A DNA stretch of 64,000 nt from Planctomycetota bacterium (GTDB lineage Bacteria > Planctomycetota > MHYJ01 > JACQXL01). Below are positions 1 to 64,000 of this stretch, piece by piece; position 1 is the first letter of the stretch; each line of letters starts with the position of its first letter. Location of the stretch: assembly GCA_016235865.1 (NCBI GenBank), contig JACRIK010000003.1:372001-436000 (forward strand), read 5' to 3'. The position numbers were made by a program, and so were the translations under genes. Under the pieces are notes generated by a model that was not told the origin of the DNA, searched no databases, and was given only the letters and a program-made list of their open reading frames with translations.

Positions 1-3000
1 CCCCATCCGGTCCTTCAACCTGCACCGGTGTCAACCTTGTTGTGGTAGTTCCATCACCTAATTGCCCCCAATTATTCAATCCCCAGGCCCAGACCGTGCC
101 GTCATTTTTAAGGGCTATGCTGTGGGAACCAGTGCCGTCGAATGGTATGCTGTGGGTACCACTGCCGGCAATGGCAATTATACCTGTTAATCCGCTCACC
201 TGCACCGGAGTCAATCTATTAGTAGTAGTCCCATCTCCTAACTGGCCGTAAGAATTATATCCCCAAGTCCAGACCGTGCCGTCATCTTTCAGGGCTATAC
301 TGTAGGAACCACCGCCTACAATGGCGATTGCGCCTGTTAATCCGCTCACCTGCACCGGAGTTAAACTGTTAGTAGTGGAATTATTTCCTAACTGGCCCTT
401 ATCATTCAATCCCCAGGCCCAGACCGTGCCGTCATCCTTAAGGGCTATGCTATGATAACCGCCGCCGGCAATGGCGATTATATTTGTTAAGCCAGGTATC
501 TTTACCGGTGTCAATCTGTTAGTAGTAGTCCCATCACCCAACTGGCCGAAATAATTATATCCCCAGGTCCAGACCGTGCCGTCATTCTTGAGGACTATGC
601 TGTGGTAGACTCCACCGGCAACGGATGACCAGTTTGAGAACAATGACTGCGTGGTAAAACTCCAAACCGCACCCGGTGTCGTCCCGCCGGCATTCTTGGA
701 ATCAATCTGCCAGTAATAGGTGGTGTTGTAAGAAAGCACTCCGGGCTTGTAAGTCGCGCCTACCTGATTGGTTTTATAGGGCGGCGGGTTGGTCGTGCCG
801 AAATAGACGTCATAAGAAGCAGCGCCCGTGGCAGGCCCCCAGAACAGTTGACTGTAAACAGAAACATTTATTGCTAAACTACTCGGACTGTGCGAGGTCA
901 CCTGGGCCGGCGGTGCAACTATCGTCCTAAAACTCCAGATATTGCCCGGAGTGGTTCCCCCAACATTCTTGGAATCAACCCGCCAGTAATATTGAGTGTC
1001 ATTAGTTAGCGTGCTCGGATTAAAAGTCATTCCTGATTGATTATTGCTAACACGATTTGTAGGTGGATTAGTTATCCCAAGATATACATCATAAGAAGTA
1101 GCACCACTGGCAGCATTCCATCTTAACTGTGGAGTAACTGAGATATTACTTGAACCATCTACAGGAGTAAGCAAGGTTACCAGAGCAGGCGGTGCAACTA
1201 TGGTTCTAAAACTCCAGACATTGCCTATTGTTGTTCCGCCGACATTCTTGGAGTTAATCCGCCAAAAGTAAGGAGTGTCATTAATCAGTGTGCTTGGATT
1301 AAAAGTCGTTCCTGATTGATTATTGCTGACACGATTTGTTGGTGGATTATCTAATCCGAAATATACATCATAGGAGGTCGCGCCAGCGGCAGCAGCCCAT
1401 CTTAACTCTGGAGTAACTGAGATATTACTTGTATTATTTCCGGGGGTTGGTGAACCAACCTGGGCCGGCGGTGCGACTATAGTGGTAAAACTCCAGACAT
1501 CACCTTGAGTTACCCCGCCTGCGTTATAGGAATCAACCCGCCAGTAATATATGTCGTTATTAAGAAGCGGGCTAAACGGGCTCGGAAGGATATAGCTCGT
1601 ACCTGTTTGAGTACCCATAAATCTCCAGGGCGAAGTCGAACCGAAATAGATAGCATAATAGGTAGCGCCGGCGGCAGGCGCCCACCTTAACTCTGGGGTA
1701 ACTGATACATTACCTGAAGCATCTGCAGGATTAGGCGAAGCCGCCTTGGCCGGAGGAGCGACAATTGTGGTAAAACTCCAGACATCCCCTTCAGTCGTGC
1801 CGGCAATATTACTGGAATCAACCCGCCAGTAATAGGTGGTGTTATAATCAAGTTGGCTTAGATCATAACTCGTGAGCGTGGTAGCGCCTTTATATGGCGG
1901 TGGATTAGTTGTTCCAAGATACACATAATAATAACTTGCGCCGGTGGCAGTCCTCCAACTTAAACTCAATTGCTGGTCAATCGGAATATCGGTCGCTCCA
2001 TTATCAAGGAAAAGCAAGACTACCTTGTCAGGCGGAACTATTGTGGTAAAACTCCAGACGTCGCCTGTAATTGTTCCCCAAACATTCTTAGAATCAACCC
2101 GCCAGTAATAGGTTTTTCCGTAATCAAGTTGGCCCGGGTTATAGAAGTTGTTCGGAGTATTTGTCTTAAGCTGGGCTAAGGTTAGTTGCTCGGTTGTGCC
2201 GAAATAGACATTAAAAGAATTAGCGCCATCGGCAGGTGCCCAAACTAATTGTCGATTACCCTGGATATTGGTTGCTCCGTTACCTGGGTCTGGCAAGGTT
2301 ACCTTGTCTGGCGGCCCCAGTGGCTTTGCCGGTGTAGGATGCGCATCATAATCGGAGGTACCTAATCCCAATTGACCATAAAGGTTCCATCCCCAAGTCC
2401 AGACCATGCCGTCATTCTTCAGGGCGACGGTATGTGAGCCGCCAGCCGCGATGGCTGACCATTTGGTGTCAGTACCAATCTGATTCGGTGTAGAATGCGC
2501 ATTATTGTCAAAAATACCTAAACCTAATTGACCATACCCATTATAACCCCAAGACCAGAGTGTGTAACCAGACCCGCTAATCTTCAGTGCTAAGGTGTGA
2601 GAACCTCCGCAGGCAATCTTACGGCTCCAGTTGAACGTCTCGTCTACCATCTGCGGAAAGTTATATGATGTCTTATTTGGATTAGTATTAACAAAACCCA
2701 ATTGGCCTTCATAATTATTTCCCCAAGCCCAGAGACGTCCATTGTACAAACAGGAAGGGTACGGTTCCACGGCAACTGTATGCTGCGCTCCGGCTGCAAT
2801 GCTTACCCAGCTTGTCTTTGTCCCATCACTATTATACCTAACAATCTCTCGAGGAGTAGTATAACTTCCAGGTCTACCTAATTGACCAAACTCATTATCT
2901 CCCCATGTCCAGAGTGAGCCATCGATCTTCAGGGCGACGGTATGTAGCGCTCCGGCCGCAATGGCTGACCAGTCGGCATCATAACCTATCTGCTTTGGTA

Positions 3001-5710
3001 TATTACTGCTATTCGCTGTCCCATCACCTAATTGCCAATGGAAGTTATCTCCCCAGGCCCAGAGTGTACCATTTGTTTTAAGGGCGACGGTATGCTGCGC
3101 CCCAGCCGCTATGGCTGACCAAGTATTATCAGTGCCTACCTGCACCGGTGAAAAACGGTCGGTATAATCACCTAATCCTAATTGTCCATTATTTCTTCCC
3201 CAGGCCCAGAGTGTGCCGTCATTCTTTAGGGCGACGGTATGTGAGCTACCGGCCGCAATAGCTGCCCAGTTGGTATCCATGCCAACTTGTATGGGCCGGT
3301 TTCTGTTAGTCCTATCCCCTAACCCCAATTGCCCCTCGGTATTCAACCCCCAGGCCCAGAGTGAGGCCCGGCCTTGACCTTCATTTCTCAGAACTACTGT
3401 ATGACCTCCTCCGGTCGCAATGCCTAACGGTGGATTAACCCCTATATATAAAGAAAGGGTTATAACCTGCGCCACAATAAGATTATTGACAGTGTCAATA
3501 TAGGCAATGGGGACATTTATCCACTGGTTTAACGTGCTGTCGTATTTGAGTAATATTACATCTTCTTCCCTTACTCCTAATGCAAGGATTTTTTGCTCAT
3601 CATATGGGACTTTGATAGTGATTGGTTCGGTGAAAACCAGTCCGGGAGGGTCAACAAAATCAATAAGCGGTCCGGCATTTGTAAATCCAACTGGTTTAGA
3701 CGGCAGGGCGGCAACAACTTCAGGCGTGGATTCTTGAATCATCAGAATGGCCGTGGTGGTCAGGGTTCCGGCCGGGATTTCTATGGTTGCCCCAAATATC
3801 GGGCTTTCCGGCGCGGTTACTCCAACCGTGCCGCCATCCGCGCCGACTGCGCTGACCACGACATCGTTCACAATAATGGTAACCGTCCCGCTCACAGAAA
3901 GATTACCAACGCCATTATCCGTTGCCGTAAATGTTACGGGATAACTGCCGGCCTGCTCATAGGTCGGCGTCCAACTGAATACGCCGGTTACCGAATCAAA
4001 GGCGGCGCCAGCCGGCAGGCCGCTGGCCGAATAACTCAACGCATCGCCATCCGGGTCTGTGGCTGACGTAAATGTCAGTAATTGGCCTTCATTGGTTATT
4101 TTATTATCAGATGAGGTTATTATCGGGGCTCTGTTAACATTGTTGACTATTATAGTAATTGCCTTTTCATCATACAGTGAGCCGGGGTCGGTTACCCTGA
4201 ATTTAATATTGGGGTAAGTACCAGCCTGAGTGTAATCAGGCGTCCAGGAGAATGTATCTCCCTCAAGGATTGCGCCGGCCGGCAGACCGGTTGCTGAATA
4301 ATTTAAGGTATCGCCATCAGGGTCAGTGGCTGATAAGGTGAATGTTAATGCGGCCCCCTCATCAATACTCTTATTGCCAATATCGGTTAATACTGGAGGC
4401 CTGTTTACATTATTTACTGTTATCGTTATTGACTTGGAATCACTCAATGTATTAGCAGCGGCTGTAAAAGTAACCGCATAACTGCCTGCCTGTGCATAGT
4501 CTGGCGTCCAACTAAATACGCCTGTTACCGGGTCCAGCGCTGCGTTATCAGGCAAACAGGTCATTAAATAAATTATGGCATCGCCATCCGGGTCTATGGC
4601 AGAAAGCACAAAGGTTAATAACTGGTTCTCGTCTGTGGTCTTATCTCCGGGCGAGGCAAGAACTGGCGGTCTGTCTATATTATTTACGGTAATAGCAACT
4701 GTCTCTTCATCAGCCAGAGGAGTCGGACTATTATCAGTAACCCTAAATGTAACATAGTAAACACCTGTTTGTGTATAGGTCGGCGTCCAACTGAATGCAC
4801 CTGTTACCGAATCCAAGGTCGCGCCATTCGGCAGGCCGATTGCCGAATAATCCAGCGCATCGCCGTCCGGGTCTGTGGCAACCAGCGTAAAGGCCAGATT
4901 AACATTCTCGTCCACGTTCTTGTTGCCAATGGCATTTAAAACAGGCGCTGTATTGACGCGACTTAATACGGTAATCGTCCCAGTCATCGGTAAGGAAACC
5001 CCGATTATCTTAACCTGCGGCTCTTTATCGTTGTTTCCCTGTCCATGATTATCAACGTTTTTATTATGCTGGTTGCCATGGTTACCGTTGTTATCGTTAT
5101 TACTGTTGTTGCCGTTAGATTCATTATCTACTTTGTCGTTCTTATCATCTTTGTTGTCGGCGTTATCGTTAGATTCTTTATCAACCTTCTTTCTTATCAA
5201 TTCCCCAATAAGGGTATATTGATATACCCCATCCTTAACCAATTCGTTCTGTAAGTTCTTACCATTACAGGTCTGGGTAACTGTAATAGGAAAATAAACA
5301 TCTTCGCCGTCTTCTTCGTTCGGGCGTGGCGGCGGAGAAATCTCCTGCTCATTGGTAAACTGATTGACCTTTTCGCCGGTTACGCCGTCAGAGAGTTCCC
5401 AGGCATGCCTTATAAAATACTTAAACATCTCCTCTTGCGTATCTGACTGAGAACCCAGCCCATCCGTATATTTCACCAGAAATTCACCGGTGAGGACCGC
5501 TTCACCCAGCGCAGGAGAAAACGGGTCCGGCGCATCCGAGACCTTATCTAATACAAGTTTTTGGTTATTGACCTTGCCCTGGCCATGGATGCCGCTGCTT
5601 CCGGTAATGAGCCCTCCATTATCGTCCATCGGACAACCTTTGGTACCTACTGTCAGAGATGTGATTCCGATTAACAATGCTATAATGCTTATTCTTTTTA
5701 TTACGTTCAT
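1..5710 (-). CDS. Giant secreted repeat protein (cadherin-like, ZU5-like, RCC1 and Fn3-like repeats), 3' end outside window
   Basis: About 1,903 codons are visible and the frame stays open from the ATG at 5710 to position 1, so the C-terminus lies beyond the window. The start is fixed by an AGGAGGG ribosome site just upstream. An N-terminal hydrophobic segment ends at Cys26 (TKGC), possibly an atypical lipobox. Then come an Asn/Asp-rich low-complexity stretch (about 5020-5200), four cadherin/He_PIG-type repeats of about 95 aa carrying DPDGD (about 4130-4970 plus one near 3930-4110), a ZU5-like segment (about 3480-3870), seven RCC1 repeats (about 2330-3470, enough for one propeller), six fibronectin-like repeats ending YYWRVDSKN...VWSFTT (about 670-2320), and at least four further RCC1 repeats. 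One late RCC1 repeat carries a short internal duplication near 125-170. Probably an exported or surface-bound adhesion or binding protein; no catalytic motif seen. Confidence 0.85.
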
Positions 5711-5868
5711 CTTTCCCTCCTTGTTTTATAGTATTGTTTGACTCGGTTAAATGATATCTAAGACGCTACGACAATGAATGCAGAACTAACTTAATTATAA
5801 TTAATATATACCTTATCCGGGAAAAATCAAGTGAAATCTGATATTTTCTTAGCACATCCCTTAACAGG

Positions 5869-6984
5869 TTACTTATTTGGCTTCTCAGGTATGGGCATAA
5901 TAATAGACGGCCGCACTGGTATCCTGAATATTCCCATTTCCGGCATCCCGAAATTATCGGGACTCCACTGCGGTTTCGATGGCAAGGGTATGGAATATTC
6001 CGGCTTAGGCCGGACGATTTCTATCAGGAGTTCCTTGATGGTCTTTATCTCGCCCTTGAGTTGGTTAATCTCGGCTTCGTATTTCTCTTCCCTTTCAGAT
6101 TTCTTATATGCCCTGGCAATTTTGGTTTCCTTCTTCTTTAACCGTTTCTGTAAGTCCTTTGCCTTTACTTCCCTTTCCGCCTGAAGGAGCGAGTCGGTGA
6201 TATTGACATCGCTCGGTTTTAGTTCCAGTCCTTTCCTAAAGTCAGCAATGGCCTTGTCCAGAACCTCCATATTGGCGTAAATCACGCCCCGGTAGAAATA
6301 GGCCATGGCATCCTGGGATGTTAATCCAATGAGTTTATTGAAGTCAGTTAGCGCCCGGCCAAATTCACCGGCCACGGCATAACTCCTGCCCCGGACCGTA
6401 TAAAGCATTACTGCCTCGTTGCGGTCCTCGTCCCTGAATATCTTTAGCGCCGTATTGCAGTCAATAACGGCATCTTTATACCTGCCGAGCAGTTCATAGG
6501 TCATCGCCCTGAGGATGTTGAAATACGGGCTGACCGGCTCTATGGCCAGTCCCTTTTCGCAGTCAGCCAGCACATCCTTGAATCTGCCGGACAGGAAATT
6601 GATATTGGCCCGGTCAAAATACGCCTCGGTATAATCCGGGTTGTGCCGGATGGCGGATGACAGGTCATTCAATGCCGATTGATACTGGTTCATCTGGCTA
6701 TAGATTAACGAGCGATGGTAATACGGGTCTGCGTCATAGGGCGAGGATTCTATTGCCTTGGAGAATGAATTCAGCGCCTCGGCCGTGTTATTGAGTTTCC
6801 CGTAACACAGGCCTAAATGATAATAAGCATCAGATAATATTTCGGTATCGTTCTCAGAGGGTTTTTTCCTGGGCGACAATGCCCGGACTATGGAGTCAAA
6901 TAGTTTCTTGGCGTCCAGGTATTTATCCTGGTTATATAAAGCTACGCCCTGTTTTATGGTAGCGCGGAATGAAGAACGTTTCAT
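5869..6984 (-). CDS. TPR-repeat protein with C-terminal coiled coil
   Basis: A 371-aa protein of tandem tetratricopeptide repeats (for example SDAYYHLGLCYGKLNN, ADPYYHRSLIYSQMNQ, AMAYFYRGVIYANME), about eight over residues 10-285. A charged Lys/Glu-rich segment likely to be a coiled coil follows, then a Pro-rich tail. No signal peptide, so probably a cytoplasmic scaffold. A longer reading begins at 7038, but its first 18 residues are translated from a dyad repeat; the ATG at 6984 has an AAGGGGGC ribosome site four bases upstream and gives a normal TPR N-terminus (MKRSSFRATIKQG). It is the last gene of a minus-strand group with the four-helix-bundle gene and the sigma-like gene. Partner unknown. 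Confidence 0.85.
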   Translation of the reverse strand: MKRSSFRATIKQGVALYNQDKYLDAKKLFDSIVRALSPRKKPSENDTEILSDAYYHLGLCYGKLNNTAEALNSFSKAIESSPYDADPYYHRSLIYSQMNQYQSALNDLSSAIRHNPDYTEAYFDRANINFLSGRFKDVLADCEKGLAIEPVSPYFNILRAMTYELLGRYKDAVIDCNTALKIFRDEDRNEAVMLYTVRGRSYAVAGEFGRALTDFNKLIGLTSQDAMAYFYRGVIYANMEVLDKAIADFRKGLELKPSDVNITDSLLQAEREVKAKDLQKRLKKKETKIARAYKKSEREEKYEAEINQLKGEIKTIKELLIEIVRPKPEYSIPLPSKPQWSPDNFGMPEMGIFRIPVRPSIIMPIPEKPNK

Positions 6985-6999
6985 AAAAGCCCCCTTATA

Positions 7000-7063
7000 G
7001 GCATTTGGCAGTAGGCACTGGGCATTAGTTTTCCCCAATGCCTCATCCCTCTTGCCTAATGCC
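7000..7063. repeat. Dyad repeat built from a GGCATTNGGC unit, copy 1
   Basis: The left arm (7000-7028) repeats GGCATTTGGCA / GGCACTGGGCATTAG. The right arm (7035-7063) is the inverted version (CCAATGCC...CCTAATGCC). It overlaps the 3' end of the four-helix-bundle gene and lies 16 nt upstream of the TPR start codon. A second copy is at 7435-7503. Confidence 0.75.
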
Positions 7064-7420
7064 CGGTTTCCCTATAGAATTAATATAAGCGTTAAGTTGC
7101 GGATGCAGATTCTTACAAAGCGCATCCATTTCCTTATACTCTTTATCGGTAATCAGTTTCCTTTTTAATGCCCTCTTTAACCAGAAGGTGATTTCGTGCA
7201 AAGAGCCGCGGGCATAATACAGAAACTTGATATTTTCCTTATAATGATACCTGCCGAATCCTTCAGCAATGTTAGCGCCAATAGAATCACCGGCTCTTAC
7301 CAATTGTTCGCCGACGGTCCTCTTGGCAAAGGCATTCCACTTATCACAAATATCCCAAATCTTATCCGCTATCTCCTCGGCAATCTGATAAACTCTCAGG
7401 TCTTCTATGTTCGTTACCAT
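7043..7420 (-). CDS. Four-helix-bundle protein (S23 / 23S rRNA intervening-sequence protein family)
   Basis: A 125-aa protein with the family's diagnostic segments: an N-terminal VYQIAEEIADKIWDICDKW helix, EQLVRAGDSIGANIAEGFGR in the middle and KFLYYARGSLHEITFWL in the third helix. The family forms small four-helix bundles, often pentameric. It includes proteins encoded in 23S rRNA intervening sequences, stand-alone genes of unknown function, and the related Avd protein of diversity-generating retroelements. No reverse transcriptase or template repeat is nearby, so this is a stand-alone member. The last residues (about GIRQEG) are encoded inside the dyad repeat at 7000-7063, and a second copy of that repeat lies just upstream of the start, so the gene is bracketed by repeat copies. 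A TCCTCC-complementary ribosome site (AGGAGG) precedes the ATG. Confidence 0.85.
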   Translation of the reverse strand: MVTNIEDLRVYQIAEEIADKIWDICDKWNAFAKRTVGEQLVRAGDSIGANIAEGFGRYHYKENIKFLYYARGSLHEITFWLKRALKRKLITDKEYKEMDALCKNLHPQLNAYINSIGKPGIRQEG

Positions 7421-7434
7421 AAATCCTCCTTAAA

Positions 7435-7503
7435 GGCAATAGTCATTGGGCAATAGGCATCAGGTTTTAATTACCTAATCCCCAATGCCCAATCCCTTAT
7501 GCC
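7435..7503. repeat. Dyad repeat built from a GGCATNGGGCA unit, copy 2
   Basis: The left arm (7435-7465) carries GGCAATAG, CATTGGGCAATAGGCATC. The right arm (7473-7503) is its inverted counterpart (CCTAATCCCCAATGCCC). It supplies the final codons and stop of the sigma-like gene. Same family as 7000-7063. Confidence 0.75.
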
Positions 7504-8131
7504 CCGTTTTAGGCACCCATTTCGCCACTTCCTTGTTGCGCTGTTCCCAGACCTTGCGCCAGGCCTGGCCGAATATCGCCCGCAGGTCGTTCTCGGTCTT
7601 GGCCCTGAAGAGCGCCTCATCCTGATTGATGGCTATGTATTTCCTGCCCCTGCTCACGAAGCAATACCAGAGCCGGTGTTCCTCGCCGTTCAAGACAGCC
7701 AGGATTCTGAATAACATCGCCATTGACTCGGCGACATCTTCGTATGCGCCGCCGCAGTGCCACTCGGAATCCTTATCCTCAACCTCAAACCAGAGCAGGT
7801 CCGAGTCGTCCTCACCGGCTCGAACCATCTGCGAGATGAGAATAAACCTGTTGCGACTGCGCTCACGTTGTATATTATAACATTCATTCGTGCAGACCCG
7901 GTAGAGATAAGACGATAATTTTCTGGTGTTCTCTATATTATCAAGGTTCTGCCAGGACTTGGTCAGGGTCATCTGGGATGCATCCTGGGCATCCTGGAAG
8001 TCATTGACCTTTTCCTTGGCAAACCAGGTCAGACGTTCGCGGTAACGTTCGTCCAGCCGCTCAAAGACCTTTATCTCGCCTGATTTATAGGCGACCATCA
8101 ACTCCTCATCGGTCCTGGTTTCTGTAATCAT
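7475..8131 (-). CDS. Sigma-70-like (ECF-type) factor with region 2 but no clear region 4
   Basis: A 218-aa protein. The first 100 residues match ECF sigma region 2: DEELMVAYKSGEIKVFERL, then DFQDAQDASQMTLTKSWQNL (the core-binding 2.1-2.2 region), then LSSYLYRVCTNECYNIQRER (2.3-2.4). The remaining 115 residues do not show the helix-turn-helix of region 4; instead there are Trp/Arg-rich segments, including ALFRAKTENDLRAIFGQAWRKVWEQR. It could be a divergent sigma factor, or a region-2-only regulator that relies on another protein for -35 recognition. The last nine residues or so come from the dyad repeat at 7435-7503. A ribosome site (GAAAGGG) is present. It is the first gene of the sigma/four-helix/TPR group and may regulate it. 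Confidence 0.75.
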   Translation of the reverse strand: MITETRTDEELMVAYKSGEIKVFERLDERYRERLTWFAKEKVNDFQDAQDASQMTLTKSWQNLDNIENTRKLSSYLYRVCTNECYNIQRERSRNRFILISQMVRAGEDDSDLLWFEVEDKDSEWHCGGAYEDVAESMAMLFRILAVLNGEEHRLWYCFVSRGRKYIAINQDEALFRAKTENDLRAIFGQAWRKVWEQRNKEVAKWVPKTGHKGLGIGD

Positions 8132-8164
8132 CAGACAGCCCTTTCTGGCAATCCAAATATGTCT

Positions 8165-8199
8165 ATAATAAATATACCCATACTATATGCGGATTCAAG
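8165..8199 (-). promoter_or_regulatory. Putative promoter of the sigma-like gene group
   Basis: On the minus strand: TTGAAT (8199-8194), a 16-nt spacer, TATATT (8177-8172). The start codon is about 35 nt downstream with a ribosome site between. Confidence 0.5.
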
Positions 8200-8304
8200 G
8201 GAAATCTGAAATAGCCGGTTTCCCCTTAAAATTCCCGCCTTGTAACGTATTGCTGATATTGAGGATATAAGAATCTGCAAATAAATATACGATTTTATGC
8301 AACT

Positions 8305-8465
8305 GGGGGTGGGGGGTAGTACGTCCTAATAATAGAGGGAAAGCAAGGGCTGAAGGCCCGGCCGGAATCACCCTACCGCGACCCCTGTAAGGGTGACAGG
8401 GGAAACGGTTTCCGGTGTGGTTTGAGGCCCTGGCCTACCTTCACGCTGTTCGGTATCTGTTATTC
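8305..8465 (+). ncRNA. Probable structured 5' leader RNA with a nested pseudoknot
   Basis: This GC-rich block lies in the 397-nt gap before the 267-aa gene. An outer helix CCGGAA (8362-8367) / TTCCGG (8410-8415) encloses a hairpin CCCCTGT (8382-8388) / ACAGGGG (8396-8402). The hairpin's loop AAGGGTG (8389-8395) can pair with CACCCT (8369-8374), an H-type pseudoknot. AGGGC (8346-8350) can pair with GCCCT (8428-8432) outside that core. The A+T-rich flanks make the block stand out. The 3' end is about 60-90 nt before the start codon. I could not match it to a known riboswitch class; a faint likeness to cobalamin-riboswitch text is not good enough to claim. Strand and limits are inferred from the downstream gene. 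Confidence 0.5.
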
Positions 8466-8527
8466 GTGGCTCGGATAAATGGACAACGAAACCTTAATAA
8501 CAAACCACGGATTGGGAGAACACTAAT

Positions 8528-9331
8528 ATGTTTACCAAGCATTTTGAGCTGAAACTGTATGTGCCAGAGACCTGGGAGGTCTCCGGTGACATGCCGTTAA
8601 GGTGGAGAGACAACCTCAAGAATGCGGCTCAGTATATGTACGACCGCCTGACTGCCAAGATACCTGATGATGGGACATTCATCAATAAGATGGCAACTCC
8701 GGCGGGCAAGGCATACCGGGCGCTGTTAAACCCGGCTTATGTTTCCAAGAGCGGGCGGACGGCTGATGATATCAGCAATTCGCACGCCACGAATATGGGC
8801 CTCAAGTTTAGACAGTGGCTGGATAACCTGAGAAAGTCATTCGCCGAGGTGGGCGGCGTCCAGGCCAAGTCCTTCAAGGACAAGGTTGACGCGGCCATAG
8901 ACCGCTGGGCAATCGCGGTCGGCGATAAGTCCATCCGCCTGACCGGCGACAGGATTCGGGGCCGTTCGGTGGCTCCAATAGCCGCCCATTATCTGGTCGG
9001 AGAGGAAATGGCTTCGGGCTGGATAAGGGAAGGCGATTTGGCGGACGGTACGCCTTACAATATTACCTCGGAACTGCAGAGGACGGCCTTCAAGGCGGCG
9101 CTGATGCAGAGGATTCTCCAGGGTGGGATGATGGTCATCAACTCCGGGAATAATCCGGGCGTGATAACAAAGCAGGGCGACATTAATGCCGAACTCTTGA
9201 CGATGTTGAGAGACCCGGCTAAGTGCGATGCTTTTGTAGGGACACCGGCACCGGATAAGTGCTTCTGCGCCTGGGCTCTGGACGGTTCTTACCTGTATCT
9301 GCACATACAGGTTGGTTTGACTACACCATAA
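8528..9331 (+). CDS. Unrecognised 267-aa protein, single-gene transcription unit
   Basis: I do not recognise this protein. It has no signal peptide or membrane segment and seems cytoplasmic. Visible features: an N-terminal segment LKLYVPETWEVSGDMPLRW, a Lys/Arg-rich middle with FRQWLDNLRKSF and KDKVDAAIDRWAIAVGDKS, a helix-prone SELQRTAFKAALMQRILQGG, and three Cys near the C-terminus (AKCDAF, DKCFCAW). Coding quality is good (GC-rich third positions, GGGAG ribosome site nine nt before the ATG). It stands alone: a structured leader upstream, a strong terminator at 9345-9396, and divergent or convergent neighbours. This layout suggests an independently regulated, possibly highly expressed gene. 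No function can be assigned. Confidence 0.8.
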   Translation: MFTKHFELKLYVPETWEVSGDMPLRWRDNLKNAAQYMYDRLTAKIPDDGTFINKMATPAGKAYRALLNPAYVSKSGRTADDISNSHATNMGLKFRQWLDNLRKSFAEVGGVQAKSFKDKVDAAIDRWAIAVGDKSIRLTGDRIRGRSVAPIAAHYLVGEEMASGWIREGDLADGTPYNITSELQRTAFKAALMQRILQGGMMVINSGNNPGVITKQGDINAELLTMLRDPAKCDAFVGTPAPDKCFCAWALDGSYLYLHIQVGLTTP

Positions 9332-9344
9332 GGTAGTTAAAGTA

Positions 9345-9396
9345 ACGGGGCGTTTTCTCCGATGGACATCGGAGGGACGCCCCGTCTATTTTTGTT
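9345..9396 (+). terminator. Rho-independent terminator of the 267-aa gene
   Basis: ACGGGGCGT (9345-9353) pairs with ACGCCCCGT (9377-9385). An inner CTCCGATG/CATCGGAG helix extends the stem, and the tail is CTATTTTTG. Confidence 0.9.
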
Positions 9397-9443
9397 TCTG
9401 CCCGTTAGAGGCAGGCCAAAAATCAGCCGTACTGTATTTCACC

Positions 9444-10040
9444 TTAATACTGCCAGCCGGTTACATCATCTCCGGTTCCCTCTATGCCATCCTTGCCATC
9501 TGACCAGAGGTCATATGAACCGGGATTATAACTGCCCGGATAACGGTAGTGATACGGCCGGCCCCAAGGGTCGTTAGGAATTTTATCCAGATACTTCTGC
9601 CCCTGGTCATTACTTATTAATATCTGAAGTCCCTGTTCGGCTGACGGATAGTCGCCACAATCCATCCTGTATTGCTCTAATGACGTGCTGATGTTTCTTA
9701 TCTGAGCTTTAGCCATGGACTCGTTGGCAACATCTCTTCCATGGATGATATTCGGAATGGCGATTGCCGTAATTATTGCGAGAATCGGCATCACAATAAT
9801 CGCCAGTCCACCCAGAATCAGCCCGGCGATGGCCTTACCCTTACCCTTTAGAGCCCCGGCGCCTTTCTTGATATTGACCAGTCCGATAATACCCAGGATT
9901 ATGGCCGGAATCGCCGGTAAACAAAGAAGCATTCCGGCTATCCCGCATATTAGGCTCCAGAGCGCGGCGCAACTAGTCCTGGGTGCATTGGTTGTCCCCG
10001 GTTCCGCGCATCCGCATCCACATTGATTTTGTTCTGGCAT
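9444..10040 (-). CDS. DUF4190-type membrane segment fused to a GspG-like pseudopilin C-terminal domain
   Basis: A 198-aa protein. Residues 1-25 are Cys-rich (CGCGCAEPG), and residues 25-85 hold two hydrophobic segments separated by a short Lys/Gly-rich loop (NIKKGAGALKGKGKAIAG), the DUF4190 pattern. A third hydrophobic stretch, LAIITAIAIPNIIHGRDVANES, continues into AKAQIRNISTSLEQYRMDCGDYPSAEQGL and IPNDPWGRPYHYRYPG...WSDGKDGIEGTGDD, the C-terminal domain of type II secretion major pseudopilin GspG. The third hydrophobic stretch plays the part of the pilin helix but lacks the usual prepilin peptidase GF(T/S)LxE site, so it may not be processed as a pilin. A strong ribosome site (AAAGGAG) precedes the ATG. 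A GspE/PilB ATPase is encoded at 28198, but no other secretion genes are in the window. Confidence 0.85.
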   Translation of the reverse strand: MPEQNQCGCGCAEPGTTNAPRTSCAALWSLICGIAGMLLCLPAIPAIILGIIGLVNIKKGAGALKGKGKAIAGLILGGLAIIVMPILAIITAIAIPNIIHGRDVANESMAKAQIRNISTSLEQYRMDCGDYPSAEQGLQILISNDQGQKYLDKIPNDPWGRPYHYRYPGSYNPGSYDLWSDGKDGIEGTGDDVTGWQY

Positions 10041-10067
10041 ATATCAACTCCTTTCATGAAGTCTTAT

Positions 10068-10102
10068 GTTAAGATTATACCTATTACCCATAGGCAAGTC
10101 AA
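10068..10102 (-). promoter_or_regulatory. Sigma-70-type promoter of the DUF4190-GspG gene
   Basis: Minus strand: TTGACT (10102-10097), 17-nt spacer, TATAAT (10079-10074); then about 33 nt to the ATG with a ribosome site. Confidence 0.75.
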
Positions 10103-10132
10103 TGATTATATAAAACTTATCCTATTTTTCCC

Positions 10133-10170
10133 TTGCCTATCCGTCTGTTTTATGCTATACTCCTTGGCCT
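10133..10170 (+). promoter_or_regulatory. Promoter of the IscS-like gene, probably giving a leaderless mRNA
   Basis: TTGCCT (10133-10138), 17-nt spacer, TATACT (10156-10161), then only nine nt to the ATG at 10171. There is no ribosome site. It is divergent from the promoter at 10068-10102. Confidence 0.65.
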
Positions 10171-11490
10171 ATGAAACAAATATACCTGGATAATCATTCG
10201 GGTACCAGAACGGATGAACGGGTGCTCAACGCGATGCTGCCGTATCTCAGGGATTCCTACGGCAATGCCCAGAGCATGCATTCGCTGGGCAACCAGTCAA
10301 AGGAAGCACTCGAGGTAGCGCGCCATCAGACGGCTGACCTAATCAATGCCAATGACGACGAGATCTATTTCACCTCCGGCGGGTCTGAATCCAATAACCT
10401 GGCCATCAAAGGCGTGGCCGAGGCGTATGCCTCCAAAGGCAAACATATCGTGGCTTCAGCCATTGAACATTTTTCGGTGCTATATTCAGCCAAACGGCTG
10501 GAGCAGGCCGGATTTCAGGTGACCTTACTGCCGGTTGATAAACACGGAACTATCTCGGTTGATGACCTGAAACAGGCTATCCGAAAGGACACGGTGTTGG
10601 TTTCCATCCAGCAGGCCAATCCGGAAATCGGGACTATCCAGCCCATAGAGGAATTGGCCCGCATCGCCAAGGCCAAAGGGGTACTGTTTCATACGGATGC
10701 CGTGGCAACCGTGGGCACGATTCCGGTGGACGTGAAAAAGCTGGGGGTTGATTTACTGACCCTGGCCGGCTCGCAGTTTTACGGCCCCAAAGGCGCGGCG
10801 GCTCTTTATATCAAAAAGGGCGTCCGGGTGATTCCCCAGATTGACGGCGGCATCCAGGAAAACGGTCGTCGGGCCGGCACGGAAAACGTCCCGTCTATCG
10901 TCGGCCTGGGCAAGGCGTCTGAAATCGCCAAGGCCGAGATGGTCGATAATAACCGGAAACTTATTACCCTGCGGGACAGGTTGATTTCCGCCCTTTCCCC
11001 AATGGAATCGGGGAATGGTCGGGAGCATCCCGACCCGTACGGGCAGGAAGCGCACCGGGAGACACTGCCCGGCAAGATGGATTATATTTATCTCAACGGG
11101 CATCCGGTTAATCGCCTGCCTAATAATATCAATTTCTCGGTGGAGTTTATCGAGGGCGAGGCCATGCTGCTCTTCCTGGATGGCGCGGGGATTTATATTT
11201 CCAGCGGCTCGTCCTGCGCCTCCAAGGCGCTCAAGATGTCACACGTGCTGTCCGCCCTAAAGGTGGATTCGGCCGTGGCCCAGGGCTCGGTCCTAATGAC
11301 CCTGTCCAAATATAACAGCACTGAAGACGTTGATTATATCCTGGCGGAATTTCCGCCTATAATAAAGAAGTTGCGCGATATGTCGCCGCTCTATGCCCAC
11401 TTTAAGAAAACCGGCCAGCGCCAGGCCGCCGGCCCGGGCACTGATTACGCCCACGCGCATGAACATGACCATGACACCTGTGAGACATAA
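10171..11490 (+). CDS. IscS/NifS-like protein lacking the PLP lysine and the substrate arginine, with His-rich tail
   Basis: A 439-aa class V aminotransferase-fold protein of the IscS type. Aligned with E. coli IscS from memory, spacing is exact: His100 (AIEH) = His104, Asp176 (HTDA) = Asp180, Cys349 (SSGSSC) = catalytic Cys328. The PLP Schiff-base lysine is replaced by Gln202 (AGSQFYGPKG where the family has S-x-H-K), the PLP-contacting Gln183 is Ala179, and the substrate Arg of the GS-I-R-F-S motif is Leu375. GRRAGTEN is kept. It therefore should not work as an ordinary cysteine desulfurase; a persulfide carrier or scaffold role is plausible. Archaeoglobus IscS is a remembered case of a lost PLP lysine. 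A palindromic repeat adds about 25 in-frame residues (272-296). The tail HAHEHDHDTCET looks metal-binding. DsrE2-like and TusA genes follow directly. Confidence 0.9.
   Translation: MKQIYLDNHSGTRTDERVLNAMLPYLRDSYGNAQSMHSLGNQSKEALEVARHQTADLINANDDEIYFTSGGSESNNLAIKGVAEAYASKGKHIVASAIEHFSVLYSAKRLEQAGFQVTLLPVDKHGTISVDDLKQAIRKDTVLVSIQQANPEIGTIQPIEELARIAKAKGVLFHTDAVATVGTIPVDVKKLGVDLLTLAGSQFYGPKGAAALYIKKGVRVIPQIDGGIQENGRRAGTENVPSIVGLGKASEIAKAEMVDNNRKLITLRDRLISALSPMESGNGREHPDPYGQEAHRETLPGKMDYIYLNGHPVNRLPNNINFSVEFIEGEAMLLFLDGAGIYISSGSSCASKALKMSHVLSALKVDSAVAQGSVLMTLSKYNSTEDVDYILAEFPPIIKKLRDMSPLYAHFKKTGQRQAAGPGTDYAHAHEHDHDTCET
11023..11055. repeat. Palindromic dispersed repeat inside the IscS-like gene
   Basis: 33 nt, 30 of them identical to the intergenic copy at 20956-20988 (core CCCGACCCGTACGGGC). 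It is preceded by the hairpin GGTCGGGA-GCA-TCCCGACC (11018-11036). The insertion keeps the reading frame. Confidence 0.8.
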
Positions 11491-11961
11491 ATGAAAGACA
11501 AAATGACCATCATTCTGTTCTCAGGCGAACTGGACAAGGCCATTGCGGCTTTTACACTGGCCACTACGGCCGCCTTAAGCGGCATGGAAGTGACTATCTT
11601 CTTCACCTTCTGGGGATTAAACGTCTTAAAAAAGACCACTTACACCGTCACCGGCTCGCAGAATATTCTCCAGAAGATGTTCAACCTGATGAGTCCGGCC
11701 ACACTGCCTATCAGCAAACTTAATATGTTCGGTCTCGGGCCCTGGATGATGCGCCGGCTGATGAGAAAGTCAAAAATGGCCTCATTAGAAGATATGATGA
11801 AACTGGCCCGGGAACTAAAAATAAAATATATTGCCTGCACCACCAGTTGCGGCGTCCTGGGATTAGGCCCGGAGCATCTGGTGGGCGAGGTGGATGAATT
11901 TGCCGGCGCAGCCACCTATCTGGCCGAGGCCCGGGAATCAAATATTAATCTATTTATTTAG
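11491..11961 (+). CDS. DsrE2-like (DsrE/DsrF/DsrH family) sulfur-carrier protein
   Basis: A 156-aa protein starting immediately after the stop of the IscS-like gene, so translation is probably coupled. It begins MTIILFSGELDKAIAAFTLATTAALSG, the DsrE-fold Rossmann-like first strand and helix, continues with EVTIFFTFWGLNVL, and has KYIACTTSCGVLGL in the second half. The two Cys of that motif are the likely persulfide-carrying positions of the DsrE2 (DrsE_2) subgroup. The middle hydrophobic/Met-rich region (FNLMSPATLPISKLNMFGLG) is typical for this subgroup. Its place between an IscS-like protein and TusA suggests intracellular sulfane-sulfur relay. No Dsr, Hdr or Sox enzymes are in view, so the acceptor is unknown. 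Confidence 0.85.
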   Translation: MKDKMTIILFSGELDKAIAAFTLATTAALSGMEVTIFFTFWGLNVLKKTTYTVTGSQNILQKMFNLMSPATLPISKLNMFGLGPWMMRRLMRKSKMASLEDMMKLARELKIKYIACTTSCGVLGLGPEHLVGEVDEFAGAATYLAEARESNINLFI

Positions 11962-12005
11962 TGACAAGTTTCACAAACTATGCTTAAATAAACGGGAATG
12001 TAAAT

Positions 12006-12233
12006 ATGCACCTGGATAAGACACTGGATTGCATCGGGCTGTTTTGTCCGATGCCCATAGCCAAGACCAAGCAGGAACTGGACAAAATGAATCCGGGCCA
12101 GACGCTGGAAATCCTGGCTGATGACCCGGGCTTTGAGAAAGATTTACCGGCCTGGTGCCGGATGACAGGGGAAAAGCTTGTGGCATTAGAAAAGGAGGGG
12201 AATATTTTTAAGGGGTATGTAACAAAAAAGTAG
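12006..12233 (+). CDS. tusA: TusA/SirA-family sulfur carrier
   Basis: A 75-aa protein with the full TusA signature: LDCIGLFCPMPIAKTKQELDK, whose CPMP cysteine carries the persulfide, followed by MNPGQTLEILADDPGFEKDLPAWCRMTGEKLV. A second Cys (AWCRMTG) is at the position common in this family. TusA relays sulfur from a desulfurase to acceptors in tRNA thiolation, Moco synthesis or dissimilatory sulfur pathways. Here it follows DsrE2 by 44 nt and precedes the acetyl-CoA synthetase by 15 nt. The symbol is given at family level; which acceptor it serves cannot be read from the sequence. Confidence 0.9.
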   Translation: MHLDKTLDCIGLFCPMPIAKTKQELDKMNPGQTLEILADDPGFEKDLPAWCRMTGEKLVALEKEGNIFKGYVTKK

Positions 12234-12248
12234 AAAGGAAAGCAGCAT

Positions 12249-14567
12249 ATGTTGTTCGCGCTAATGGGTAAGTATGACCCTTTGAAAATAACGGAAATCC
12301 ATGCGAAGGAGAACGAGGTCTTTGATAACCCCCCAATGGGTTTAAAAGTGCTCGGCCGTTATTCCATGGTAGGACGCCGCGGCGGATTCATAGACATTGT
12401 CGAAGCCGAAAACGCTGACCAGTTGGCGGCTATAACTTTGAGGTTCGTAGGTCTGGTGGAGTTTGAGATTGTGCCGTTGATAGACACGATCGGCGGCCGG
12501 GCCCGCAAGCTTATCTCAGAATTCCACGGCGAAATCGCCCCGATGCACGGGCCGATGCCCGAATTAGAACTAATCTCGGCGGCCGAGGCGCCGGCCATTA
12601 GTTCGGTAATGCAGGAGAAACGAAAATTCAACCCGCCCAAAGAGGTTTCCGAAAAGGCATATATCAAGAACCTCAAGCAATACAAGGAGCTCTATAAGCA
12701 GTCCATTGACGACCCGGAGACATTCTGGTCCGAGCGCGCCTCGGAACTGCACTGGTTTAAGAAATGGAATAAAGTCCGGGACAGCAACTTCGCCAAGGCC
12801 CAGATAAAATGGTTCACCGGCGGTAAGACCAACGTATCCTACAACTGCCTGGACCGGCATATGGAAACCAGCCGCAAGAACAAGACCGCCATCATCTGGG
12901 AAGGCGAAAACGGCGAAACCAGGAACTACAGTTACCAGCAGTTATTCCACGAGACCTGCAGGTTTGCCAACGTCCTGAAAAGAATGGGCGTGAAAAAGGG
13001 CGACCGGGTTACTATCTATATGCCGATGATACCGGAACTAACCATTGCCATGCTGGCCTGCGCCAGAATCGGCGCCATCCACAGCGTGGTCTTCGGCGGT
13101 TTTAGCGCCGAATCCTTAATCGACCGCATCAATGACTGCGGCTCAAAGTATATCCTCACCTCGGACGGCGGTTTTCGCGGCGGCAAGACCATCGCTATTA
13201 AAGCCAATGCGGACAAGGCCATGGAAAAAACCCCGACCGTGGAAAAAGTTATCGTGGTCAAGCATGCCAACGTTACGGTCGATATGCGCCCGCAACGGGA
13301 TTTGTGGTGGCATGAATTGATGGCGGATAAAACTATCACGGAATGCTGCCCGGCCGAAGAGATGGATTCGGAAGACCCGCTTTTCATCCTCTACACCTCC
13401 GGCTCGACCGGCAAGCCCAAGGGCGTGATGCACACCACCGGCGGTTATATGGTTTATACCTATCTGACCTTCAAATGGATATTCGACTGCCACGATGATG
13501 ATATCTTCTGGTGCACGGCCGACATCGGCTGGGTGACCGGGCACAGTTACATCGTTTACGGTCCGCTGGCCGCCGGCGCCACCGAAGTGATGTTTGAAGG
13601 CATCCCAACCTACCCGCAGCCGGACCGGTTCTGGGAAGTGGTGGATAAGCACAAGGTAAATATATTCTATACGGCCCCGACCGCCATCCGCGCCCTGATG
13701 AGCTTCGGCGAGGAGTGGGTCAAGAAGCATAGCCTGTCGTCCTTGAGAATCCTGGGCAGCGTAGGCGAGCCGATTAATCCCGAGGCCTGGATATGGTATT
13801 ACAAAAACGTGGGCCGGGAACGTTGCCCGATAGTTGATACCTGGTGGCAGACTGAGACCGGCGGCATCCTGATTACCCCGCTTCCGGGCGCGATTCCGAC
13901 CAAGCCCGGTTCTGCCTCGATGCCGTTCTTCGGCGTGGTGCCTGAGATATTTAATACCGAAGGCAAACCGGTAAATCCTGGCGACGGCGGATACCTGGTC
14001 ATCAAACAGGATTGGCCCGGAATGATGAGGGGCGTCTATGGCGACCAGAAACGGTTCTTTGATACCTATTTCACTCATTTCCCCGGCGTCTATTTCACCG
14101 GCGACGGCGCCCGGGTCGACGAAGAAGGATTCTACTGGCTGATGGGCCGGGTGGATGACGTGATTAATGTCTCCGGACACCGCATCGGCACCGCCGAGGT
14201 GGAAAGCGCGCTGGTCGCCCATCCCAAGGTGGCCGAGTCAGCCGTGGTCGGATTCCCGCATAACATTAAGGGCCAGGGCATCTATGCCTATGTCTTCCTT
14301 AAAGGCGGCATCACCGGCACCAAGGATACCAAGAAAGAATTATCTGACCACATTAACAAGTTAATCGGTCCGATTGCCAAACCGGACGTAATCCAGTTTG
14401 TGGCCGGACTACCCAAAACCAGGAGCGGTAAGATTATGAGGCGCATCCTGCGCAAGGTGGCCGAGGGCGATACCAGCAATCTGGGCGATATCACCACACT
14501 GGCCGACCCGAGCGTGGTAGAACAGATAGTTATCGGCGCTAAACAGGAAACACGGGCGCAAAAGTAG
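12249..14567 (+). CDS. acs: Acetyl-CoA synthetase (AMP-forming) with N-terminal DUF3303 domain
   Basis: A 772-aa protein. Residues 1-about 95 are a DUF3303-type ferredoxin-like domain ([13 protein letters not shown]..., [37 protein letters not shown]). A linker leads to a complete acetyl-CoA synthetase from about residue 140. Key sites: phosphate loop [11 protein letters not shown] at 382-392, [11 protein letters not shown] with the acetate-pocket Trp, [30 protein letters not shown], and the C-terminal RSGKIMRR with the catalytic and acetylatable Lys728. It activates acetate to acetyl-CoA via acetyl-AMP, or with reversible use may work outward. Ordinary Acs is about 650 aa, so the N-terminal fusion explains the extra length. 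A ribosome site (AGAAAGGAAAG) precedes the ATG. The next gene, an OFA-family transporter, may supply or export a small monocarboxylate. Confidence 0.93.
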
Positions 14568-14593
14568 TTGGATAAGTAACCATAGTCCTGTCC

Positions 14594-14624
14594 CCCGATG
14601 ACCATCGGGGGGCAGGGCTGGTTT
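14594..14624. repeat. GC-rich palindrome between acs and the OFA transporter gene
   Basis: CTGTCCCCCGATG faces CATCGGGGGGCAG with a three-base loop. There is no T-run on either side, so it looks more like a palindromic repeat than a terminator. Confidence 0.55.
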
Positions 14625-14738
14625 CCGGGATTGACATTATCCGCCCCATTGGGGCGTTTAGTATATACGTTACCTCCAGAAACCGGTCAGCGCGTTAACG
14701 TTACACCGCTTGTCAATCCTCGATTAGAAAGAACCAAT

Positions 14739-16094
14739 ATGTCACCAACAGAACAAATCCTAATCAAGCCCTTAAATCCGGTTTCAAGTCCGACGCCTGC
14801 TCCGGGCGCGCCGCAGACAACCTCCAATAAGGGCTGGACTGTCACCCTGGCCGGCACCGGCATCAATCTGGCCCTGGGCGTGCTTTATTCCTGGAGCGTC
14901 ATCTCCAAGAAGATACCCGAGGACTGGGGCTGGAACGAAGCAGACCGAGCCCTGCCTTACACCATCGCCTGCCTGGTCTTTGCCTTTATGATGGTCCCGG
15001 CCGGCAAACTCCAGGACATCTTCGGCCCGCGCCTGGTAGCCAGTCTGGGCGGACTACTGACCGGCCTGGGATTGATACTGGCTTACCAGTTTAACTCGGT
15101 CGCCATGTATATCCTGTGCTTCGGGGTTTTAGCGGGCACCGGCATCGGATTCGGATACTCATCGGCCACGCCGCCGGCCATAAAGTGGTTTCCGCCGGCC
15201 CGAACCGGTTTGATTGCCGGAATTGTGGTGGCCGGCTTCGGCCTGGCCTCGGTCTATATCGCGCCCCTGGCCCAGTATCTTATCGGGCTCTACGGCGTGC
15301 CGGAAACTATGCTGATATTCGGCGTATCCTTCCTGGTCACCGTGGTAATTCTGGCGCAATTCCTGGTCAATCCCCCTCCGGCCGCGTCAGTTGCTCAATC
15401 CGGCCCGACCGCTCCGATGCTCACGAACCCGAAGGGACCGCGTCCAACGAACGGAGCGCCCCGCATCCCCGCAGGGCATCGGGACGCCGCCAGCAAGACC
15501 GGCGACTACCTCATCGGCCAGGTTTTAAGCACCTACCAATTCTATATCCTCTGGCTGATGTATGCCTTTAACGCCGGCGCCGGTCTGATGGTCATCGGCA
15601 AACTGGCCAAGGTCGTCTCGGTCCAAACGTATTACGAGGCCGGATTCATCCTGGTCGCCCTGCTGGCCGTGGGCAATGCCGGAGGCCGCATCCTAGCCGG
15701 CATACTCTCGGACAAACTGGGCCGAATCAGGACCCTTCAGCTATTCACCCTGTTCCAGGCCGTGCTGATGTTCCTGATGCCGTTCGTGGACAGCGCCTTG
15801 GTCCTGGTCTTCTTCTCCATCTTTATCGGAATGAATTACGGTTCCAATTTATCGGTCTTCCCGTCCATTACCAAGGACTTCTTCGGCCTGAAGAATTTCG
15901 GAGTCAATTACGGGCTGGTCTTTACGGCCTGGGGCGTGGGTTCTCTGCTGGCCCTGGTCTCGGGTATAGTTTATGTGCGAACAGGCAGTTTCCAACTGGC
16001 CTTCTTCCTGTCCGGCGCATTGCTGATAGTCAGTATCATCCTGTCCTTTACCGTCAAGAAACCCGTTCGGGCCATCGAACCGGCAAGAAGCTAA
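14739..16094 (+). CDS. OFA-family (oxalate/formate antiporter-type) MFS transporter
   Basis: A 451-aa, twelve-helix major facilitator. The N-terminal signature GINLALGVLYSWSVISKKIPEDWGW is typical of OFA proteins, as are GTGIGFGYSSATPPAIKWFPPARTGLIAG and NYGSNLSVFPSITKDFFGLKNFGVNYGL. Members move oxalate, formate, lactate or other small carboxylates; with acs upstream, a monocarboxylate is a fair guess. A longer reading from 14598 is possible, but its first 47 residues are translated from the palindromic intergenic sequence and have no family likeness, so I start at 14739 (MSPTEQ), though only a weak AGAAAGAA ribosome site is present. The central cytoplasmic loop (about 15400-15495) carries a GC-rich repeat-like insert (NPKGPRPTNGAPRIPAGHRD). 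Confidence 0.88.
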   Translation: MSPTEQILIKPLNPVSSPTPAPGAPQTTSNKGWTVTLAGTGINLALGVLYSWSVISKKIPEDWGWNEADRALPYTIACLVFAFMMVPAGKLQDIFGPRLVASLGGLLTGLGLILAYQFNSVAMYILCFGVLAGTGIGFGYSSATPPAIKWFPPARTGLIAGIVVAGFGLASVYIAPLAQYLIGLYGVPETMLIFGVSFLVTVVILAQFLVNPPPAASVAQSGPTAPMLTNPKGPRPTNGAPRIPAGHRDAASKTGDYLIGQVLSTYQFYILWLMYAFNAGAGLMVIGKLAKVVSVQTYYEAGFILVALLAVGNAGGRILAGILSDKLGRIRTLQLFTLFQAVLMFLMPFVDSALVLVFFSIFIGMNYGSNLSVFPSITKDFFGLKNFGVNYGLVFTAWGVGSLLALVSGIVYVRTGSFQLAFFLSGALLIVSIILSFTVKKPVRAIEPARS

Positions 16095-16099
16095 CAAAA

Positions 16100-16133
16100 T
16101 TACCCCCACACCAATTTATTGGTGTGGGGGTAA
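16100..16133. terminator. Long hairpin after the OFA transporter gene
   Basis: A perfect 16-bp inverted repeat, TTACCCCCACACCAAT (16100-16115) against 16118-16133, with two central bases. It lies six nt after the stop. The + side lacks a real T-run; in the minus direction ATTTTGTT follows. It probably ends the upstream unit. Confidence 0.65.
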
Positions 16134-16238
16134 AATAATTGACCCGATACACAATATTTTATAAATTACCCTGAATATACGCCCTGGATTATTCTATCCC
16201 GGGGCATAGAACCATTTATTATAGAAGGAGATTATATT

Positions 16239-17351
16239 ATGAAAAACAAACTATCATTGTGGATTGTCGTCGTAATCGGATTACTGGTTTCTATGGGTTG
16301 CGGAGCGAAAGTTGATGTCATCAAATTAGGCATAGCCGGTCCCTTAACCGGCGACCAGGCCAAGATGGGTACGGACGTGTTGAACGGCGCCACCCTGGCT
16401 GTTGCAGAATGGAACGCCAAGGGCGGCGTCCTAGGCAAGACAATCATCATCGTGGCCCGCGACGATATGGCCCAGGAACAGCAGGCCCAGTCGGTGGCTA
16501 AGGAACTGGCCGGCGAAGGCGTAATCGGCGTGGTCGGCCATTTCAACAGCGGATGCACCATCCCGGCTTCGGTGGTTTATCACGATTCCAATATCCCGAT
16601 GATTACCCCGTCCTCAACCAATCCTTACGTCACCGACCGTAATTTCGCCAATATCTTCCGGGTCTGCGGCCGCGATGACCAGCAGGGTAAGGTGGCGGCT
16701 GATTTCGCCGTCAATACCTTAAAGACCAAACGGGTAGCCATCCTGCACGACAAGACCCAATACGGCCAGGGCCTGGCCGACGAATTCAAGAAGGCGCTCG
16801 GGGCCAATGCCGAAACCGTTTACTACGGCGGATTTCCCAAAGAGGAACTCAACTTCAAACCTATTATCAGCGCGGTCAAGGAAACCAATCCCGACCTATG
16901 GTTCTTCGGCGGCATCTATAACCAGGCCGGCCCGATGGTGGTCCAGGCGCGCGAAGCCGGACTGACCGCCGTGTTTATGAGCGGCGATGGCGTGATTGAC
17001 CCGGTCTTCCTTAAGGTGGCCGGCGCGTCAGCCGAGGGCTCTTACCTAACCTTCTCCCGCGACCCGAAAGACGTCCCGACTGCCCAGGCCTTCCTGGATA
17101 AATACCATAAGCAATACGGCGAACACGGTCCTTATTCCATCTACGCCTATGATGCGGCTAATATTATTCTGTCCGCCATTCAGGCCGCCGGCACCACCGA
17201 CGGAACCAAGGTGTCCGAACAGATTCGGAAGACCGTCTATGACGGCTCTATCGGCAAGGTCCAGTTTGACGCCAAAGGCGACCTAGCCAGCTCATACTAT
17301 ATTATATGGGTGGTCAAGGACGGCAAGTTTGTGCCATACGAGAATAAATAA
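16239..17351 (+). CDS. livK: Branched-chain amino acid ABC transporter, substrate-binding lipoprotein
   Basis: A 370-aa periplasmic-binding-protein type I protein. The first 20 residues form a lipoprotein signal ending LVSMGC, with Cys21 the likely lipidated residue. The mature domain has IKLGIAGPLTGDQAKMGTDVLNGATLAVAEWN, VGVVGHFNSGCTIPASVVYHDSNIPMITPSSTNP, and AILHDKTQYGQGLADEFKKAL, all diagnostic of LivJ/LivK and related Leu/Ile/Val or amide/urea binding proteins. Substrate identity cannot be fixed from sequence. The GAAGGAGA ribosome site is optimal. It leads a Liv cluster (16239-22351); unusually wide spacers filled with repeats separate the subunits, so it may be made in excess over the permease, as is usual. 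Confidence 0.93.
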   Translation: MKNKLSLWIVVVIGLLVSMGCGAKVDVIKLGIAGPLTGDQAKMGTDVLNGATLAVAEWNAKGGVLGKTIIIVARDDMAQEQQAQSVAKELAGEGVIGVVGHFNSGCTIPASVVYHDSNIPMITPSSTNPYVTDRNFANIFRVCGRDDQQGKVAADFAVNTLKTKRVAILHDKTQYGQGLADEFKKALGANAETVYYGGFPKEELNFKPIISAVKETNPDLWFFGGIYNQAGPMVVQAREAGLTAVFMSGDGVIDPVFLKVAGASAEGSYLTFSRDPKDVPTAQAFLDKYHKQYGEHGPYSIYAYDAANIILSAIQAAGTTDGTKVSEQIRKTVYDGSIGKVQFDAKGDLASSYYIIWVVKDGKFVPYENK

Positions 17352-17359
17352 TAAATTAA

Positions 17360-17406
17360 CCCCCTCACCCTTCCCTCTCCCCTATGGGGAGAGGCTAGGT
17401 GAGGGG
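17360..17406. repeat. Hairpin repeat, CCCCTCACC class, copy 1
   Basis: Outer CCCCTCACC / GGTGAGGGG and inner CTCTCCCC / GGGGAGAG arms. The second copy is at 18579-18627, also between liv genes. Confidence 0.85.
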
Positions 17407-17450
17407 AAACATTAAATTTCATACTATAACTTATCAGAGTGCCCCTAAAG

Positions 17451-17562
17451 TGTCATTGCGAGGAGCGAAGCGACGAAGCAATCTCATATTCTCCGCATAA
17501 ATAGGGATTGCCACGCTCCCGGAGTTTACCCCGTCGTATGACGGGGGTCGCTCGCAATGACA
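17451..17562. mobile_element. MITE-like dispersed element with 12-bp terminal inverted repeats
   Basis: It begins TGTCATTGCGAG and ends CTCGCAATGACA (perfect inverted ends, 112 bp). Internal text includes GAGCGAAGCGACGAAGCAAT and GGGATTGCCACGCTCCC. This type of element is common across many environmental bacterial genomes. No coding capacity. Confidence 0.8.
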
Positions 17563-17624
17563 GAGTGGTGCTTTTTAGACACCCTGTTATAGCGAGAATC
17601 CAGACGACCAGCTAACTGACCAAT

Positions 17625-18539
17625 ATGCTGCAACACTTAGTCAACGGTTTGATTCAAGGCGGTATCTACGCGCTGATTGCCCTGGGCTACACCATGGTCT
17701 ACGGCATCCTCGGAATGATTAACTTTGCCCACGGCGAAATCTATATGATTGGCGCCTATCTGGGCATCATCTCGCTGGCCGTCCTGACCGCCATAGGCGG
17801 GCCGATTTCCGGACTGCCCATTCTCTGCCTGTTCATCGCCCTGATTATCAGTGTGGTCTTTGCGGCCGGCTACGGGTTTTCCATAGAACGGGTGGCCTAT
17901 CGCCGCCTGCGCCACGCCCCGGTCTTATCCGCGCTTATCAGCGCCATCGGCATGTCCACCTTCCTGCAGAATTATATCATGGTCGCCCAAGGCAAGGAAA
18001 ACAAGGCCTTCCCGGCATTCTTCAAGGAACCGCTCATCAGCCATCCGTATCTGGTCGGCGGCGCCCGGATATCACTCCTGGAAATAGTTATCATTGCCTC
18101 CTGCGTCCTGATTATGCTCGGACTGCACCTGTTCATCAGCCGGACCAGAATCGGGCGGGCTATGCGGGCCACAGCCCAGGACAAGAAAATGGCCGCCCTG
18201 GTCGGCATTGACATCAACCGAATCATCTCCCTGACCTTTATCATCGGCTCAGCCCTGGCCGCGGCCGGCGGTGTCATGGTCTCGATGTATATCTCCACCA
18301 CCAGATTTGATGTCGGCTACATGACCGGCATCAAGGCGTTTACCGCGGCGGTCCTGGGCGGCATCGGCAATATCCCGGGCGCTATGCTGGGCGGATTCCT
18401 GCTCGGAGTCGTGGAAACCCTGGGCATCGCCTATATCTCGCCGGATTACAAAGAGGTCTACGCCTTTGTTATCCTGATGCTGGTGTTGATTGTCCGGCCG
18501 ACCGGGCTATTGGGCGAACGGCTGGCTGAAAAAGCGTAA
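17625..18539 (+). CDS. livH: Branched-chain amino acid ABC transporter, permease LivH
   Basis: A 304-aa inner-membrane permease with about eight hydrophobic helices. Family marks: the N-terminal NGLIQGGIYALIALGYTMVYGILGMINFAHGEIYMIGAY, the coupling-helix region GRAMRATAQDKKMAALVGIDINRIISLTFIIGSALAAAGGV, and KAFTAAVLGGIGNIPGAMLGGFLLGVVE. Length is normal. The ribosome site is poor. It pairs with LivM to form the channel. The gap before it holds two repeats (17360-17406, 17451-17562). Confidence 0.95.
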   Translation: MLQHLVNGLIQGGIYALIALGYTMVYGILGMINFAHGEIYMIGAYLGIISLAVLTAIGGPISGLPILCLFIALIISVVFAAGYGFSIERVAYRRLRHAPVLSALISAIGMSTFLQNYIMVAQGKENKAFPAFFKEPLISHPYLVGGARISLLEIVIIASCVLIMLGLHLFISRTRIGRAMRATAQDKKMAALVGIDINRIISLTFIIGSALAAAGGVMVSMYISTTRFDVGYMTGIKAFTAAVLGGIGNIPGAMLGGFLLGVVETLGIAYISPDYKEVYAFVILMLVLIVRPTGLLGERLAEKA

Positions 18540-18578
18540 TTATCCATAGCTGTCTTTCAGAGATGAATTGATGGGTTT

Positions 18579-18627
18579 TCCCCTCACCCATCCTCTCCCC
18601 TAAGGGGAGAGGAGAAAGGTGAGGGGG
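18579..18627. repeat. Hairpin repeat, CCCCTCACC class, copy 2
   Basis: CCCCTCACCC...CCTCTCCCC / GGGGAGAGG...GGTGAGGGG, the same design as 17360-17406. Confidence 0.85.
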
Positions 18628-18679
18628 ATAAATAAATGATACCTGACAAAGCATAACTATGAAACTGTTTTTCGGTTGT

Positions 18680-18847
18680 GCGCCATTAGGGCGCCATGGC
18701 GCTTCGGCGCCAAAAGTATTATTGACCCCGTTAGAGATGCGGGAATAATACTTACAGTAATTAAAACTATTTACTTGAAAAGTTATGGCGATAGAGGATA
18801 AGAATCAATCACGGTCACGCCTGTGGCGTGACCTATCTCTAACGGGG
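18680..18847 (+). promoter_or_regulatory. Nested inverted repeats around the livM start
   Basis: Palindromic GC block GGCGCCATGGCGC...GGCGCC (18690-18711). Next, AGTATTATT / AATAATACT (about 18715-18753) encloses CCCCGTTAGAGAT (18726-18738). Those 13 bases are perfectly complementary to ATCTCTAACGGGG (18835-18847) inside livM. Between them lie the ATG (18785) and a 9-bp hairpin GGTCACGCC-TGT-GGCGTGACC (18813-18833). The pairings compete, so translation control is possible; repeat insertion is the alternative. Confidence 0.4.
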
Positions 18848-20035
18848 CTGGTCGCGCTTTGGTTCGGGCTGATTACACTGCCCATTGTCGGGATAAAGAT
18901 GGGTGATGAGGGTGTCACCTGGCGGCTCGGCCCGCTGGTCATTGCCGGTCTGGTCCTAGCCGGCGGTTTAATCTGGCTGGGCATCAGCCGCTGGAAGGGC
19001 TTTACCAATTTCATATCGCAGCGCCTTCTGGCTCCGCTCCACCACACCGCTGACCAGATGGCCAAGCCAGCCGTTATTAAATGGGAAACCGCGTCCATCC
19101 TGGTTTTGCTGGCTGTCATTCCCTGGATGCTCCCGGCCAAGCATCTCAATCTGGCGGTTGATACCGGCATCTACATCATCCTGGCCCTGGGATTGAATAT
19201 CGTGGTCGGCTCAGCCGGACTGCTGGTCCTGGGCTATGCCGGATTCTGGGCTATCGGCGCCTACACCTACGCCCTGGCTTCCATTATGTTAGGCTGCCCG
19301 TTCTGGCTGGGACTGCCCTTAGCCGCGGCAGTCACCGGATTATGCGGGCTGATTGTCGGACTGCCCTGCCTGCGCCTGCGCGGCGATTACCTGGCCATTG
19401 TCACGCTCGGATTCGGCGAGCTGGTCCGCTACCTGCTCAAAAACCTGCCGGGCTTAACCGGCGGTGAAAAAGGACTGCCCAATGAATACCAGACCGGCGC
19501 CATCAACCATCCGCAAATATTCGGCTGGGTCTTAAAACAGCCGATTCATTATTATTACATCACCTTTATTATGGTGGTCCTGACCATCATTATCATTGAG
19601 CGGCTGAACAGCTCGCGCATCGGCCGGGCCTGGATTGCGCTCCGGGAAGACGAACTGGCCGCCACCAGCATGGGCATCAATACCACCAAACTGAAAATCC
19701 TGGCCTTTGTCATCAGCGCGGTCTGGGCCGGATTTGCCGGCGTGCTTTATACGGCCAAGATGAATTACATCACGCCCGAGGCGTTCAGGTTTGACCAGTC
19801 AGCCCTGATTCTGGCTATGGTCATCCTGGGCGGGATGGGCAATACCTTCGGCGTGATTCTGGGCGCGGTTATTTTATATATCCTGCCCTGGTTTATCCGG
19901 GACCAGATGCCGGCATTTCAGGATTACCGGCTGTTGATATACGGGGCGACTATGGTCCTGATGATGCTCTTCCGGCCCCAGGGACTGATTAGCAGTAAAC
20001 GCCGGCAGGTGGAGTTAAGTAGTGCGGAAGGATAA
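18785..20035 (+). CDS. livM: Branched-chain amino acid ABC transporter, permease LivM
   Basis: A 416-aa permease, longer than a minimal LivM because it has an N-terminal extension of about 110 residues with two hydrophobic segments, as in the DUF3382-containing members. The core has DTGIYIILALGLNIVVGSAGLLVLGYAGFWAIGAYTYAL, CLRLRGDYLAIVTLGFGELVRYLLKN, the coupling-helix GRAWIALREDELAATSMGINTTKLKILAFVISAVWAGFAG, and ALILAMVILGGMGNTFGVILGAVIL. The ribosome site is weak, and the first codons lie in a strongly foldable stretch (hairpin 18813-18833). It works with LivH as the membrane channel. Confidence 0.94.
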   Translation: MAIEDKNQSRSRLWRDLSLTGLVALWFGLITLPIVGIKMGDEGVTWRLGPLVIAGLVLAGGLIWLGISRWKGFTNFISQRLLAPLHHTADQMAKPAVIKWETASILVLLAVIPWMLPAKHLNLAVDTGIYIILALGLNIVVGSAGLLVLGYAGFWAIGAYTYALASIMLGCPFWLGLPLAAAVTGLCGLIVGLPCLRLRGDYLAIVTLGFGELVRYLLKNLPGLTGGEKGLPNEYQTGAINHPQIFGWVLKQPIHYYYITFIMVVLTIIIIERLNSSRIGRAWIALREDELAATSMGINTTKLKILAFVISAVWAGFAGVLYTAKMNYITPEAFRFDQSALILAMVILGGMGNTFGVILGAVILYILPWFIRDQMPAFQDYRLLIYGATMVLMMLFRPQGLISSKRRQVELSSAEG

Positions 20036-20060
20036 TTAATTAATACTAACAACGGGATTT

Positions 20061-20110
20061 AACAACCCCCTTTTATTCCCCCTTTGTTAAGGGGGACTGA
20101 GGGGGTTGTT
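20061..20110. repeat. Hairpin repeat, AACAACCCCC class, copy 1
   Basis: AACAACCCCC...TTCCCCCTTTG / TTAAGGGGGA...GGGGGTTGTT. Further copies are at 48874-48907 and 49547-49622. Confidence 0.85.
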
Positions 20111-20149
20111 ACTCCGCTAAATCCGTTGAATCCTGTTGTCTAATATATT

Positions 20150-20929
20150 ATGACCGACAATACCTTACTGGAAGCAAAATCAGTATCCAAGCAATTCGGC
20201 GGCTTGGCCGCATTGCAGGACCTGAGTTTCACATTAAGCAAGGGCGAAATCCTGAGCATCATCGGCCCAAACGGCGCCGGTAAAACTACTTTCTTTAACT
20301 GCGTTACCGGCCTGGGCAGCCCTACCGCCGGAGACATTGTTTTCGGTAGCCGCTCCATCGCCCGATTGCCAGCCCATCAGATTACCCGGCTGGGCATTGC
20401 CCGGACATTCCAGAATATCCGGCTCTTTGCCGAGATGTCGGCCCTGGAAAACGTCATGGTCGGGATGCATTGCCGGACCGGCTGCGGGGTGCTGGCCGCG
20501 CTGACCCGCCATCCGGGTATGGTCCGCGAGGAAAAGACCATTACCGATGCGGCCCTGGAATTACTCCGCTTTGTCGGCTTAGTAGATGAGGCCAATACCT
20601 GGGCGCGCAATATGGCTTACGGAGACCAGCGCCGGCTGGAAATCGCCCGGGCGCTGGCCACCCAGCCCCAGCTCCTCTGCCTGGACGAGCCGGGCGCCGG
20701 AATGAACCCGGCTGAAACCAATGAACTCATGAACCTGATTCGCAAGATACGCGATAAGGGCATTACCGTGCTCCTGATTGAGCACCATATGAAGGTGGTC
20801 ATGGGCATCTCGGACCGGGTCATTGTCCTGGACCACGGAGTGAAGATATCCGAGGGAGGCTGTAAGGATGTCCAGTGCGACCCCAAGGTCATCGAGGCTT
20901 ATCTGGGGAAAGACCATAAGGTGCAATAA
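20150..20929 (+). CDS. livG: Branched-chain amino acid ABC transporter, ATPase LivG
   Basis: A 259-aa ABC ATPase. Walker A is GPNGAGKTTFF (about residues 43-53); the Q-loop region is ARTFQNIRLFAEMSALENVMVG; the signature segment reads AYGDQRRLEIARALATQ, as usual for LivG where LSGG is replaced by YG; Walker B is LLCLDEPGAGMNPAET; the switch His is in LLIEHHMKVV. It powers uptake through LivH/LivM together with LivF. Length is normal. Confidence 0.95.
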   Translation: MTDNTLLEAKSVSKQFGGLAALQDLSFTLSKGEILSIIGPNGAGKTTFFNCVTGLGSPTAGDIVFGSRSIARLPAHQITRLGIARTFQNIRLFAEMSALENVMVGMHCRTGCGVLAALTRHPGMVREEKTITDAALELLRFVGLVDEANTWARNMAYGDQRRLEIARALATQPQLLCLDEPGAGMNPAETNELMNLIRKIRDKGITVLLIEHHMKVVMGISDRVIVLDHGVKISEGGCKDVQCDPKVIEAYLGKDHKVQ

Positions 20930-20955
20930 TAATGAACTAAGCGAAGCGTGAAACG

Positions 20956-20988
20956 GAGCACCCCGACCCGTACGGGCGGGGAGCGCAC
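20956..20988. repeat. Palindromic dispersed repeat, intergenic copy
   Basis: 30 of 33 bases match the copy inside the IscS-like gene (11023-11055). The core CCCGACCCGTACGGGC is intact. Confidence 0.8.
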
Positions 20989-21011
20989 GGAAAATAAAAC
21001 CGAATAAAAAT

Positions 21012-21494
21012 ATGAATCGCACCCTTTTAATTATCGTTGGAATATCCTGCGCCGTGATTACCGCCGCCGGGATAATGTGGTATGACAGCCCTATCAATAC
21101 AGCACTCAGACAACTTCATGACAAAGATCCGGTAACACGTTGGTGGGCTACCTGGACATTGAGGAGGCTTCGCGATAAAGGCGCAATCCCTGAAATTATA
21201 AAGTTATTACAGGATAATGACCCATTGGTTCGTGCGTCGGCTGCTACTGCATTGGGTGAATTCGGAGCTGAAGAAGCAATTCCTGAGATTATCAATTTGT
21301 TACATGATAATTACTCGGAGGTTCGCAGCTCGACTGTTGTTGCATTAGGCATGCTTGACGCTAAAGAATCAATCCCTCAGATAAAAGAACTACTCAAAGA
21401 TAACTACGAATGGGTGCGAGAAGCCGCCGAACAATCCCTGAAACAACTAGGCGTATCGGAGGAGGAGATAGAAAAGGCAAAGGAGGGAAAGTAA
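21012..21494 (+). CDS. Small HEAT-repeat (PBS-lyase type) protein with N-terminal membrane anchor
   Basis: A 160-aa protein sitting between livG and livF on the same strand. Residues 4-24 (TLLIIVGISCAVITAAGIMW) form a signal or membrane anchor, so the rest probably faces the periplasm. Then come three or four HEAT repeats of about 31 residues: DKDPVTRWWATWTLRRLRDKGAIPEIIKLL, DNDPLVRASAATALGEFGAEEAIPEIINLL, DNYSEVRSSTVVALGMLDAKESIPQIKELL, DNYEWVREAAEQSL. This is not a normal Liv component. Codon use is a little more A+T-rich than in livG and livF, so it may be a later insertion. It could be a partner of the transporter or an unrelated passenger. Confidence 0.8.
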   Translation: MNRTLLIIVGISCAVITAAGIMWYDSPINTALRQLHDKDPVTRWWATWTLRRLRDKGAIPEIIKLLQDNDPLVRASAATALGEFGAEEAIPEIINLLHDNYSEVRSSTVVALGMLDAKESIPQIKELLKDNYEWVREAAEQSLKQLGVSEEEIEKAKEGK

Positions 21495-21496
21495 TA

Positions 21497-21559
21497 AACA
21501 GGGACTCTTAAGAGACCTTAAAGAGAGGATCTCGTAAAAGTCTCGTCCAAGTCCCTGTT
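21497..21559 (+). terminator. Possible terminator after the small HEAT gene
   Basis: AACAGGGACT (21497-21506) pairs with AGTCCCTGTT (21550-21559), with smaller hairpins in the loop and CTATTTATT after it. The long loop makes this uncertain. Confidence 0.4.
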
Positions 21560-21563
21560 CTAT

Positions 21564-21630
21564 TTATTCGTGTAATTCGTCCTTATTCGCTGGACGCGGT
21601 CTCTGCGGAGTTCGTGTTTATTCGTGTTTA
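21564..21630. repeat. Short tandem-unit repeat (TTATTCGTG type)
   Basis: Units TTATTCGTG, TAATTCGTC, TTATTCGCT and later TTCGTGTTTATTCGTG, around a GTCTCTGCGGAGTTCG block. The same 16-nt block recurs inside the oxidoreductase gene near 58761-58776. Confidence 0.6.
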
Positions 21631-21652
21631 GTATTCTCTGTAACTTAATATT

Positions 21653-22351
21653 ATGTTAATTCTTAACGACGTGCATACGGCCTACGGGCCAATCGAGGTC
21701 CTGAAAGGCGTTTCGCTCGAGGTCAAGCCGGGCGAGATAGTCACCATCATCGGCGCCAACGGAGCGGGCAAGACCACCACCCTGATGGCCATCTCCGGCA
21801 TCAATCACCTCAAGCAGGGCACGATTACCTTTACAGGCGAACGGATTGACAATCTCCCGGCGCATGAGATTGTGGCCAAGGGCATTGTCCAGATACCCGA
21901 AGGCCGGCGCATCTTCCCGCGCCTGACCGTCCTGGAAAACCTCCAGATGGGCGCCTTTATCCGGAATGATGACACCAGCTCAGACATAGACCGGGCATTT
22001 AAGCTGTTTCCCATACTCAAGGAACGGGCTGCTCAAAAAGGCGGCACGCTCTCGGGCGGCGAACAGCAGATGCTGGCCATTGCCCGGGCCCTGATGGCCC
22101 GTCCGAAGTTATTGATGCTGGACGAACCGTCCCTGGGCCTGGCCCCGATTATCGTCACCCGGATATTCGACGCCATCAAGGAACTCAACCAGTCCGGCAC
22201 GACCATCCTGCTGGTGGAACAAAACGCCCGGATGGCGCTCCAGATAGCCAGCCGGGGTTATGTCCTGGAACTGGGCCGGGTGGCGCTCTCAGACACGGCC
22301 CAGAACCTGCTCAATAATCCCAAGGTCAAAGAGGCATACCTGGGCGGATAA
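21653..22351 (+). CDS. livF: Branched-chain amino acid ABC transporter, ATPase LivF
   Basis: A 232-aa ABC ATPase. Walker A GANGAGKTTTL, Q-loop segment IVQIPEGRRIFPRLTVLENLQMG, signature LSGGEQQMLAIARALM, Walker B LLMLDEPSLGLAPII, switch LLVEQNARMAL. The IPEGRRIFPRLTV text is distinctive for LivF. It completes the Liv transporter with LivK, H, M and G. The ATG lies in repeat-rich sequence with no clear ribosome site. Confidence 0.95.
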   Translation: MLILNDVHTAYGPIEVLKGVSLEVKPGEIVTIIGANGAGKTTTLMAISGINHLKQGTITFTGERIDNLPAHEIVAKGIVQIPEGRRIFPRLTVLENLQMGAFIRNDDTSSDIDRAFKLFPILKERAAQKGGTLSGGEQQMLAIARALMARPKLLMLDEPSLGLAPIIVTRIFDAIKELNQSGTTILLVEQNARMALQIASRGYVLELGRVALSDTAQNLLNNPKVKEAYLGG

Positions 22352-22403
22352 TTCCGGTTGCTTAATTTATAGACATTCATAGGTAAAAGATTTATATTTC
22401 AGT

Positions 22404-22481
22404 AAGCAGATTCAGCGGATAGAACAGATTAAACAGATAATTTATAAATCTGCTAAATCAGCAAAATCTGCTTAATCCGTT
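22404..22481. repeat. Dyad repeat built from a CAGATTAAA unit
   Basis: Left part GCAGATTC, ACAGATTAAACAGATAA; right part AAATCTGCTAAATC, AAATCTGCTTAATCC, inverted with respect to the left. Confidence 0.7.
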
Positions 22482-22490
22482 TACGCAATT

Positions 22491-24464
22491 ATGAATAAAG
22501 TATCCGTAACATTCTCTCCGTCGGCCAAGACCGTCCGGGTTGTCCAGGGCACGAGCATACTGGACGCGGCCCGCGAGGCCGGACTGCATATCCAGAGCGT
22601 CTGCGGCGGAGATGGCGTCTGCGGCAAGTGCCGAGTCATTATCAAGAAAGGCAAAGTGGAATCACCGCCTACCGGACTGCTGACCCCGGAAGAGATTGAT
22701 GACGGCGTGGTCCTGGCCTGCGAGGCCAAGGTGTTCGAGGATATCAGCGTTGAGATTCCGCCTGAATCACGGGCTGATGAAGGCGAGATTCTAATGGGCG
22801 CCCAGGGCCCGCACAAGAAGTTTGATTTATATTCCAATGTCGAGGAACTGGCGCCGGACATCATCCACGAGGCCAGGATTATGGAGCACAGCCCGCTCTC
22901 GACCAAGATATTCCTGAAACTCCCGCCACCGACACTGGATGATATCATCAGCGACCTGGAACGCATCTACCGCGCGCTCCATAAAAAGGGCATAGACCAT
23001 ATCCAGACCGGTTTGGCCAATCTCAAGAACATCGGCGGATTCCTGCGCGAGCATAACTGGGCCGTTACCGTGACCCTGGGCAAGCGCAACGGCACGACCG
23101 AACTGGTCCAGCTGGAAGGCGGGGACACCTCAAAGACCAATTACGGCGTGGCCGTTGATATCGGCACCACCACGATCGTGACCCATCTGGTGGATTTGGT
23201 CAGCGAGCAAACCGTCTGCTCAATGGGCGCGTTCAACAAGCAGATTACCTACGGCGATGACATCATCTCCAGGATTATATTCGCCTCTGAAAAGGAAGGG
23301 CTGGAAAAACTCCACATGGCCGTGGTGGACAACGTCAATTCCCTGATTCAGGGCTGTATTACGGACTGTTGTAGTAAAAGTAAGCATATTAAGTTAGAGG
23401 ACATCACCTGCGTGCTCTGCGCCGGCAATCCAACCATGACCCATCTGTTGCTCAATATCGACCCGGGCTATCTGCGTAAAGAACCCTATGTGCCGACCAC
23501 CAACGAAATGCCGGTGATTCGGGCGGCTGAGGCCGGCATCAAGATAAACCACCGCGGGCTGTTGGCCTGCGCCCCGGGCGTGTCCAGTTACATCGGGGCT
23601 GATATCACGGCCGGGCTGCTGGTCTCTGACCTGACCGAAAAACCTGAGGTGGCTATGTATATTGATATGGGCACCAATGGCGAGATTGTGCTGGGCAACA
23701 AGGACTGGCTGACCTGCTGCGCCTGTTCGGTCGGACCGGCATTTGAAGGCAGCGGCATCAGGTGCGGCACACGGGCCATCAAGGGCGCTATCCAGAAGGT
23801 CAAAATCCCTGACCCGACAAAACCGGCTATCGTGGAAACTATAGGCAGTGCGCCGACCGAAGGGAGTCCCGTAGGGGCTAACGGCTTCTGCGGTTCGGGA
23901 CTAATTGAAATTATCTCAGAACTCCTCAACGCCGGGATTATCAACAAAGCCGGGAAGATTGACAAATCTCACATCTCACATCTAACATCTAACTTCCAGC
24001 CAATCCGTTCAGGCGATGAAGGACTGGAATATATCGTAGTCCCAAAAGATCAGAGCGCTACCGGCCGGGACATCGTCATCACCCAGGCAGACATTGACCA
24101 TCTCATCCGCTCCAAGGCCGCGGTCTATGCCGGCATCTCCACGCTCCTCAAGAGGATGGGCTATACGGTCAAGGATGTCAGCCGTTTTTATATTGCCGGC
24201 GGATTCGGCAGCCACCTGGACATCGCCAAGGCCATTGACATCGGCTTATTGCCCAATGCCCCGCTGGACAGATTCAGTTACATCGGCAACGGGTCGGTCG
24301 AAGGCGCGCGGATGATACTGCTATCGTATATTGCCATGGCCAAGGCGCGCCAGGTAGCCGACAAGATGACCTATATTGAACTCTCTACGGACAATTCCTT
24401 TAACGAGGAATTCATCTCGGCCATGTTCTTACCTCATACTGACCTGTCTCTATTCGCCAAATAG
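22491..24464 (+). CDS. RACo-type ferredoxin/ASKHA protein (reductive activator of corrinoid proteins)
   Basis: A 657-aa protein. Residues 1-90 form a plant-type [2Fe-2S] ferredoxin domain with VCGGDGVCGKC and a fourth Cys in VVLACEAKV. A middle domain follows (about 95-210), then an ASKHA ATPase (actin/Hsp70-like) from about residue 215: YGVAVDIGTTTIVTHLVDL (phosphate 1), CVLCAGNPTMTHLLL, MYIDMGTNGEIVLGN and FYIAGGFGSHLD. This layout is that of RACo and related DUF4445 proteins, which use ATP to re-reduce inactive Co(II) corrinoid in methyltransferase systems, including the corrinoid iron-sulfur protein of the acetyl-CoA pathway. A repeat-like insert adds several residues near 23860-23885 (SAPTEGSPVGANG). 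No methyltransferase is in the window; CooC at 25460 is the closest functional link. Confidence 0.92.
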   Translation: MNKVSVTFSPSAKTVRVVQGTSILDAAREAGLHIQSVCGGDGVCGKCRVIIKKGKVESPPTGLLTPEEIDDGVVLACEAKVFEDISVEIPPESRADEGEILMGAQGPHKKFDLYSNVEELAPDIIHEARIMEHSPLSTKIFLKLPPPTLDDIISDLERIYRALHKKGIDHIQTGLANLKNIGGFLREHNWAVTVTLGKRNGTTELVQLEGGDTSKTNYGVAVDIGTTTIVTHLVDLVSEQTVCSMGAFNKQITYGDDIISRIIFASEKEGLEKLHMAVVDNVNSLIQGCITDCCSKSKHIKLEDITCVLCAGNPTMTHLLLNIDPGYLRKEPYVPTTNEMPVIRAAEAGIKINHRGLLACAPGVSSYIGADITAGLLVSDLTEKPEVAMYIDMGTNGEIVLGNKDWLTCCACSVGPAFEGSGIRCGTRAIKGAIQKVKIPDPTKPAIVETIGSAPTEGSPVGANGFCGSGLIEIISELLNAGIINKAGKIDKSHISHLTSNFQPIRSGDEGLEYIVVPKDQSATGRDIVITQADIDHLIRSKAAVYAGISTLLKRMGYTVKDVSRFYIAGGFGSHLDIAKAIDIGLLPNAPLDRFSYIGNGSVEGARMILLSYIAMAKARQVADKMTYIELSTDNSFNEEFISAMFLPHTDLSLFAK

Positions 24465-24679
24465 AACAAACCAGATTGTAATTGGAAAGAATCTAATTGG
24501 TGACTGGCAGTTCGAGCGCCCCTTGCATAGCAATGGTCGGGAGCACGCCGAAGGCATCGCACCGGGAGGCAATGAGTTACTGCCGGTTATCCCGACAGTA
24601 TTTGTCGGGGCTACCTCACACAGATTTGACGCTGTTTAATAAATAGGTATTATATCACATTATTATCCCCAAATTACAA
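24465..24679. other. Gene-free stretch after RACo with a small hairpin
   Basis: No supported gene. It holds CCCGACA-GTATT-TGTCGGG (about 24592-24610) and a GGTCGGGAGCACGCC motif near 24537 that resembles the palindromic repeats at 11023 and 20956. Confidence 0.5.
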
Positions 24680-25035
24680 ATATACCCCCTATACCCTAAC
24701 CCCACATACCCATACCAAGCACCCCATAGTATGCCCTATGGCTTCTCCCTTAGGGGTGCCCTTACCTCCGCAGTACATTGACCCTACCCCCGCAGTAACT
24801 TGCCCCGCATCCCGCAGTATCTTAACCTGCACCCCGCAGTACCTGGCATGGCATCCCGCCTACCCATGTCCCCTATCCCTACGTATGCCCAGCGGACTAT
24901 CCCTTAGGGATAACCTTCACCCCTCAGTATCTTGACCCGCACCCCGCAGTACCATGACCTGCACCCCCAGGGGGGATGCCCTGCACCCCCCAGTACCATA
25001 CCCCTCACCCCGCAGTCCCATGCTCTAACCCTCCC
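24680..25035. repeat. C-rich degenerate tandem array, exact 22-bp period
   Basis: Consensus unit about CCCCGCAGTACCTTGACCTG plus CA. The CAGT core starts at 24771, 24793, 24815, 24837, 24925, 24947, 24991 and 25013; all distances are multiples of 22. Weaker in-phase cores appear at 24727 (TAGTAT) and 24705 (CATACC). That is about 16 units in phase despite heavy sequence decay. One strand is nearly G-free, and the other has many G-runs. Confidence 0.85.
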
Positions 25036-25459
25036 TTAGTGGAGCACCATCTCCCCCCACCTATTTTTAGTTCTTAGGCGACAACACGTCTACAAATCCA
25101 AAAATCTCATATTTTTTCATTTTCTTTAATAGCTTGCCATTGTGTCAGTTAGGGCAAGGTTTGAAAAATAGTGTTTCCGGATTAGGCGACAACCCGGTCG
25201 CCAGTATACCCTTTATGGGGGAAATATCTATTAGCCGCTGAGGCACACATTCGTCACACTCAGTATAAACTCCAGGCACAGGGGTTTATAACGTTCTTTG
25301 TAGTTAATATTCCTTGACCTCTATGATTTATGCGGGTAAGATTCGTCCATTATCCCTCTTTATTTATATAACATTGTATCGGGATAAGCCGCCGTAAGGT
25401 TCTCCCCGCCCATTCGGGCGGAGTGCGAACCTAACGGACATCCCTTTGGGATTCGTCTT
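25036..25459. other. Gene-free stretch before cooC with a 12-nt direct repeat
   Basis: TTAGGCGACAAC occurs at 25074-25085 and 25182-25193, 108 bp apart, in otherwise A+T-rich sequence. Just before cooC are the GC palindrome CTCCCCGCCCATTCGGGCGG (about 25402-25421) and ATCCCTTTGGGAT. I see no gene. Confidence 0.5.
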
Positions 25460-26191
25460 ATGGTTATTGCAGTTGCGGGCAAGGGAGGCACCGGGAAAAG
25501 CACGGTCGCGGCCTTGCTCATCCGGGCGTTGCTGGCCCAGAATAAGAAGCCGGTCCTGGCTGTGGATGCTGACCCGAATTCCACTTTGGGCGATTATCTG
25601 GGCATCACTTGTTCCTGTACGGTGGCGGACCTGATTGAACAGACCAAGGGACTGCGTAACCTGCCGGACGGCGTGTCCAAACCGGCTCACCTGGAATACC
25701 AATTACAGAGCGCCATCACCGAATCCGCTGGCGTGGACCTGCTGGTCATGGGCCGGCCCGAGGGTCCGGATTGTTACTGCATGGCCAACAACATCCTGCG
25801 CGGTTATGTCCAGAAGATTGTCGGTAATTATCCTTATGTGGTGATTGATAACGAGGCCGGAATGGAGCACCTGTCCCGCAAGACCACCCAGAATATTGAT
25901 GCGCTGTTATTGGTGAGCGACTCGACTGAGGTCGGACTGAAGACGGCCGGGCGTATCAGGGAGTTGATTGACAAGATGCCCTTCCTGAATATTCGTAACA
26001 AATATCTCTTGATAAACCGGGTTAATAATTCTATTAATACTGCCCAAGCAGAGGAAATAACTGGACTGAAGATAATCGGAACTATACCGTATAGCGAGGA
26101 GATAGAAAAGCAGATTAACCGCAAAGACGCAAAGATACTTGGAAATATAGATTTGATTCTCAGCGCACTCTGCGCCTCTACGGTAAAATAA
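25460..26191 (+). CDS. cooC: CooC/AcsF-type nickel-insertion ATPase
   Basis: A 243-aa P-loop MinD/Mrp-family ATPase. The deviant Walker A GKGGTGKSTVAALL is at residues 8-21, followed by VLAVDADPNSTLGDYLG. RPEGPDCYCMANNILRG carries the Cys-x-Cys pair that binds metal in CooC dimers, and VVIDNEAGMEHLSR is the Walker B region. Such proteins load nickel into carbon monoxide dehydrogenase or acetyl-CoA synthase. Neither enzyme is in the window. With RACo just upstream this supports an acetyl-CoA pathway in the organism. There is no ribosome site; a GC palindrome lies directly in front of the ATG. Confidence 0.92.
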   Translation: MVIAVAGKGGTGKSTVAALLIRALLAQNKKPVLAVDADPNSTLGDYLGITCSCTVADLIEQTKGLRNLPDGVSKPAHLEYQLQSAITESAGVDLLVMGRPEGPDCYCMANNILRGYVQKIVGNYPYVVIDNEAGMEHLSRKTTQNIDALLLVSDSTEVGLKTAGRIRELIDKMPFLNIRNKYLLINRVNNSINTAQAEEITGLKIIGTIPYSEEIEKQINRKDAKILGNIDLILSALCASTVK

Positions 26192-26213
26192 AACTACTGA
26201 AAGGATTTGCGAG

Positions 26214-27215
26214 ATGACCAAACCGAGAATATTATCAGGGATGAGACCGACCGGAAAGATGCATCTGGGGCACTTAGTCGGCGCGCTGGAGAACTGGGTA
26301 AACCTGCAGGGCGATTATGAATGTTTCTACATGGTGGCCGACTGGCACGCCCTGATGAGCGAATACCAGAACGATACCCATTCCATCCGGAAACACGGAT
26401 ACGATAACGTGATTGACTGGATGGCCGCCGGCATCGACCCCAAGAAGAGCACCATCTTCGTCCAGTCGGACGTGCCGGAGCATCTGGAGCTGAATATGGT
26501 TCTGTCCACGATTACGCCTATCGGCTGGCTGGAGCGCTGCCCGACCTACAAGGAGCAGAAACTGGAACTGAAGGAAAAGGACCTGTCCACCTACGCCTTC
26601 CTGGGCTATCCGGTGCTCCAGGCCGCGGATATCCTGATTTACAAGGCCAATGCCGTGCCGGTGGGCGAGGACCAACTGCCACACCTGGAACTGACCAGAG
26701 AGATTGCCCGGCGGCTGAATTTCATTTTCTCCAAAAAGCACAACGGCCAACCGCTGGTGCCGGAGCCCGATGCCAAGCTGACCCGGTTCCCGCGCCTGCT
26801 CGGCCTGGACAAGCGCAAGATGAGTAAGTCATACGAGAACGCGATTAACCTGGCTGATTCGCCGGAAGAGATAGCCAAGAAGGTCCAGACCATGTTCACC
26901 GACCCGGAGCGAATCAAGAAGACCGACCCGGGCCATCCGGCGGAATGCAATGTCTATGCCTATTATAAGGTCTTTGCGGCCGGCCGGACCGACTCGCTGG
27001 CCGAGGAATGCCACCAGGCCAAGCTCGGATGCACGGACTGCAAGAAGGCGCTGGCTGAACTGCTGGTCAACCTGACCAAACCGTTCCGCGAGAAGCGCCG
27101 GGAGATAGAAAAAGACCACGCCTATGTCAAGCAGGTGCTGGCCGACGGGGCCCTGAAGGCGCGCGAGATTGCCGGAAAGACCATGAAGGAAATCCGCAAG
27201 GCGGTGTTCGGGTAA
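26214..27215 (+). CDS. trpS: Tryptophanyl-tRNA synthetase
   Basis: A 333-aa class I aminoacyl-tRNA synthetase. The HIGH-type motif is PTGKMHLGHLVGAL near residue 12-25, and the KMSKS motif is LDKRKMSKSYENAI near residue 200. Other TrpRS marks are MVADWHALMSEY, FVQSDVPEHLEL and YPVLQAADILIYKANAVPVGEDQLPHLELTREIARRLN. It charges tRNA-Trp in the cytoplasm. Length is normal. An AAAGGATTTG ribosome site lies ahead of the ATG. Confidence 0.96.
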   Translation: MTKPRILSGMRPTGKMHLGHLVGALENWVNLQGDYECFYMVADWHALMSEYQNDTHSIRKHGYDNVIDWMAAGIDPKKSTIFVQSDVPEHLELNMVLSTITPIGWLERCPTYKEQKLELKEKDLSTYAFLGYPVLQAADILIYKANAVPVGEDQLPHLELTREIARRLNFIFSKKHNGQPLVPEPDAKLTRFPRLLGLDKRKMSKSYENAINLADSPEEIAKKVQTMFTDPERIKKTDPGHPAECNVYAYYKVFAAGRTDSLAEECHQAKLGCTDCKKALAELLVNLTKPFREKRREIEKDHAYVKQVLADGALKAREIAGKTMKEIRKAVFG

Positions 27216-27239
27216 GCGGAGAGCATATAGTTTAATTAT

Positions 27240-27340
27240 AAAGTGCGAGTAAATGTAACCCCTCCGTCCCTAAGGGACTGCGGGATAACTCGCACTAACT
27301 CTGGTCCCGAAGGCATTCGGGACCCTCAAAGTGCGAGTAA
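27240..27340. repeat. Short insertion-like segment flanked by 13-nt direct repeats before scpA
   Basis: AAAGTGCGAGTAA occurs at 27240-27252 and 27328-27340, with an inverted partial copy (ACTCGCACTAA) near 27288. Between them are the palindromes GTCCCTAAGGGAC and GGTCCCGAAGGCATTCGGGACC-like text. Confidence 0.6.
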
Positions 27341-28179
27341 TGGAATTCATAAATTACAAAATACAATTAGAGAATTTTTACGGGCCGCTGGACCTACTGC
27401 TCCATCTGGTCCGGGAGAGCGAGCTTGACCCACTGCGCATCCCGATTTCCAAGGTGACGGACCAGTACCTGACTTATCTCGAGATGATGCAGAAACTGGA
27501 TATCAACCTGGCCGGCGAGTTCCTGGTCATGGCTTCCACCCTGATGGAAATCAAGTCGCGTACCCTGGTGCCGATTTATGCCGATGAAGAGGAGGCCGAA
27601 GAAGAGGCCGACCCGAAGTTTGAACTAATCCGGCGTCTGCTGGAATACAAGCGCTACAAAGACCTGTCAATTAAACTCCGGGCGCTGATGGAATTCCAAT
27701 CAAAGACGTTTACCCGGCCCCGCCTGGGCCGGACTGAAGAACTTAAGGACGCAAAGACCGAAGAAGACGCTGCGAAAGAGGAAGAATCTCAGGTGGAACT
27801 GGATATGTGGCAGCTGGTCAAGTCATTCGCCAAACTGAGCAAGGATATAGCGCTGGACACACCGACGGCCATACTCTATGACGATATTCCAATAGAAAAG
27901 GTGATTGAGGGCATCCTGCGGGAATTGGAGCGAAAAGGCGAGGTGTCGTTCCGGGCTATGCTGGCGATGGATGTGGATGACGCTAAAGACGCCCCGGCGC
28001 TCCGGCGCCGCAGGATGAATCTGGTACGTAATTTCCTAGCCACCCTGGAGCTGGCCCGGCGCAAGTCCATCGAGGTGGTCCAGGAGAATGATTTTGATGA
28101 TATCAAGATACGGATAAAGCCGATTACACCAGAGGAAAAACCAACGGAAGAACCAAGGACTGAAGAACTAAAAAACTGA
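27340..28179 (+). CDS. scpA: Segregation and condensation protein A (ScpA)
   Basis: A 279-aa kleisin. The N-terminal motif NFYGPLDLLLHLVRESELDPLRIPISKVTDQYL is diagnostic, followed by NLAGEFLVMASTLMEIKSRTLVP. The middle is acidic (DEEEAEEEADPKFEL), and the C-terminal winged-helix region includes GEVSFRAMLA and RNFLATLELARRKSIEVVQENDFDDIKIR. ScpA bridges the SMC heads during chromosome condensation. No scpB follows in this window, which is unusual because the pair is commonly adjacent. A GTG nine nt upstream (27331) is an alternative start. Neither start has a clear ribosome site. Confidence 0.93.
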   Translation: MEFINYKIQLENFYGPLDLLLHLVRESELDPLRIPISKVTDQYLTYLEMMQKLDINLAGEFLVMASTLMEIKSRTLVPIYADEEEAEEEADPKFELIRRLLEYKRYKDLSIKLRALMEFQSKTFTRPRLGRTEELKDAKTEEDAAKEEESQVELDMWQLVKSFAKLSKDIALDTPTAILYDDIPIEKVIEGILRELERKGEVSFRAMLAMDVDDAKDAPALRRRRMNLVRNFLATLELARRKSIEVVQENDFDDIKIRIKPITPEEKPTEEPRTEELKN

Positions 28180-28197
28180 ACAGCTTAGAATCAAATG

Positions 28198-29934
28198 CTA
28201 CTTCTCTAACTCGGCTGAGAGCGTTTCGCGGGCGACTTCCTCTACGGTAGAATGGCCGTCATAGATGGCTTTTAAGCCGCTTTCGCGCAGGGAGCGCATG
28301 CCTTCTTCCCGAGCCGCATTGCGGAGCGCCTCCACCGAGGCGTGCGACATTATCAATTGCTTGACGCGATTGGTCATGAGCATCATCTCGAAGATAGCCA
28401 TCCGGCCCTTGTAGCCGGTCTGGTTGCAGGCCGGGCATTTCCGGCCGTAATAGAATTTCTTGCCTTTTATCTCTTCGCGCGACAGGTTGAGCTCGATAAG
28501 CATTTCATCAGTCGGCTCCATTTCCTCCTTGCAATGCGGGCAAATCTTCCGGATTAGGCGCTGGGCGATAATGCCTTCAATCGTGGCGGTAAGCAAAAAC
28601 GGTTCGATTCCCAAGTCCAGAAGGCGGCTGACCGAGGACGGCGCGTCATTAGTGTGCAGCGTGGTCAGGACTAAATGCCCGGTAAGCGACGCCTCAATAG
28701 CCATCTGGGCGGTTTCGGCATCGCGAATCTCGCCGACCAGGATGGTATCCGGGTCCTGGCGCAGGATGGACCTGAGGCAGGCCGCGTAGGTCACGCCTAT
28801 CTCCTCGTTAATCGGGCACTGGACAATACCGGGCAGATCGTATTCCACCGGGTCTTCGGTGGTGATGATTTTCCATTTGATATCGTTGAGATAGTTCAGG
28901 GCGGAATAGAGCGTGGTGGTCTTGCCCGAGCCGGTCGGGCCGGTGACAATAACAATGCCGTTAGGCAGTGAAATCAGGTTCTTAATCAGTTTTTTGTCGT
29001 CATCGGCCAATCCGATATTGTCGATATCCAGCGAGACTATGTCTTTATTGAGGATACGCATGACCACGCTTTCGCCGAACATGGTTGGCAGGGTGGAAAC
29101 GCGGATGTCAACGGGCTTACCGCCGACGGTCAGCGAAATCCGGCCGTCCTGGGGCAGGCGCATCTCGGAAATATTGAGATTGGCCATGATCTTGATTCGG
29201 GAAATAAGGGCCGGCGCCAGACTCAAAGGCGGCGGCACCATTTCGTAAAGCACACCGTCTACCCGGTAGCGGATTTTTAATTCCTTCTCGAACGGTTCGA
29301 GATGGATGTCGGCAGCCTGGTCCTTGATGGCATGGAGCAAAATCAGGTTAAGGAGTTTCTTGACCGGCGCCTGCTCGGCCATGGCCTGAACATTATCTAT
29401 GTTAAATGCCCGGCCTTTTTCACCGCCGGATTCCAGGGCGTCTTTCACGTCATCCACAGTCTTAGACATCCGCTTAAGCAATCCGTCCACGGATTTGTCT
29501 TCCTCGTGCGGGTAATATTTGTCTATGGCCTTGTTGAGAGCGTTTTCATCGCTCAGGGCGCCCTTGATAGCACACCCCAGGGTAAAGCGTAAATCATCCA
29601 GGATATTGATATTAAGCGGATTGAACATGGCCACGGTCAGGACATTCTTATCAAACTTGACCGGAATGATTTTATAGGAACGGGCCATGGAGGAGGGAAT
29701 TTTATCGATAATTTCCTTGGGGATTTCGGTTTCTTCCAGATTGATGACTTCCATGCCCACCTGGGCGCCCAGGGCCAGCAGGACCTCTTCCTCAGTGGCA
29801 TAGCCCAATTGGATGAGAATCTTGCCGATGGCGCCGCCCTTCTGCCCCTGAATAATCATGGCCTGCTTGATCTGGCTCTCGTTGACGACCTCCATCTCCT
29901 TGAGTATCTGGCCCAATAATCTACGCGGACTCAT
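28198..29934 (-). CDS. Type II secretion / type IV pilus assembly ATPase (GspE/PilB)
   Basis: A 578-aa ATPase. The N-terminal MshEN-type domain (RRLLGQILKEMEVV, QLGYATEEEVLLALGAQVG) is followed by an N2 domain and the motor. Walker A is GPTGSGKTTTLYSAL near residue 331, the Asp-box/Walker B region is QDPDTILVGEIRDAETAQMAIEAS, the His box is LTTLHTND, and the zinc-binding tetracysteine is CPHC...CPAC. It drives pseudopilus or pilus assembly from the cytoplasmic face. It stands alone here; the only possible partner in view is the GspG-like protein at 9444. Its promoter suggests a leaderless mRNA. Confidence 0.94.
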   Translation of the reverse strand: MSPRRLLGQILKEMEVVNESQIKQAMIIQGQKGGAIGKILIQLGYATEEEVLLALGAQVGMEVINLEETEIPKEIIDKIPSSMARSYKIIPVKFDKNVLTVAMFNPLNINILDDLRFTLGCAIKGALSDENALNKAIDKYYPHEEDKSVDGLLKRMSKTVDDVKDALESGGEKGRAFNIDNVQAMAEQAPVKKLLNLILLHAIKDQAADIHLEPFEKELKIRYRVDGVLYEMVPPPLSLAPALISRIKIMANLNISEMRLPQDGRISLTVGGKPVDIRVSTLPTMFGESVVMRILNKDIVSLDIDNIGLADDDKKLIKNLISLPNGIVIVTGPTGSGKTTTLYSALNYLNDIKWKIITTEDPVEYDLPGIVQCPINEEIGVTYAACLRSILRQDPDTILVGEIRDAETAQMAIEASLTGHLVLTTLHTNDAPSSVSRLLDLGIEPFLLTATIEGIIAQRLIRKICPHCKEEMEPTDEMLIELNLSREEIKGKKFYYGRKCPACNQTGYKGRMAIFEMMLMTNRVKQLIMSHASVEALRNAAREEGMRSLRESGLKAIYDGHSTVEEVARETLSAELEK

Positions 29935-29970
29935 ATTTTAACCTATATCTTATTGGTTCGGATTAGTCAA
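29935..29970 (-). promoter_or_regulatory. Promoter of the GspE/PilB gene, probably leaderless
   Basis: Minus strand: TTGACT (29970-29965), 17-nt spacer, TATAGG (29947-29942), then seven nt to the ATG. Confidence 0.65.
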
Positions 29971-30019
29971 GAAAACTCGTTTTCTTGCCGGCCGGTTCAC
30001 TTTATTAGCCGTCAAAATA

Positions 30020-30047
30020 TTGACAAACCGAAGAAGCGTTGTATCCT
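30020..30047 (+). promoter_or_regulatory. Promoter of the polysaccharide deacetylase gene
   Basis: TTGACA (30020-30025), 16-nt spacer, TATCCT (30042-30047). This places the transcript start near 30053 and rules out a translation start at 30039. Confidence 0.6.
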
Positions 30048-30131
30048 AAACGCGTAATTTTAGCCGCAATAATCGGACTAAAACCAAACAATCCAATTGC
30101 TCATGGGGTGCAAAACTATTGCAATAAAATA

Positions 30132-31115
30132 ATGCGCTCAAAAGGAATTCTGATTATTTCATTAGATTTCGAGCTCTACTGGGGAGTACACGATAAAATA
30201 AGTTTAGACGATTATATCAAAAAATATCCCAAGTCGCGTTCAATTGTCTCAGCATTATTGGATTTATTCAACAAATACCAAACGCATTCAACCTGGTCTA
30301 CAGTAGGGTTTTTGTTCTTTAAAACGCGCGCTGAATTGCTCGGCGGATTACCGTCTGAAAAACCCGATTACAGCAACAAAAGCCGTTCGCCATATGAGTT
30401 TGTTTCCGCTATAGGCAACGATGAAGCCGAGGCGCCGTTTTGTTATGCGCCTTCGTTAATAAAACTGGTTTTAGACACCCCCCACCAGGAAGTCGGAACG
30501 CATACCTGTTCGCATTATTATTGCCTGGAAGAGGGGCAGAATATTAATGCCTTTAGGAGTGATTTAGAGTCGGCGATACGAGTCGCCAAAAAATATAACC
30601 TGACCCCTGAGAGTTTGGTTTTCCCCAGGAACCAGTTTAATCCGGCCTGCCTGGATATCTGCCGGGAAATGGGAATTAAATCTTACCGGGGCAATGAACT
30701 ATCCTATCTTTATAAAGCCCGGAATGAGGATATGCAGTCCTTGTTTTATAAAGGATTACGGTTTTTGGACGGCTATTTCAATATTTCAGGACATAATTGT
30801 TATTCCGTTGACAGCATAGAACGCAAATTGCCGTTTAATTTCCCTTCCAGTCGATTGTTTTTCCGCCCGGTTAATGCCAGGCTGAAAATGTTGGAACCGT
30901 TACGATTGCGCAGGATACTTTCCGGGTTGCGTTATGCAGCCCAAAGGGGGCTGGTTTATCATTTGTGGATGCACCCGCATAGTTTGGAACTGAACCTTCG
31001 AACAAATTTACTATTCATCGAGAAAATATTAAAATACTATCTGATTATGCGTGAACGATATGGGATGGAAAACCTGACCATGAGCGAATTATCCCATCTC
31101 CTATTAGAAATATAA
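30132..31115 (+). CDS. Polysaccharide deacetylase (NodB-like) family protein
   Basis: A 327-aa protein. The start is chosen at MRSKGILIISLDFELYWG, where the family's first strand with the metal-site Asp (SLDFELYWG) begins. A TTG farther upstream (30039) lies inside the -10 box and is rejected. VGTHTCSHYYCLEEG holds the paired His of the metal site, and LVFPRNQFNP the later motif; LVYHLWMHPHSLEL the C-terminal His motif. Members remove acetyl groups from N-acetylhexosamines in peptidoglycan, capsule or lipopolysaccharide. It is followed after one base by a GNAT-like gene and then an O-antigen ligase gene, so a role in surface glycan modification is likely. Confidence 0.87.
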   Translation: MRSKGILIISLDFELYWGVHDKISLDDYIKKYPKSRSIVSALLDLFNKYQTHSTWSTVGFLFFKTRAELLGGLPSEKPDYSNKSRSPYEFVSAIGNDEAEAPFCYAPSLIKLVLDTPHQEVGTHTCSHYYCLEEGQNINAFRSDLESAIRVAKKYNLTPESLVFPRNQFNPACLDICREMGIKSYRGNELSYLYKARNEDMQSLFYKGLRFLDGYFNISGHNCYSVDSIERKLPFNFPSSRLFFRPVNARLKMLEPLRLRRILSGLRYAAQRGLVYHLWMHPHSLELNLRTNLLFIEKILKYYLIMRERYGMENLTMSELSHLLLEI

Positions 31116-31116
31116 T

Positions 31117-32226
31117 ATGTGGTTCCCTGACGAATTAGTTGCTGTCACGAAAACGCATGGCTGGACTGCCCGGCCATATACCAAGGGCGACTTGGCAGAA
31201 TACCTCAAGCTTACCTTATCAGAACATGGCGACAGCGCCGATATTTCCAACGCCGCATATATCAAGTGGTTATATGAGCAAAACCCGGCTGGACAGGTCA
31301 ATATGTGGCTGGCTGAAGCCGGCAATAGCCTTATCGGCTCGTACAGCACAATTCCTGTGAATCTGGTTATTGACGGTAAAAACCTGGTGGGCTCGCAAGC
31401 GTTAAACATATTAACCCATAAGGATTATCGCGGCAAGAAAATATTTATCACCCTGGCCGAACTTGCTTATCAAAACGGATTTAAAGACAGGAATATCGCC
31501 CTGATTTACGGACTGCCAAACAAGATGATATATCGCGGGTATCCAAAATACCTGCATTTTACCGATATCGGCAATATGCCGCTTCTAATAAAAGTGAATA
31601 ATCTGGGTGATTTACTAAAGGACCGAAGCCGGTTTATTCCTTCCTGGTTTTTTAATCTGGTTGGAAGATGCGTTTTTAGAAAACAGCGGTTGTCTTATGA
31701 CAGAAAGCGCTTAAAAATAGAACGGATTCTATCTTTCGATGACAGATTCGACCATTTGTGGGAAGCCAATAAAGGCCTGTTTAAAAATATAGTTGTCCGA
31801 AATAAGCAATACTTAAATTGGCGTTATATGAACAATCCCGCCAGAAAATATACTGCGTTTTCAATAGCGGATTTAATGGATAACCTAAAAGGATTTGTCG
31901 TATGTAAAACAACGTCCGTCAGGGGAATTAAGGCTGGCTTTATCGGCGACTTGTTCGTTGAGAACAATGACGGGCAAATAGCCGACATCCTTATAAAAAA
32001 AGCCGAGGAGTATTTGTGCGAGCAAGGCAGCCGCATATTAAGCACCCTGTTGTTCAAGCATATTCATTTTTATAATACATTCCTTAAGAATAATTTTATA
32101 AAATACCCTGCGTTCCTTGGCTCGAAATCGTTTCCGGTCATTGTCCGCTCAATGGACAGAAAACAACATCTTATTTCTGATCTAAAAAAGTGGCATTTAA
32201 CCATGGGCGACTTCGATATTTTTTAA
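31117..32226 (+). CDS. GNAT-like acyltransferase of a surface polysaccharide group
   Basis: A 369-aa protein starting one base after the deacetylase stop, so probably co-translated. The N-terminal half resembles a GNAT domain: TARPYTKGDLAEYLKLTL, IKWLYEQNPAGQVNMWLAEAGNSLIGSYSTIPVNLVIDGK, then LNILTHKDYRGKKIFITLAELAYQNGFKDRNIALIYGLPN, where the QALNILTHKDYRGKKI part corresponds to the acetyl-CoA-binding R/Q-x-x-G-x-G/A region. The C-terminal half contains NLKGFVVCKTTSVRGIKAGFIGDLFV, which may be a second GNAT-like unit as in FemAB-type tandem proteins. The substrate is unknown. It is more A+T-rich than the window's housekeeping genes. Confidence 0.75.
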   Translation: MWFPDELVAVTKTHGWTARPYTKGDLAEYLKLTLSEHGDSADISNAAYIKWLYEQNPAGQVNMWLAEAGNSLIGSYSTIPVNLVIDGKNLVGSQALNILTHKDYRGKKIFITLAELAYQNGFKDRNIALIYGLPNKMIYRGYPKYLHFTDIGNMPLLIKVNNLGDLLKDRSRFIPSWFFNLVGRCVFRKQRLSYDRKRLKIERILSFDDRFDHLWEANKGLFKNIVVRNKQYLNWRYMNNPARKYTAFSIADLMDNLKGFVVCKTTSVRGIKAGFIGDLFVENNDGQIADILIKKAEEYLCEQGSRILSTLLFKHIHFYNTFLKNNFIKYPAFLGSKSFPVIVRSMDRKQHLISDLKKWHLTMGDFDIF

Positions 32227-32268
32227 TTTGCTCGCCGCATTTTCATCTCTTACCGACAAATGTAATTA

Positions 32269-32303
32269 TTGACAAATCGGCATAATTTATTAGAATTATT
32301 CTC
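32269..32303 (+). promoter_or_regulatory. Promoter of the O-antigen ligase gene, probably leaderless
   Basis: TTGACA (32269-32274), 16-nt spacer, TAGAAT (32291-32296), then seven nt to the ATG. No ribosome site. Confidence 0.65.
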
Positions 32304-35060
32304 ATGACAAAGTTCGGTATTATGTGCGATAGATTCCTAGAGGCGTGCTGGCTGGCAGCGCTGATACTCTCGCCTCTCTATATGAATATCTACACCCACC
32401 GGATGTTTGAGCCAGACAAGGGCACAATCAGTCGCTCATTGGCGCTCCTGATGATTGTGTTTTATCTTATAAAAGTAATGGAAACCACCAAACCCGCAGC
32501 CCAGACTCAAACACCTGCGAATAAACAAAAGAAACAAGCCGAAGAAAACCAGGCTAAAATCCCTTCTAAATCAGTTCGGAGTTATATCATCCTGCCATTT
32601 TTGGCATTTATTACCATCTATATTATTTCGGTGGTCTTTTCAGCCGTGCCGTTTAACAGTTTGTGGGGCGGTTATGACCGGATGCAGGGGCTTTATACCA
32701 ATGCCTCTTTTTGGGTAATCTTTATACTCGCGGCCATAAATATCAAAACCCGGGAGCAGGTAGAGCGGCTCATCAGCACCATAATTTTCACCTCGGTCCC
32801 GATTGTGGCTTATTGTTTTATCCAGCGACTGAGGTTAGACCCGGTGCCCTGGCAAGCCATGGATCCGTCAATCAGGGTTTCCGCCACCATGGGCAATCCG
32901 ATATTTCTTTCGGCTTACCTGATAATACCAATTACCTTGACTATCTCAAGGTTTGCCAGAAGTCTCTATGAAAAGAATCTAATAGCTTACATTTTTTACG
33001 GGGTGCTTGTCGTTCTGCAGGTTATCACGGTATTCTTAAGCCAGAGCCGCGGTCCGATGATGGGAATGTTCGGTAGCATTTTCCTATTTATCTTAATTTA
33101 TGCCTGGGCGTACCGTAAAAAAACCCTTTTGCTAACAACTATCGGCGCTTCTGTGTTTGGAATTATATTTCTTTTTGTCTTCAACCTACCTCATATCGTC
33201 ACTTTCAAGAACCCGCCCGATACGGTAGGCGGATATGACATGCAATCCATTAAAAATAGCGAGCTTCAAACGATCTCTAATACTTCAATCAGCACCATGG
33301 AATCGTTGTGGCATAAAACCTTCGGAAAATTACTGAATATCCAGTACTTTCGCCAGTTTGGACGCCTGCTGGAAACAAATCCCCGCTCATCCGGAAGAAC
33401 CAGAATAGTTTTGTGGAAAGGCGTATGGAAATTAATCAACGATAAGGATGAACCGTATCGCTTTTTTATCGGCTGGGGGCCTGAATCGCTTTCTACGGTC
33501 TATTATAAAAATTACACTATGGAATTGGCAAGATTAGAGGGGGCTAATGTCCATGCAGACCGTACCCATAATCACTATCTTGACGTCTGGGTAATGCACG
33601 GCATCTTGGGTTTAATTGCCTATCTATCAATGCTGGCGGCAATATTTTATACGGCTTTCAGAATCATTCGCTCAATCAGAAATGTATCCCCGCCAACCGG
33701 ACCGCCTGATGCTATTTCAACAGGAGGGATTTCCACTGACATTCTTATTGTTATAGGGTTGGCCACTGCGATTCTGGCTCATCTTGGTGAAATCTTCGTC
33801 GGTATCGCTATTGTCTCCACCTATACTCACTTCTGGGTTATTACCGCAACAATTTATGCAATTTACCGGCTAAGCCTGCTTTCGCAGAACAATAAAAAAA
33901 CGGATTACTCCCCCCTGGATACAGAGTCGGGATTCCACTGGGGCGTGTATCTGCTTTTAGGATACGCACTACTTACCCTTGTCATCGCATTCATCCTGTT
34001 CCAGTTCTCCTGGCCTACCGGAATGCTGCCGCCGGATATGAAATCCACCAGAGATGCCCTGCTGACTACTTTTTGCATCTGGTTACTGGCCGGGGTTATC
34101 CTGGGTATTGTAGCCTGGCCCCGCTATTTATTCTGGACCTATACAGGCCAAACCATAATGATGGCGGTAATCATGGTCAGACGCTACTGGCCTGACGACT
34201 CTACTAACACCGATATGTTAATGATTTACTCGTGGTTATGGATTATGGCCGGCATCGTTGTCGGGGCTTTATCGCTGTCCAGGAAAGAAAGGCCCATCCG
34301 GATATGGACTTTCAGCAATGTCCTGGTGGGGCTGGTAATATCCACAGTTGTTTTCTATATCATCGCAAATAAAAACCTTTCGGTGCTTCGAGCAGATGGC
34401 TTTTATAAATTCTGTTTCAGTTATGACCAGAGCGCCGAACAGGCTGTCAATAACGGGGAAGAAAGCGCTAAGGTCGCGCTAAAAGAAGGAAAAGAAAACG
34501 AGGCGGTTAAAATCAGGCGCGATAAAAGAAACGAGGCGTTTCAGATCAGATTAATGTGCATCAAGCATTTCCAGAACGCTCTCAAATTCGCCCCCGACGA
34601 AAGGGCGTACCTTAACGGTGCCGGCCGGAATTTCCTGGAACTTGCTAAGTTAGCTATGGACCAGGGCCGGGAACCCAACGCTAACCCCATTAATAAACTT
34701 CGCAATGTACCAAGCATTAAGGACTTGGTTGAGGGCGACTTCCTTAAAAGGGGTCCCGATAACCGGCTGTATACGGATTATACTTATCATGACTTTGCCA
34801 TTTGCAGTTTTTCCTGTATCCAGCGGGCATATGAACTTGACCGAAAGAATTACGAGCGCATCATCGCCCTAATAAGAATTTACCGCTACCTCGGCGATAT
34901 GGAGCGCGACCCGACTAAGATAGAAAAAGCATTGAAACTTTGCGACGAAGCCCGTAAAGCCAGCCCGCTGAATGATAAAACCGACGATGAAATCAAGCAA
35001 TTGATGCAGAGAAAAGAAGCATTTTCAGCGCCACCGCCACCAGAGCAACAGCCAAAATAA
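32304..35060 (+). CDS. O-antigen ligase/polymerase-like membrane protein with C-terminal TPR region
   Basis: A 918-aa protein of the Wzy_C / O-antigen ligase class. About fourteen hydrophobic helices span residues 10-700. The large periplasmic loop includes RTRIVLWKGVWKLINDKDEPYRFFIGWGPESLSTVYYKNY and HADRTHNHYLDVWVMHGILGLIAYLSML, the family's R-x-x-W and H-N-x-x-L motifs. The C-terminal 220 residues are soluble, Lys/Glu-rich and TPR-like (NALKFAPDERAYLNGAGRNFLELAKL, IQRAYELDRKNYERIIALIRIYRYLG). Such proteins join or polymerise surface polysaccharides in the inner membrane. The last 68 nt overlap the opposite-strand TSUP gene. Confidence 0.85.
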   Translation: MTKFGIMCDRFLEACWLAALILSPLYMNIYTHRMFEPDKGTISRSLALLMIVFYLIKVMETTKPAAQTQTPANKQKKQAEENQAKIPSKSVRSYIILPFLAFITIYIISVVFSAVPFNSLWGGYDRMQGLYTNASFWVIFILAAINIKTREQVERLISTIIFTSVPIVAYCFIQRLRLDPVPWQAMDPSIRVSATMGNPIFLSAYLIIPITLTISRFARSLYEKNLIAYIFYGVLVVLQVITVFLSQSRGPMMGMFGSIFLFILIYAWAYRKKTLLLTTIGASVFGIIFLFVFNLPHIVTFKNPPDTVGGYDMQSIKNSELQTISNTSISTMESLWHKTFGKLLNIQYFRQFGRLLETNPRSSGRTRIVLWKGVWKLINDKDEPYRFFIGWGPESLSTVYYKNYTMELARLEGANVHADRTHNHYLDVWVMHGILGLIAYLSMLAAIFYTAFRIIRSIRNVSPPTGPPDAISTGGISTDILIVIGLATAILAHLGEIFVGIAIVSTYTHFWVITATIYAIYRLSLLSQNNKKTDYSPLDTESGFHWGVYLLLGYALLTLVIAFILFQFSWPTGMLPPDMKSTRDALLTTFCIWLLAGVILGIVAWPRYLFWTYTGQTIMMAVIMVRRYWPDDSTNTDMLMIYSWLWIMAGIVVGALSLSRKERPIRIWTFSNVLVGLVISTVVFYIIANKNLSVLRADGFYKFCFSYDQSAEQAVNNGEESAKVALKEGKENEAVKIRRDKRNEAFQIRLMCIKHFQNALKFAPDERAYLNGAGRNFLELAKLAMDQGREPNANPINKLRNVPSIKDLVEGDFLKRGPDNRLYTDYTYHDFAICSFSCIQRAYELDRKNYERIIALIRIYRYLGDMERDPTKIEKALKLCDEARKASPLNDKTDDEIKQLMQRKEAFSAPPPPEQQPK

Positions 35061-35760
35061 TCAATATCACCCTCGGGCGCACTTTAGAAGAGATGTAAGC
35101 CCCAACCTGCGCACCGATTAGAGCGCCGCCACCCATCAATAACCCAGGGACGTAATCAATATGCCCCCACAACGCATGAGGGACAATCGAAAGCAATACC
35201 GTACTGAACAATATAAAATGAGACGTAGCGGTTGCGATGTGAACTGGTATTTTCAACAAATAAATCAATACCGGGACATGAATAATCCCCCCTCCGATTC
35301 CCAGACATGAGGCGATAAAGCCGGTTACGAATCCGACAAACACAACCATTATAACTTTTTTCCTTGATAATTCCAGGGGTGTGCAGATTTTCACATTTCC
35401 AGATGATTTGTTTTTTCTGAACAATAAATAAATAGCCGCCAAAATAAGGACACCGGCAAAGACAATCTTGAATGCCGTTCCCGTAAAAATATTTGAGGCA
35501 AAGGCCCCGATAATAACACCCGGGATGCCCGAAACGATAATAATAGCGCCGAGACGCCAGTATATCCTTTTGTATCGGGCATAGGCAACCGTGCCCGAAA
35601 AGGCGTTGAAGGCAACAACGAAAAGAGAGGTCCCGATTGCCGCCTGGGGACTGAACTGATATATTGAGAACAGAACCGGAACGATAAAAATACCGCCTCC
35701 GATGCCGGCCAGGGTGCCGACCGCCCCTATTATAATGCCGACAAGAACTAATATTATCAT
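34993..35760 (-). CDS. TSUP (TauE/SafE) family membrane permease
   Basis: A 255-aa protein with about eight membrane helices in two related halves. Each half carries the family's glycine-rich motif: GTLAGIGGGIFIVPVL in the first and ASCLGIGGGIIHVPVLIYL in the second. Family members move sulfite, sulfonates, sulfoacetate or other small anions, or export taurine degradation products. The substrate here is unknown; the sulfur-carrier genes are 23 kb away and no direct link can be claimed. It converges on the O-antigen ligase gene with a 68-bp overlap of coding ends. Its promoter region (35767-35795) overlaps that of the divergent GGDEF gene. Confidence 0.9.
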   Translation of the reverse strand: MIILVLVGIIIGAVGTLAGIGGGIFIVPVLFSIYQFSPQAAIGTSLFVVAFNAFSGTVAYARYKRIYWRLGAIIIVSGIPGVIIGAFASNIFTGTAFKIVFAGVLILAAIYLLFRKNKSSGNVKICTPLELSRKKVIMVVFVGFVTGFIASCLGIGGGIIHVPVLIYLLKIPVHIATATSHFILFSTVLLSIVPHALWGHIDYVPGLLMGGGALIGAQVGAYISSKVRPRVILIILAVALVAVALKMLLFSASIA

Positions 35761-35819
35761 ATTTTTGTTATATCATTTCTGCTTGACTTATTAAAACAAT
35801 TATATAAAATTGTATTCTT
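35761..35819. promoter_or_regulatory. Divergent promoters of the TSUP and GGDEF-AAA-HEAT genes, both close to leaderless
   Basis: Plus: TTGACT (35783-35788), 16-nt spacer, TAAAAT (35805-35810), nine nt to the ATG at 35820. Minus: weak TTTAAT (35795-35790), 17-nt spacer, TATAAC (35772-35767), six nt to the ATG at 35760. The two overlap, so they may exclude each other. Confidence 0.5.
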
Positions 35820-38800
35820 ATGGATATCTCTTCGTTCAATAAAGAAGATTTGGCCAAACTGGTTTTTATTGACGAACTTACCAACCTTTACAACCGCCGC
35901 TTTTTTTACCAATATCTCAGCGATAAAGTAAACTGGAAAGACCCCTCCGGAGGTTTTTCACTTCTAATGATGGACATCGATTTCTTCAAGAAAATAAACG
36001 ACACCTACGGTCATCTGGAAGGTGACAATGTCCTGCGGCAGTTGGGGGCGGTTCTTAAAGAAACCATTGGGGATAAAGGATTAGCCGTCCGATATGCCGG
36101 AGATGAATTCTCGGCGATTCTGCCTTCTATCGATAAAAAAAAATCCCTGGCGCTGGCCGAAGCTATATTAAAACGCGTTTCCGATACAAAATTCCATCAG
36201 CGTGATACCAAAGCGGCGCCGCTGGCTATAAATATCAGCATTGGCATCGCCTCGTTCCCCGATGACGCCCATGCATCCCAGGATTTGATAGAGCAGGCTG
36301 ATAAAGCTCTTTATCTATCCAAACGCGAGGGGCGCAACCGCGTCTCAATCGCCGGTTCATTCTCGGATGAGGATATTCTGGAGCGCAATATTTTCCTCAA
36401 CTTCCCCTGTCCGGATTTTGTTGCCCGCCAGGATTTCTATCATGAAATCGTAAGATTCCTGGCTCCGGCTCAAGAAGCGAACACCTTTATATTAGTTGAA
36501 GGTCCGGTCGGGGCCGGCAAGAGCCGCTTGTTGCGTGAATTGTCCGGTTATAAAGACGCCGTTACTTTCTACAACTCCTGCAATGAAATAGATTCATTAA
36601 TTCCTTATAGACCTGTCATCACATTTATAAACTCGTTAGCCGAATCCAACAATTCCCTGTTGGGTGAAGCCTGCAAGGAATTAACCAGGGATATGCTCTC
36701 GGAAATAAGCCGCATCGTACCGAATATAAGTAAATTTATACTACCACACAACGATTCCTCCTTCCAGACAACCGGACAAAACAGAAAATTATTATTTGAT
36801 TCTCTGGTAACGCTCCTCAATCTCTTATCTCAGAAAAAACCGCTGTTGTTTCTCATGGATGAGTCGCAGAATATTGACCACGCTACACTTTTGATAGTAG
36901 AGGCGCTGACCGAACGGGAAAAAGGGTGCTCCGTGATAGTTGCCGCAATCCGTGACGACTACCTTAATATTTCCCAGTCAGCTAACGAGGTGTTCAACCA
37001 GTTCCTTTCGACCATCTCAGAAAGGCAGAATTATAAACGGTTCGCCCTGCCGCTCTTTAATAAAGGGCAAACCGCTGAAATCATCTCGACGATATTCTCC
37101 AAGAAATTCCCTGACCAGACTTTCTATGATAAAATCCACCAGACTACCAAAGGCAATCCTTTATTTATTGAAGAACTGCTAAAACATTTATTGCTTAAGG
37201 ATTTTATTAAACGGGTTAATAATCAATGGGTTCTGGATTTGCCTTCACTCCCGCCGGCCATTTGGCAAAAAGACCTTGATACCATCATCGCAGAGAATAT
37301 CGACCTGCTGGAGGCGGAAACTAAGACCGTTATCAAACAAGCCACCGTGGTCGGGCAAAATGTTCCGCTTGACGTTCTCAAGGATGTGGCGCACCAAAAC
37401 GAGGGCGAAACTATCGATGCACTCGACAAAGCTAAGCGACTCAATATCATCAAACCCACCGAACCGAATAAACAAGATCAGTTTACTTTTACCACCAAAC
37501 ACTTCCAGGAGATTGTCTACCAAAATATTGAGGAAAAGGAGCGCGAGACCCTGCACCAAGCCGTCGGCGATGCAACCGAAAAACTCTACCAGGATAAACT
37601 GGATTCCGTTGCCCCAACCCTGGCATTCCATTTTGCCAAGGCCGGCGACGAGGCCAAGGCCCAGATGTACGGCCAAAAAACGGAAAACCAAACCGCAAAT
37701 CTCTTCCGCAAGGATGAGATTCCGGAATATTATTCATCCCTGCAGGGTATTGTCCAATCTAAAATAAAAGAGGCAATCCAGCCCTTGTCGCCACAGAAAA
37801 TGGCCCTGGTCAAGGACCTCCTGCGCAATCTTCTTTCCACCAGCAAGAATATGCGTCTCTATCCGGACGGCAGCCAACTGATTGTCATGGCTTCTGGAGG
37901 TCTGGTCAAGATTATGAATAGCATATTTGACGAAACCCAGACCTTCACCCTAAGCGAAGCCAAAAGCGCCCTTAATATCAACACCACCCCATTGGATGTC
38001 AAAACCTACGGCTCGGCGGTCGAGGAGTTCCTTTCGCTTCTGAAGGAACATTATATCAAAAGCATCACCTTCCGTCATGGCGTAACCGAACAAGAAATAG
38101 AGCGCCTCCTTAAGAATCTTGACAGGTCGCCGGACAAACCCTTTGCTATCAAGGGCTACTGGAATCAATTTCTTGACGATAGGGGTATCACTAATATCGG
38201 CGTTGCCCAGCGGTCGTTTATCGCCGCAAAAGGAAAGGACGCTCCTGCGTCGGTTTCCACGGCCCAGGAAAAAGTGGAATTAGATGGTCCAATTGTTGGG
38301 GTGCTTAAGGATTTCTTCCGGTTTTTCTGCGCCGCAGTGGAAAATATCAAACTCTATCCGCCGGGTAGTCAGTTGGCTATGGAAGCCGTCAAGTTTGTCA
38401 CCCAATCCATAGAAAACGTCTTCAGCCACCTTTCTATCCTTAATCTTTCGGTCTCTGACGATATCCTTTTAGTCAACGGCACTCCGGGCCATCCGCGGAT
38501 CTTAGGAACGGCATCCACTGCGCTCTCCAAAATTATCCGCGAATATCAACTCAAGAGCGTCTCGTTTATCAAGGGCACTACCAAAGAAGAATTAGAGTAT
38601 TTCATTTCCATCTTAAGCGGAACTCCGGTAGACGAGGCTAAGCAAAAATCCGTCAAGGACTGGGATACTATCCTATTAGGAAAAGGCATCAGCAACATAA
38701 AAATCGGGATGATGGTTTATGTTACGGCCGATACATCCCGAAGAATGGCACTGCCAACCGGATTGCCCGGAGCAATGCCGGCGCCGCCGCCCGGGACGCC

Positions 38801-40166
38801 GGAATCTGTTGCCAGCCAGCAACCCAGGGCGCCGGCCGCAGCGCCGCCAAAACCCGCGTCTAAAAAGGACGAATCTCTGACCGCCCGTTTTACCGATATA
38901 ATGAAAGGTCTGCCGGACCGGCTACTTGAAGATGAATCGCTCAAGATTGCCAATGAATTGCTCGCCAATAGTGACGAAGAAAATTTCAGCCAGTTCCACC
39001 AGAAATTTATCCAGAACCTAAGAAGCAACCGTCAGGAAACCCGCCTTACAGCACATACGGCCTACCAAAAACTTTTGAAATCAGCCCAGCCTGAAGCTCA
39101 AGCATTGTTAATAGCTAAAACCGAACCGATTATTTTAGGTGAAATTCCCCTTGAAAGATTCTCGTCGGTTTATAACGCCCTGTTTAATTCCGCGCTCAAG
39201 CACGCACTCTATTATATGGAGAACAGGGGATACAGCGGACTAAAGAACATCATCAGCGTTATCCTAAAGCGTCATTCAGAGGAAAAAGCATCCGATTCAA
39301 CCCGGAAACTTACCATTTCCACAACGTCTGCGCTTAAGACGCAGGGTGGCGCTAATTTCAAACTCTATTCGGCCCTCAAGGAAAGCAAGAGCTTCCCCGA
39401 ATTCCTCCAGAGCTTATTCCATCACGATGATGACGTCAAAAATCTCGTTCGTAGTATCTTTGTCACCTTCAACTTGGTTGCGGTCCAGGACCTAATTGAC
39501 CTCATTAAGGAAACCGATGACATTGCCTCGCGTGAAGCCGTCGCCGCACTCATAAATCAGATGGGCAATCAGGCACACCAGTTTTTTGTCAATGAACTCA
39601 AGGTTCAAACCGATGAGTCAGTTCTCAAGCATCTTTTGGGCATTGCCCATCTCATACCCGCTGAAGACATGGAACAAACGCTGGCGGAATTTATCAGAGA
39701 ACCTTTCTACAAAGAAACCATTAACGCCTTAGCCCGGCTCAATCCGGATAAATCAACGGCTGTTTTACTACCTTTACTCAATAATAAAAATACTAATCTG
39801 CTTTTATCGGTTTTAGCTGTTCTCGGAGGTTTGCAATATTCCAAGCCGGTACTGAAAAGCCAGGCGTCATCAGCCATACTCGCCCTCATGGGAGCATCAT
39901 CATCACCGGAGATCCAAAAGGAATCGGCAAAAACGCTGGTTAAAATGCAGGAGCAGAAGGCGATTCCGGTTTTCGCCAAAATGCTTGCGGCAAAGCGGTT
40001 CCTGGGGTTTGTCGGCGGCATGTCTGATGAGATACGCGGGACGGCGGCCTGGGCTCTGGGCCAGATTAAAACCCCTGAAGCTCAGGAAGCCTTAAATTCG
40101 GCGATTAACGACAAAAGTCCGCAAGTCCGCTCTATCGTCAAGCTCAGCCTGAAAAATTACGAATAG
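35820..40166 (+). CDS. GGDEF domain - AAA ATPase - HEAT repeat signalling protein
   Basis: A 1448-aa cytoplasmic protein. Residues 1-180 form a diguanylate-cyclase domain (IDELTNLYNRRFFYQYL, MDIDFFKKINDTYGHLEGD), but the signature reads AGDEF at 93-97 rather than GGDEF, and there is no RxxD inhibitory site, so activity is uncertain. Residues about 215-620 are a STAND/AAA_16-like NTPase with Walker A GPVGAGKS at 228-235 and LLFLMDESQNIDH. Next come two copies of a domain with the motif (R/K)LYPDGSQL / KLYPPGSQL (about 660-790 and 830-980), an Ala/Pro linker near residue 990, and a HEAT-type helical region to the end. It looks like a large nucleotide-driven signalling or scaffold protein. Confidence 0.87.
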   Translation: MDISSFNKEDLAKLVFIDELTNLYNRRFFYQYLSDKVNWKDPSGGFSLLMMDIDFFKKINDTYGHLEGDNVLRQLGAVLKETIGDKGLAVRYAGDEFSAILPSIDKKKSLALAEAILKRVSDTKFHQRDTKAAPLAINISIGIASFPDDAHASQDLIEQADKALYLSKREGRNRVSIAGSFSDEDILERNIFLNFPCPDFVARQDFYHEIVRFLAPAQEANTFILVEGPVGAGKSRLLRELSGYKDAVTFYNSCNEIDSLIPYRPVITFINSLAESNNSLLGEACKELTRDMLSEISRIVPNISKFILPHNDSSFQTTGQNRKLLFDSLVTLLNLLSQKKPLLFLMDESQNIDHATLLIVEALTEREKGCSVIVAAIRDDYLNISQSANEVFNQFLSTISERQNYKRFALPLFNKGQTAEIISTIFSKKFPDQTFYDKIHQTTKGNPLFIEELLKHLLLKDFIKRVNNQWVLDLPSLPPAIWQKDLDTIIAENIDLLEAETKTVIKQATVVGQNVPLDVLKDVAHQNEGETIDALDKAKRLNIIKPTEPNKQDQFTFTTKHFQEIVYQNIEEKERETLHQAVGDATEKLYQDKLDSVAPTLAFHFAKAGDEAKAQMYGQKTENQTANLFRKDEIPEYYSSLQGIVQSKIKEAIQPLSPQKMALVKDLLRNLLSTSKNMRLYPDGSQLIVMASGGLVKIMNSIFDETQTFTLSEAKSALNINTTPLDVKTYGSAVEEFLSLLKEHYIKSITFRHGVTEQEIERLLKNLDRSPDKPFAIKGYWNQFLDDRGITNIGVAQRSFIAAKGKDAPASVSTAQEKVELDGPIVGVLKDFFRFFCAAVENIKLYPPGSQLAMEAVKFVTQSIENVFSHLSILNLSVSDDILLVNGTPGHPRILGTASTALSKIIREYQLKSVSFIKGTTKEELEYFISILSGTPVDEAKQKSVKDWDTILLGKGISNIKIGMMVYVTADTSRRMALPTGLPGAMPAPPPGTPESVASQQPRAPAAAPPKPASKKDESLTARFTDIMKGLPDRLLEDESLKIANELLANSDEENFSQFHQKFIQNLRSNRQETRLTAHTAYQKLLKSAQPEAQALLIAKTEPIILGEIPLERFSSVYNALFNSALKHALYYMENRGYSGLKNIISVILKRHSEEKASDSTRKLTISTTSALKTQGGANFKLYSALKESKSFPEFLQSLFHHDDDVKNLVRSIFVTFNLVAVQDLIDLIKETDDIASREAVAALINQMGNQAHQFFVNELKVQTDESVLKHLLGIAHLIPAEDMEQTLAEFIREPFYKETINALARLNPDKSTAVLLPLLNNKNTNLLLSVLAVLGGLQYSKPVLKSQASSAILALMGASSSPEIQKESAKTLVKMQEQKAIPVFAKMLAAKRFLGFVGGMSDEIRGTAAWALGQIKTPEAQEALNSAINDKSPQVRSIVKLSLKNYE

Positions 40167-40237
40167 ATACACGCCGTTAAATCCTGTTGTTAATTTCTTG
40201 TCCTATTCCCCTTGCAATGCTAATCTATATCGCTACT

Positions 40238-41419
40238 ATGAACCTCCACGAATATCAGGCCAAGCAACTGTTGGCTAAATATGGGATCAAGACCCCGCGC
40301 GGAGCGGTCGCTGGTGAGCCCAAACAAGCCGCAGAAATATTTAACAAGTTAAATCTGTCCAAGGCGGTAGCTAAAGCCCAGGTTCATTCAGGCGGACGCG
40401 GCAAGGCTGGCGGCATCAAGGTTATCAATTCGGCTGCTGAAGCCGCCAAAGCCACCGGCGAACTCATCGGCCAGACCCTAATTACACACCAGAGCGGCCC
40501 GGCCGGCAAGCCCATCCATAAGGTCCTCATTGAGGAAACCCTGCCGATAGAAAAAGAACTCTATGCCAGCATTGTTATTGACCGCAAGCATAATTGCCCG
40601 GTCCTGATGGCATCGACCGAAGGCGGCATGGAAATAGAGGAACTGGCCGCCAAGTCGCCGGAAAAGATTATAAAATTACATTTACATCCATACCTGGGCC
40701 TGCAACCGTATCAGGCGCGGGAGCTGGTCTACGCATTAGCAAGTAGCATAGAACAAAATACTCTACGCTCCACGCTTTACGCTGATGGCGCAAAACTATT
40801 TGTGGGGCTAAGCAAGCTGTTCGCCGAAAATGATTGTTCTCTGGCCGAAATAAACCCGCTGATTATCAGTAAAGACGGGCTGATTGCCCTGGACGGAAAA
40901 ATCAATCTGGATGACCGCGGATTATTCCGGCACAAGGATTTGTTGGAGATGCGCGACATCTCCCAGGAGCATCCGCAGGAATATGAAGCATCCAAGCACG
41001 ATCTCTCGTATATCGGACTGGACGGCAATATCGGCTGCATGGTCAACGGCGCCGGACTGGCTATGGCCACCATGGACCTGATTAAACTGCACGGTGGCGA
41101 GCCAGCCAATTTCCTTGACGTGGGTGGCGGCGCATCCAAAGAACAGGTGGCTAACGCTTTCAAACTTCTTATTTCTAATAAGAATGTCGAGGCCATCCTG
41201 GTCAATATCTTCGGCGGAATCATGAAATGCGATGTCATTGCCGAAGGCATTACCGCGGCAGTCAAAGAAACCGGCTTAAACCTGCCCTTGGTGGTTCGGC
41301 TGGAAGGCACCAACGTTAAAATAGGCAAAGAAATCTTAAATAAGTCAGGGCTGAATATCGTTTCAGCCGATACCATGGATGGGGCGGCCATAAAAGTCGT
41401 CAAATGTAGTCAAAGATAG
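40238..41419 (+). CDS. sucC: Succinyl-CoA synthetase beta subunit
   Basis: A 393-aa ATP-grasp protein. The start at 40238 gives the canonical MNLHEYQAKQLLAKYGI; an upstream TTG at 40187 would add 17 residues foreign to the family. Key segments are VAKAQVHSGGRGKAGGIK, EINPLIISKDGLIALDGKINLDDR, and NGAGLAMATMDLIKLHGGEPANFLDVGGGASKEQV. With SucD it interconverts succinate and succinyl-CoA with nucleotide triphosphate formation. The 3' end runs into a dyad repeat (41398-41480). Confidence 0.96.
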   Translation: MNLHEYQAKQLLAKYGIKTPRGAVAGEPKQAAEIFNKLNLSKAVAKAQVHSGGRGKAGGIKVINSAAEAAKATGELIGQTLITHQSGPAGKPIHKVLIEETLPIEKELYASIVIDRKHNCPVLMASTEGGMEIEELAAKSPEKIIKLHLHPYLGLQPYQARELVYALASSIEQNTLRSTLYADGAKLFVGLSKLFAENDCSLAEINPLIISKDGLIALDGKINLDDRGLFRHKDLLEMRDISQEHPQEYEASKHDLSYIGLDGNIGCMVNGAGLAMATMDLIKLHGGEPANFLDVGGGASKEQVANAFKLLISNKNVEAILVNIFGGIMKCDVIAEGITAAVKETGLNLPLVVRLEGTNVKIGKEILNKSGLNIVSADTMDGAAIKVVKCSQR

Positions 41420-41480
41420 TCAGACATCGCCAAACAACCCTTGGCCATTCTTGACTATTTCTGACAATACTTGACGAATT
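41398..41480. repeat. Dyad repeat built from a GTCAAAGATA unit
   Basis: Left half: GTCGTCAAAT, GTAGTCAAAG, ATAGTCAGAC at about 10-nt steps. Right half: TTGACTATTT, CTGACAATAC, TTGACGAATT. It fills the sucC-sucD gap and covers the last codons of sucC. Confidence 0.75.
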
Positions 41481-41485
41481 AAAAT

Positions 41486-42358
41486 ATGAGTATTTTAGTC
41501 AACAAAGACACTAAGGTCATTGTCCAGGGCATCACAGGCGGAGCTGGATCTTTCCACGCCACCCAGATGCTGGAATACGGCACTAAAATAGTTGGCGGGG
41601 TCACGCCCGGCAAGGGCGGTACCAGATTCGCCGACAAGGTGCCGATATTTGATACGGTCCGTCAGGCCGTGGAAAAGACCGGCGCTGACACATCAGTGAT
41701 ATTTGTCCCGGCCGCCTTTTGCGCCGATGCGCTTTATGAAGCCGCGGATAGCGGCCTGAAATTGGTGGTCTGCATCACCGAGGGCGTTCCCACCCTTGAC
41801 ATGGTCAAGGTGCACAAATTCTACCAAGATAAAGGCGTCCGGCTGGTTGGACCGAATGGACCGGGAATTATCACCCCAGGTGAATGTAAAATCGGCATTA
41901 TGCCCGGCTATATCCATAAGAAAGGCACGATTGGCGTCATCTCGCGCAGCGGCACGCTCACCTACGAGGCGGTTTGGCAGTTGACTAATCTCGGACTGGG
42001 CCAATCAACCTGTTTAGGCATCGGCGGCGACTCCATCATCGGCACATCTTTTATTGATGCACTGGAATTATTCCGGGCGGACAAGGATACCAAAGCCATA
42101 GTCCTGATCGGCGAAATCGGCGGCACCATGGAAGAGGAGGCTGCGGATTATATCAAAAAGAATATCAAAAAGCCAGTTGTGGCATTCATTGCCGGTAAGA
42201 CCGCGCCCAAAGGCAAACGCATGGGCCATGCTGGCGCCATTATCTCCGGCGGCAAAGGCACGGCCCAGGAAAAGATAGACAAACTCACGGCCTGCGGCAT
42301 CAAGGTTGTACCTAACCCGGCGGAAATCGGCAACACAGTTGCCGAGACATTAAAATGA
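41486..42358 (+). CDS. sucD: Succinyl-CoA synthetase alpha subunit
   Basis: A 290-aa protein with the CoA-binding N-terminus ([33 protein letters not shown]), [41 protein letters not shown], and the phosphohistidine motif [20 protein letters not shown]. It binds CoA and carries the phosphorylated His; partner of SucC. The 67-nt gap between them is entirely a repeat element. Its stop overlaps the nadC start (ATGA), so translation of nadC is coupled. Confidence 0.96.
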
Positions 42359-43269
42359 TTCCTATACATTCTTTAATCTCCATTGCATTAAAAGAAGATA
42401 TCGGCTCAGGCGATATCACCACCAACACCCTGATTCCGACCGGGCACAAAAGTACTGCCTATATTATCGCCAAAGAACCGGGCTTTATCTGCGGGCTGTC
42501 TCTGATAGCCGCCATCTATAAACGCCTGGGCAGGAATATCCGGGTCTCGCTCAAAACCAGAGACGGAGCTAAGGTCAAGGCCGGCCAGGTCGTGGCTATA
42601 GTCAAAGGCCCGACCAGGGCCATTCTGAGCGGCGAGAGAACCGTACTTAATTTCCTCCAACGGCTCTCGGGTATTGCCACCCTGACAAATCAATTTGTTA
42701 ACAAAGTAAAAGGTACGGGCGTGAAAATCCTGGACACGCGCAAGACCGTGCCTGGCTGGCGTCTGCTGGATAAATATGCGGTCAAGGCCGGCGGCGGATT
42801 CAATCACCGCCTGGGACTCTACGACGCATTCCTGATTAAAAATAACCATATTAAAGCAATGCGCGATTCCGGCATCCGGTATCCGGTATCCGGTATCGTA
42901 GAAACCCTTAACAGGATATGCCAGACCAAAATATCCAAACATCTTCCTCTTGAAATAGAAGTATCCAACCTCAACCAATTCATCCTGGCCTTGATTCTGC
43001 TCAACTCAGCGCCGTCTCCGAAAACAGTGATTATGCTGGACAATATGACGCCGTCACAGATTAAAGAAGCGGTTACTATCAGGAATAAGGCCGGCGTAGC
43101 GAAGCGAAGTCCCGATGGCTATCGGGGCAGACATATCCTTCTCGAAGCCTCCGGCGGTATCATCCTTAATAACATCGATAAATTCGCCACTACCGGCGTT
43201 GACTATATCTCCATCGGCGCGCTCACTCATTCACCCAAAGCATTGGATATGGCTTTGCGGATAATCTGA
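42355..43269 (+). CDS. nadC: Nicotinate-nucleotide pyrophosphorylase (quinolinate phosphoribosyltransferase)
   Basis: A 304-aa enzyme of NAD synthesis that joins quinolinate and PRPP. Motifs: [88 protein letters not shown] and [17 protein letters not shown]. Two local oddities: a fourfold TATCCGG heptamer run at about 42866-42896, translated in frame (IRYPVSG), and a palindromic insertion (CCCGAT-GGCT-ATCGGG, about 43113-43128) giving [12 protein letters not shown] just before LEASGGI. Both keep the frame and lie at surface-loop-like places, so the enzyme is probably active. Confidence 0.94.
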
Positions 43270-43324
43270 TTTTTTCCTCTTTCTCTTGCCCCGGCACGAT
43301 TAATTTTATATAAGAAACCGCCAT

Positions 43325-44251
43325 ATGATAAAGATTTCTAAACCAACAACTATGGTCTGGGAAACGTCTATTCCCGAAGGGAACGGACTAAAACTCTTCA
43401 GCCGGGGCAAGGTGCGCGACGTCTATGAGACCGCGGATTATCTGCTGATTGTTACGACCGACCGGCTTTCGGCCTTTGACGTGGTGCTACCTGACCCGAT
43501 TCCCTATAAGGGCGCGGTCTTGACCGCCCTGTCCGAATTCTGGTTCGATATCATAAAGAACATTACCCCGACCCATTTTATCACGGCTGATTTCGGGACC
43601 ATTGCCGCCAAGATACCGGCCGTGGCCGGATATGAAAAAGAATTAACCGGCCGGTCTATGCTGGTAAAAAAGGTTAAGGTCTATCAAGTGGAATGCATTG
43701 TCCGCGGTTATTTGGCTGGCTCGGGCTGGAGCGAGTATGCCAAAACCCAGAGCGTCTGCGGAATAAAACTGCCGGTCGGACTGAAGGAATCAGCCCGTTT
43801 GAGCGAGCCGATATTCACTCCGTCCACCAAGGCCACCAGCGGGCACGACGAGAATATCTCATTTGAAAAGATGACTGAACTCATCGGCAAGAAAGACGCC
43901 GAGGAATTAAAGTCCCGGACGCTGAAAATATACGAGCTCACCCATCAATACGCCCTGGCCAAGGGCATAATTATCTGCGATACCAAGATGGAATGGGGCC
44001 GAGACGCCAGCGGTAAAATAGTTTTAGCGGATGAGTTGCTGACTCCGGATTCGTCCCGTTTCTGGCCCAAAGACAGCTATGCGCCGGGCCAGGGACAGCC
44101 GTCCTTTGACAAACAGTTTGTCCGCGATTATCTCAACTCCATCGGCTGGGACAAGAAACCGCCGGCGCCCAAACTGCCCGAGGAAATAATCAATAAAACC
44201 TCCGAGAAATACCTGGAGGCGTATAAACGACTGACCGGTAAATCCTTATAA
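43325..44251 (+). CDS. purC: Phosphoribosylaminoimidazole-succinocarboxamide synthase (SAICAR synthetase)
   Basis: A 308-aa purine-synthesis enzyme of the long (yeast-like) form. Motifs: FSRGKVRDVYETADYLLIVTTDRLSAFDVVLPDPIPYKG, VECIVRGYLAGSGWSEY, FTPSTKATSGHDENISFE, and IICDTKMEWGRDASGKIVLADELLTPDSSRFWP. It condenses CAIR and aspartate with ATP. purQ begins at the right end of the window, but purine genes are otherwise scattered. Confidence 0.96.
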   Translation: MIKISKPTTMVWETSIPEGNGLKLFSRGKVRDVYETADYLLIVTTDRLSAFDVVLPDPIPYKGAVLTALSEFWFDIIKNITPTHFITADFGTIAAKIPAVAGYEKELTGRSMLVKKVKVYQVECIVRGYLAGSGWSEYAKTQSVCGIKLPVGLKESARLSEPIFTPSTKATSGHDENISFEKMTELIGKKDAEELKSRTLKIYELTHQYALAKGIIICDTKMEWGRDASGKIVLADELLTPDSSRFWPKDSYAPGQGQPSFDKQFVRDYLNSIGWDKKPPAPKLPEEIINKTSEKYLEAYKRLTGKSL

Positions 44252-44256
44252 AAATG

Positions 44257-44275
44257 CCCCCGCGTTTCGCGGGGG
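44257..44275 (+). terminator. Hairpin after purC
   Basis: CCCCCGCG (44257-44264) / CGCGGGGG (44268-44275) with a TTT loop. Only TCT follows, so it is either a weak terminator or a processing hairpin ahead of the tRNA. Confidence 0.5.
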
Positions 44276-44323
44276 TCTAAGTGTCGGTAATGCTGGTGCG
44301 GAACCAGCAAACCGGCACTAAGA

Positions 44324-44408
44324 GCGGGGGTGGTGGAACTGGCAGACACGTACGTTTGAGGGGCGTATGCCGTAAGGCTTGCGGGTTCAAATCCCGCCCT
44401 CCGCACCA
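44324..44408 (+). tRNA. tRNA-Leu(GAG)
   Basis: 85 nt with encoded CCA. The acceptor stem GCGGGGG pairs with CCTCCGC; the D-arm region is TGGTGGAACTGGCAGACAC; the anticodon stem TACGT/GCGTA encloses the loop TTGAGGG, so the anticodon is GAG. A long variable arm (TGCCGTAAGGCT) and the T arm GCGGG-TTCAAAT-CCCGC follow. Type II structure and G-rich acceptor fit Leu. Confidence 0.95.
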
Positions 44409-44424
44409 TTTAACAGGAGTAATT

Positions 44425-46338
44425 ATGACAAAACGCATCATCATATTCGCGCTGCTCTGGAGCATTATCCTGCTCGGCCATAGCGTCGGGAATCTGCCCG
44501 ACTGCTTCGCCCAAACCAAGGACCAGCCCGAAGCAAAACCCGGCCAACCGGCCGCTCCCCAAAAGCCCCAGGCAAAGCTGATGAAGGTGGGCGAGATAAA
44601 AATCGGCATGGCCGGCTACGGCCTGACCGTATTCCAAAGCGACAAGGGCATAGAAAAGTTTGGGATAACCGTAATGGGCGTGCTGAAAAATGGTAACGGC
44701 CCGAAGTATGACATGATTCTGATAAAATGCTCTCATCCGGTGGTGGACAAAGCCGGCGTGATTGCCGGCATGAGCGGTAGCCCGATTTACATCGTGACCG
44801 ACAAGGACAAAGAGCCGGCCGGCCGCTTAATCGGCGCCCTGGGTTACGGTTGGTCGTTCACCAACGAATCCGTGGCCGGCGTCACGCCCATCGAACTGAT
44901 GCTGGCTGACCTCAACAAGCCCATAGAAAAATCCACCGGCTCCATCAAGGATAGCGACACCGAATATCGGCTGGCCTCGTTGCCTTCCAACATCAAGATG
45001 GCTGAAGCGCCCGGAGCCATGAGGCCGTTGATGACTCCTTTATTCGTCTCAGGCATAAGCACCTACCGCCTGAAATATCTGGCTAAGGCGCTGGAAAGAT
45101 ACAATATTATGCCGGTCCAGAGCGGCGGCGCCACCGGCGCTATCAAAGAAACGGTCAGCCAGGAACTCGAGCCGGGCAGCGCGATTGGCGTGCGCTTAGT
45201 CGGCGGAGACGAGGATTGGGTCGGCGTGGGCACGGTCACTTACGTTGACGGCGACAAAATCCTGGCCTTCGGACACCGGATGGAGATGTGGGGCGAGGAA
45301 ATCCAGGCGCCCATGACCAATGCTTATATCTACGGCACCATGTCCAGCATCAACCACTCGTTCAAGTTCGGCTCCGGCATCGATAATATCGGCGTCCTTC
45401 AGCAAGACCGGAGAAGTTCCATCAGCGGCACCCTAAAGAAAACCGCGCCGATGATACCGATGAAAATATCCGTGGAGAACACCAAAACCGGCCGCAAGGA
45501 AACATTTAATTACGAGGTACTGGCCGCTTACACCCAATTCGCCGAGACCATTCCCTGGCTGATGATGAGCGCGGCCGATGCCACGGAACTGACGCCCTTT
45601 GAGCCGGCCATGATTGAGGTCACCACCACGCTCAAAATAAAGGACCAGGAGCCGATGGTTTTCAAGCGTTTGGTTAGTGATTCCGTTTCCGGCGCCGGCT
45701 GCGGCGCTATCAATAATATCTTCAAGCCCATCTGGTATAATCCTTATCTCAAGGTGCCGGTGGAGAACGTGGCATTTGACATGCGCATCACCAACGAAAA
45801 CCGCGCCCTGCAGCTGCTCAACGCCTGGACCGAGGCCAAGGAAGTCCTGCCCGGCGAGACCATCAGGATTTACTGCCAGTTAAAACCCTACCTTAAAGAA
45901 CCGTTTATCAAAACCATTGATTTCACCGTGCCCAGCGACCTGAAACCGCCCCAAACCCTGGCCGTTACCATAATGAGCAGCAATAATCTGATGCCGCCCC
46001 TGCCCAGCCCGACCAATGTGCCGGAACTGATAAGTTATTTGAAATCATTCTATGACGGCGGCAATCTGGTGGCCCTGATGTCCCTGCCCGGGATTGACCT
46101 GAAATTCAAGGGGAATAATTATAAGAACCTGCCCGGGTCGTTCCTAAGCGGACTTATCAACCAGTGGCCCGGCACGGTTTACGGCGCCTCCGGCTATGAT
46201 ACCTACCGGCGTTCGCCAACCTTCGAGAAGCCGCTGGAATTGGGGCAGGATTATGTTATGGCGATTGAACCGATGCAAAATATTGTTTACGGCAGCCGGA
46301 GCGTGGCCGTTAACCTCGTGAAATACAAGAGCAAATAG
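44425..46338 (+). CDS. SpoIVB-type (peptidase family S55) exported protein
   Basis: A 637-aa protein with a signal peptide (KRIIIFALLWSIILLGHSVG). The S55 core lies at about residues 55-400: VGEIKIGMAGYGLTVFQS, IAGMSGSPIYI with the presumed nucleophile Ser, GALGYGWSFTNESVAGVTPIELML, and DKILAFGHRMEMWGEE, the GH-containing motif. The C-terminal part is an Ig-like region. SpoIVB cleaves a membrane-bound pro-sigma pathway regulator in Bacillus, but stand-alone S55 proteins occur in non-sporulating bacteria with unknown substrates. The start is set by an AGGAGT ribosome site; a reading open from 44281 crosses the tRNA and is rejected. The next gene begins ten nt after the stop, so the two secreted proteins are made together. 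Confidence 0.88.
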   Translation: MTKRIIIFALLWSIILLGHSVGNLPDCFAQTKDQPEAKPGQPAAPQKPQAKLMKVGEIKIGMAGYGLTVFQSDKGIEKFGITVMGVLKNGNGPKYDMILIKCSHPVVDKAGVIAGMSGSPIYIVTDKDKEPAGRLIGALGYGWSFTNESVAGVTPIELMLADLNKPIEKSTGSIKDSDTEYRLASLPSNIKMAEAPGAMRPLMTPLFVSGISTYRLKYLAKALERYNIMPVQSGGATGAIKETVSQELEPGSAIGVRLVGGDEDWVGVGTVTYVDGDKILAFGHRMEMWGEEIQAPMTNAYIYGTMSSINHSFKFGSGIDNIGVLQQDRRSSISGTLKKTAPMIPMKISVENTKTGRKETFNYEVLAAYTQFAETIPWLMMSAADATELTPFEPAMIEVTTTLKIKDQEPMVFKRLVSDSVSGAGCGAINNIFKPIWYNPYLKVPVENVAFDMRITNENRALQLLNAWTEAKEVLPGETIRIYCQLKPYLKEPFIKTIDFTVPSDLKPPQTLAVTIMSSNNLMPPLPSPTNVPELISYLKSFYDGGNLVALMSLPGIDLKFKGNNYKNLPGSFLSGLINQWPGTVYGASGYDTYRRSPTFEKPLELGQDYVMAIEPMQNIVYGSRSVAVNLVKYKSK

Positions 46339-46347
46339 GAGATTTAT

Positions 46348-48837
46348 ATGAAAAACCTTATTTTACCCGTCGCCTTCATCCTTTTACTGGGCACCAGCCT
46401 GTATGCCGTCCAGTCCTCATCCTGGGAGATAAACAATCCCACCGGATGGCGCAAGGGCGAGATGCAGGGCGCGATTCTGTCCGCGGACGGCTCGCTCACT
46501 ATGGGCGCCACCTACACCAAAATCGCACTGCCCAGCCAGCCCATTACGGACGAGGATTCCGGGCTCTGGTGCAGCGCCACCGTAAACGACCGCGTCTATT
46601 TCGGCTCGGCCAAAGGCATAATCTATTCCCTCGATCAGAAGGAAAATAAGCTGAACGAGGTATTTAATACCGGCGAAATGCTGGTCACTACCATGGTGGC
46701 CGATAAGGACAGTCTCTATGCCGGCACCATTCCTAACGGCAAGGTATTCAAGATAGACAAATCAGGCAAGGGAACATTATTCTGCACCATTTCTGCCGGT
46801 CCAGCCAAAGGCGATCCCACCAAGGCGGGACAAACATACGTCTGGCAACTCTGCCTTGATAACGATAATAATCTCTATGCGGCCACCGGCCCCGAAGGCA
46901 AGATATACAAGATTGACAGCACTGGAAAGGCCGAGGTCTTCTACGACACCAAGAAAAAGAACGTCCTGTCCCTGATATTCAATGGGAAGGATTGTTTCTA
47001 TGCCAGCACAGCCGACCCGGGCATTGTCTATCGCATCTCGCTCAAGGGCCGGCCGGAAATCGTAGCTGATTTGGGCGACTTGGAAATCAAGTCGCTGGTT
47101 TATTCACCGGAGAAAAATGAACTTTTTATCGGCGCCAACAAGGGCATCCGGGTGGCGCCCCAGGAATTCCTAGGTCTGATACAGCAGTCAGCCAAAAAGG
47201 CCGCGGTTACCCCGCCGGTCCCGGGCCAGGCACCCAAGGACGCGGTTCCGGGCGAAACCAAACCAACTCTACCCACAGAAACGCCCAAACACGAAGCCCC
47301 TCACGAGACCCCTCCGCCGGCTGACCGGGACCACGGCGACCATCATCCGCCTGCGCCGCCCGCCCCGGACCACAAGTCCGCAGACAGTCCCGCTAATAGG
47401 GACAAGTCCATCGCGCCGGAACGGAAATCACAGGACATAATTGATTCCGAAGACATTATTGTAGAAGAAACTCCTATGCCTGCCGCAGGCGTGGTCGAAC
47501 ATGAACCGACCCAGGCGCCGACCCCGTCTCCCACACCGGCTCCGGTCACCATGGCTCCGGCTGTCCAGTCCGAAACTATTTCAGTCCCACTGCCTCCGGA
47601 AACGCCCCGGCCGCCGGTCCATTGCGTCATCTATAAAATGTCCAACAGCTTTATCAAAGAGGTCACCGCGCTCAACGACTGCTATATCACCGAGCTGAAA
47701 CTCAACGCGGACGGCGTCCTGGTTGCCGGCACGGACAACAGCGGCCGGATTTATTACGTCTTCCAGAGCGGCAAGTTCTTCATTCCCTATGACCTGGATG
47801 CCGGACAGGTCCTGACTCTGGTCATGAATAAAGACAACCAGCTCTACGCGGCCGGTTCAGGCAAGAAGGCCGCGGCCTATCTGGCCCGGACCGATTTGGC
47901 CGTCAAGGCCGAATTCACCGCCGATGTCTGGGACGCCCGGTTCCCGTCCCGCTGGGGCAACTTCTCATTCAAAGGCCAAGGCGCGCTCATGCTTCAGGTC
48001 CAGAGCGGCAATACCGCCAAGCCGGACGAGACCTGGTCTGATTGGTCTGACCCGGTTATGGTATCCGCCCAAGGCGGATCCGCCTCTGGCGGAAAGGCCG
48101 ATGAATCGGTCAAGCCCAATGCCCCGACGGCCCGCTATTTCAGGGTCAAACTGGCCTGGGACAGCCGGGACACGGTCATCAAGGAAATCACCCAGAATTA
48201 CCTGGTCCACAACCAGCAGCCCAGAATCATGGGATTTAATATCGCGCCGGTTCCGCCCCTGCCGCCTACCGGCGTCATTCAGAAAATGCCGTTCCGGAAG
48301 ATGAACTACCAGGTCCAGGACCCGGATGGCGACGCCCTTTCCTATCGCATCTATTACCGGGCCGAAAACCAGAAGGCCTGGATACTGCTCAACCAGGAAT
48401 TCCCGGGCGGCCTGATATTCCAGCCGGAATTCAACTGGCTGACCGACTCGCTCCAGGACGGCCGGTATTTCATCAAGCTCGAGGCCACGGACGAAAAGGT
48501 CAATCCCAACGGCACCGAACTCAGGGACGAGAAGATATCAGACCCAGTCATCGTGGACAACACCCGGCCGGAGATAAAAGGCCTGGCAATGGACAAGAAT
48601 CTGGAATGTTCCGGCCAGGTCGTGGACACCCTGTCCCAGATTCGGCGGATAGAATATTCCTTAGACGGCGGGAAATGGGAAGCGGCCTTCCCGGCCGACG
48701 GCATCATGGACTCCAACTCCGAGGACTTTAAGTTTACTTTAGCTGTAACTGCCGCTGGATTCCATAACATTGCCGTCCGGGCCTTTGACGAATTCGGCAA
48801 TATGGGATTGGGGCAGATGGAATTCGAAAGGAGATAA
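46348..48837 (+). CDS. Secreted beta-propeller-like protein with Pro-rich linker and Ig-like C-terminus
   Basis: An 829-aa protein with a clear signal peptide (ILPVAFILLLGTSLYAVQ). Repeats of the form DNDNNLYAATGPEGKIYKID and ADKDSLYAGTIPNGKVFKID at about residues 60-280 suggest a seven-bladed propeller interrupted by a linker (about 290-425) very rich in Pro, Thr, Glu and His, with the propeller resuming at 425-530. A discoidin/galactose-binding-like region follows (about 530-630), then an Ig/cadherin-like part with [16 protein letters not shown] and a closing Ig-like domain (DNTRPEIKGL, LDGGKWEAAF). A tandem hairpin repeat (48064-48093) is translated in frame. It overlaps in time and place with the S55 peptidase gene and may be its partner or substrate. 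Confidence 0.8.
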   Translation: MKNLILPVAFILLLGTSLYAVQSSSWEINNPTGWRKGEMQGAILSADGSLTMGATYTKIALPSQPITDEDSGLWCSATVNDRVYFGSAKGIIYSLDQKENKLNEVFNTGEMLVTTMVADKDSLYAGTIPNGKVFKIDKSGKGTLFCTISAGPAKGDPTKAGQTYVWQLCLDNDNNLYAATGPEGKIYKIDSTGKAEVFYDTKKKNVLSLIFNGKDCFYASTADPGIVYRISLKGRPEIVADLGDLEIKSLVYSPEKNELFIGANKGIRVAPQEFLGLIQQSAKKAAVTPPVPGQAPKDAVPGETKPTLPTETPKHEAPHETPPPADRDHGDHHPPAPPAPDHKSADSPANRDKSIAPERKSQDIIDSEDIIVEETPMPAAGVVEHEPTQAPTPSPTPAPVTMAPAVQSETISVPLPPETPRPPVHCVIYKMSNSFIKEVTALNDCYITELKLNADGVLVAGTDNSGRIYYVFQSGKFFIPYDLDAGQVLTLVMNKDNQLYAAGSGKKAAAYLARTDLAVKAEFTADVWDARFPSRWGNFSFKGQGALMLQVQSGNTAKPDETWSDWSDPVMVSAQGGSASGGKADESVKPNAPTARYFRVKLAWDSRDTVIKEITQNYLVHNQQPRIMGFNIAPVPPLPPTGVIQKMPFRKMNYQVQDPDGDALSYRIYYRAENQKAWILLNQEFPGGLIFQPEFNWLTDSLQDGRYFIKLEATDEKVNPNGTELRDEKISDPVIVDNTRPEIKGLAMDKNLECSGQVVDTLSQIRRIEYSLDGGKWEAAFPADGIMDSNSEDFKFTLAVTAAGFHNIAVRAFDEFGNMGLGQMEFERR

Positions 48838-48838
48838 T

Positions 48839-48869
48839 AACCACAGATTACACAGATGACACAGATGGC
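48839..48869. repeat. Short tandem repeat of an ACAGATNAC unit
   Basis: CACAGATTA CACAGATGA CACAGATGG, three 9-nt steps, directly after the propeller gene. The same building principle as the dyad repeats but only one arm. Confidence 0.7.
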
Positions 48870-48873
48870 GAAA

Positions 48874-48907
48874 ATCCCCCTTAATAAAGGGGGATTAAGG
48901 GGGTTGT
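48874..48907. repeat. Hairpin repeat, AACAACCCCC class, copy 2 (short)
   Basis: ATCCCCCTTAATAAAGGGGGAT then AAGGGGGTTG. Followed by the phrase GTCTTAGTGGCT that also follows copy 3. Confidence 0.75.
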
Positions 48908-48939
48908 ATTAGTGTCTTAGTGGCTAATCTTTATATATT

Positions 48940-49530
48940 ATGAAAACAACTTATTACATCGGTCGCTTCATCTTCCGCTGGCGCTGGATACTCTACATCG
49001 CCACCTTCGTGCCCATGGTCTTTATCAAGTGGCACGAAACCCGGCACTGGCTCATCTGGCCCATCGGCGGGTTCCTGGTATTCCTGGGCTCCTGGACCCG
49101 GGTCTACGCGGCCCGCTACATCGGCTGGAAAGCCAAGCCCGAAGACCCGATGAAACGAATCCTGACCACGGACGGCCCGTACCGGATTACCCGCAACCCG
49201 CTCTACTGGGGCAATATCATCGGATTCGGCGGCTCGGCCGTGATGTTCGGACTGCTCTGGTATATCCCGATAGCCGTGGGCGTGATTTTCCTGCTCCACC
49301 ATCTGCTCATCACCTGGTATGAAGAGAACCGGATGCGCGAGAAATACGGCGCCGAATACGAGGAATACTGCAAAAAGGTGCCGCGCTGGGGCCCGAAACT
49401 CTCCGGGGCAACGCCGCATGAAATCAGGCCGGAATTCCCCTGGGGCCGGGTATTGCTGGCCGAATTAGGCACCCTGGCCGGATTCTTCGGCACCATTATC
49501 CTGGCGCTGGTAAAAGAATTCTATCTCTAA
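48940..49530 (+). CDS. Isoprenylcysteine carboxyl methyltransferase-like (ICMT/PEMT) membrane protein
   Basis: A 196-aa integral membrane protein with about five helices. The C-terminal half holds the family's SAM-binding text: GPYRITRNPLYWGNIIGFGG, then YEENRMREKYGAEYEEYCKKVPRW. Bacterial relatives methylate phospholipids or unknown small lipids; true prenyl-cysteine substrates are not expected. Length is normal. The gene is preceded by two repeats and has no clear ribosome site; neighbours give no pathway clue. Confidence 0.88.
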   Translation: MKTTYYIGRFIFRWRWILYIATFVPMVFIKWHETRHWLIWPIGGFLVFLGSWTRVYAARYIGWKAKPEDPMKRILTTDGPYRITRNPLYWGNIIGFGGSAVMFGLLWYIPIAVGVIFLLHHLLITWYEENRMREKYGAEYEEYCKKVPRWGPKLSGATPHEIRPEFPWGRVLLAELGTLAGFFGTIILALVKEFYL

Positions 49531-49546
49531 TTTGCCACAGAGAATA

Positions 49547-49622
49547 CAACCCCCAAACCCCCTTTGCTAAGGGGGAGTGGTTAATAAATTCCCCCTTAAT
49601 AAAGGGGGACTGAGGGGGTTGT
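49547..49622. repeat. Hairpin repeat, AACAACCCCC class, double copy 3
   Basis: ACAACCCCCAAACCCCCTTTG / TAAGGGGGA, then TTCCCCCTTAATAAAGGGGGA and GAGGGGGTTGT. Two hairpins in a row. Confidence 0.8.
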
Positions 49623-49649
49623 CTTAGTGGCTCATATTTATTTGTTTGT

Positions 49650-50051
49650 ATGGAATGGACCTCCCACCCTTTTAAGGCCGAACCCAAAAAATCCGTGTTC
49701 CTGGTCATTATCATCCTGCTCATCTGTCTCATGGTCTTTATCACCACCAGCAATATCGGATTCACCCTGATTGCTCTGGCCTTGCTGGTCTTATCCATGC
49801 GGCAGTTCTTCCTGCCCACGGTTTACGTATTGAATGCGGAGGGTGTCGAGGTGCGATTCTCAGGCGCGACCAAAAAGAAGCGCTGGGACTACTTTCAGAG
49901 TTACTATGAAGACCGCAACGGCATCTTATTGAGCCCGTTCAAGGACAAGTCCCGCCTGGAGGCCTTTCGAGGGATATACCTGATTGCGAACAACAACAAA
50001 CCGCAGATAGTGGAGTTCGTCAAGCAACACATCCCTGACAAAGCGAATTAA
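49650..50051 (+). CDS. Small membrane protein with PH-like domain
   Basis: A 133-aa protein. Two hydrophobic helices at residues 15-33 and 36-52 are followed by a soluble part (YVLNAEGVEVRFSGATKKKRWDYFQSYYEDRNGILLSPFKDKSRLEAFRGIYL) of the kind seen in bacterial PH-like (bPH/YcxB-type) proteins. No catalytic residues. The two-helix hairpin would anchor it with the soluble part in the cytoplasm. Function unknown. Confidence 0.7.
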   Translation: MEWTSHPFKAEPKKSVFLVIIILLICLMVFITTSNIGFTLIALALLVLSMRQFFLPTVYVLNAEGVEVRFSGATKKKRWDYFQSYYEDRNGILLSPFKDKSRLEAFRGIYLIANNNKPQIVEFVKQHIPDKAN

Positions 50052-50405
50052 ATCCCCCTGTTTTTAGCCACCAAATGCCTATTTTCAGTGTTTCCGCCTC
50101 TCATATCTCCTTATAAATCAAATCTTTATATCGGCAGGGGGGACCCACCCCCCCCTGGCACCTGTACATTCCCATCCTGTTCCTTAGGGGCGATATCTGA
50201 TTGATAAATAAGCGGCATCGTATTAATAAACAAACCGTATCCAAAATGCAGACAGGCGGCATTTCCTGCAAAAACATAGTTTAGCATGCTCTATAAGGAG
50301 TGTCGGATGTTGCCAATCCAGACCGTATCGGTTTATAAATGAATATGTTGTGCCAAAAAACACTGAAATTCCAAGGGTGCCCTTGAGACTATGCCTCCGG
50401 TGCAT
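50052..50405. other. Gene-free 354-nt stretch between convergent genes
   Basis: No supported gene. It holds the hairpin AGGGGGG-ACCCA-CCCCCCT near 50136-50157 and otherwise A+T-rich sequence. It may serve as the common terminator region for the genes converging here. Confidence 0.5.
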
Positions 50406-51731
50406 TTACTTGCCCAGGAATCCGCCCATTTTGCCCATCATCTTGCCCATCTTGGGCATGTTCTTCATCATCTTCTGCATGTCGTTGAATTGCTTGATGA
50501 GCTGGCTGACGTCGCCCGGCACGGTGCCGCTGCCCTTGGAGATGCGGTTCCGGCGCTTGATGTCGATGACCTCGGGATTCTCCCGCTCATACGGCGTCAT
50601 GGATTGGATTATCGCCTCTATCTTCTTGATATGCTTGTCGTCTATGTCCAGATTCTTGATTGCCCCGCCCACGCCGGGCAGCATGGCCAATATGTCCTTT
50701 AACGAGCCCATCTTTTTTATCTGCTGGAGCTGTTCCAGGAAATCCTGCAAATCGAGTTTGTTCTTGCGCAGTTTCTCTTCCAGTTTCTTGGCCTTGGCCT
50801 CGTCCATATTTTCCTGGGCCTTTTCCACCAAGGAAACGATGTCGCCCATACCGAGAATCCGCGAGGCCATGCGCTCGGGATAGAACTCCTCGAAGTTGTC
50901 TATCTTTTCGCCGATGCCGACGAACCGGATGGACTTGCCGGTGACGGCCCTGATGGATATGGCCGCGCCACCCCGGGCGTCGCCGTCCAGCTTGGTCAGT
51001 ATCACGCCGGCCAGCGGCAGCCATTCATTAAACGACTTGGCGCTGTTGACCGCGTCCTGGCCGGTCATGGCATCGGCTACCAGAAAGACATACTGGGGCT
51101 TGAGCCGGGTCGAGATGGCCTTGAGTTCGTCCATGAGTTCCTGATTGATATGTAACCGGCCGGCGGTATCGAGAATAATGCAATCCAGGTTATTCTCGCG
51201 GGCGAATTTGAGCGAGTTCTCGCAGATTTTAGGCGGCGTGGTATTCTTTTCGCTGTAGACCGGGATATTGAGCTGCTTGCCCAGGGTCTTGAGCTGGTCC
51301 ACGGCGGCCGGGCGCTGGACATCAGCCGCCACCAGCAATGGCTGATGCGATTTCTTGGTCAGATACTTAGCCAGCTTGGCGCAGGTGGTGGTCTTGCCGC
51401 AACCCTGCAGGCCGACCATCATAAAGATGGTGGGCGGTTCCGAGGCGAATTTGATGCCCTCTTCCGTGGCGCCCATCAGGTTAATCAATTCATCGTGAAC
51501 AATCTTGATAATCTGCTGGGCCGGGGTGATGCTGTCAATCACGTCCTTGCCCACGGCGCGTTTGGTGACCGTCTCAATAAATTCCTTGACGATTTTATAG
51601 TTGACATCGGCTTCCAGGAGCGCCATCCGGACCTCGCGCAGGCCGTCCTGGATATTCTTCTCGCTTAAGCGCGCCTGGCCGGAGAGCTTCTTAAACGCGG
51701 CTTGTAGTTTTTCGGTAATGGATTCGAACAT
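50406..51731 (-). CDS. ffh: Signal recognition particle protein Ffh (SRP54)
   Basis: A 441-aa GTPase. The N domain (LSEKNIQDGLREVRMALLEADVN) is followed by the G domain with MVGLQGCGKTTTCAKLAKYL (G1), DCIILDTAGRL (G3) and LTKLDGDARGGAAISI (G4-G5 region). The Met-rich M domain ends with MQKMMKNMPKMGKMMGKM and holds the RRNRISKGSGT RNA-binding motif. It binds signal sequences and the 4.5S RNA and docks with FtsY. No rpsP or trmD follows, unlike many genomes. There is no ribosome site, and a dyad repeat lies immediately upstream. Confidence 0.97.
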   Translation of the reverse strand: MFESITEKLQAAFKKLSGQARLSEKNIQDGLREVRMALLEADVNYKIVKEFIETVTKRAVGKDVIDSITPAQQIIKIVHDELINLMGATEEGIKFASEPPTIFMMVGLQGCGKTTTCAKLAKYLTKKSHQPLLVAADVQRPAAVDQLKTLGKQLNIPVYSEKNTTPPKICENSLKFARENNLDCIILDTAGRLHINQELMDELKAISTRLKPQYVFLVADAMTGQDAVNSAKSFNEWLPLAGVILTKLDGDARGGAAISIRAVTGKSIRFVGIGEKIDNFEEFYPERMASRILGMGDIVSLVEKAQENMDEAKAKKLEEKLRKNKLDLQDFLEQLQQIKKMGSLKDILAMLPGVGGAIKNLDIDDKHIKKIEAIIQSMTPYERENPEVIDIKRRNRISKGSGTVPGDVSQLIKQFNDMQKMMKNMPKMGKMMGKMGGFLGK

Positions 51732-51739
51732 CTTGCTAT

Positions 51740-51844
51740 AGGTTACAGGATGTTACAGAAAGTTACATAAGGTTACAGAAAGTTGCATTCCCAAGCTGCA
51801 ACCTCTTGTAACCTCATGTAACCCTATTGTAACCTTTTGTAACT
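51740..51844. repeat. Large dyad repeat: five GTTACANNNN units facing five inverted units
   Basis: Left arm: GTTACAGGAT, GTTACAGAAA, GTTACATAAG, GTTACAGAAA, GTTGCATT. Centre CCCAAGC. Right arm: TGCAACCTCT, TGTAACCTCA, TGTAACCCTA, TTGTAACCTT, TTGTAACTCC. The 10-nt step is one helical turn. It fills the ffh-murA gap. Confidence 0.85.
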
Positions 51845-51851
51845 CCTTATC

Positions 51852-53144
51852 TTATTCCTCAGTTGTAGATTGAACCTTATCTGATACTCGTTGTATATTC
51901 GCCCCTAGGGCATTGAGTTTGGCCTCTATCTTTTCATAGCCACGGTCAATGTGATAGACGCGCTGGATTTCGGTTTCGCCGGTGGCGACCAGACCGGCTA
52001 AGACCATGGCAGCCGATGCCCGCAGGTCGGATGCCATGACCGGCGCGCCGGATAAGTGGCTTCTGCCTTGAATCACCGCATAAGAGCCCTCTTTGCGGAT
52101 GCCGGCGCCCATACGGTTTAGTTCGGCCACGTGCATAAACCGGTCCGGATATATCCGTTCGGTGACGACACTAATGCCGTCAGCCAGGGTGAGCATGACC
52201 ATGGTCTGGGCCTGCATATCGGTCGGGAATCCGGGATACGGCAATGTGGTAATGTCAATGGGTTTAAGGGTATTGACGCGCTTGACCCGGCATTCGGTGT
52301 TGGAGAGCCGTTCCACTGTGACGCCCATCTGGGCGTAATTGTCAATGACGGCGGCCAGGTGGTCCATCCGGCAGTTCTTGATGGTAATATTCTTTCCGAC
52401 CAGGGCGCCGGCCGCGATAAAGGTGCCGGTCTCAATCCGGTCCGGAATAACGGTGTGGGTGGCGCCTTTCAGGCGTTTAACACCCTCAATCTCCAGATGA
52501 TGCGTGCCGATGCCTTTTATCTTAGCGCCCATCTTGGTCAGGAACAAGGTCAGGTCCTGGACCTCTGGTTCGCAGGCGGCGTTTTCGATGACGGTCTTGC
52601 CCTTGGCTAAGACCGCGGCCATCAGGACATTGGCTGTACCGGTGACGGTCGAACCGAAGGTGCCGCCCAGATACATATTGCAACCCTTCAAGCCCCTGGT
52701 CCGGGCAATCAGGTAGCCGTGCTGGTAATCAATATCAGCGCCCAGGAGGCGCAGGCCCTTTTCGTGCAGGTCGATCGGCCGGACGCCGATGACACAGCCG
52801 CCGGGCAAAGAGACCTTGGCGTACCTGCGTTTGGCAATGAGCGGACCTAAGACACAGACCGAGGCACGCATGGTCTTGACCAATTCGTAACGGGCTTCGG
52901 AGTTCTTTTCGCTGACGACCAGGGTCTCGATATCGCCGTTGGGCTTACGTTCCACGCTGGCGCCCAAGGCGCGCAGTATCTGCATCAGGGTCTCGACATC
53001 GCGCAGCAGCGGCACGCCTTTGATGACGCATTTCTCGTCGCTCAGGAGTGTGGCGGCCAGGATGGGCAGGGCCGCGTTCTTGGAACCGCTGATATTGACC
53101 GTGCCCTGCAATAGGTTATTTCCCTTGATAATGAATTTATCCAT
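51852..53144 (-). CDS. murA: UDP-N-acetylglucosamine 1-carboxyvinyltransferase
   Basis: A 430-aa enzyme that transfers enolpyruvate to UDP-GlcNAc, the first committed step of peptidoglycan synthesis. It has [15 protein letters not shown] at the N-terminus, [39 protein letters not shown] with the active-site Cys near residue 116 (the fosfomycin target), and [18 protein letters not shown]. Length is normal. An AGGAGGC ribosome site precedes the ATG. The presence of MurA shows the cell makes peptidoglycan. Confidence 0.97.
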
Positions 53145-53159
53145 AATGCCTCCTGACCC

Positions 53160-53229
53160 TACGAATTACGAATCCTCTAATTACGAATTCGTAATCCGCC
53201 CATTCGTTATTCGTAGTGGTTCGTAATTG
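53160..53229. repeat. Dyad repeat built from an ACGAATTACGAAT unit
   Basis: TACGAATTACGAATCC, AATTACGAATTCGTAAT, then CATTCGTTATTCGTAG and GGTTCGTAATTGG in inverted sense. It lies upstream of murA. Confidence 0.75.
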
Positions 53230-53239
53230 GCAGTGAATA

Positions 53240-56200
53240 TTATTTTTCTATCAGCTTTACCCCGTAAACCACGGGCTTAAGCATCTGGCGTGTAATATAG
53301 CGCAAATAAGGTCTTTTGGCAATGATTTTCGCTATTGGAGGCGAGAGGGTATAATATGTCCTGACAAAGGCCCGGCCGGCCGGATTGGTCATCAGGCGCC
53401 GGTCCCGGAAGGCGCGCAGGGTATTGACCTCCTGGGCCATAGGCGAGCCGTAGGCGGCGGTGGCGATGAAACAAAATGCCCAGTCCTTCTGGACTCCGAA
53501 GGCGCTGGAGCCGGAGGTTATATTTTCCTCTTCGGGCGGCAATTGGCCGATAACGCCGAATATCCCCCACTCGGTCGTCCAGCCACTGACGGTCTTGTTG
53601 TAATAGTCGATGCTCTGGTTCAACAGCGGCACCCATTTGTTATTAACCGCGTCATAACGGCACAGGGAAAGCGCGGCCTCCGATATAGTAGTGCTGTCGA
53701 CAATGCCGTTGCCGTCGGCGTCCGGATACCCGACTTTTATGCTGACCGGTTTCTTGATGTCGCTATCGACATCGGTTCTGATATCGCGGAAGACATTGAT
53801 GGTCGAAAACCCGGTTTCCGCCGGCGTAATAACCGAGGCCGGCGTGTCAATGGTCATCGAGATGGGGTCGCCATAAACCGTCAGGCCGTCCGCCGGTATG
53901 AAGACCGTGGTGTCGCCCTTGGTGGTGGAATTATTCTTTCCGGTTGCTATTCTTCTTTTCACCTGGGAAGTCACCGCCGATGAGCTTCCTTCATAGGTAT
54001 CCGCGGTTACCGGATTCCCCAATTCAGTGTAGCCGGCGGCGGCATTGCTCAGGAAGACCCGGGACTGGGTCCGGTCGGGCCCGGCATTCCAATCATCAAA
54101 GGTATTATTCGCCGAATTGAAGTTGGCCAGGGCGGCAATCTCATACCAGTTGCCGACCGCGCCCAGCAGGTTGAAATTGATGGTGGTTAAAAAGCATTCC
54201 TGCTTGATATCAGACGCGGAAAAAGTGGATTCTGATAATTGATAGGTTGCCCAGCCGTATGTAATCGGGGGATATATTACGGCTATTGATAACGGGTCGT
54301 CAGCCGGCGCGGTAAAAGTGTCCGAAATGACAGAGGTATACATATTACGATACCGGAAGTCAACCTGGCTAATCCGGCTGAAGCAAATCGGGACCGCTTT
54401 AATGGTGAGATACCGGCCGCCGACCTTTTCTCGCAAGCCATCTTTATCCACCTGGTATTGCCCGGCCTGGGTGATGATTATGCGCGGGGTAAGAGACGGC
54501 AATACCACAACGGTTCTGGTGGTCTCGCCTGAGACGCCGAGCAAGGCGAAGGCCGAGGTCTCGGTCACCCGCAGTTTAACGTTGTACATGCCCGGATACA
54601 GGAAGGTATGGTAAGTCTTGCTTAAAGTGGCATCCACGATATCAAAACTGTCGTCATTGTCAAAGTCCCATTCGTATCTGGCAATGATGCCGCCGGCGGC
54701 AATGGTGCCATATCCGGAAACGGTAATGGTGTCGCCGGCGGTGATGGTAATAGTATCGGCCGGCTCGTCGATTACGGCGGTCGGTGCCGGCGCTAACGGG
54801 TTCGTGCTCACCCAGATTTGCGTGCCCTGCTTCGCAGCCAGTCCAACCGTATTCTGAACCCAAACAACTGGATTGTAGTTACCAACCTTTGACTTGGTAT
54901 AAGTATAACTGGCCTGATTCACCTGGGAAACATAATCAATAGTATTATTACCGTCAAAATCCCAGAGATAGGCCGTGATGGTGCCGCTCCCGGGGCTGGC
55001 ATTGGCGGTCAATGTCACCACATACGGGACCTGTCCGGACGAGCCCGGGCTTCTCAGAATAGGATCAATCTGCGGCGAATTACCAGATGATGATAACGGG
55101 TTTATGGAAAAATCCCGGTATCCAACACTGCCGTCCAGGTAGGTTATCCGCACCCGGGCCGTATAATCGTCCGCGGCGGTATAACTGAATATCGTGTTGG
55201 CCGAAAAGATGCTCTGGAACTCCGGCTTGAAGGTGAAATTATCATAATCAAAATCCACTTCATACCGGACCACTGAGCCGGCCGCGCCGAATTGTCCGTT
55301 GAATACCACGTTCAGGGGCGCGGTTCCGCTGGTGGTTGAGACCGTAAAATCGCCGATGGTCTTGGTCTGGCCGGCCAGCGGCAGATTCTGGGCTAATATG
55401 GAAATCTGGGAATATTGGCCTTTTATGTCCATTGCAGTCAGGTTCAGCTTAAACGTCTGCCCGGCCGCGGCCGAGCCGGACATCTGGTAAACCACCAGCC
55501 AGGTCTGGCTGATACCGACCGTCAGAGTGACGGGTGAGGAAAGGGGCAGGACCAAGGTGCCATCGTCAGCCGGGTAGGTCCCGGGACCGCCCAGGACCGT
55601 TTCGCCGATATCATAGAAAGCGTTGGCGTTGCTGTCGCTGATGAGCCGGATTCCGCTGACAGCCAGATTATCAACGCCCGTGCCGGATGCCGTTAATGAA
55701 ATATTATTTATCAAGACCCCTTCATTGCCGCTGGGGACATAGACCCGGAACTGGAGCATTGACAATCCCGGGGTATCATTGAGTTCGGATGATGCGGCCG
55801 GGTTGGTGGCAACGTAATTCACCTGGACCACGGCGTTATTAATACAGGTGACACTGGCCCGGACCACGTCGCTGGCGGCCGGGGATATCATCGCGATATA
55901 AACATCCTTGACATTCCCGCCGGTAACGCCCAGGCCGGGCGAGATTTCCACCCGGATTTCCTGGATGGCCGAATAGGCGAGCGGAGTGCTCGGCCAGCCC
56001 GCGCCGGTTACATTAGCGGTAATATCAGTCCCGGTGACCGGGTCATCATAATAATTGACAACCCAACCCCCGGCTGAGGCCGTGCCGGTAATGGTAAACG
56101 GCTGGGTGATATTGCCGTCGTTTTCCAGCTTGATGTGATAACTCACTACCAGGGTATTATTGAGATTGGCGGACAAGGTCTGGCTCGCCGCCGTGGAGTT

Positions 56201-56830
56201 ATAAACGCCGTTGCCGGTATAAGAAACGGCTGAACCCTCCTTAATCTGGATATCCGGCTTATTTACCGGGGTGCAGGTGGTCTCAGCCCGAACCACGTCG
56301 GTAACCGGCGATGCTTCCTGGTCGGACATTATAATTTCTAGCGGGAACATCGTTCCGCCATCTACGGTTAGGCTGGGTGTTATTTCCACTCTTATGCGCT
56401 TGTCTCCGCTTCCGCCTAAACTTCCCGTAAACCATGACCCATCTATAATCGCGCTGGTGATTTCAGACCCTCCTGATGTCTGGCTATAATACGAAACCGT
56501 CCAATCAGAATTACCGGCCGAACCGCTGACAGAATAATTATACGGAGTACCCAAATAGCTGTCGTTTTGGAGCCGAATATAATAAATTACCGCGGTAAGA
56601 TTAGCGACACTGCTTGAAGTGACTTGAACCCCGCTCTGAGAATAATACGCATCGTTTCCGGTATAACCATAGTCCGGATTTCCCGTATCAGGCGCATTTT
56701 TTTCCTTTATTTGCGCATCCGGTTGGTGGTCACTGGGGGTATCGGCAGAGATAAAAGAATATTGATACCGGGCGAAAAATATACCAATGGTTAAAAAAAC
56801 AAACAGTAATTTCCTGATATTATACGCCAT
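53240..56830 (-). CDS. Large secreted PKD-domain protein with CFI-box C-terminus
   Basis: A 1196-aa protein with an N-terminal signal or anchor (LLFVFLTIGIFFARYQYSF). Two copies of a domain of about 150 aa follow (SYTGNGVYNSTAASQ / GYTGNDAYYSQSGVQ starts; IRVEISPGL ends), then a domain of about 180 aa with SDSNANAFYDIGETVLGG. Three PKD domains come next (YEVDFDYDNF, YLWDFDGNNTIDY, YEWDFDNDDSFDI), a further beta region, and a C-terminal CFIATAAYGSPMAQEVNTLR ... GRAFVRTYYTLSPPIAKIIA segment. That last part is the CFI-box-CTERM domain, thought to be a sorting or processing signal. Likely exported and attached to the surface. Upstream ribosome site weak. Confidence 0.85.
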   Translation of the reverse strand: MAYNIRKLLFVFLTIGIFFARYQYSFISADTPSDHQPDAQIKEKNAPDTGNPDYGYTGNDAYYSQSGVQVTSSSVANLTAVIYYIRLQNDSYLGTPYNYSVSGSAGNSDWTVSYYSQTSGGSEITSAIIDGSWFTGSLGGSGDKRIRVEITPSLTVDGGTMFPLEIIMSDQEASPVTDVVRAETTCTPVNKPDIQIKEGSAVSYTGNGVYNSTAASQTLSANLNNTLVVSYHIKLENDGNITQPFTITGTASAGGWVVNYYDDPVTGTDITANVTGAGWPSTPLAYSAIQEIRVEISPGLGVTGGNVKDVYIAMISPAASDVVRASVTCINNAVVQVNYVATNPAASSELNDTPGLSMLQFRVYVPSGNEGVLINNISLTASGTGVDNLAVSGIRLISDSNANAFYDIGETVLGGPGTYPADDGTLVLPLSSPVTLTVGISQTWLVVYQMSGSAAAGQTFKLNLTAMDIKGQYSQISILAQNLPLAGQTKTIGDFTVSTTSGTAPLNVVFNGQFGAAGSVVRYEVDFDYDNFTFKPEFQSIFSANTIFSYTAADDYTARVRITYLDGSVGYRDFSINPLSSSGNSPQIDPILRSPGSSGQVPYVVTLTANASPGSGTITAYLWDFDGNNTIDYVSQVNQASYTYTKSKVGNYNPVVWVQNTVGLAAKQGTQIWVSTNPLAPAPTAVIDEPADTITITAGDTITVSGYGTIAAGGIIARYEWDFDNDDSFDIVDATLSKTYHTFLYPGMYNVKLRVTETSAFALLGVSGETTRTVVVLPSLTPRIIITQAGQYQVDKDGLREKVGGRYLTIKAVPICFSRISQVDFRYRNMYTSVISDTFTAPADDPLSIAVIYPPITYGWATYQLSESTFSASDIKQECFLTTINFNLLGAVGNWYEIAALANFNSANNTFDDWNAGPDRTQSRVFLSNAAAGYTELGNPVTADTYEGSSSAVTSQVKRRIATGKNNSTTKGDTTVFIPADGLTVYGDPISMTIDTPASVITPAETGFSTINVFRDIRTDVDSDIKKPVSIKVGYPDADGNGIVDSTTISEAALSLCRYDAVNNKWVPLLNQSIDYYNKTVSGWTTEWGIFGVIGQLPPEEENITSGSSAFGVQKDWAFCFIATAAYGSPMAQEVNTLRAFRDRRLMTNPAGRAFVRTYYTLSPPIAKIIAKRPYLRYITRQMLKPVVYGVKLIEK

Positions 56831-56887
56831 ATCCTATTATCGGATTTTTCCAGTTTATAAATAATCACTTTCAAGGGTAACCTGACG

Positions 56888-56932
56888 AGAAAAAGGGGAA
56901 TTCTTATGCCGATGCATAGTAAGAATTCCCCT
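56888..56932 (-). terminator. Rho-independent terminator of the HU gene
   Basis: Inverted arms AGGGGAATTCTTA (56894-56906) and TAAGAATTCCCCT (56920-56932). On the minus strand the stem is followed by TTTTTCTCG. Confidence 0.9.
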
Positions 56933-56954
56933 CTCTGTGTCGAAACTCAGAAAC

Positions 56955-57224
56955 CTACAGTGCTTTTTTCAGGTCATGGCTGGGTTTGAATCCCACCGTC
57001 TTTGACGCCTTAATAGTTATCGTGGCGCCGGTCTGGGGATTACGGCCTTTGCGGGCCGCCCGGTTCTTCACCCTGAATGAACCGAAACCAACTAACTGAA
57101 CTCCTTTGTCCTTCTTCAGCCCGGTCTGGACGCAATCCAGACAGCAGCTCAGCCATCTTTCGGCTGACGCCTTGGTATCCTTTTGGCATTTTGCCATTGC
57201 TTCTACCAGTTCTTGCTTATTCAC
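56955..57224 (-). CDS. hup: HU-family DNA-binding protein
   Basis: An 89-aa histone-like protein. NKQELVEAMAKCQKDTKASAERW forms the N-terminal helices, VQLVGFGSFRVKNRAARKGRNPQTGATITIKASKTVGFKPSHDLKKAL the DNA-binding arm with the family's GFGSF and R-NPQTG-I-I motifs. It compacts and bends DNA. Of two in-frame GTG codons (57233 and 57224), the second is chosen because the strong ribosome site AGAGGGGGTGAT overlaps the first and is correctly spaced from the second. It has its own promoter and terminator. Confidence 0.95.
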   Translation of the reverse strand: MNKQELVEAMAKCQKDTKASAERWLSCCLDCVQTGLKKDKGVQLVGFGSFRVKNRAARKGRNPQTGATITIKASKTVGFKPSHDLKKAL

Positions 57225-57253
57225 TAAAATCACCCCCTCTCATTTATACGGTA

Positions 57254-57281
57254 AATATAACATTAAAATCAACCTTGTCAA
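57254..57281 (-). promoter_or_regulatory. Promoter of the HU gene
   Basis: Minus strand: TTGACA (57281-57276), 16-nt spacer, TATATT (57259-57254). The leader is short, with the ribosome site. Confidence 0.7.
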
Positions 57282-57420
57282 GCAGAATCTGATATTTTTA
57301 TGTGATTTACCGCCGGATAAGCCAGGATTTATCGCTTCTCCAGGCCGGCTGGTTTTATCCCAATACTTATGCGGTTTTCGGGCGGCAGTAAACCAGCGTA
57401 AAGCAAGGGTTGTACGGTTT

Positions 57421-58107
57421 TTAGTGCTTCGGCTGGCGCAGTCGTTTCTGCACCGCCTGGCTGGTCAATTCCCTTATGGCGTCCGAGGCAATCCATCGGG
57501 CTGCCCCGGAATCTGTCTTTTGTATCTCCTTTGCGGTTGCTACGGCCTGTTTATTCAGATAAAGACTGCGTTTGCCGATCTGCCTCAAGGCCCAGCTAAC
57601 TGCCTTCCTGACAAAATTACGGTTATCAGACAATTCCTGCTTTATTATAGGCAGGAATTTAGTGAACTCTTTATCTTTTGCATCTTTGCGATGCCAGGCC
57701 AGACAGGCCATCAGAGCAAATCCAGCCCGCTTGACAAACTCCTCTTTTCGCTCGCTCCAGGCAACCGCTTTTTTGGGCGCAATCTCCAGCCGGTCAAACA
57801 GGTTCATGCAGGACCCGTCGCAGACATCCCAGGAATCAAAATCCCGAGCCCATTTATCCATCTGTTTTTCGGTTACCTTTTCGGATTCATCAACCAGGCC
57901 GGCCAGGATGCGCGCCTCGTGGATGCCAGAAGCCCAAAGTTGCCGGGCCAAAGAATGGTTTTTACCGGTCTGTTTGGCCAGCGCCCGCAACCGGGGCATG
58001 AAAACGCCCAGGGTCTTGTGCGGATTGATTCCAAACCGGGCCATGCTGGCTACATTTTTGGGATTGGCTAATGACTTGAGTTTATTGATGATTTCGAAGT
58101 ACTCCAT
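57421..58107 (-). CDS. DNA alkylation repair protein (AlkD-like glycosylase)
   Basis: A 228-aa all-helical HEAT-like protein. Family marks are ARFGINPHKTLGVFMPRLRALAKQTG, SGIHEARILAGLVDE, and DFDSWDVCDGSCMNLF, which carries the conserved Trp and Asp of the AlkD active site, then WSERKEEFVKRAGFALMACLAWH and DNRNFVRKAVSWALRQIGKR. AlkD-type enzymes remove bulky or cationic alkyl bases such as 3-methyladenine without base flipping. It lies one base downstream of the CrtI-like gene, so it is probably in the same transcript, although the functions look unrelated. Confidence 0.9.
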   Translation of the reverse strand: MEYFEIINKLKSLANPKNVASMARFGINPHKTLGVFMPRLRALAKQTGKNHSLARQLWASGIHEARILAGLVDESEKVTEKQMDKWARDFDSWDVCDGSCMNLFDRLEIAPKKAVAWSERKEEFVKRAGFALMACLAWHRKDAKDKEFTKFLPIIKQELSDNRNFVRKAVSWALRQIGKRSLYLNKQAVATAKEIQKTDSGAARWIASDAIRELTSQAVQKRLRQPKH

Positions 58108-58108
58108 T

Positions 58109-59719
58109 TTACCCTTTATGCGACACGAATTCCTTTTTGTCCTTATAGCAGAGTATTTGCACCGCGTGTTTGCCCGAATACAGGCAGGGCGGAACCCCGC
58201 CGCCAGCCATGACCCATTGACCTATCATATAAAAACCACCCAACCCGGGCAGGGTCATTTTCAGCGGGGTTTTAAATGTCTCCGGCGTAGGCAGCCAGCC
58301 CTCAAATGCGCCCTTGTAATTGTGCGTATAACGCCACATGGTATAGGGCGTGGCCACGTCGGTTACTTCAATCCGGGATGAAATGCCCGGATAATACGCT
58401 TCTAATCGCTCCAGGATTTCTCCGGCCACCCGCTGTTTCTCCGAATCATATTGCAGGCGATTATTAACCCGAAGGTCATGCCAGTAATCCCAGTCCGTCT
58501 CAGCCATTACCTGGACCACCGTCTTACCCGGCGGCGCAAAGTGGGGGCTATGATTAAAAATCCGGAGCGACAAACCAGCTATATCCTGATTTCCTATTTT
58601 GACCTGTTTATTAAGCGTGATAATGCTAATGCTCGGCTCCCCCTTGAATTCTCTGGTCACGCCGAAATTAATTATCATAATCGGATTAAACAGTTTCCAG
58701 CGCCCCCCGGTGTGCCACCGTCTCTGCGGCATGTTCGGTCCGCTCCAGTGGGTGCTCCCAGTCTCTGCGGAGTTCGCGACCAGTGGCGCCATGGCGCCAC
58801 TGGACTGATACATATCAAGAATTTGGTTGTTGACGTATTTGCCATCTAACATCTGAAAGATAGTGCTGTAGCCGTCGGCGGCCGATATTACCGTGTCAGC
58901 CGTGAATTGCCGACCGTTTTCCAGTTGCACACCAATAGCCCGATTATCCTCGACTATAATCCTGGTAACCGTGGAACTGTAGTCAATCTGGCCGCCTAAC
59001 CCGCGGTAGCGATTATCCAGAGACATGGCGAAATGCAGTGACCCCTCTTCCAGAACGCCCATCTGCCCGTCCGCCAGCGTGGCCAGCAGCATGGTAATAA
59101 AAAATACCGGCACATCGGGCAGGAAGAGATTTTCTATGATACGCCTAAGCAGCGGGTCTTTTATATCCCCGGCAAAATCCCTGACCGAACACCCATATTT
59201 CCCATCCATATATTTCAACAGGCGTCTCATTTTCCATATCTGGCCGATTTTATCCAGCCACCCGGTTAATTCAGCGGGCTGGCTTAACCCAATACCCATT
59301 ATATCCAGCCCCTGCATGGCCCGGGCCGCTGAAATCAGGCTGTCAATCAGGCCGGAATCCTGTGGTGAAAGCGCCTTGAGGTCGCTGGCAAACTTATCCA
59401 GATCGCGGGTGATTTCTATGCGTTTGCCGGTGGGCTCATCCAGAAACCGCAGGTAGGCATCCTTCTGCTGGATATGATTGGCCGTCAGGATACCTAATTC
59501 AGTGTATAACTGATGGGTGGCCCTGGGCGGTTTATAATCCATTAGGTAGTGGATGCCGCCGTCAATAAGGAAACCGTTACGTTTCCAGCCGGCTACCACG
59601 CCGCCGGGCTTGGAATGGTGCTCCAAAATCCGCGTCTTATAGCCGTTCATCCGAGCATAACAACCAGCCGACAGCCCGGCTAATCCGGCGCCTATGATAA
59701 TAACTGATTTTTCCTGCAT
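58109..59719 (-). CDS. FAD-dependent CrtI/CrtISO-like oxidoreductase
   Basis: A 536-aa flavoprotein of the phytoene desaturase / carotenoid isomerase group. The FAD dinucleotide-binding motif GAGLAGLSAGCYARMNGYKTRILEHHSKPGG is at residues 11-40, IDGGIHYLMDY follows, and the C-terminal GGFYMIGQWVMAGGGVPPCLYSGK closes the FAD site. Substrate could be a carotenoid, another isoprenoid or an unrelated lipid; no other carotenoid gene is present. A perfect 24-bp palindrome (58780-58803) plus a GTCTCTGCGGAGTTCG repeat are translated in frame here (QSSGAMAPL, AETGS), apparently inserted in a loop. It lies eight nt after queA and may belong to the same operon as queA and the HEAT-VWA gene. Confidence 0.86.
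   Translation of the reverse strand: MQEKSVIIIGAGLAGLSAGCYARMNGYKTRILEHHSKPGGVVAGWKRNGFLIDGGIHYLMDYKPPRATHQLYTELGILTANHIQQKDAYLRFLDEPTGKRIEITRDLDKFASDLKALSPQDSGLIDSLISAARAMQGLDIMGIGLSQPAELTGWLDKIGQIWKMRRLLKYMDGKYGCSVRDFAGDIKDPLLRRIIENLFLPDVPVFFITMLLATLADGQMGVLEEGSLHFAMSLDNRYRGLGGQIDYSSTVTRIIVEDNRAIGVQLENGRQFTADTVISAADGYSTIFQMLDGKYVNNQILDMYQSSGAMAPLVANSAETGSTHWSGPNMPQRRWHTGGRWKLFNPIMIINFGVTREFKGEPSISIITLNKQVKIGNQDIAGLSLRIFNHSPHFAPPGKTVVQVMAETDWDYWHDLRVNNRLQYDSEKQRVAGEILERLEAYYPGISSRIEVTDVATPYTMWRYTHNYKGAFEGWLPTPETFKTPLKMTLPGLGGFYMIGQWVMAGGGVPPCLYSGKHAVQILCYKDKKEFVSHKG
58735..58803. repeat. Palindromic repeat cluster inside the CrtI-like gene
   Basis: A perfect palindrome of 24 bp (58780-58803) with core GGCGCCATGGCGCC, next to GTCTCTGCGGAGTTCG, which recurs at 21599-21614. 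The core also resembles GGCGCCATGGCGC at 18690. The reading frame is kept. Confidence 0.75.
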
Positions 59720-59727
59720 ACACCGAC

Positions 59728-60816
59728 CTATATTATCATCATTGCATCGCCATAACTATAAAAACGATACTTTTTGCTTATGGCTTCCTGATAGGTATCT
59801 ACAATCTTCTTGCGTCCCGCAAAGGCAGCCACCAGCGCCAGAGGCGTGCCGTGCGGCAGGTGGAAATTGGTAATCAGTGATTGCACGATATTGAATTGAT
59901 AGGGTGGATGGATGAATAGGTCGGTCCAGCCGCGTATTAATGACGCCCGCATGACCCGTTGTTTTTCCAGCCAGGGATGAACCATCAGCATTCTTATCTG
60001 CCCGGCGATGGTTTCCAGCACCCGACAAGCGGTGGTGCCGACCGCAATAACCCGTTTCTTGTCACGATACGCCTCTAAAAGGGCCCGGGCCGTCTCGGGA
60101 CTGACCTCAAAATATTCCTGTTCCATCCGATGGTCTTCTATATTATCCGCCTTGATGGGCTTAAAGGTGCCGATGCCGACGTGCAGGGTAACAGAGACAA
60201 TCCTGACGCCCTTTTTAATCAGCCGGTTAATCAGCGGCCTGGTGAAGTGCAGGCCGGCAGTGGGCGCGGCAATAGAACCGTCCCTATCCGCATACACAGT
60301 TTGATAACAGTCCTTGTCTGATTTTATTTGCCCATCCCCGGTCTTTGGCCTTTTTATATAAGGCGGCAGGGGCATTTTGCCCAGGGTCTGCAGGTCTTTG
60401 ATATTTATGGCTGGCGTAATCCTGATCTGCCAGCCGTCTGCCAGCCGCTTTAGCAGGGTGATATTTATAGCATCCTTGCTGACCAAAGACAGGATCTCGT
60501 TTTCCCTGAGCCGGCGGTTGAAGTTTATCAGGGCGGTCCAGATACCCTCGTCTTTTTCATCCTGCTTGATAAGCAGAATATCCGCCACGCCGCCCGAGGC
60601 GCGCCGGGCAATCAGCCGGCAGGGAATGACCCGGGTATTATTCAGCACCAGGACATCGCCCTTATTAAGATAATCAACGATGTTGTTGAATCTGCGGTGC
60701 TTTATCTTGCCGGTGTTGCGGTCCAAGACCAGCAGGCGTGAGTGGTCCCTTGGTTTAGCCGGCTTCTGGGCAATCAGTTCTTTGGGCAATTTATATTCTA
60801 GCTCGCGAAGCTTCAT
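59728..60816 (-). CDS. queA: S-adenosylmethionine:tRNA ribosyltransferase-isomerase
   Basis: A 362-aa enzyme that builds epoxyqueuosine on tRNA from preQ1 using the ribosyl part of SAM. It has the N-terminal ELEYKLPKELIAQKPAKPRDHSRLLVLDR, NKGDVLVLNNTRVIPCRL, DGSIAAPTAGLHFTRPLINRLIKKGVRIVSVTLHVGIGTFKPI, and WTDLFIHPPYQFNIVQSLITNFHLPHGTPLALVAAFAG. Length is slightly above the usual 340-350. Its ATG overlaps the stop of the HEAT-VWA gene (ATGA), so translation is coupled. Confidence 0.96.
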   Translation of the reverse strand: MKLRELEYKLPKELIAQKPAKPRDHSRLLVLDRNTGKIKHRRFNNIVDYLNKGDVLVLNNTRVIPCRLIARRASGGVADILLIKQDEKDEGIWTALINFNRRLRENEILSLVSKDAINITLLKRLADGWQIRITPAINIKDLQTLGKMPLPPYIKRPKTGDGQIKSDKDCYQTVYADRDGSIAAPTAGLHFTRPLINRLIKKGVRIVSVTLHVGIGTFKPIKADNIEDHRMEQEYFEVSPETARALLEAYRDKKRVIAVGTTACRVLETIAGQIRMLMVHPWLEKQRVMRASLIRGWTDLFIHPPYQFNIVQSLITNFHLPHGTPLALVAAFAGRKKIVDTYQEAISKKYRFYSYGDAMMII

Positions 60817-62468
60817 TTAGTTATACATACTCCGTTGCTGTCCTCAACAAGTTTTTCCATCAGTTCCCGGTCTTTTTTGGTCCCTTTATTACCGGTCATT
60901 ATGGTGTGTATCACTATCTTTTTGAACCGGTTAAATCTAGCAATATTCTCGATAATATTGTCCTTATTGATATATGTGCCATCGGTAGGCCTGCCGTCGG
61001 ATAACAGGAATACAGTATCAACCTCGGGCTCTGAAAGCGCCTCAATAAGGGCATCGTAGTGGTCGCCCCGCCCGCGCCTGATATCCTCCAGCTTGTCCCA
61101 GAGTGACCTGACAAACCCTAATGCCATCTTCTTGTTTTCCTCGGTTGCCTGCAACATTATCTTGGATGCCCTTCGCTTATTATAGCGAATTGCCTCGGTG
61201 CTGAGGATTATGATATTAAACTTCACATCAGGAGAAAATCGCTTAAGCGCTTCTTCCAGCTCTTTTAGCACAATATCTATCTTTCGCTCTTTCTTGTCGT
61301 CGTTATCTTCCGCCTCGTTTTTCATGCTCCTTGAAAAGTCGACGATAAATACAATATCCCGGCCTAGAATGGGGATGTCAAAAAAGGTGGGGATAGTTTC
61401 ACCAGGTAAAACGGGCTGTTTTCTGTCACCGAAATCTGTCGGCGTCCTGCTTCTCTTCGGCGTAATCTCTATCTTATCCTTATTTACCTGATACCAACTA
61501 AACCACGCTTTGGCGTCAAACCCAAATTCCTGGCCGGTTAAATCCTTTAGCGCGATAATAATATCATACCGCAGGCGCCCTGAAGCATCCGGCAGTCGGT
61601 CAACCAGGGCCCTAAGCCCGTCTTTTTCCCTGAGCTCCCTTAAAGATTGGACGGCGGCTGCACGCACCGCAGGATTTTTATCCCGTAATAAACCTGTTGC
61701 CGCCTTTAACACTAATATTTTTTCGGAACAGCATCTGGTCAGCATCTCAATGGCGGTAATTCTTGCTTCAGGCAACGGGTCTTTCAGGGCTGATTCCAGA
61801 TAACCAACTGATTCCTGCGGTTTAATTATCGCTAGGGCCTCAAGTGCCGCGGCTTTGATCGTCGGATTGGGGGCATACGCCCATTTTAATATGGCGTCAT
61901 ATGATTTAACGGATCTTATTTTACCTAACGCCTCTATCGCCGAGGCACGCACCATTAAACTACCATTTGACAACTTCTTTATTAAAGCGTCTTCTGCCTG
62001 GGCGTTGTTGGACAGATTGCTAATGCTCCGGATAATCCGGCTGAGCGCTTCTTCGTCCGTTTCAGTATTTAACGCCCTAAGTAGGTATGGCCGGGCTGTT
62101 TCGTCTTTTATCATCCCCAATACCCACGCGGTATAAAACCGCTGGTTTTTGCTTTTGGGATTATTTAATGCCACGGTAACCAGATAATCAACGGCATTTT
62201 TGTCGGTAAAATCGCCCAGTATCATCAGGGCGGATTCCCTGACCGGGGATTCTTCGTCGTCAAAAAGCGCCACCAGTATCATTGCCGCGTCTTTAGAGTT
62301 GTGTGCTTTTAGCTTGTTAATTGCTTTGAGCCGATCCCAGTAATTAGCATATGACTTGTCCGCCAGGGTCTGCTTTATCTCGGATAAATCATCGGTTACG
62401 CCGAAGAGAGAAAAAACAGCAACCATTAAGGATATACAAAACAGAAAGGTGTATTTGGATTTGGCCAC
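60813..62468 (-). CDS. HEAT-repeat protein with C-terminal von Willebrand factor A domain
   Basis: A 551-aa exported protein. A signal peptide (KYTFLFCISLMVAVFSLFG) precedes about eight HEAT/PBS-lyase repeats at 30-310 (for example SPVRESALMILGDFTDKNAVDYLV, LMVRASAIEALGKIRSVKSYDAIL, PAVRAAAVQSLRELREKDGLRALV). A VWA domain spans about 365-551: IVFIVDFSRSMK is the MIDAS DxSxS, and FLLSDGRPTDG the later MIDAS motif, so metal-dependent ligand binding is plausible. Combined HEAT-VWA proteins of this kind recur in Planctomycetota-like genomes, but their function is not known to me. The downstream queA overlaps by four bases. Confidence 0.88.
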   Translation of the reverse strand: MAKSKYTFLFCISLMVAVFSLFGVTDDLSEIKQTLADKSYANYWDRLKAINKLKAHNSKDAAMILVALFDDEESPVRESALMILGDFTDKNAVDYLVTVALNNPKSKNQRFYTAWVLGMIKDETARPYLLRALNTETDEEALSRIIRSISNLSNNAQAEDALIKKLSNGSLMVRASAIEALGKIRSVKSYDAILKWAYAPNPTIKAAALEALAIIKPQESVGYLESALKDPLPEARITAIEMLTRCCSEKILVLKAATGLLRDKNPAVRAAAVQSLRELREKDGLRALVDRLPDASGRLRYDIIIALKDLTGQEFGFDAKAWFSWYQVNKDKIEITPKRSRTPTDFGDRKQPVLPGETIPTFFDIPILGRDIVFIVDFSRSMKNEAEDNDDKKERKIDIVLKELEEALKRFSPDVKFNIIILSTEAIRYNKRRASKIMLQATEENKKMALGFVRSLWDKLEDIRRGRGDHYDALIEALSEPEVDTVFLLSDGRPTDGTYINKDNIIENIARFNRFKKIVIHTIMTGNKGTKKDRELMEKLVEDSNGVCITK

Positions 62469-62494
62469 AAATTACCATCCTTTAGGGTGCGCGC

Positions 62495-63523
62495 TTACTT
62501 ACCCGGGATAAACTCCCATATCTTGATACCGTAGTCGCTGGTGGCCAGATACCGGCCATCCGGGCTGAAGGCCAGGCCGTGCACCCAACTGGGCTGGTGT
62601 ACCGTGATATTCTGGAGCCGCTTGCCAGTCGCGCTTTCCCATATCTTAGCCGTACCGTCCTCGGCGCCTGAAGCCAGCACCGTGCCGTCCGGACTGAAGG
62701 CCACCACTCGAATCTGACCTTCGTGCCCTTGTAAGGTCCGGATTTCCTCTCCGGTTTCCACATTCCAGAGTTTTACAGTCTTGTCAAAACTGCCCGAGGC
62801 AACCATCTTGCCATCTGGGCTGAAGGCCACGGTATAAGTCAGGTGCCTGTGCCCGGTCAGGGTATGCAGGCATTCACCGCTCTCGATATCCCAGATTTTC
62901 ACGGTGTTGTCGTGGCTCCCTGAGGCGAGTAGTTTGTTGTCCGGGCTGAAGGCCAAGCCAAAAATATCTGCTGAATGACCCTGTAATATTTTAAGTTCTT
63001 TAGCCTCCAGCTGGCCACTTTTGGCCGTCGCGGTCGGCACGTCAAAGAGCGTGATGGTACAGGCCCTATCACCCGAAGCAAGCATCCGGCTATTCGGGCT
63101 GAAGGCCACGGACCAGACCTCGGCCGAAATCTTCAGACTAGTCAATATCTTATTCTTCATCGGGTCCCAGAGCTTGACAGTTCGGTCATCGCCACCAGAA
63201 GCAAGCATCTTGCCGTCCGGGCTAAAGACCACGGACCAGATAATATCCTTGTGCCCGGCCAAACGATTGAGCTCTAAGCCGCCGGTTACGTCCCATATCT
63301 TGATAACCTTTTCGTCGCTGGCCGAGGCCAAGGTCTTGCTGTCCGGAGCAAAAGCCAGAGAGCGAATCAGGAATTGATTACCCTTGATGGTCCGGATTTC
63401 CCGCCAGGTGCCGGATGAGGCGGGTTTTTTGTTATCCTTTGCCTGCGCGGCGCATTGGAGAACAAAAGCCGTAAATGACGCGAGAACAATTAAAAGACAA
63501 GTATAAAAATATGCTTTTCTCAT
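62495..63523 (-). CDS. Secreted WD40 beta-propeller protein
   Basis: A 342-aa protein with a signal peptide (FYTCLLIVLASFTAFVLQCAAQA). Seven WD40 repeats fill the rest, for example SLAFAPDSKTLASASDEKVIKIWDV, SVVFSPDGKMLASGGDDRTVKLWDP, and GLAFSPDNKLLASGSHDNTVKIWDI: enough for one closed seven-bladed propeller. It acts as a binding platform, probably periplasmic. A GAGGTGAT ribosome site precedes the ATG. It lies 26 nt upstream of the HEAT-VWA gene and is likely to be co-transcribed with it, so the two may form one complex. Confidence 0.93.
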   Translation of the reverse strand: MRKAYFYTCLLIVLASFTAFVLQCAAQAKDNKKPASSGTWREIRTIKGNQFLIRSLAFAPDSKTLASASDEKVIKIWDVTGGLELNRLAGHKDIIWSVVFSPDGKMLASGGDDRTVKLWDPMKNKILTSLKISAEVWSVAFSPNSRMLASGDRACTITLFDVPTATAKSGQLEAKELKILQGHSADIFGLAFSPDNKLLASGSHDNTVKIWDIESGECLHTLTGHRHLTYTVAFSPDGKMVASGSFDKTVKLWNVETGEEIRTLQGHEGQIRVVAFSPDGTVLASGAEDGTAKIWESATGKRLQNITVHQPSWVHGLAFSPDGRYLATSDYGIKIWEFIPGK

Positions 63524-63617
63524 AAATCACCTCTTTTCACTAACGTTACAATTGTCTTTATGACACTTATACTACCACTCCATTCCTGCCAAGCAAGAAA
63601 ATTACATTCTATTATTA

Positions 63618-63653
63618 TTGATTTGGGATTTAACAAACGGTATAATCTTGATT
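63618..63653 (+). promoter_or_regulatory. Promoter of purQ, leaderless
   Basis: TTGATT (63618-63623), 17-nt spacer, consensus TATAAT (63641-63646), then seven nt to the ATG at 63654. No room for a ribosome site. Confidence 0.75.
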
Positions 63654-64000
63654 ATGAAGCAGGTTAAGGTATTTATCCTGAGGGCGCCCGGGACTAATTG
63701 CGACATGGAGACCAGCGTGGCATTCCAAAAAGCCGGCGCTCAAGCAGACGCCTTTCACATAAACGAATGGATTAACAACCCGTCTTTAATACACCAATAC
63801 CAAATCCTGGCCCTGCCGGGCGGGTTCTCATACGGAGACGATATCGGCTCGGGAACCGTCCTGGGCAATGAAATCACCCAGCGCCTGATTAGCGAACTCA
63901 ACCTGTTTGTAAAGGACGGAAAGTTAATCATCGGTATCTGTAACGGATTCCAGGTGCTGGTCAAAACCGGCTTTTTGCCGGGATTGCCCGCCCGCGCGGA
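63654..64000 (+). CDS. purQ: Phosphoribosylformylglycinamidine synthase, glutaminase subunit (partial, 3' end outside window)
   Basis: About 115 codons are visible, running off the right edge. The translation opens MKQVKVFILRAPGTNCDMET, then gives LALPGGFSYGDDIGSGTVLGN and IIGICNGFQVLVKTGFLPG. GICNGFQ carries the nucleophilic Cys of the class I glutamine amidotransferase, and the FSYGDD motif is typical of PurQ. It delivers ammonia to PurL in purine synthesis. It could be the glutaminase end of a separate small-PurL system; the rest of the cluster is not visible. The consensus promoter sits directly against the ATG. Confidence 0.93.
   Translation, partial: MKQVKVFILRAPGTNCDMETSVAFQKAGAQADAFHINEWINNPSLIHQYQILALPGGFSYGDDIGSGTVLGNEITQRLISELNLFVKDGKLIIGICNGFQVLVKTGFLPGLPARA

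Follow-up and report, generated by a model that had tools for sequence, protein, structure and literature searches.

An IscS homologue lacking the PLP lysine, encoded with DsrE2-like and TusA proteins, represents a conserved bacterial clade genetically linked to IscU

The window analysed here, a stretch of 64,000 nucleotides from a Planctomycetota genome, carries a compact set of three sulfur-transfer genes built around a homologue of the cysteine desulfurase IscS. The features of this locus, all on the forward strand, are as follows.

10171..11490, + strand: lysine-less IscS homologue, 439 aa (ORF, alignment, Pfam Aminotran_5)
10774..10776, + strand: codon of Gln202, at the Schiff-base lysine column (alignment)
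10997..11063 (limits approximate), + strand: in-frame insert of ~22 codons, in the window copy only (gap in alignment A1)
11215..11217, + strand: codon of Cys349, the catalytic-loop cysteine (alignment)
11224..11226, + strand: codon of Lys352, in the clade-specific Cys-x-x-Lys/Arg (column counts)
11431..11487, + strand: His-rich C-terminal tail GPGTDYAHAHEHDHDTCET (similar tails in relatives)
11491..11961, + strand: DsrE2-like protein, 156 aa, with Cys116-x3-Cys120 (PF13686, 159 bits)
12006..12233, + strand: TusA, 75 aa, with a CPMP motif (PF01206, 90.8 bits)

The DsrE2 reading frame starts at the base following the end of the IscS-like frame (11490 to 11491, zero gap), and all three proteins exceed the gathering scores of their Pfam families (Aminotran_5, DrsE_2 and TusA). 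With 250.7 bits to Aminotran_5, the window IscS has the fold and domain family of desulfurases; its top NCBIfam matches are NifS and IscS, and it scores below every NCBIfam desulfurase cut-off (486 vs 530.75 bits for NifS, 374 vs 643 and 399 vs 548 bits for the IscS models). The DsrE2-like protein reaches 159.1 bits against a DrsE_2 gathering score of 25 and falls short of the NCBIfam SulfCarrDsrE2 cut-off (82.1 vs 210 bits), whereas TusA attains 90.8 bits against a gathering score of 28.6 and presents the Cys-Pro-x-Pro motif as CPMP. Among the copies of these two proteins encoded in lysine-less IscS operons, Cys14 of TusA is found in 34/34, and Cys116 and Cys120 of DsrE2 in 14/14 and 13/14, respectively. 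An acetate-CoA ligase gene (12249-14567), whose product has an additional N-terminal stretch matching DUF3303, starts 15 bases past tusA and may lie on the same transcript.

The AF2 model of the window IscS (pLDDT 85.6) has human NFS1 and Archaeoglobus fulgidus IscS as its closest structures. The insert of ~22 residues, at approximately positions 276-298, is absent from the other 23 proteins in alignment A1 and corresponds to a low-confidence loop (278-301) in the model. Its DNA carries CCCGACCCGTACGGGCAGG, with near copies at four genome sites, one of them at 20962-20984 of the window; the insert may be one copy of a small palindromic repeat, dispersed in the genome, that entered a coding gene without breaking its frame, and its RNA fold is mildly unusual (z -2.1). 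The His-rich tail, disordered in the model, follows a pattern (AGPGTDYxHxHxH) common to most Elusimicrobiota-type members of the clade described below and absent in the anammox-type lysine-less members.

The first-pass annotation, prepared from the letters of this stretch, had described an IscS that keeps its catalytic Cys loop, His and Asp at IscS spacing while losing three residues of the PLP and substrate pocket. An alignment of the window IscS with E. coli IscS, A. fulgidus IscS and ~165 further homologues confirms this observation as a whole. The Schiff-base lysine is replaced by Gln202, the PLP-binding Gln by Ala179 and the substrate Arg by Leu375; His100, Asn150, Asp176 and Cys349 are retained; and the spacing matches that of IscS (76 from His to Asp, 26 from Asp to the Lys column, 26 from Cys to the Arg column). 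The E. coli equivalent of the substrate Arg, given earlier as R356, becomes R354 when counted by spacing from Cys328. A further replacement that had gone unnoticed is that of His by Ser201 (E. coli H205), beside the lysine column. The alignment places no substitute lysine at the Schiff-base column or adjacent to it in the window IscS, and Lys352, considered for that role, is located on the Cys loop instead.

The same pattern extends over a comparison set of 68 distinct lysine-less and 100 canonical proteins. At the Schiff-base column the former have Gln (38), Val (23) or, in the rest, Ala, Pro, Met, Ser or Thr, and never Lys; the substrate Arg column holds Leu, Val, Ile or Thr and never Arg; and the PLP-binding Gln is missing in all but one. 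His, Asp and Cys are nevertheless present in 68/68, the catalytic-loop Cys being equally universal in the canonical set (100/100), where Lys and Arg are both found in 100/100. The catalytic set of a desulfurase has therefore been lost, as proposed in the first-pass annotation, with Lys, Gln and substrate Arg replaced across the clade. A positive charge three residues past the catalytic Cys, provided by Lys352 in the window and also found in A. fulgidus IscS, is clade-wide (Lys in 51 and Arg in 17 of the 68), while Lys occupies this position in 2/100 canonical proteins.

Lysine-less proteins form a single clade even with the pocket columns masked (SH-aLRT 99 in a quick tree, 100/99 in a careful one), and they are under strong purifying selection: the median dN/dS is 0.076 for 51 lysine-less pairs at 80-95% identity, compared with 0.099 for 39 canonical pairs. 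The gene is retained even in sub-megabase genomes. A sequencing error is excluded because 68 distinct proteins vary at the lysine column and none of them has Lys, and these homologues together with the dN/dS of 0.076 likewise rule out a pseudogene. The view that the protein has changed its role, rather than decayed, is hence upheld by a conserved clade, purifying selection and a conserved operon.

A scan of named genomes recovered 18 more lysine-less proteins (53-68% identity), mostly from Endomicrobia, with one each from an Elusimicrobia MAG, a WOR-3 MAG and a MAG labelled Proteobacteria. We then sampled 199 genomes from Elusimicrobiota, the phylum of an Endomicrobia genome (G297), and obtained strong matches in 84 of them, mostly at 55-72% identity; a few matches at 46-48% are canonical copies, leaving the lysine-less gene in ~80/199 genomes. 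Forty Elusimicrobiota regions were retrieved and the residues checked directly in most. From a sample of 294 Planctomycetota genomes the 30 best loci were read, and among these one family (f50), which we infer to be anammox-like and in which several genomes are near complete (3-4.4 Mb), has lysine-less copies with SANQ replacing SAHK. When 11 proteins encoded around the ribosomal operon are concatenated, the resulting tree groups the window genome with a Planctomycetota genome (100/99), whereas the lysine-less IscS that it encodes falls within the Elusimicrobiota sequences in both the quick and the careful trees. Three sampled genomes of its own family contain no lysine-less copy (two, G211 and G289, have canonical proteins, and G161 yields no match), and the window gene was likely acquired laterally.

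To characterize the genetic context of the clade we compared loci with at least 3 kb of downstream sequence (59 lysine-less, 57 canonical), considering same-strand genes within 4 kb and identifying representatives of the neighbour families by Pfam. The most frequent partner is IscU, present in 54/59 lysine-less versus 26/57 canonical loci. TusA or DsrE2 accompanies 31/59 lysine-less loci (TusA 31, DsrE2 13), each being found in 0/57 canonical loci; the associated p-value of 4.6e-12 treats as independent loci that are in fact related by descent, and such p-values overstate the linkage. In two phyla TusA comes after IscU, and at four Elusimicrobiota loci (L198, L200, L203, L205) the order is lysine-less IscS, IscU, DsrE2 and TusA. 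The window trio corresponds to this operon minus iscU. The earlier depiction of a sulfur-transfer trio built around IscS was right about DsrE2 and TusA and missed the main partner, which could not be seen from the window because iscU lies on another contig (C29 of the window genome, G000). Many Endomicrobia loci have IscU nearby and no close TusA or DsrE2. An adjoining tusA and DsrE2-group gene pair is also known from sulfur oxidizers (PMC4175335), and the clade DsrE2 shares with DsrE2A its two conserved Cys; in those organisms, however, the pair is linked to Dsr or heterodisulfide-reductase-like genes, and here to lysine-less IscS and IscU.

The window genome encodes one IscU, which retains the cluster ligands C37, D39, C63, H105 and C106 (E. 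coli numbering) together with the IscS-contact residue K103. It is 82% identical to one IscU encoded behind a lysine-less IscS, and its nearest rows in a weakly resolved tree are of that kind or from G294. In E. coli the IscS tail region and the K103 region of IscU both matter (PMC2854127), and the IscS tail motif LRxxSPLY is retained. Fourteen of the searched genomes have a single strong IscU (>100 bits; G000, G294, G295, G297, G300, G301, G327, G332, G346, G350, G387, G421, G431 and G447). In 11 of these, the coordinates place it immediately after the lysine-less IscS; G000, G294 and G447 are the exceptions. On contig C10 of G447, unlike in its relatives, the sole IscU is ~10 kb from the lysine-less IscS and on the opposite strand. 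Searches for SufB/D gave no match in any of 14 member genomes, while positive controls matched in 14/14. With SufB/D not found and a single IscU mostly behind the lysine-less IscS, these organisms seem to make Fe-S clusters mainly through IscU, whose genetic partner is the lysine-less IscS. A stand-alone IscS/IscU pair has been described as the minimal MIS system, MisS-MisU (PMC12442378), and the tested member genomes resemble it in having such a pair and no detected SUF scaffold proteins. MisS, however, has been presented as a cysteine desulfurase (PMC11559095), whereas the clade IscS is without the lysine.

The closest known counterpart is archaeal, as the first-pass annotation pointed out: in our alignment, A. 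fulgidus IscS-2, which matched its PDB chain over the whole length, replaces the Gln, Lys and Arg by Ala, Asp and Leu, respectively. It thus shares with the clade the three replacements, the Cys-x-x-Lys and the retained His, Asp and Cys (PDB 4eb5, 4hvk, 4r5f), a combination that the window IscS displays in full. According to published work, the A. fulgidus protein has no desulfurase activity and ligates the IscU cluster through a Cys, and M. acetivorans IscS1 is also without the lysine (PMC7585200). The window model shows 45-47% identity to its fold matches, and joining the clade with A. fulgidus IscS yields a slightly higher likelihood, although the AU test (p 0.585) neither rejects nor demonstrates a single origin. 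Pairing with IscU, established in the literature for A. fulgidus IscS-2 (PMC7585200), is reproduced by gene order in 54/59 clade loci, the IscU of the window genome being on another contig. The bacterial clade differs in having mainly Gln or Val at the lysine column, a His-rich tail, and operons that hold TusA/DsrE2 or anaerobic oxygen-defence genes. A lysine-less IscS paired with IscU is therefore already known from archaea. In the literature searched we found no report of the bacterial clade, of its TusA/DsrE2 operon or of its association with the sole IscU of genomes in which SufB/D was not detected, although such absence is not proof. The archaeal precedent also bears on the earlier proposal of a PLP-free protein, which stands unproven: every clade member keeps His100 and Asp176, the residues at the PLP ring, in line with PLP retention, and loss of the lysine does not imply loss of PLP, since a figure legend describes the A. 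fulgidus (IscS-IscU)2 structure as containing PLP (PMC9769115).

Taken together, these data indicate that the lysine-less IscS probably takes part in Fe-S cluster assembly while not itself releasing sulfur from cysteine. The specific model we favor, by a modest measure, is that of a non-catalytic platform for IscU in which Cys349 retains a role and sulfur comes from TusA/DsrE2. On the A. fulgidus precedent, the protein would serve as a docking platform for the scaffold IscU (in the window genome, presumably the only one, encoded on contig C29), and at the IscU assembly site Cys349 would relay persulfide, transiently ligate the nascent [2Fe-2S] cluster, or do both, a proposal under which the Cys349 loop would be retained for that continued action. 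As gene order suggests, TusA, and DsrE2 where present, might carry persulfide to Cys349 or straight to IscU, after being loaded in trans by canonical IscS or from inorganic or low-molecular persulfides. In the window itself, the location of iscU outside the operon speaks against the platform reading, as do, more generally, the many Endomicrobia loci in which TusA/DsrE2 are missing from the vicinity. A simpler possibility, which we deem unlikely, is a pure A. fulgidus-type role: the protein would contribute no more than a Cys ligand and shape to IscU, the sulfur would be supplied as free sulfide in anoxic, sulfidic habitats, and TusA/DsrE2 would serve other acceptors. The identical triple substitution in A. 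fulgidus IscS, the published Cys-ligand function (PMC7585200) and the many Endomicrobia loci missing TusA/DsrE2 agree with this account, and the preferential association of TusA or DsrE2 with lysine-less loci (31/59 vs 0/57), in two phyla, argues against it.

Under the platform model, sulfur for TusA/DsrE2 might still originate from a canonical enzyme, and canonical-like IscS copies are widespread. The window genome encodes one on contig C2, just upstream of an apparent thioredoxin reductase gene, and a second, canonical-like IscS was found in 20/20 genomes searched and in 14/18 small genomes, the other four of which (0.4-0.9 Mb) may be incomplete. Replacement of the canonical desulfurase by the lysine-less protein is therefore unsupported, and the latter supplements, rather than replaces, cysteine desulfuration. 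This coexistence could also mean that the two proteins act as a heterodimer or as partners, the lysine-less member taking persulfide from the PLP site of canonical IscS and adding an IscU-specific arm. The adjacency of both IscS genes at three loci (L012, L231 and L228, the last with IscU between them) fits such an arrangement, but nearly everywhere else the two genes are widely separated and 44/101 canonical copies have their own IscU neighbour, so that we consider it quite improbable.

Besides IscU and sulfur carriers, the 59 lysine-less loci frequently contain genes for flavodiiron protein (28), rubredoxin (27), desulfoferrodoxin (25) and rubrerythrin (22). One or more of these accompany 37/59 lysine-less loci against 1/57 canonical loci, the single canonical case involving flavodiiron protein, and a Fur/PerR family gene lies upstream in 10/59. 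Combined with the lack of detected SufB/D in 14 genomes, this composition evokes a module for Fe-S assembly or repair under oxygen or iron stress, in which the His-rich tail and iron proteins would supply iron. Such neighbours are nonetheless absent from the window and from anammox-type loci, the sole IscU of a genome is unlikely to be limited to stress repair, and the idea addresses the timing of the module more than its working; we accordingly assign it a very low probability. Nor do oxygen-defence genes count towards the system in the window: they are not adjacent to it, and the strongest flavodiiron match of the genome lies on a different contig.

Returning to the platform model, assembly of Fe-S clusters on IscU is normally thought to begin with a PLP-dependent cysteine desulfurase. 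Across a whole bacterial clade, including the anammox-like family, IscU is instead paired with an IscS devoid of the catalytic set where SufB/D was not found. A broader extrapolation, which we put forward tentatively and would not be surprised to see fail, is that anaerobes without detectable SUF would depend on a sole IscU and a desulfuration-incapable IscS fed by TusA/DsrE2, in effect the E. coli Tus relay run in reverse (TusA to IscS to IscU). If true, Fe-S assembly would no longer depend on PLP chemistry at the site where the clusters form. Independently of this extrapolation, the question of the sulfur source in A. fulgidus becomes testable in bacteria, with TusA and DsrE2 as candidates. 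The opposite direction, in which IscS hands sulfur to DsrE2 and TusA, had been proposed in the first-pass annotation and appears less likely: unable to form persulfide from cysteine, the lysine-less IscS more likely receives sulfur and presents it to IscU. That initial interpretation thus holds for the change of role, the catalytic loss, the DsrE2/TusA link and the Archaeoglobus precedent, and needs revision as to PLP, sulfur direction and the omitted IscU.

In E. coli, IscS, TusA and IscU are interacting partners (PMC2854127). In that relay the persulfide is formed by IscS and passed on to TusA, whereas in the clade the flow would be reversed because its IscS is without the catalytic set. The loss of the E. 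coli TusA contact residues Trp45 and Arg237 counts against delivery by TusA/DsrE2, but part of the contact surface persists: Arg55 is retained and positions 49 and 52 are acidic or similar.
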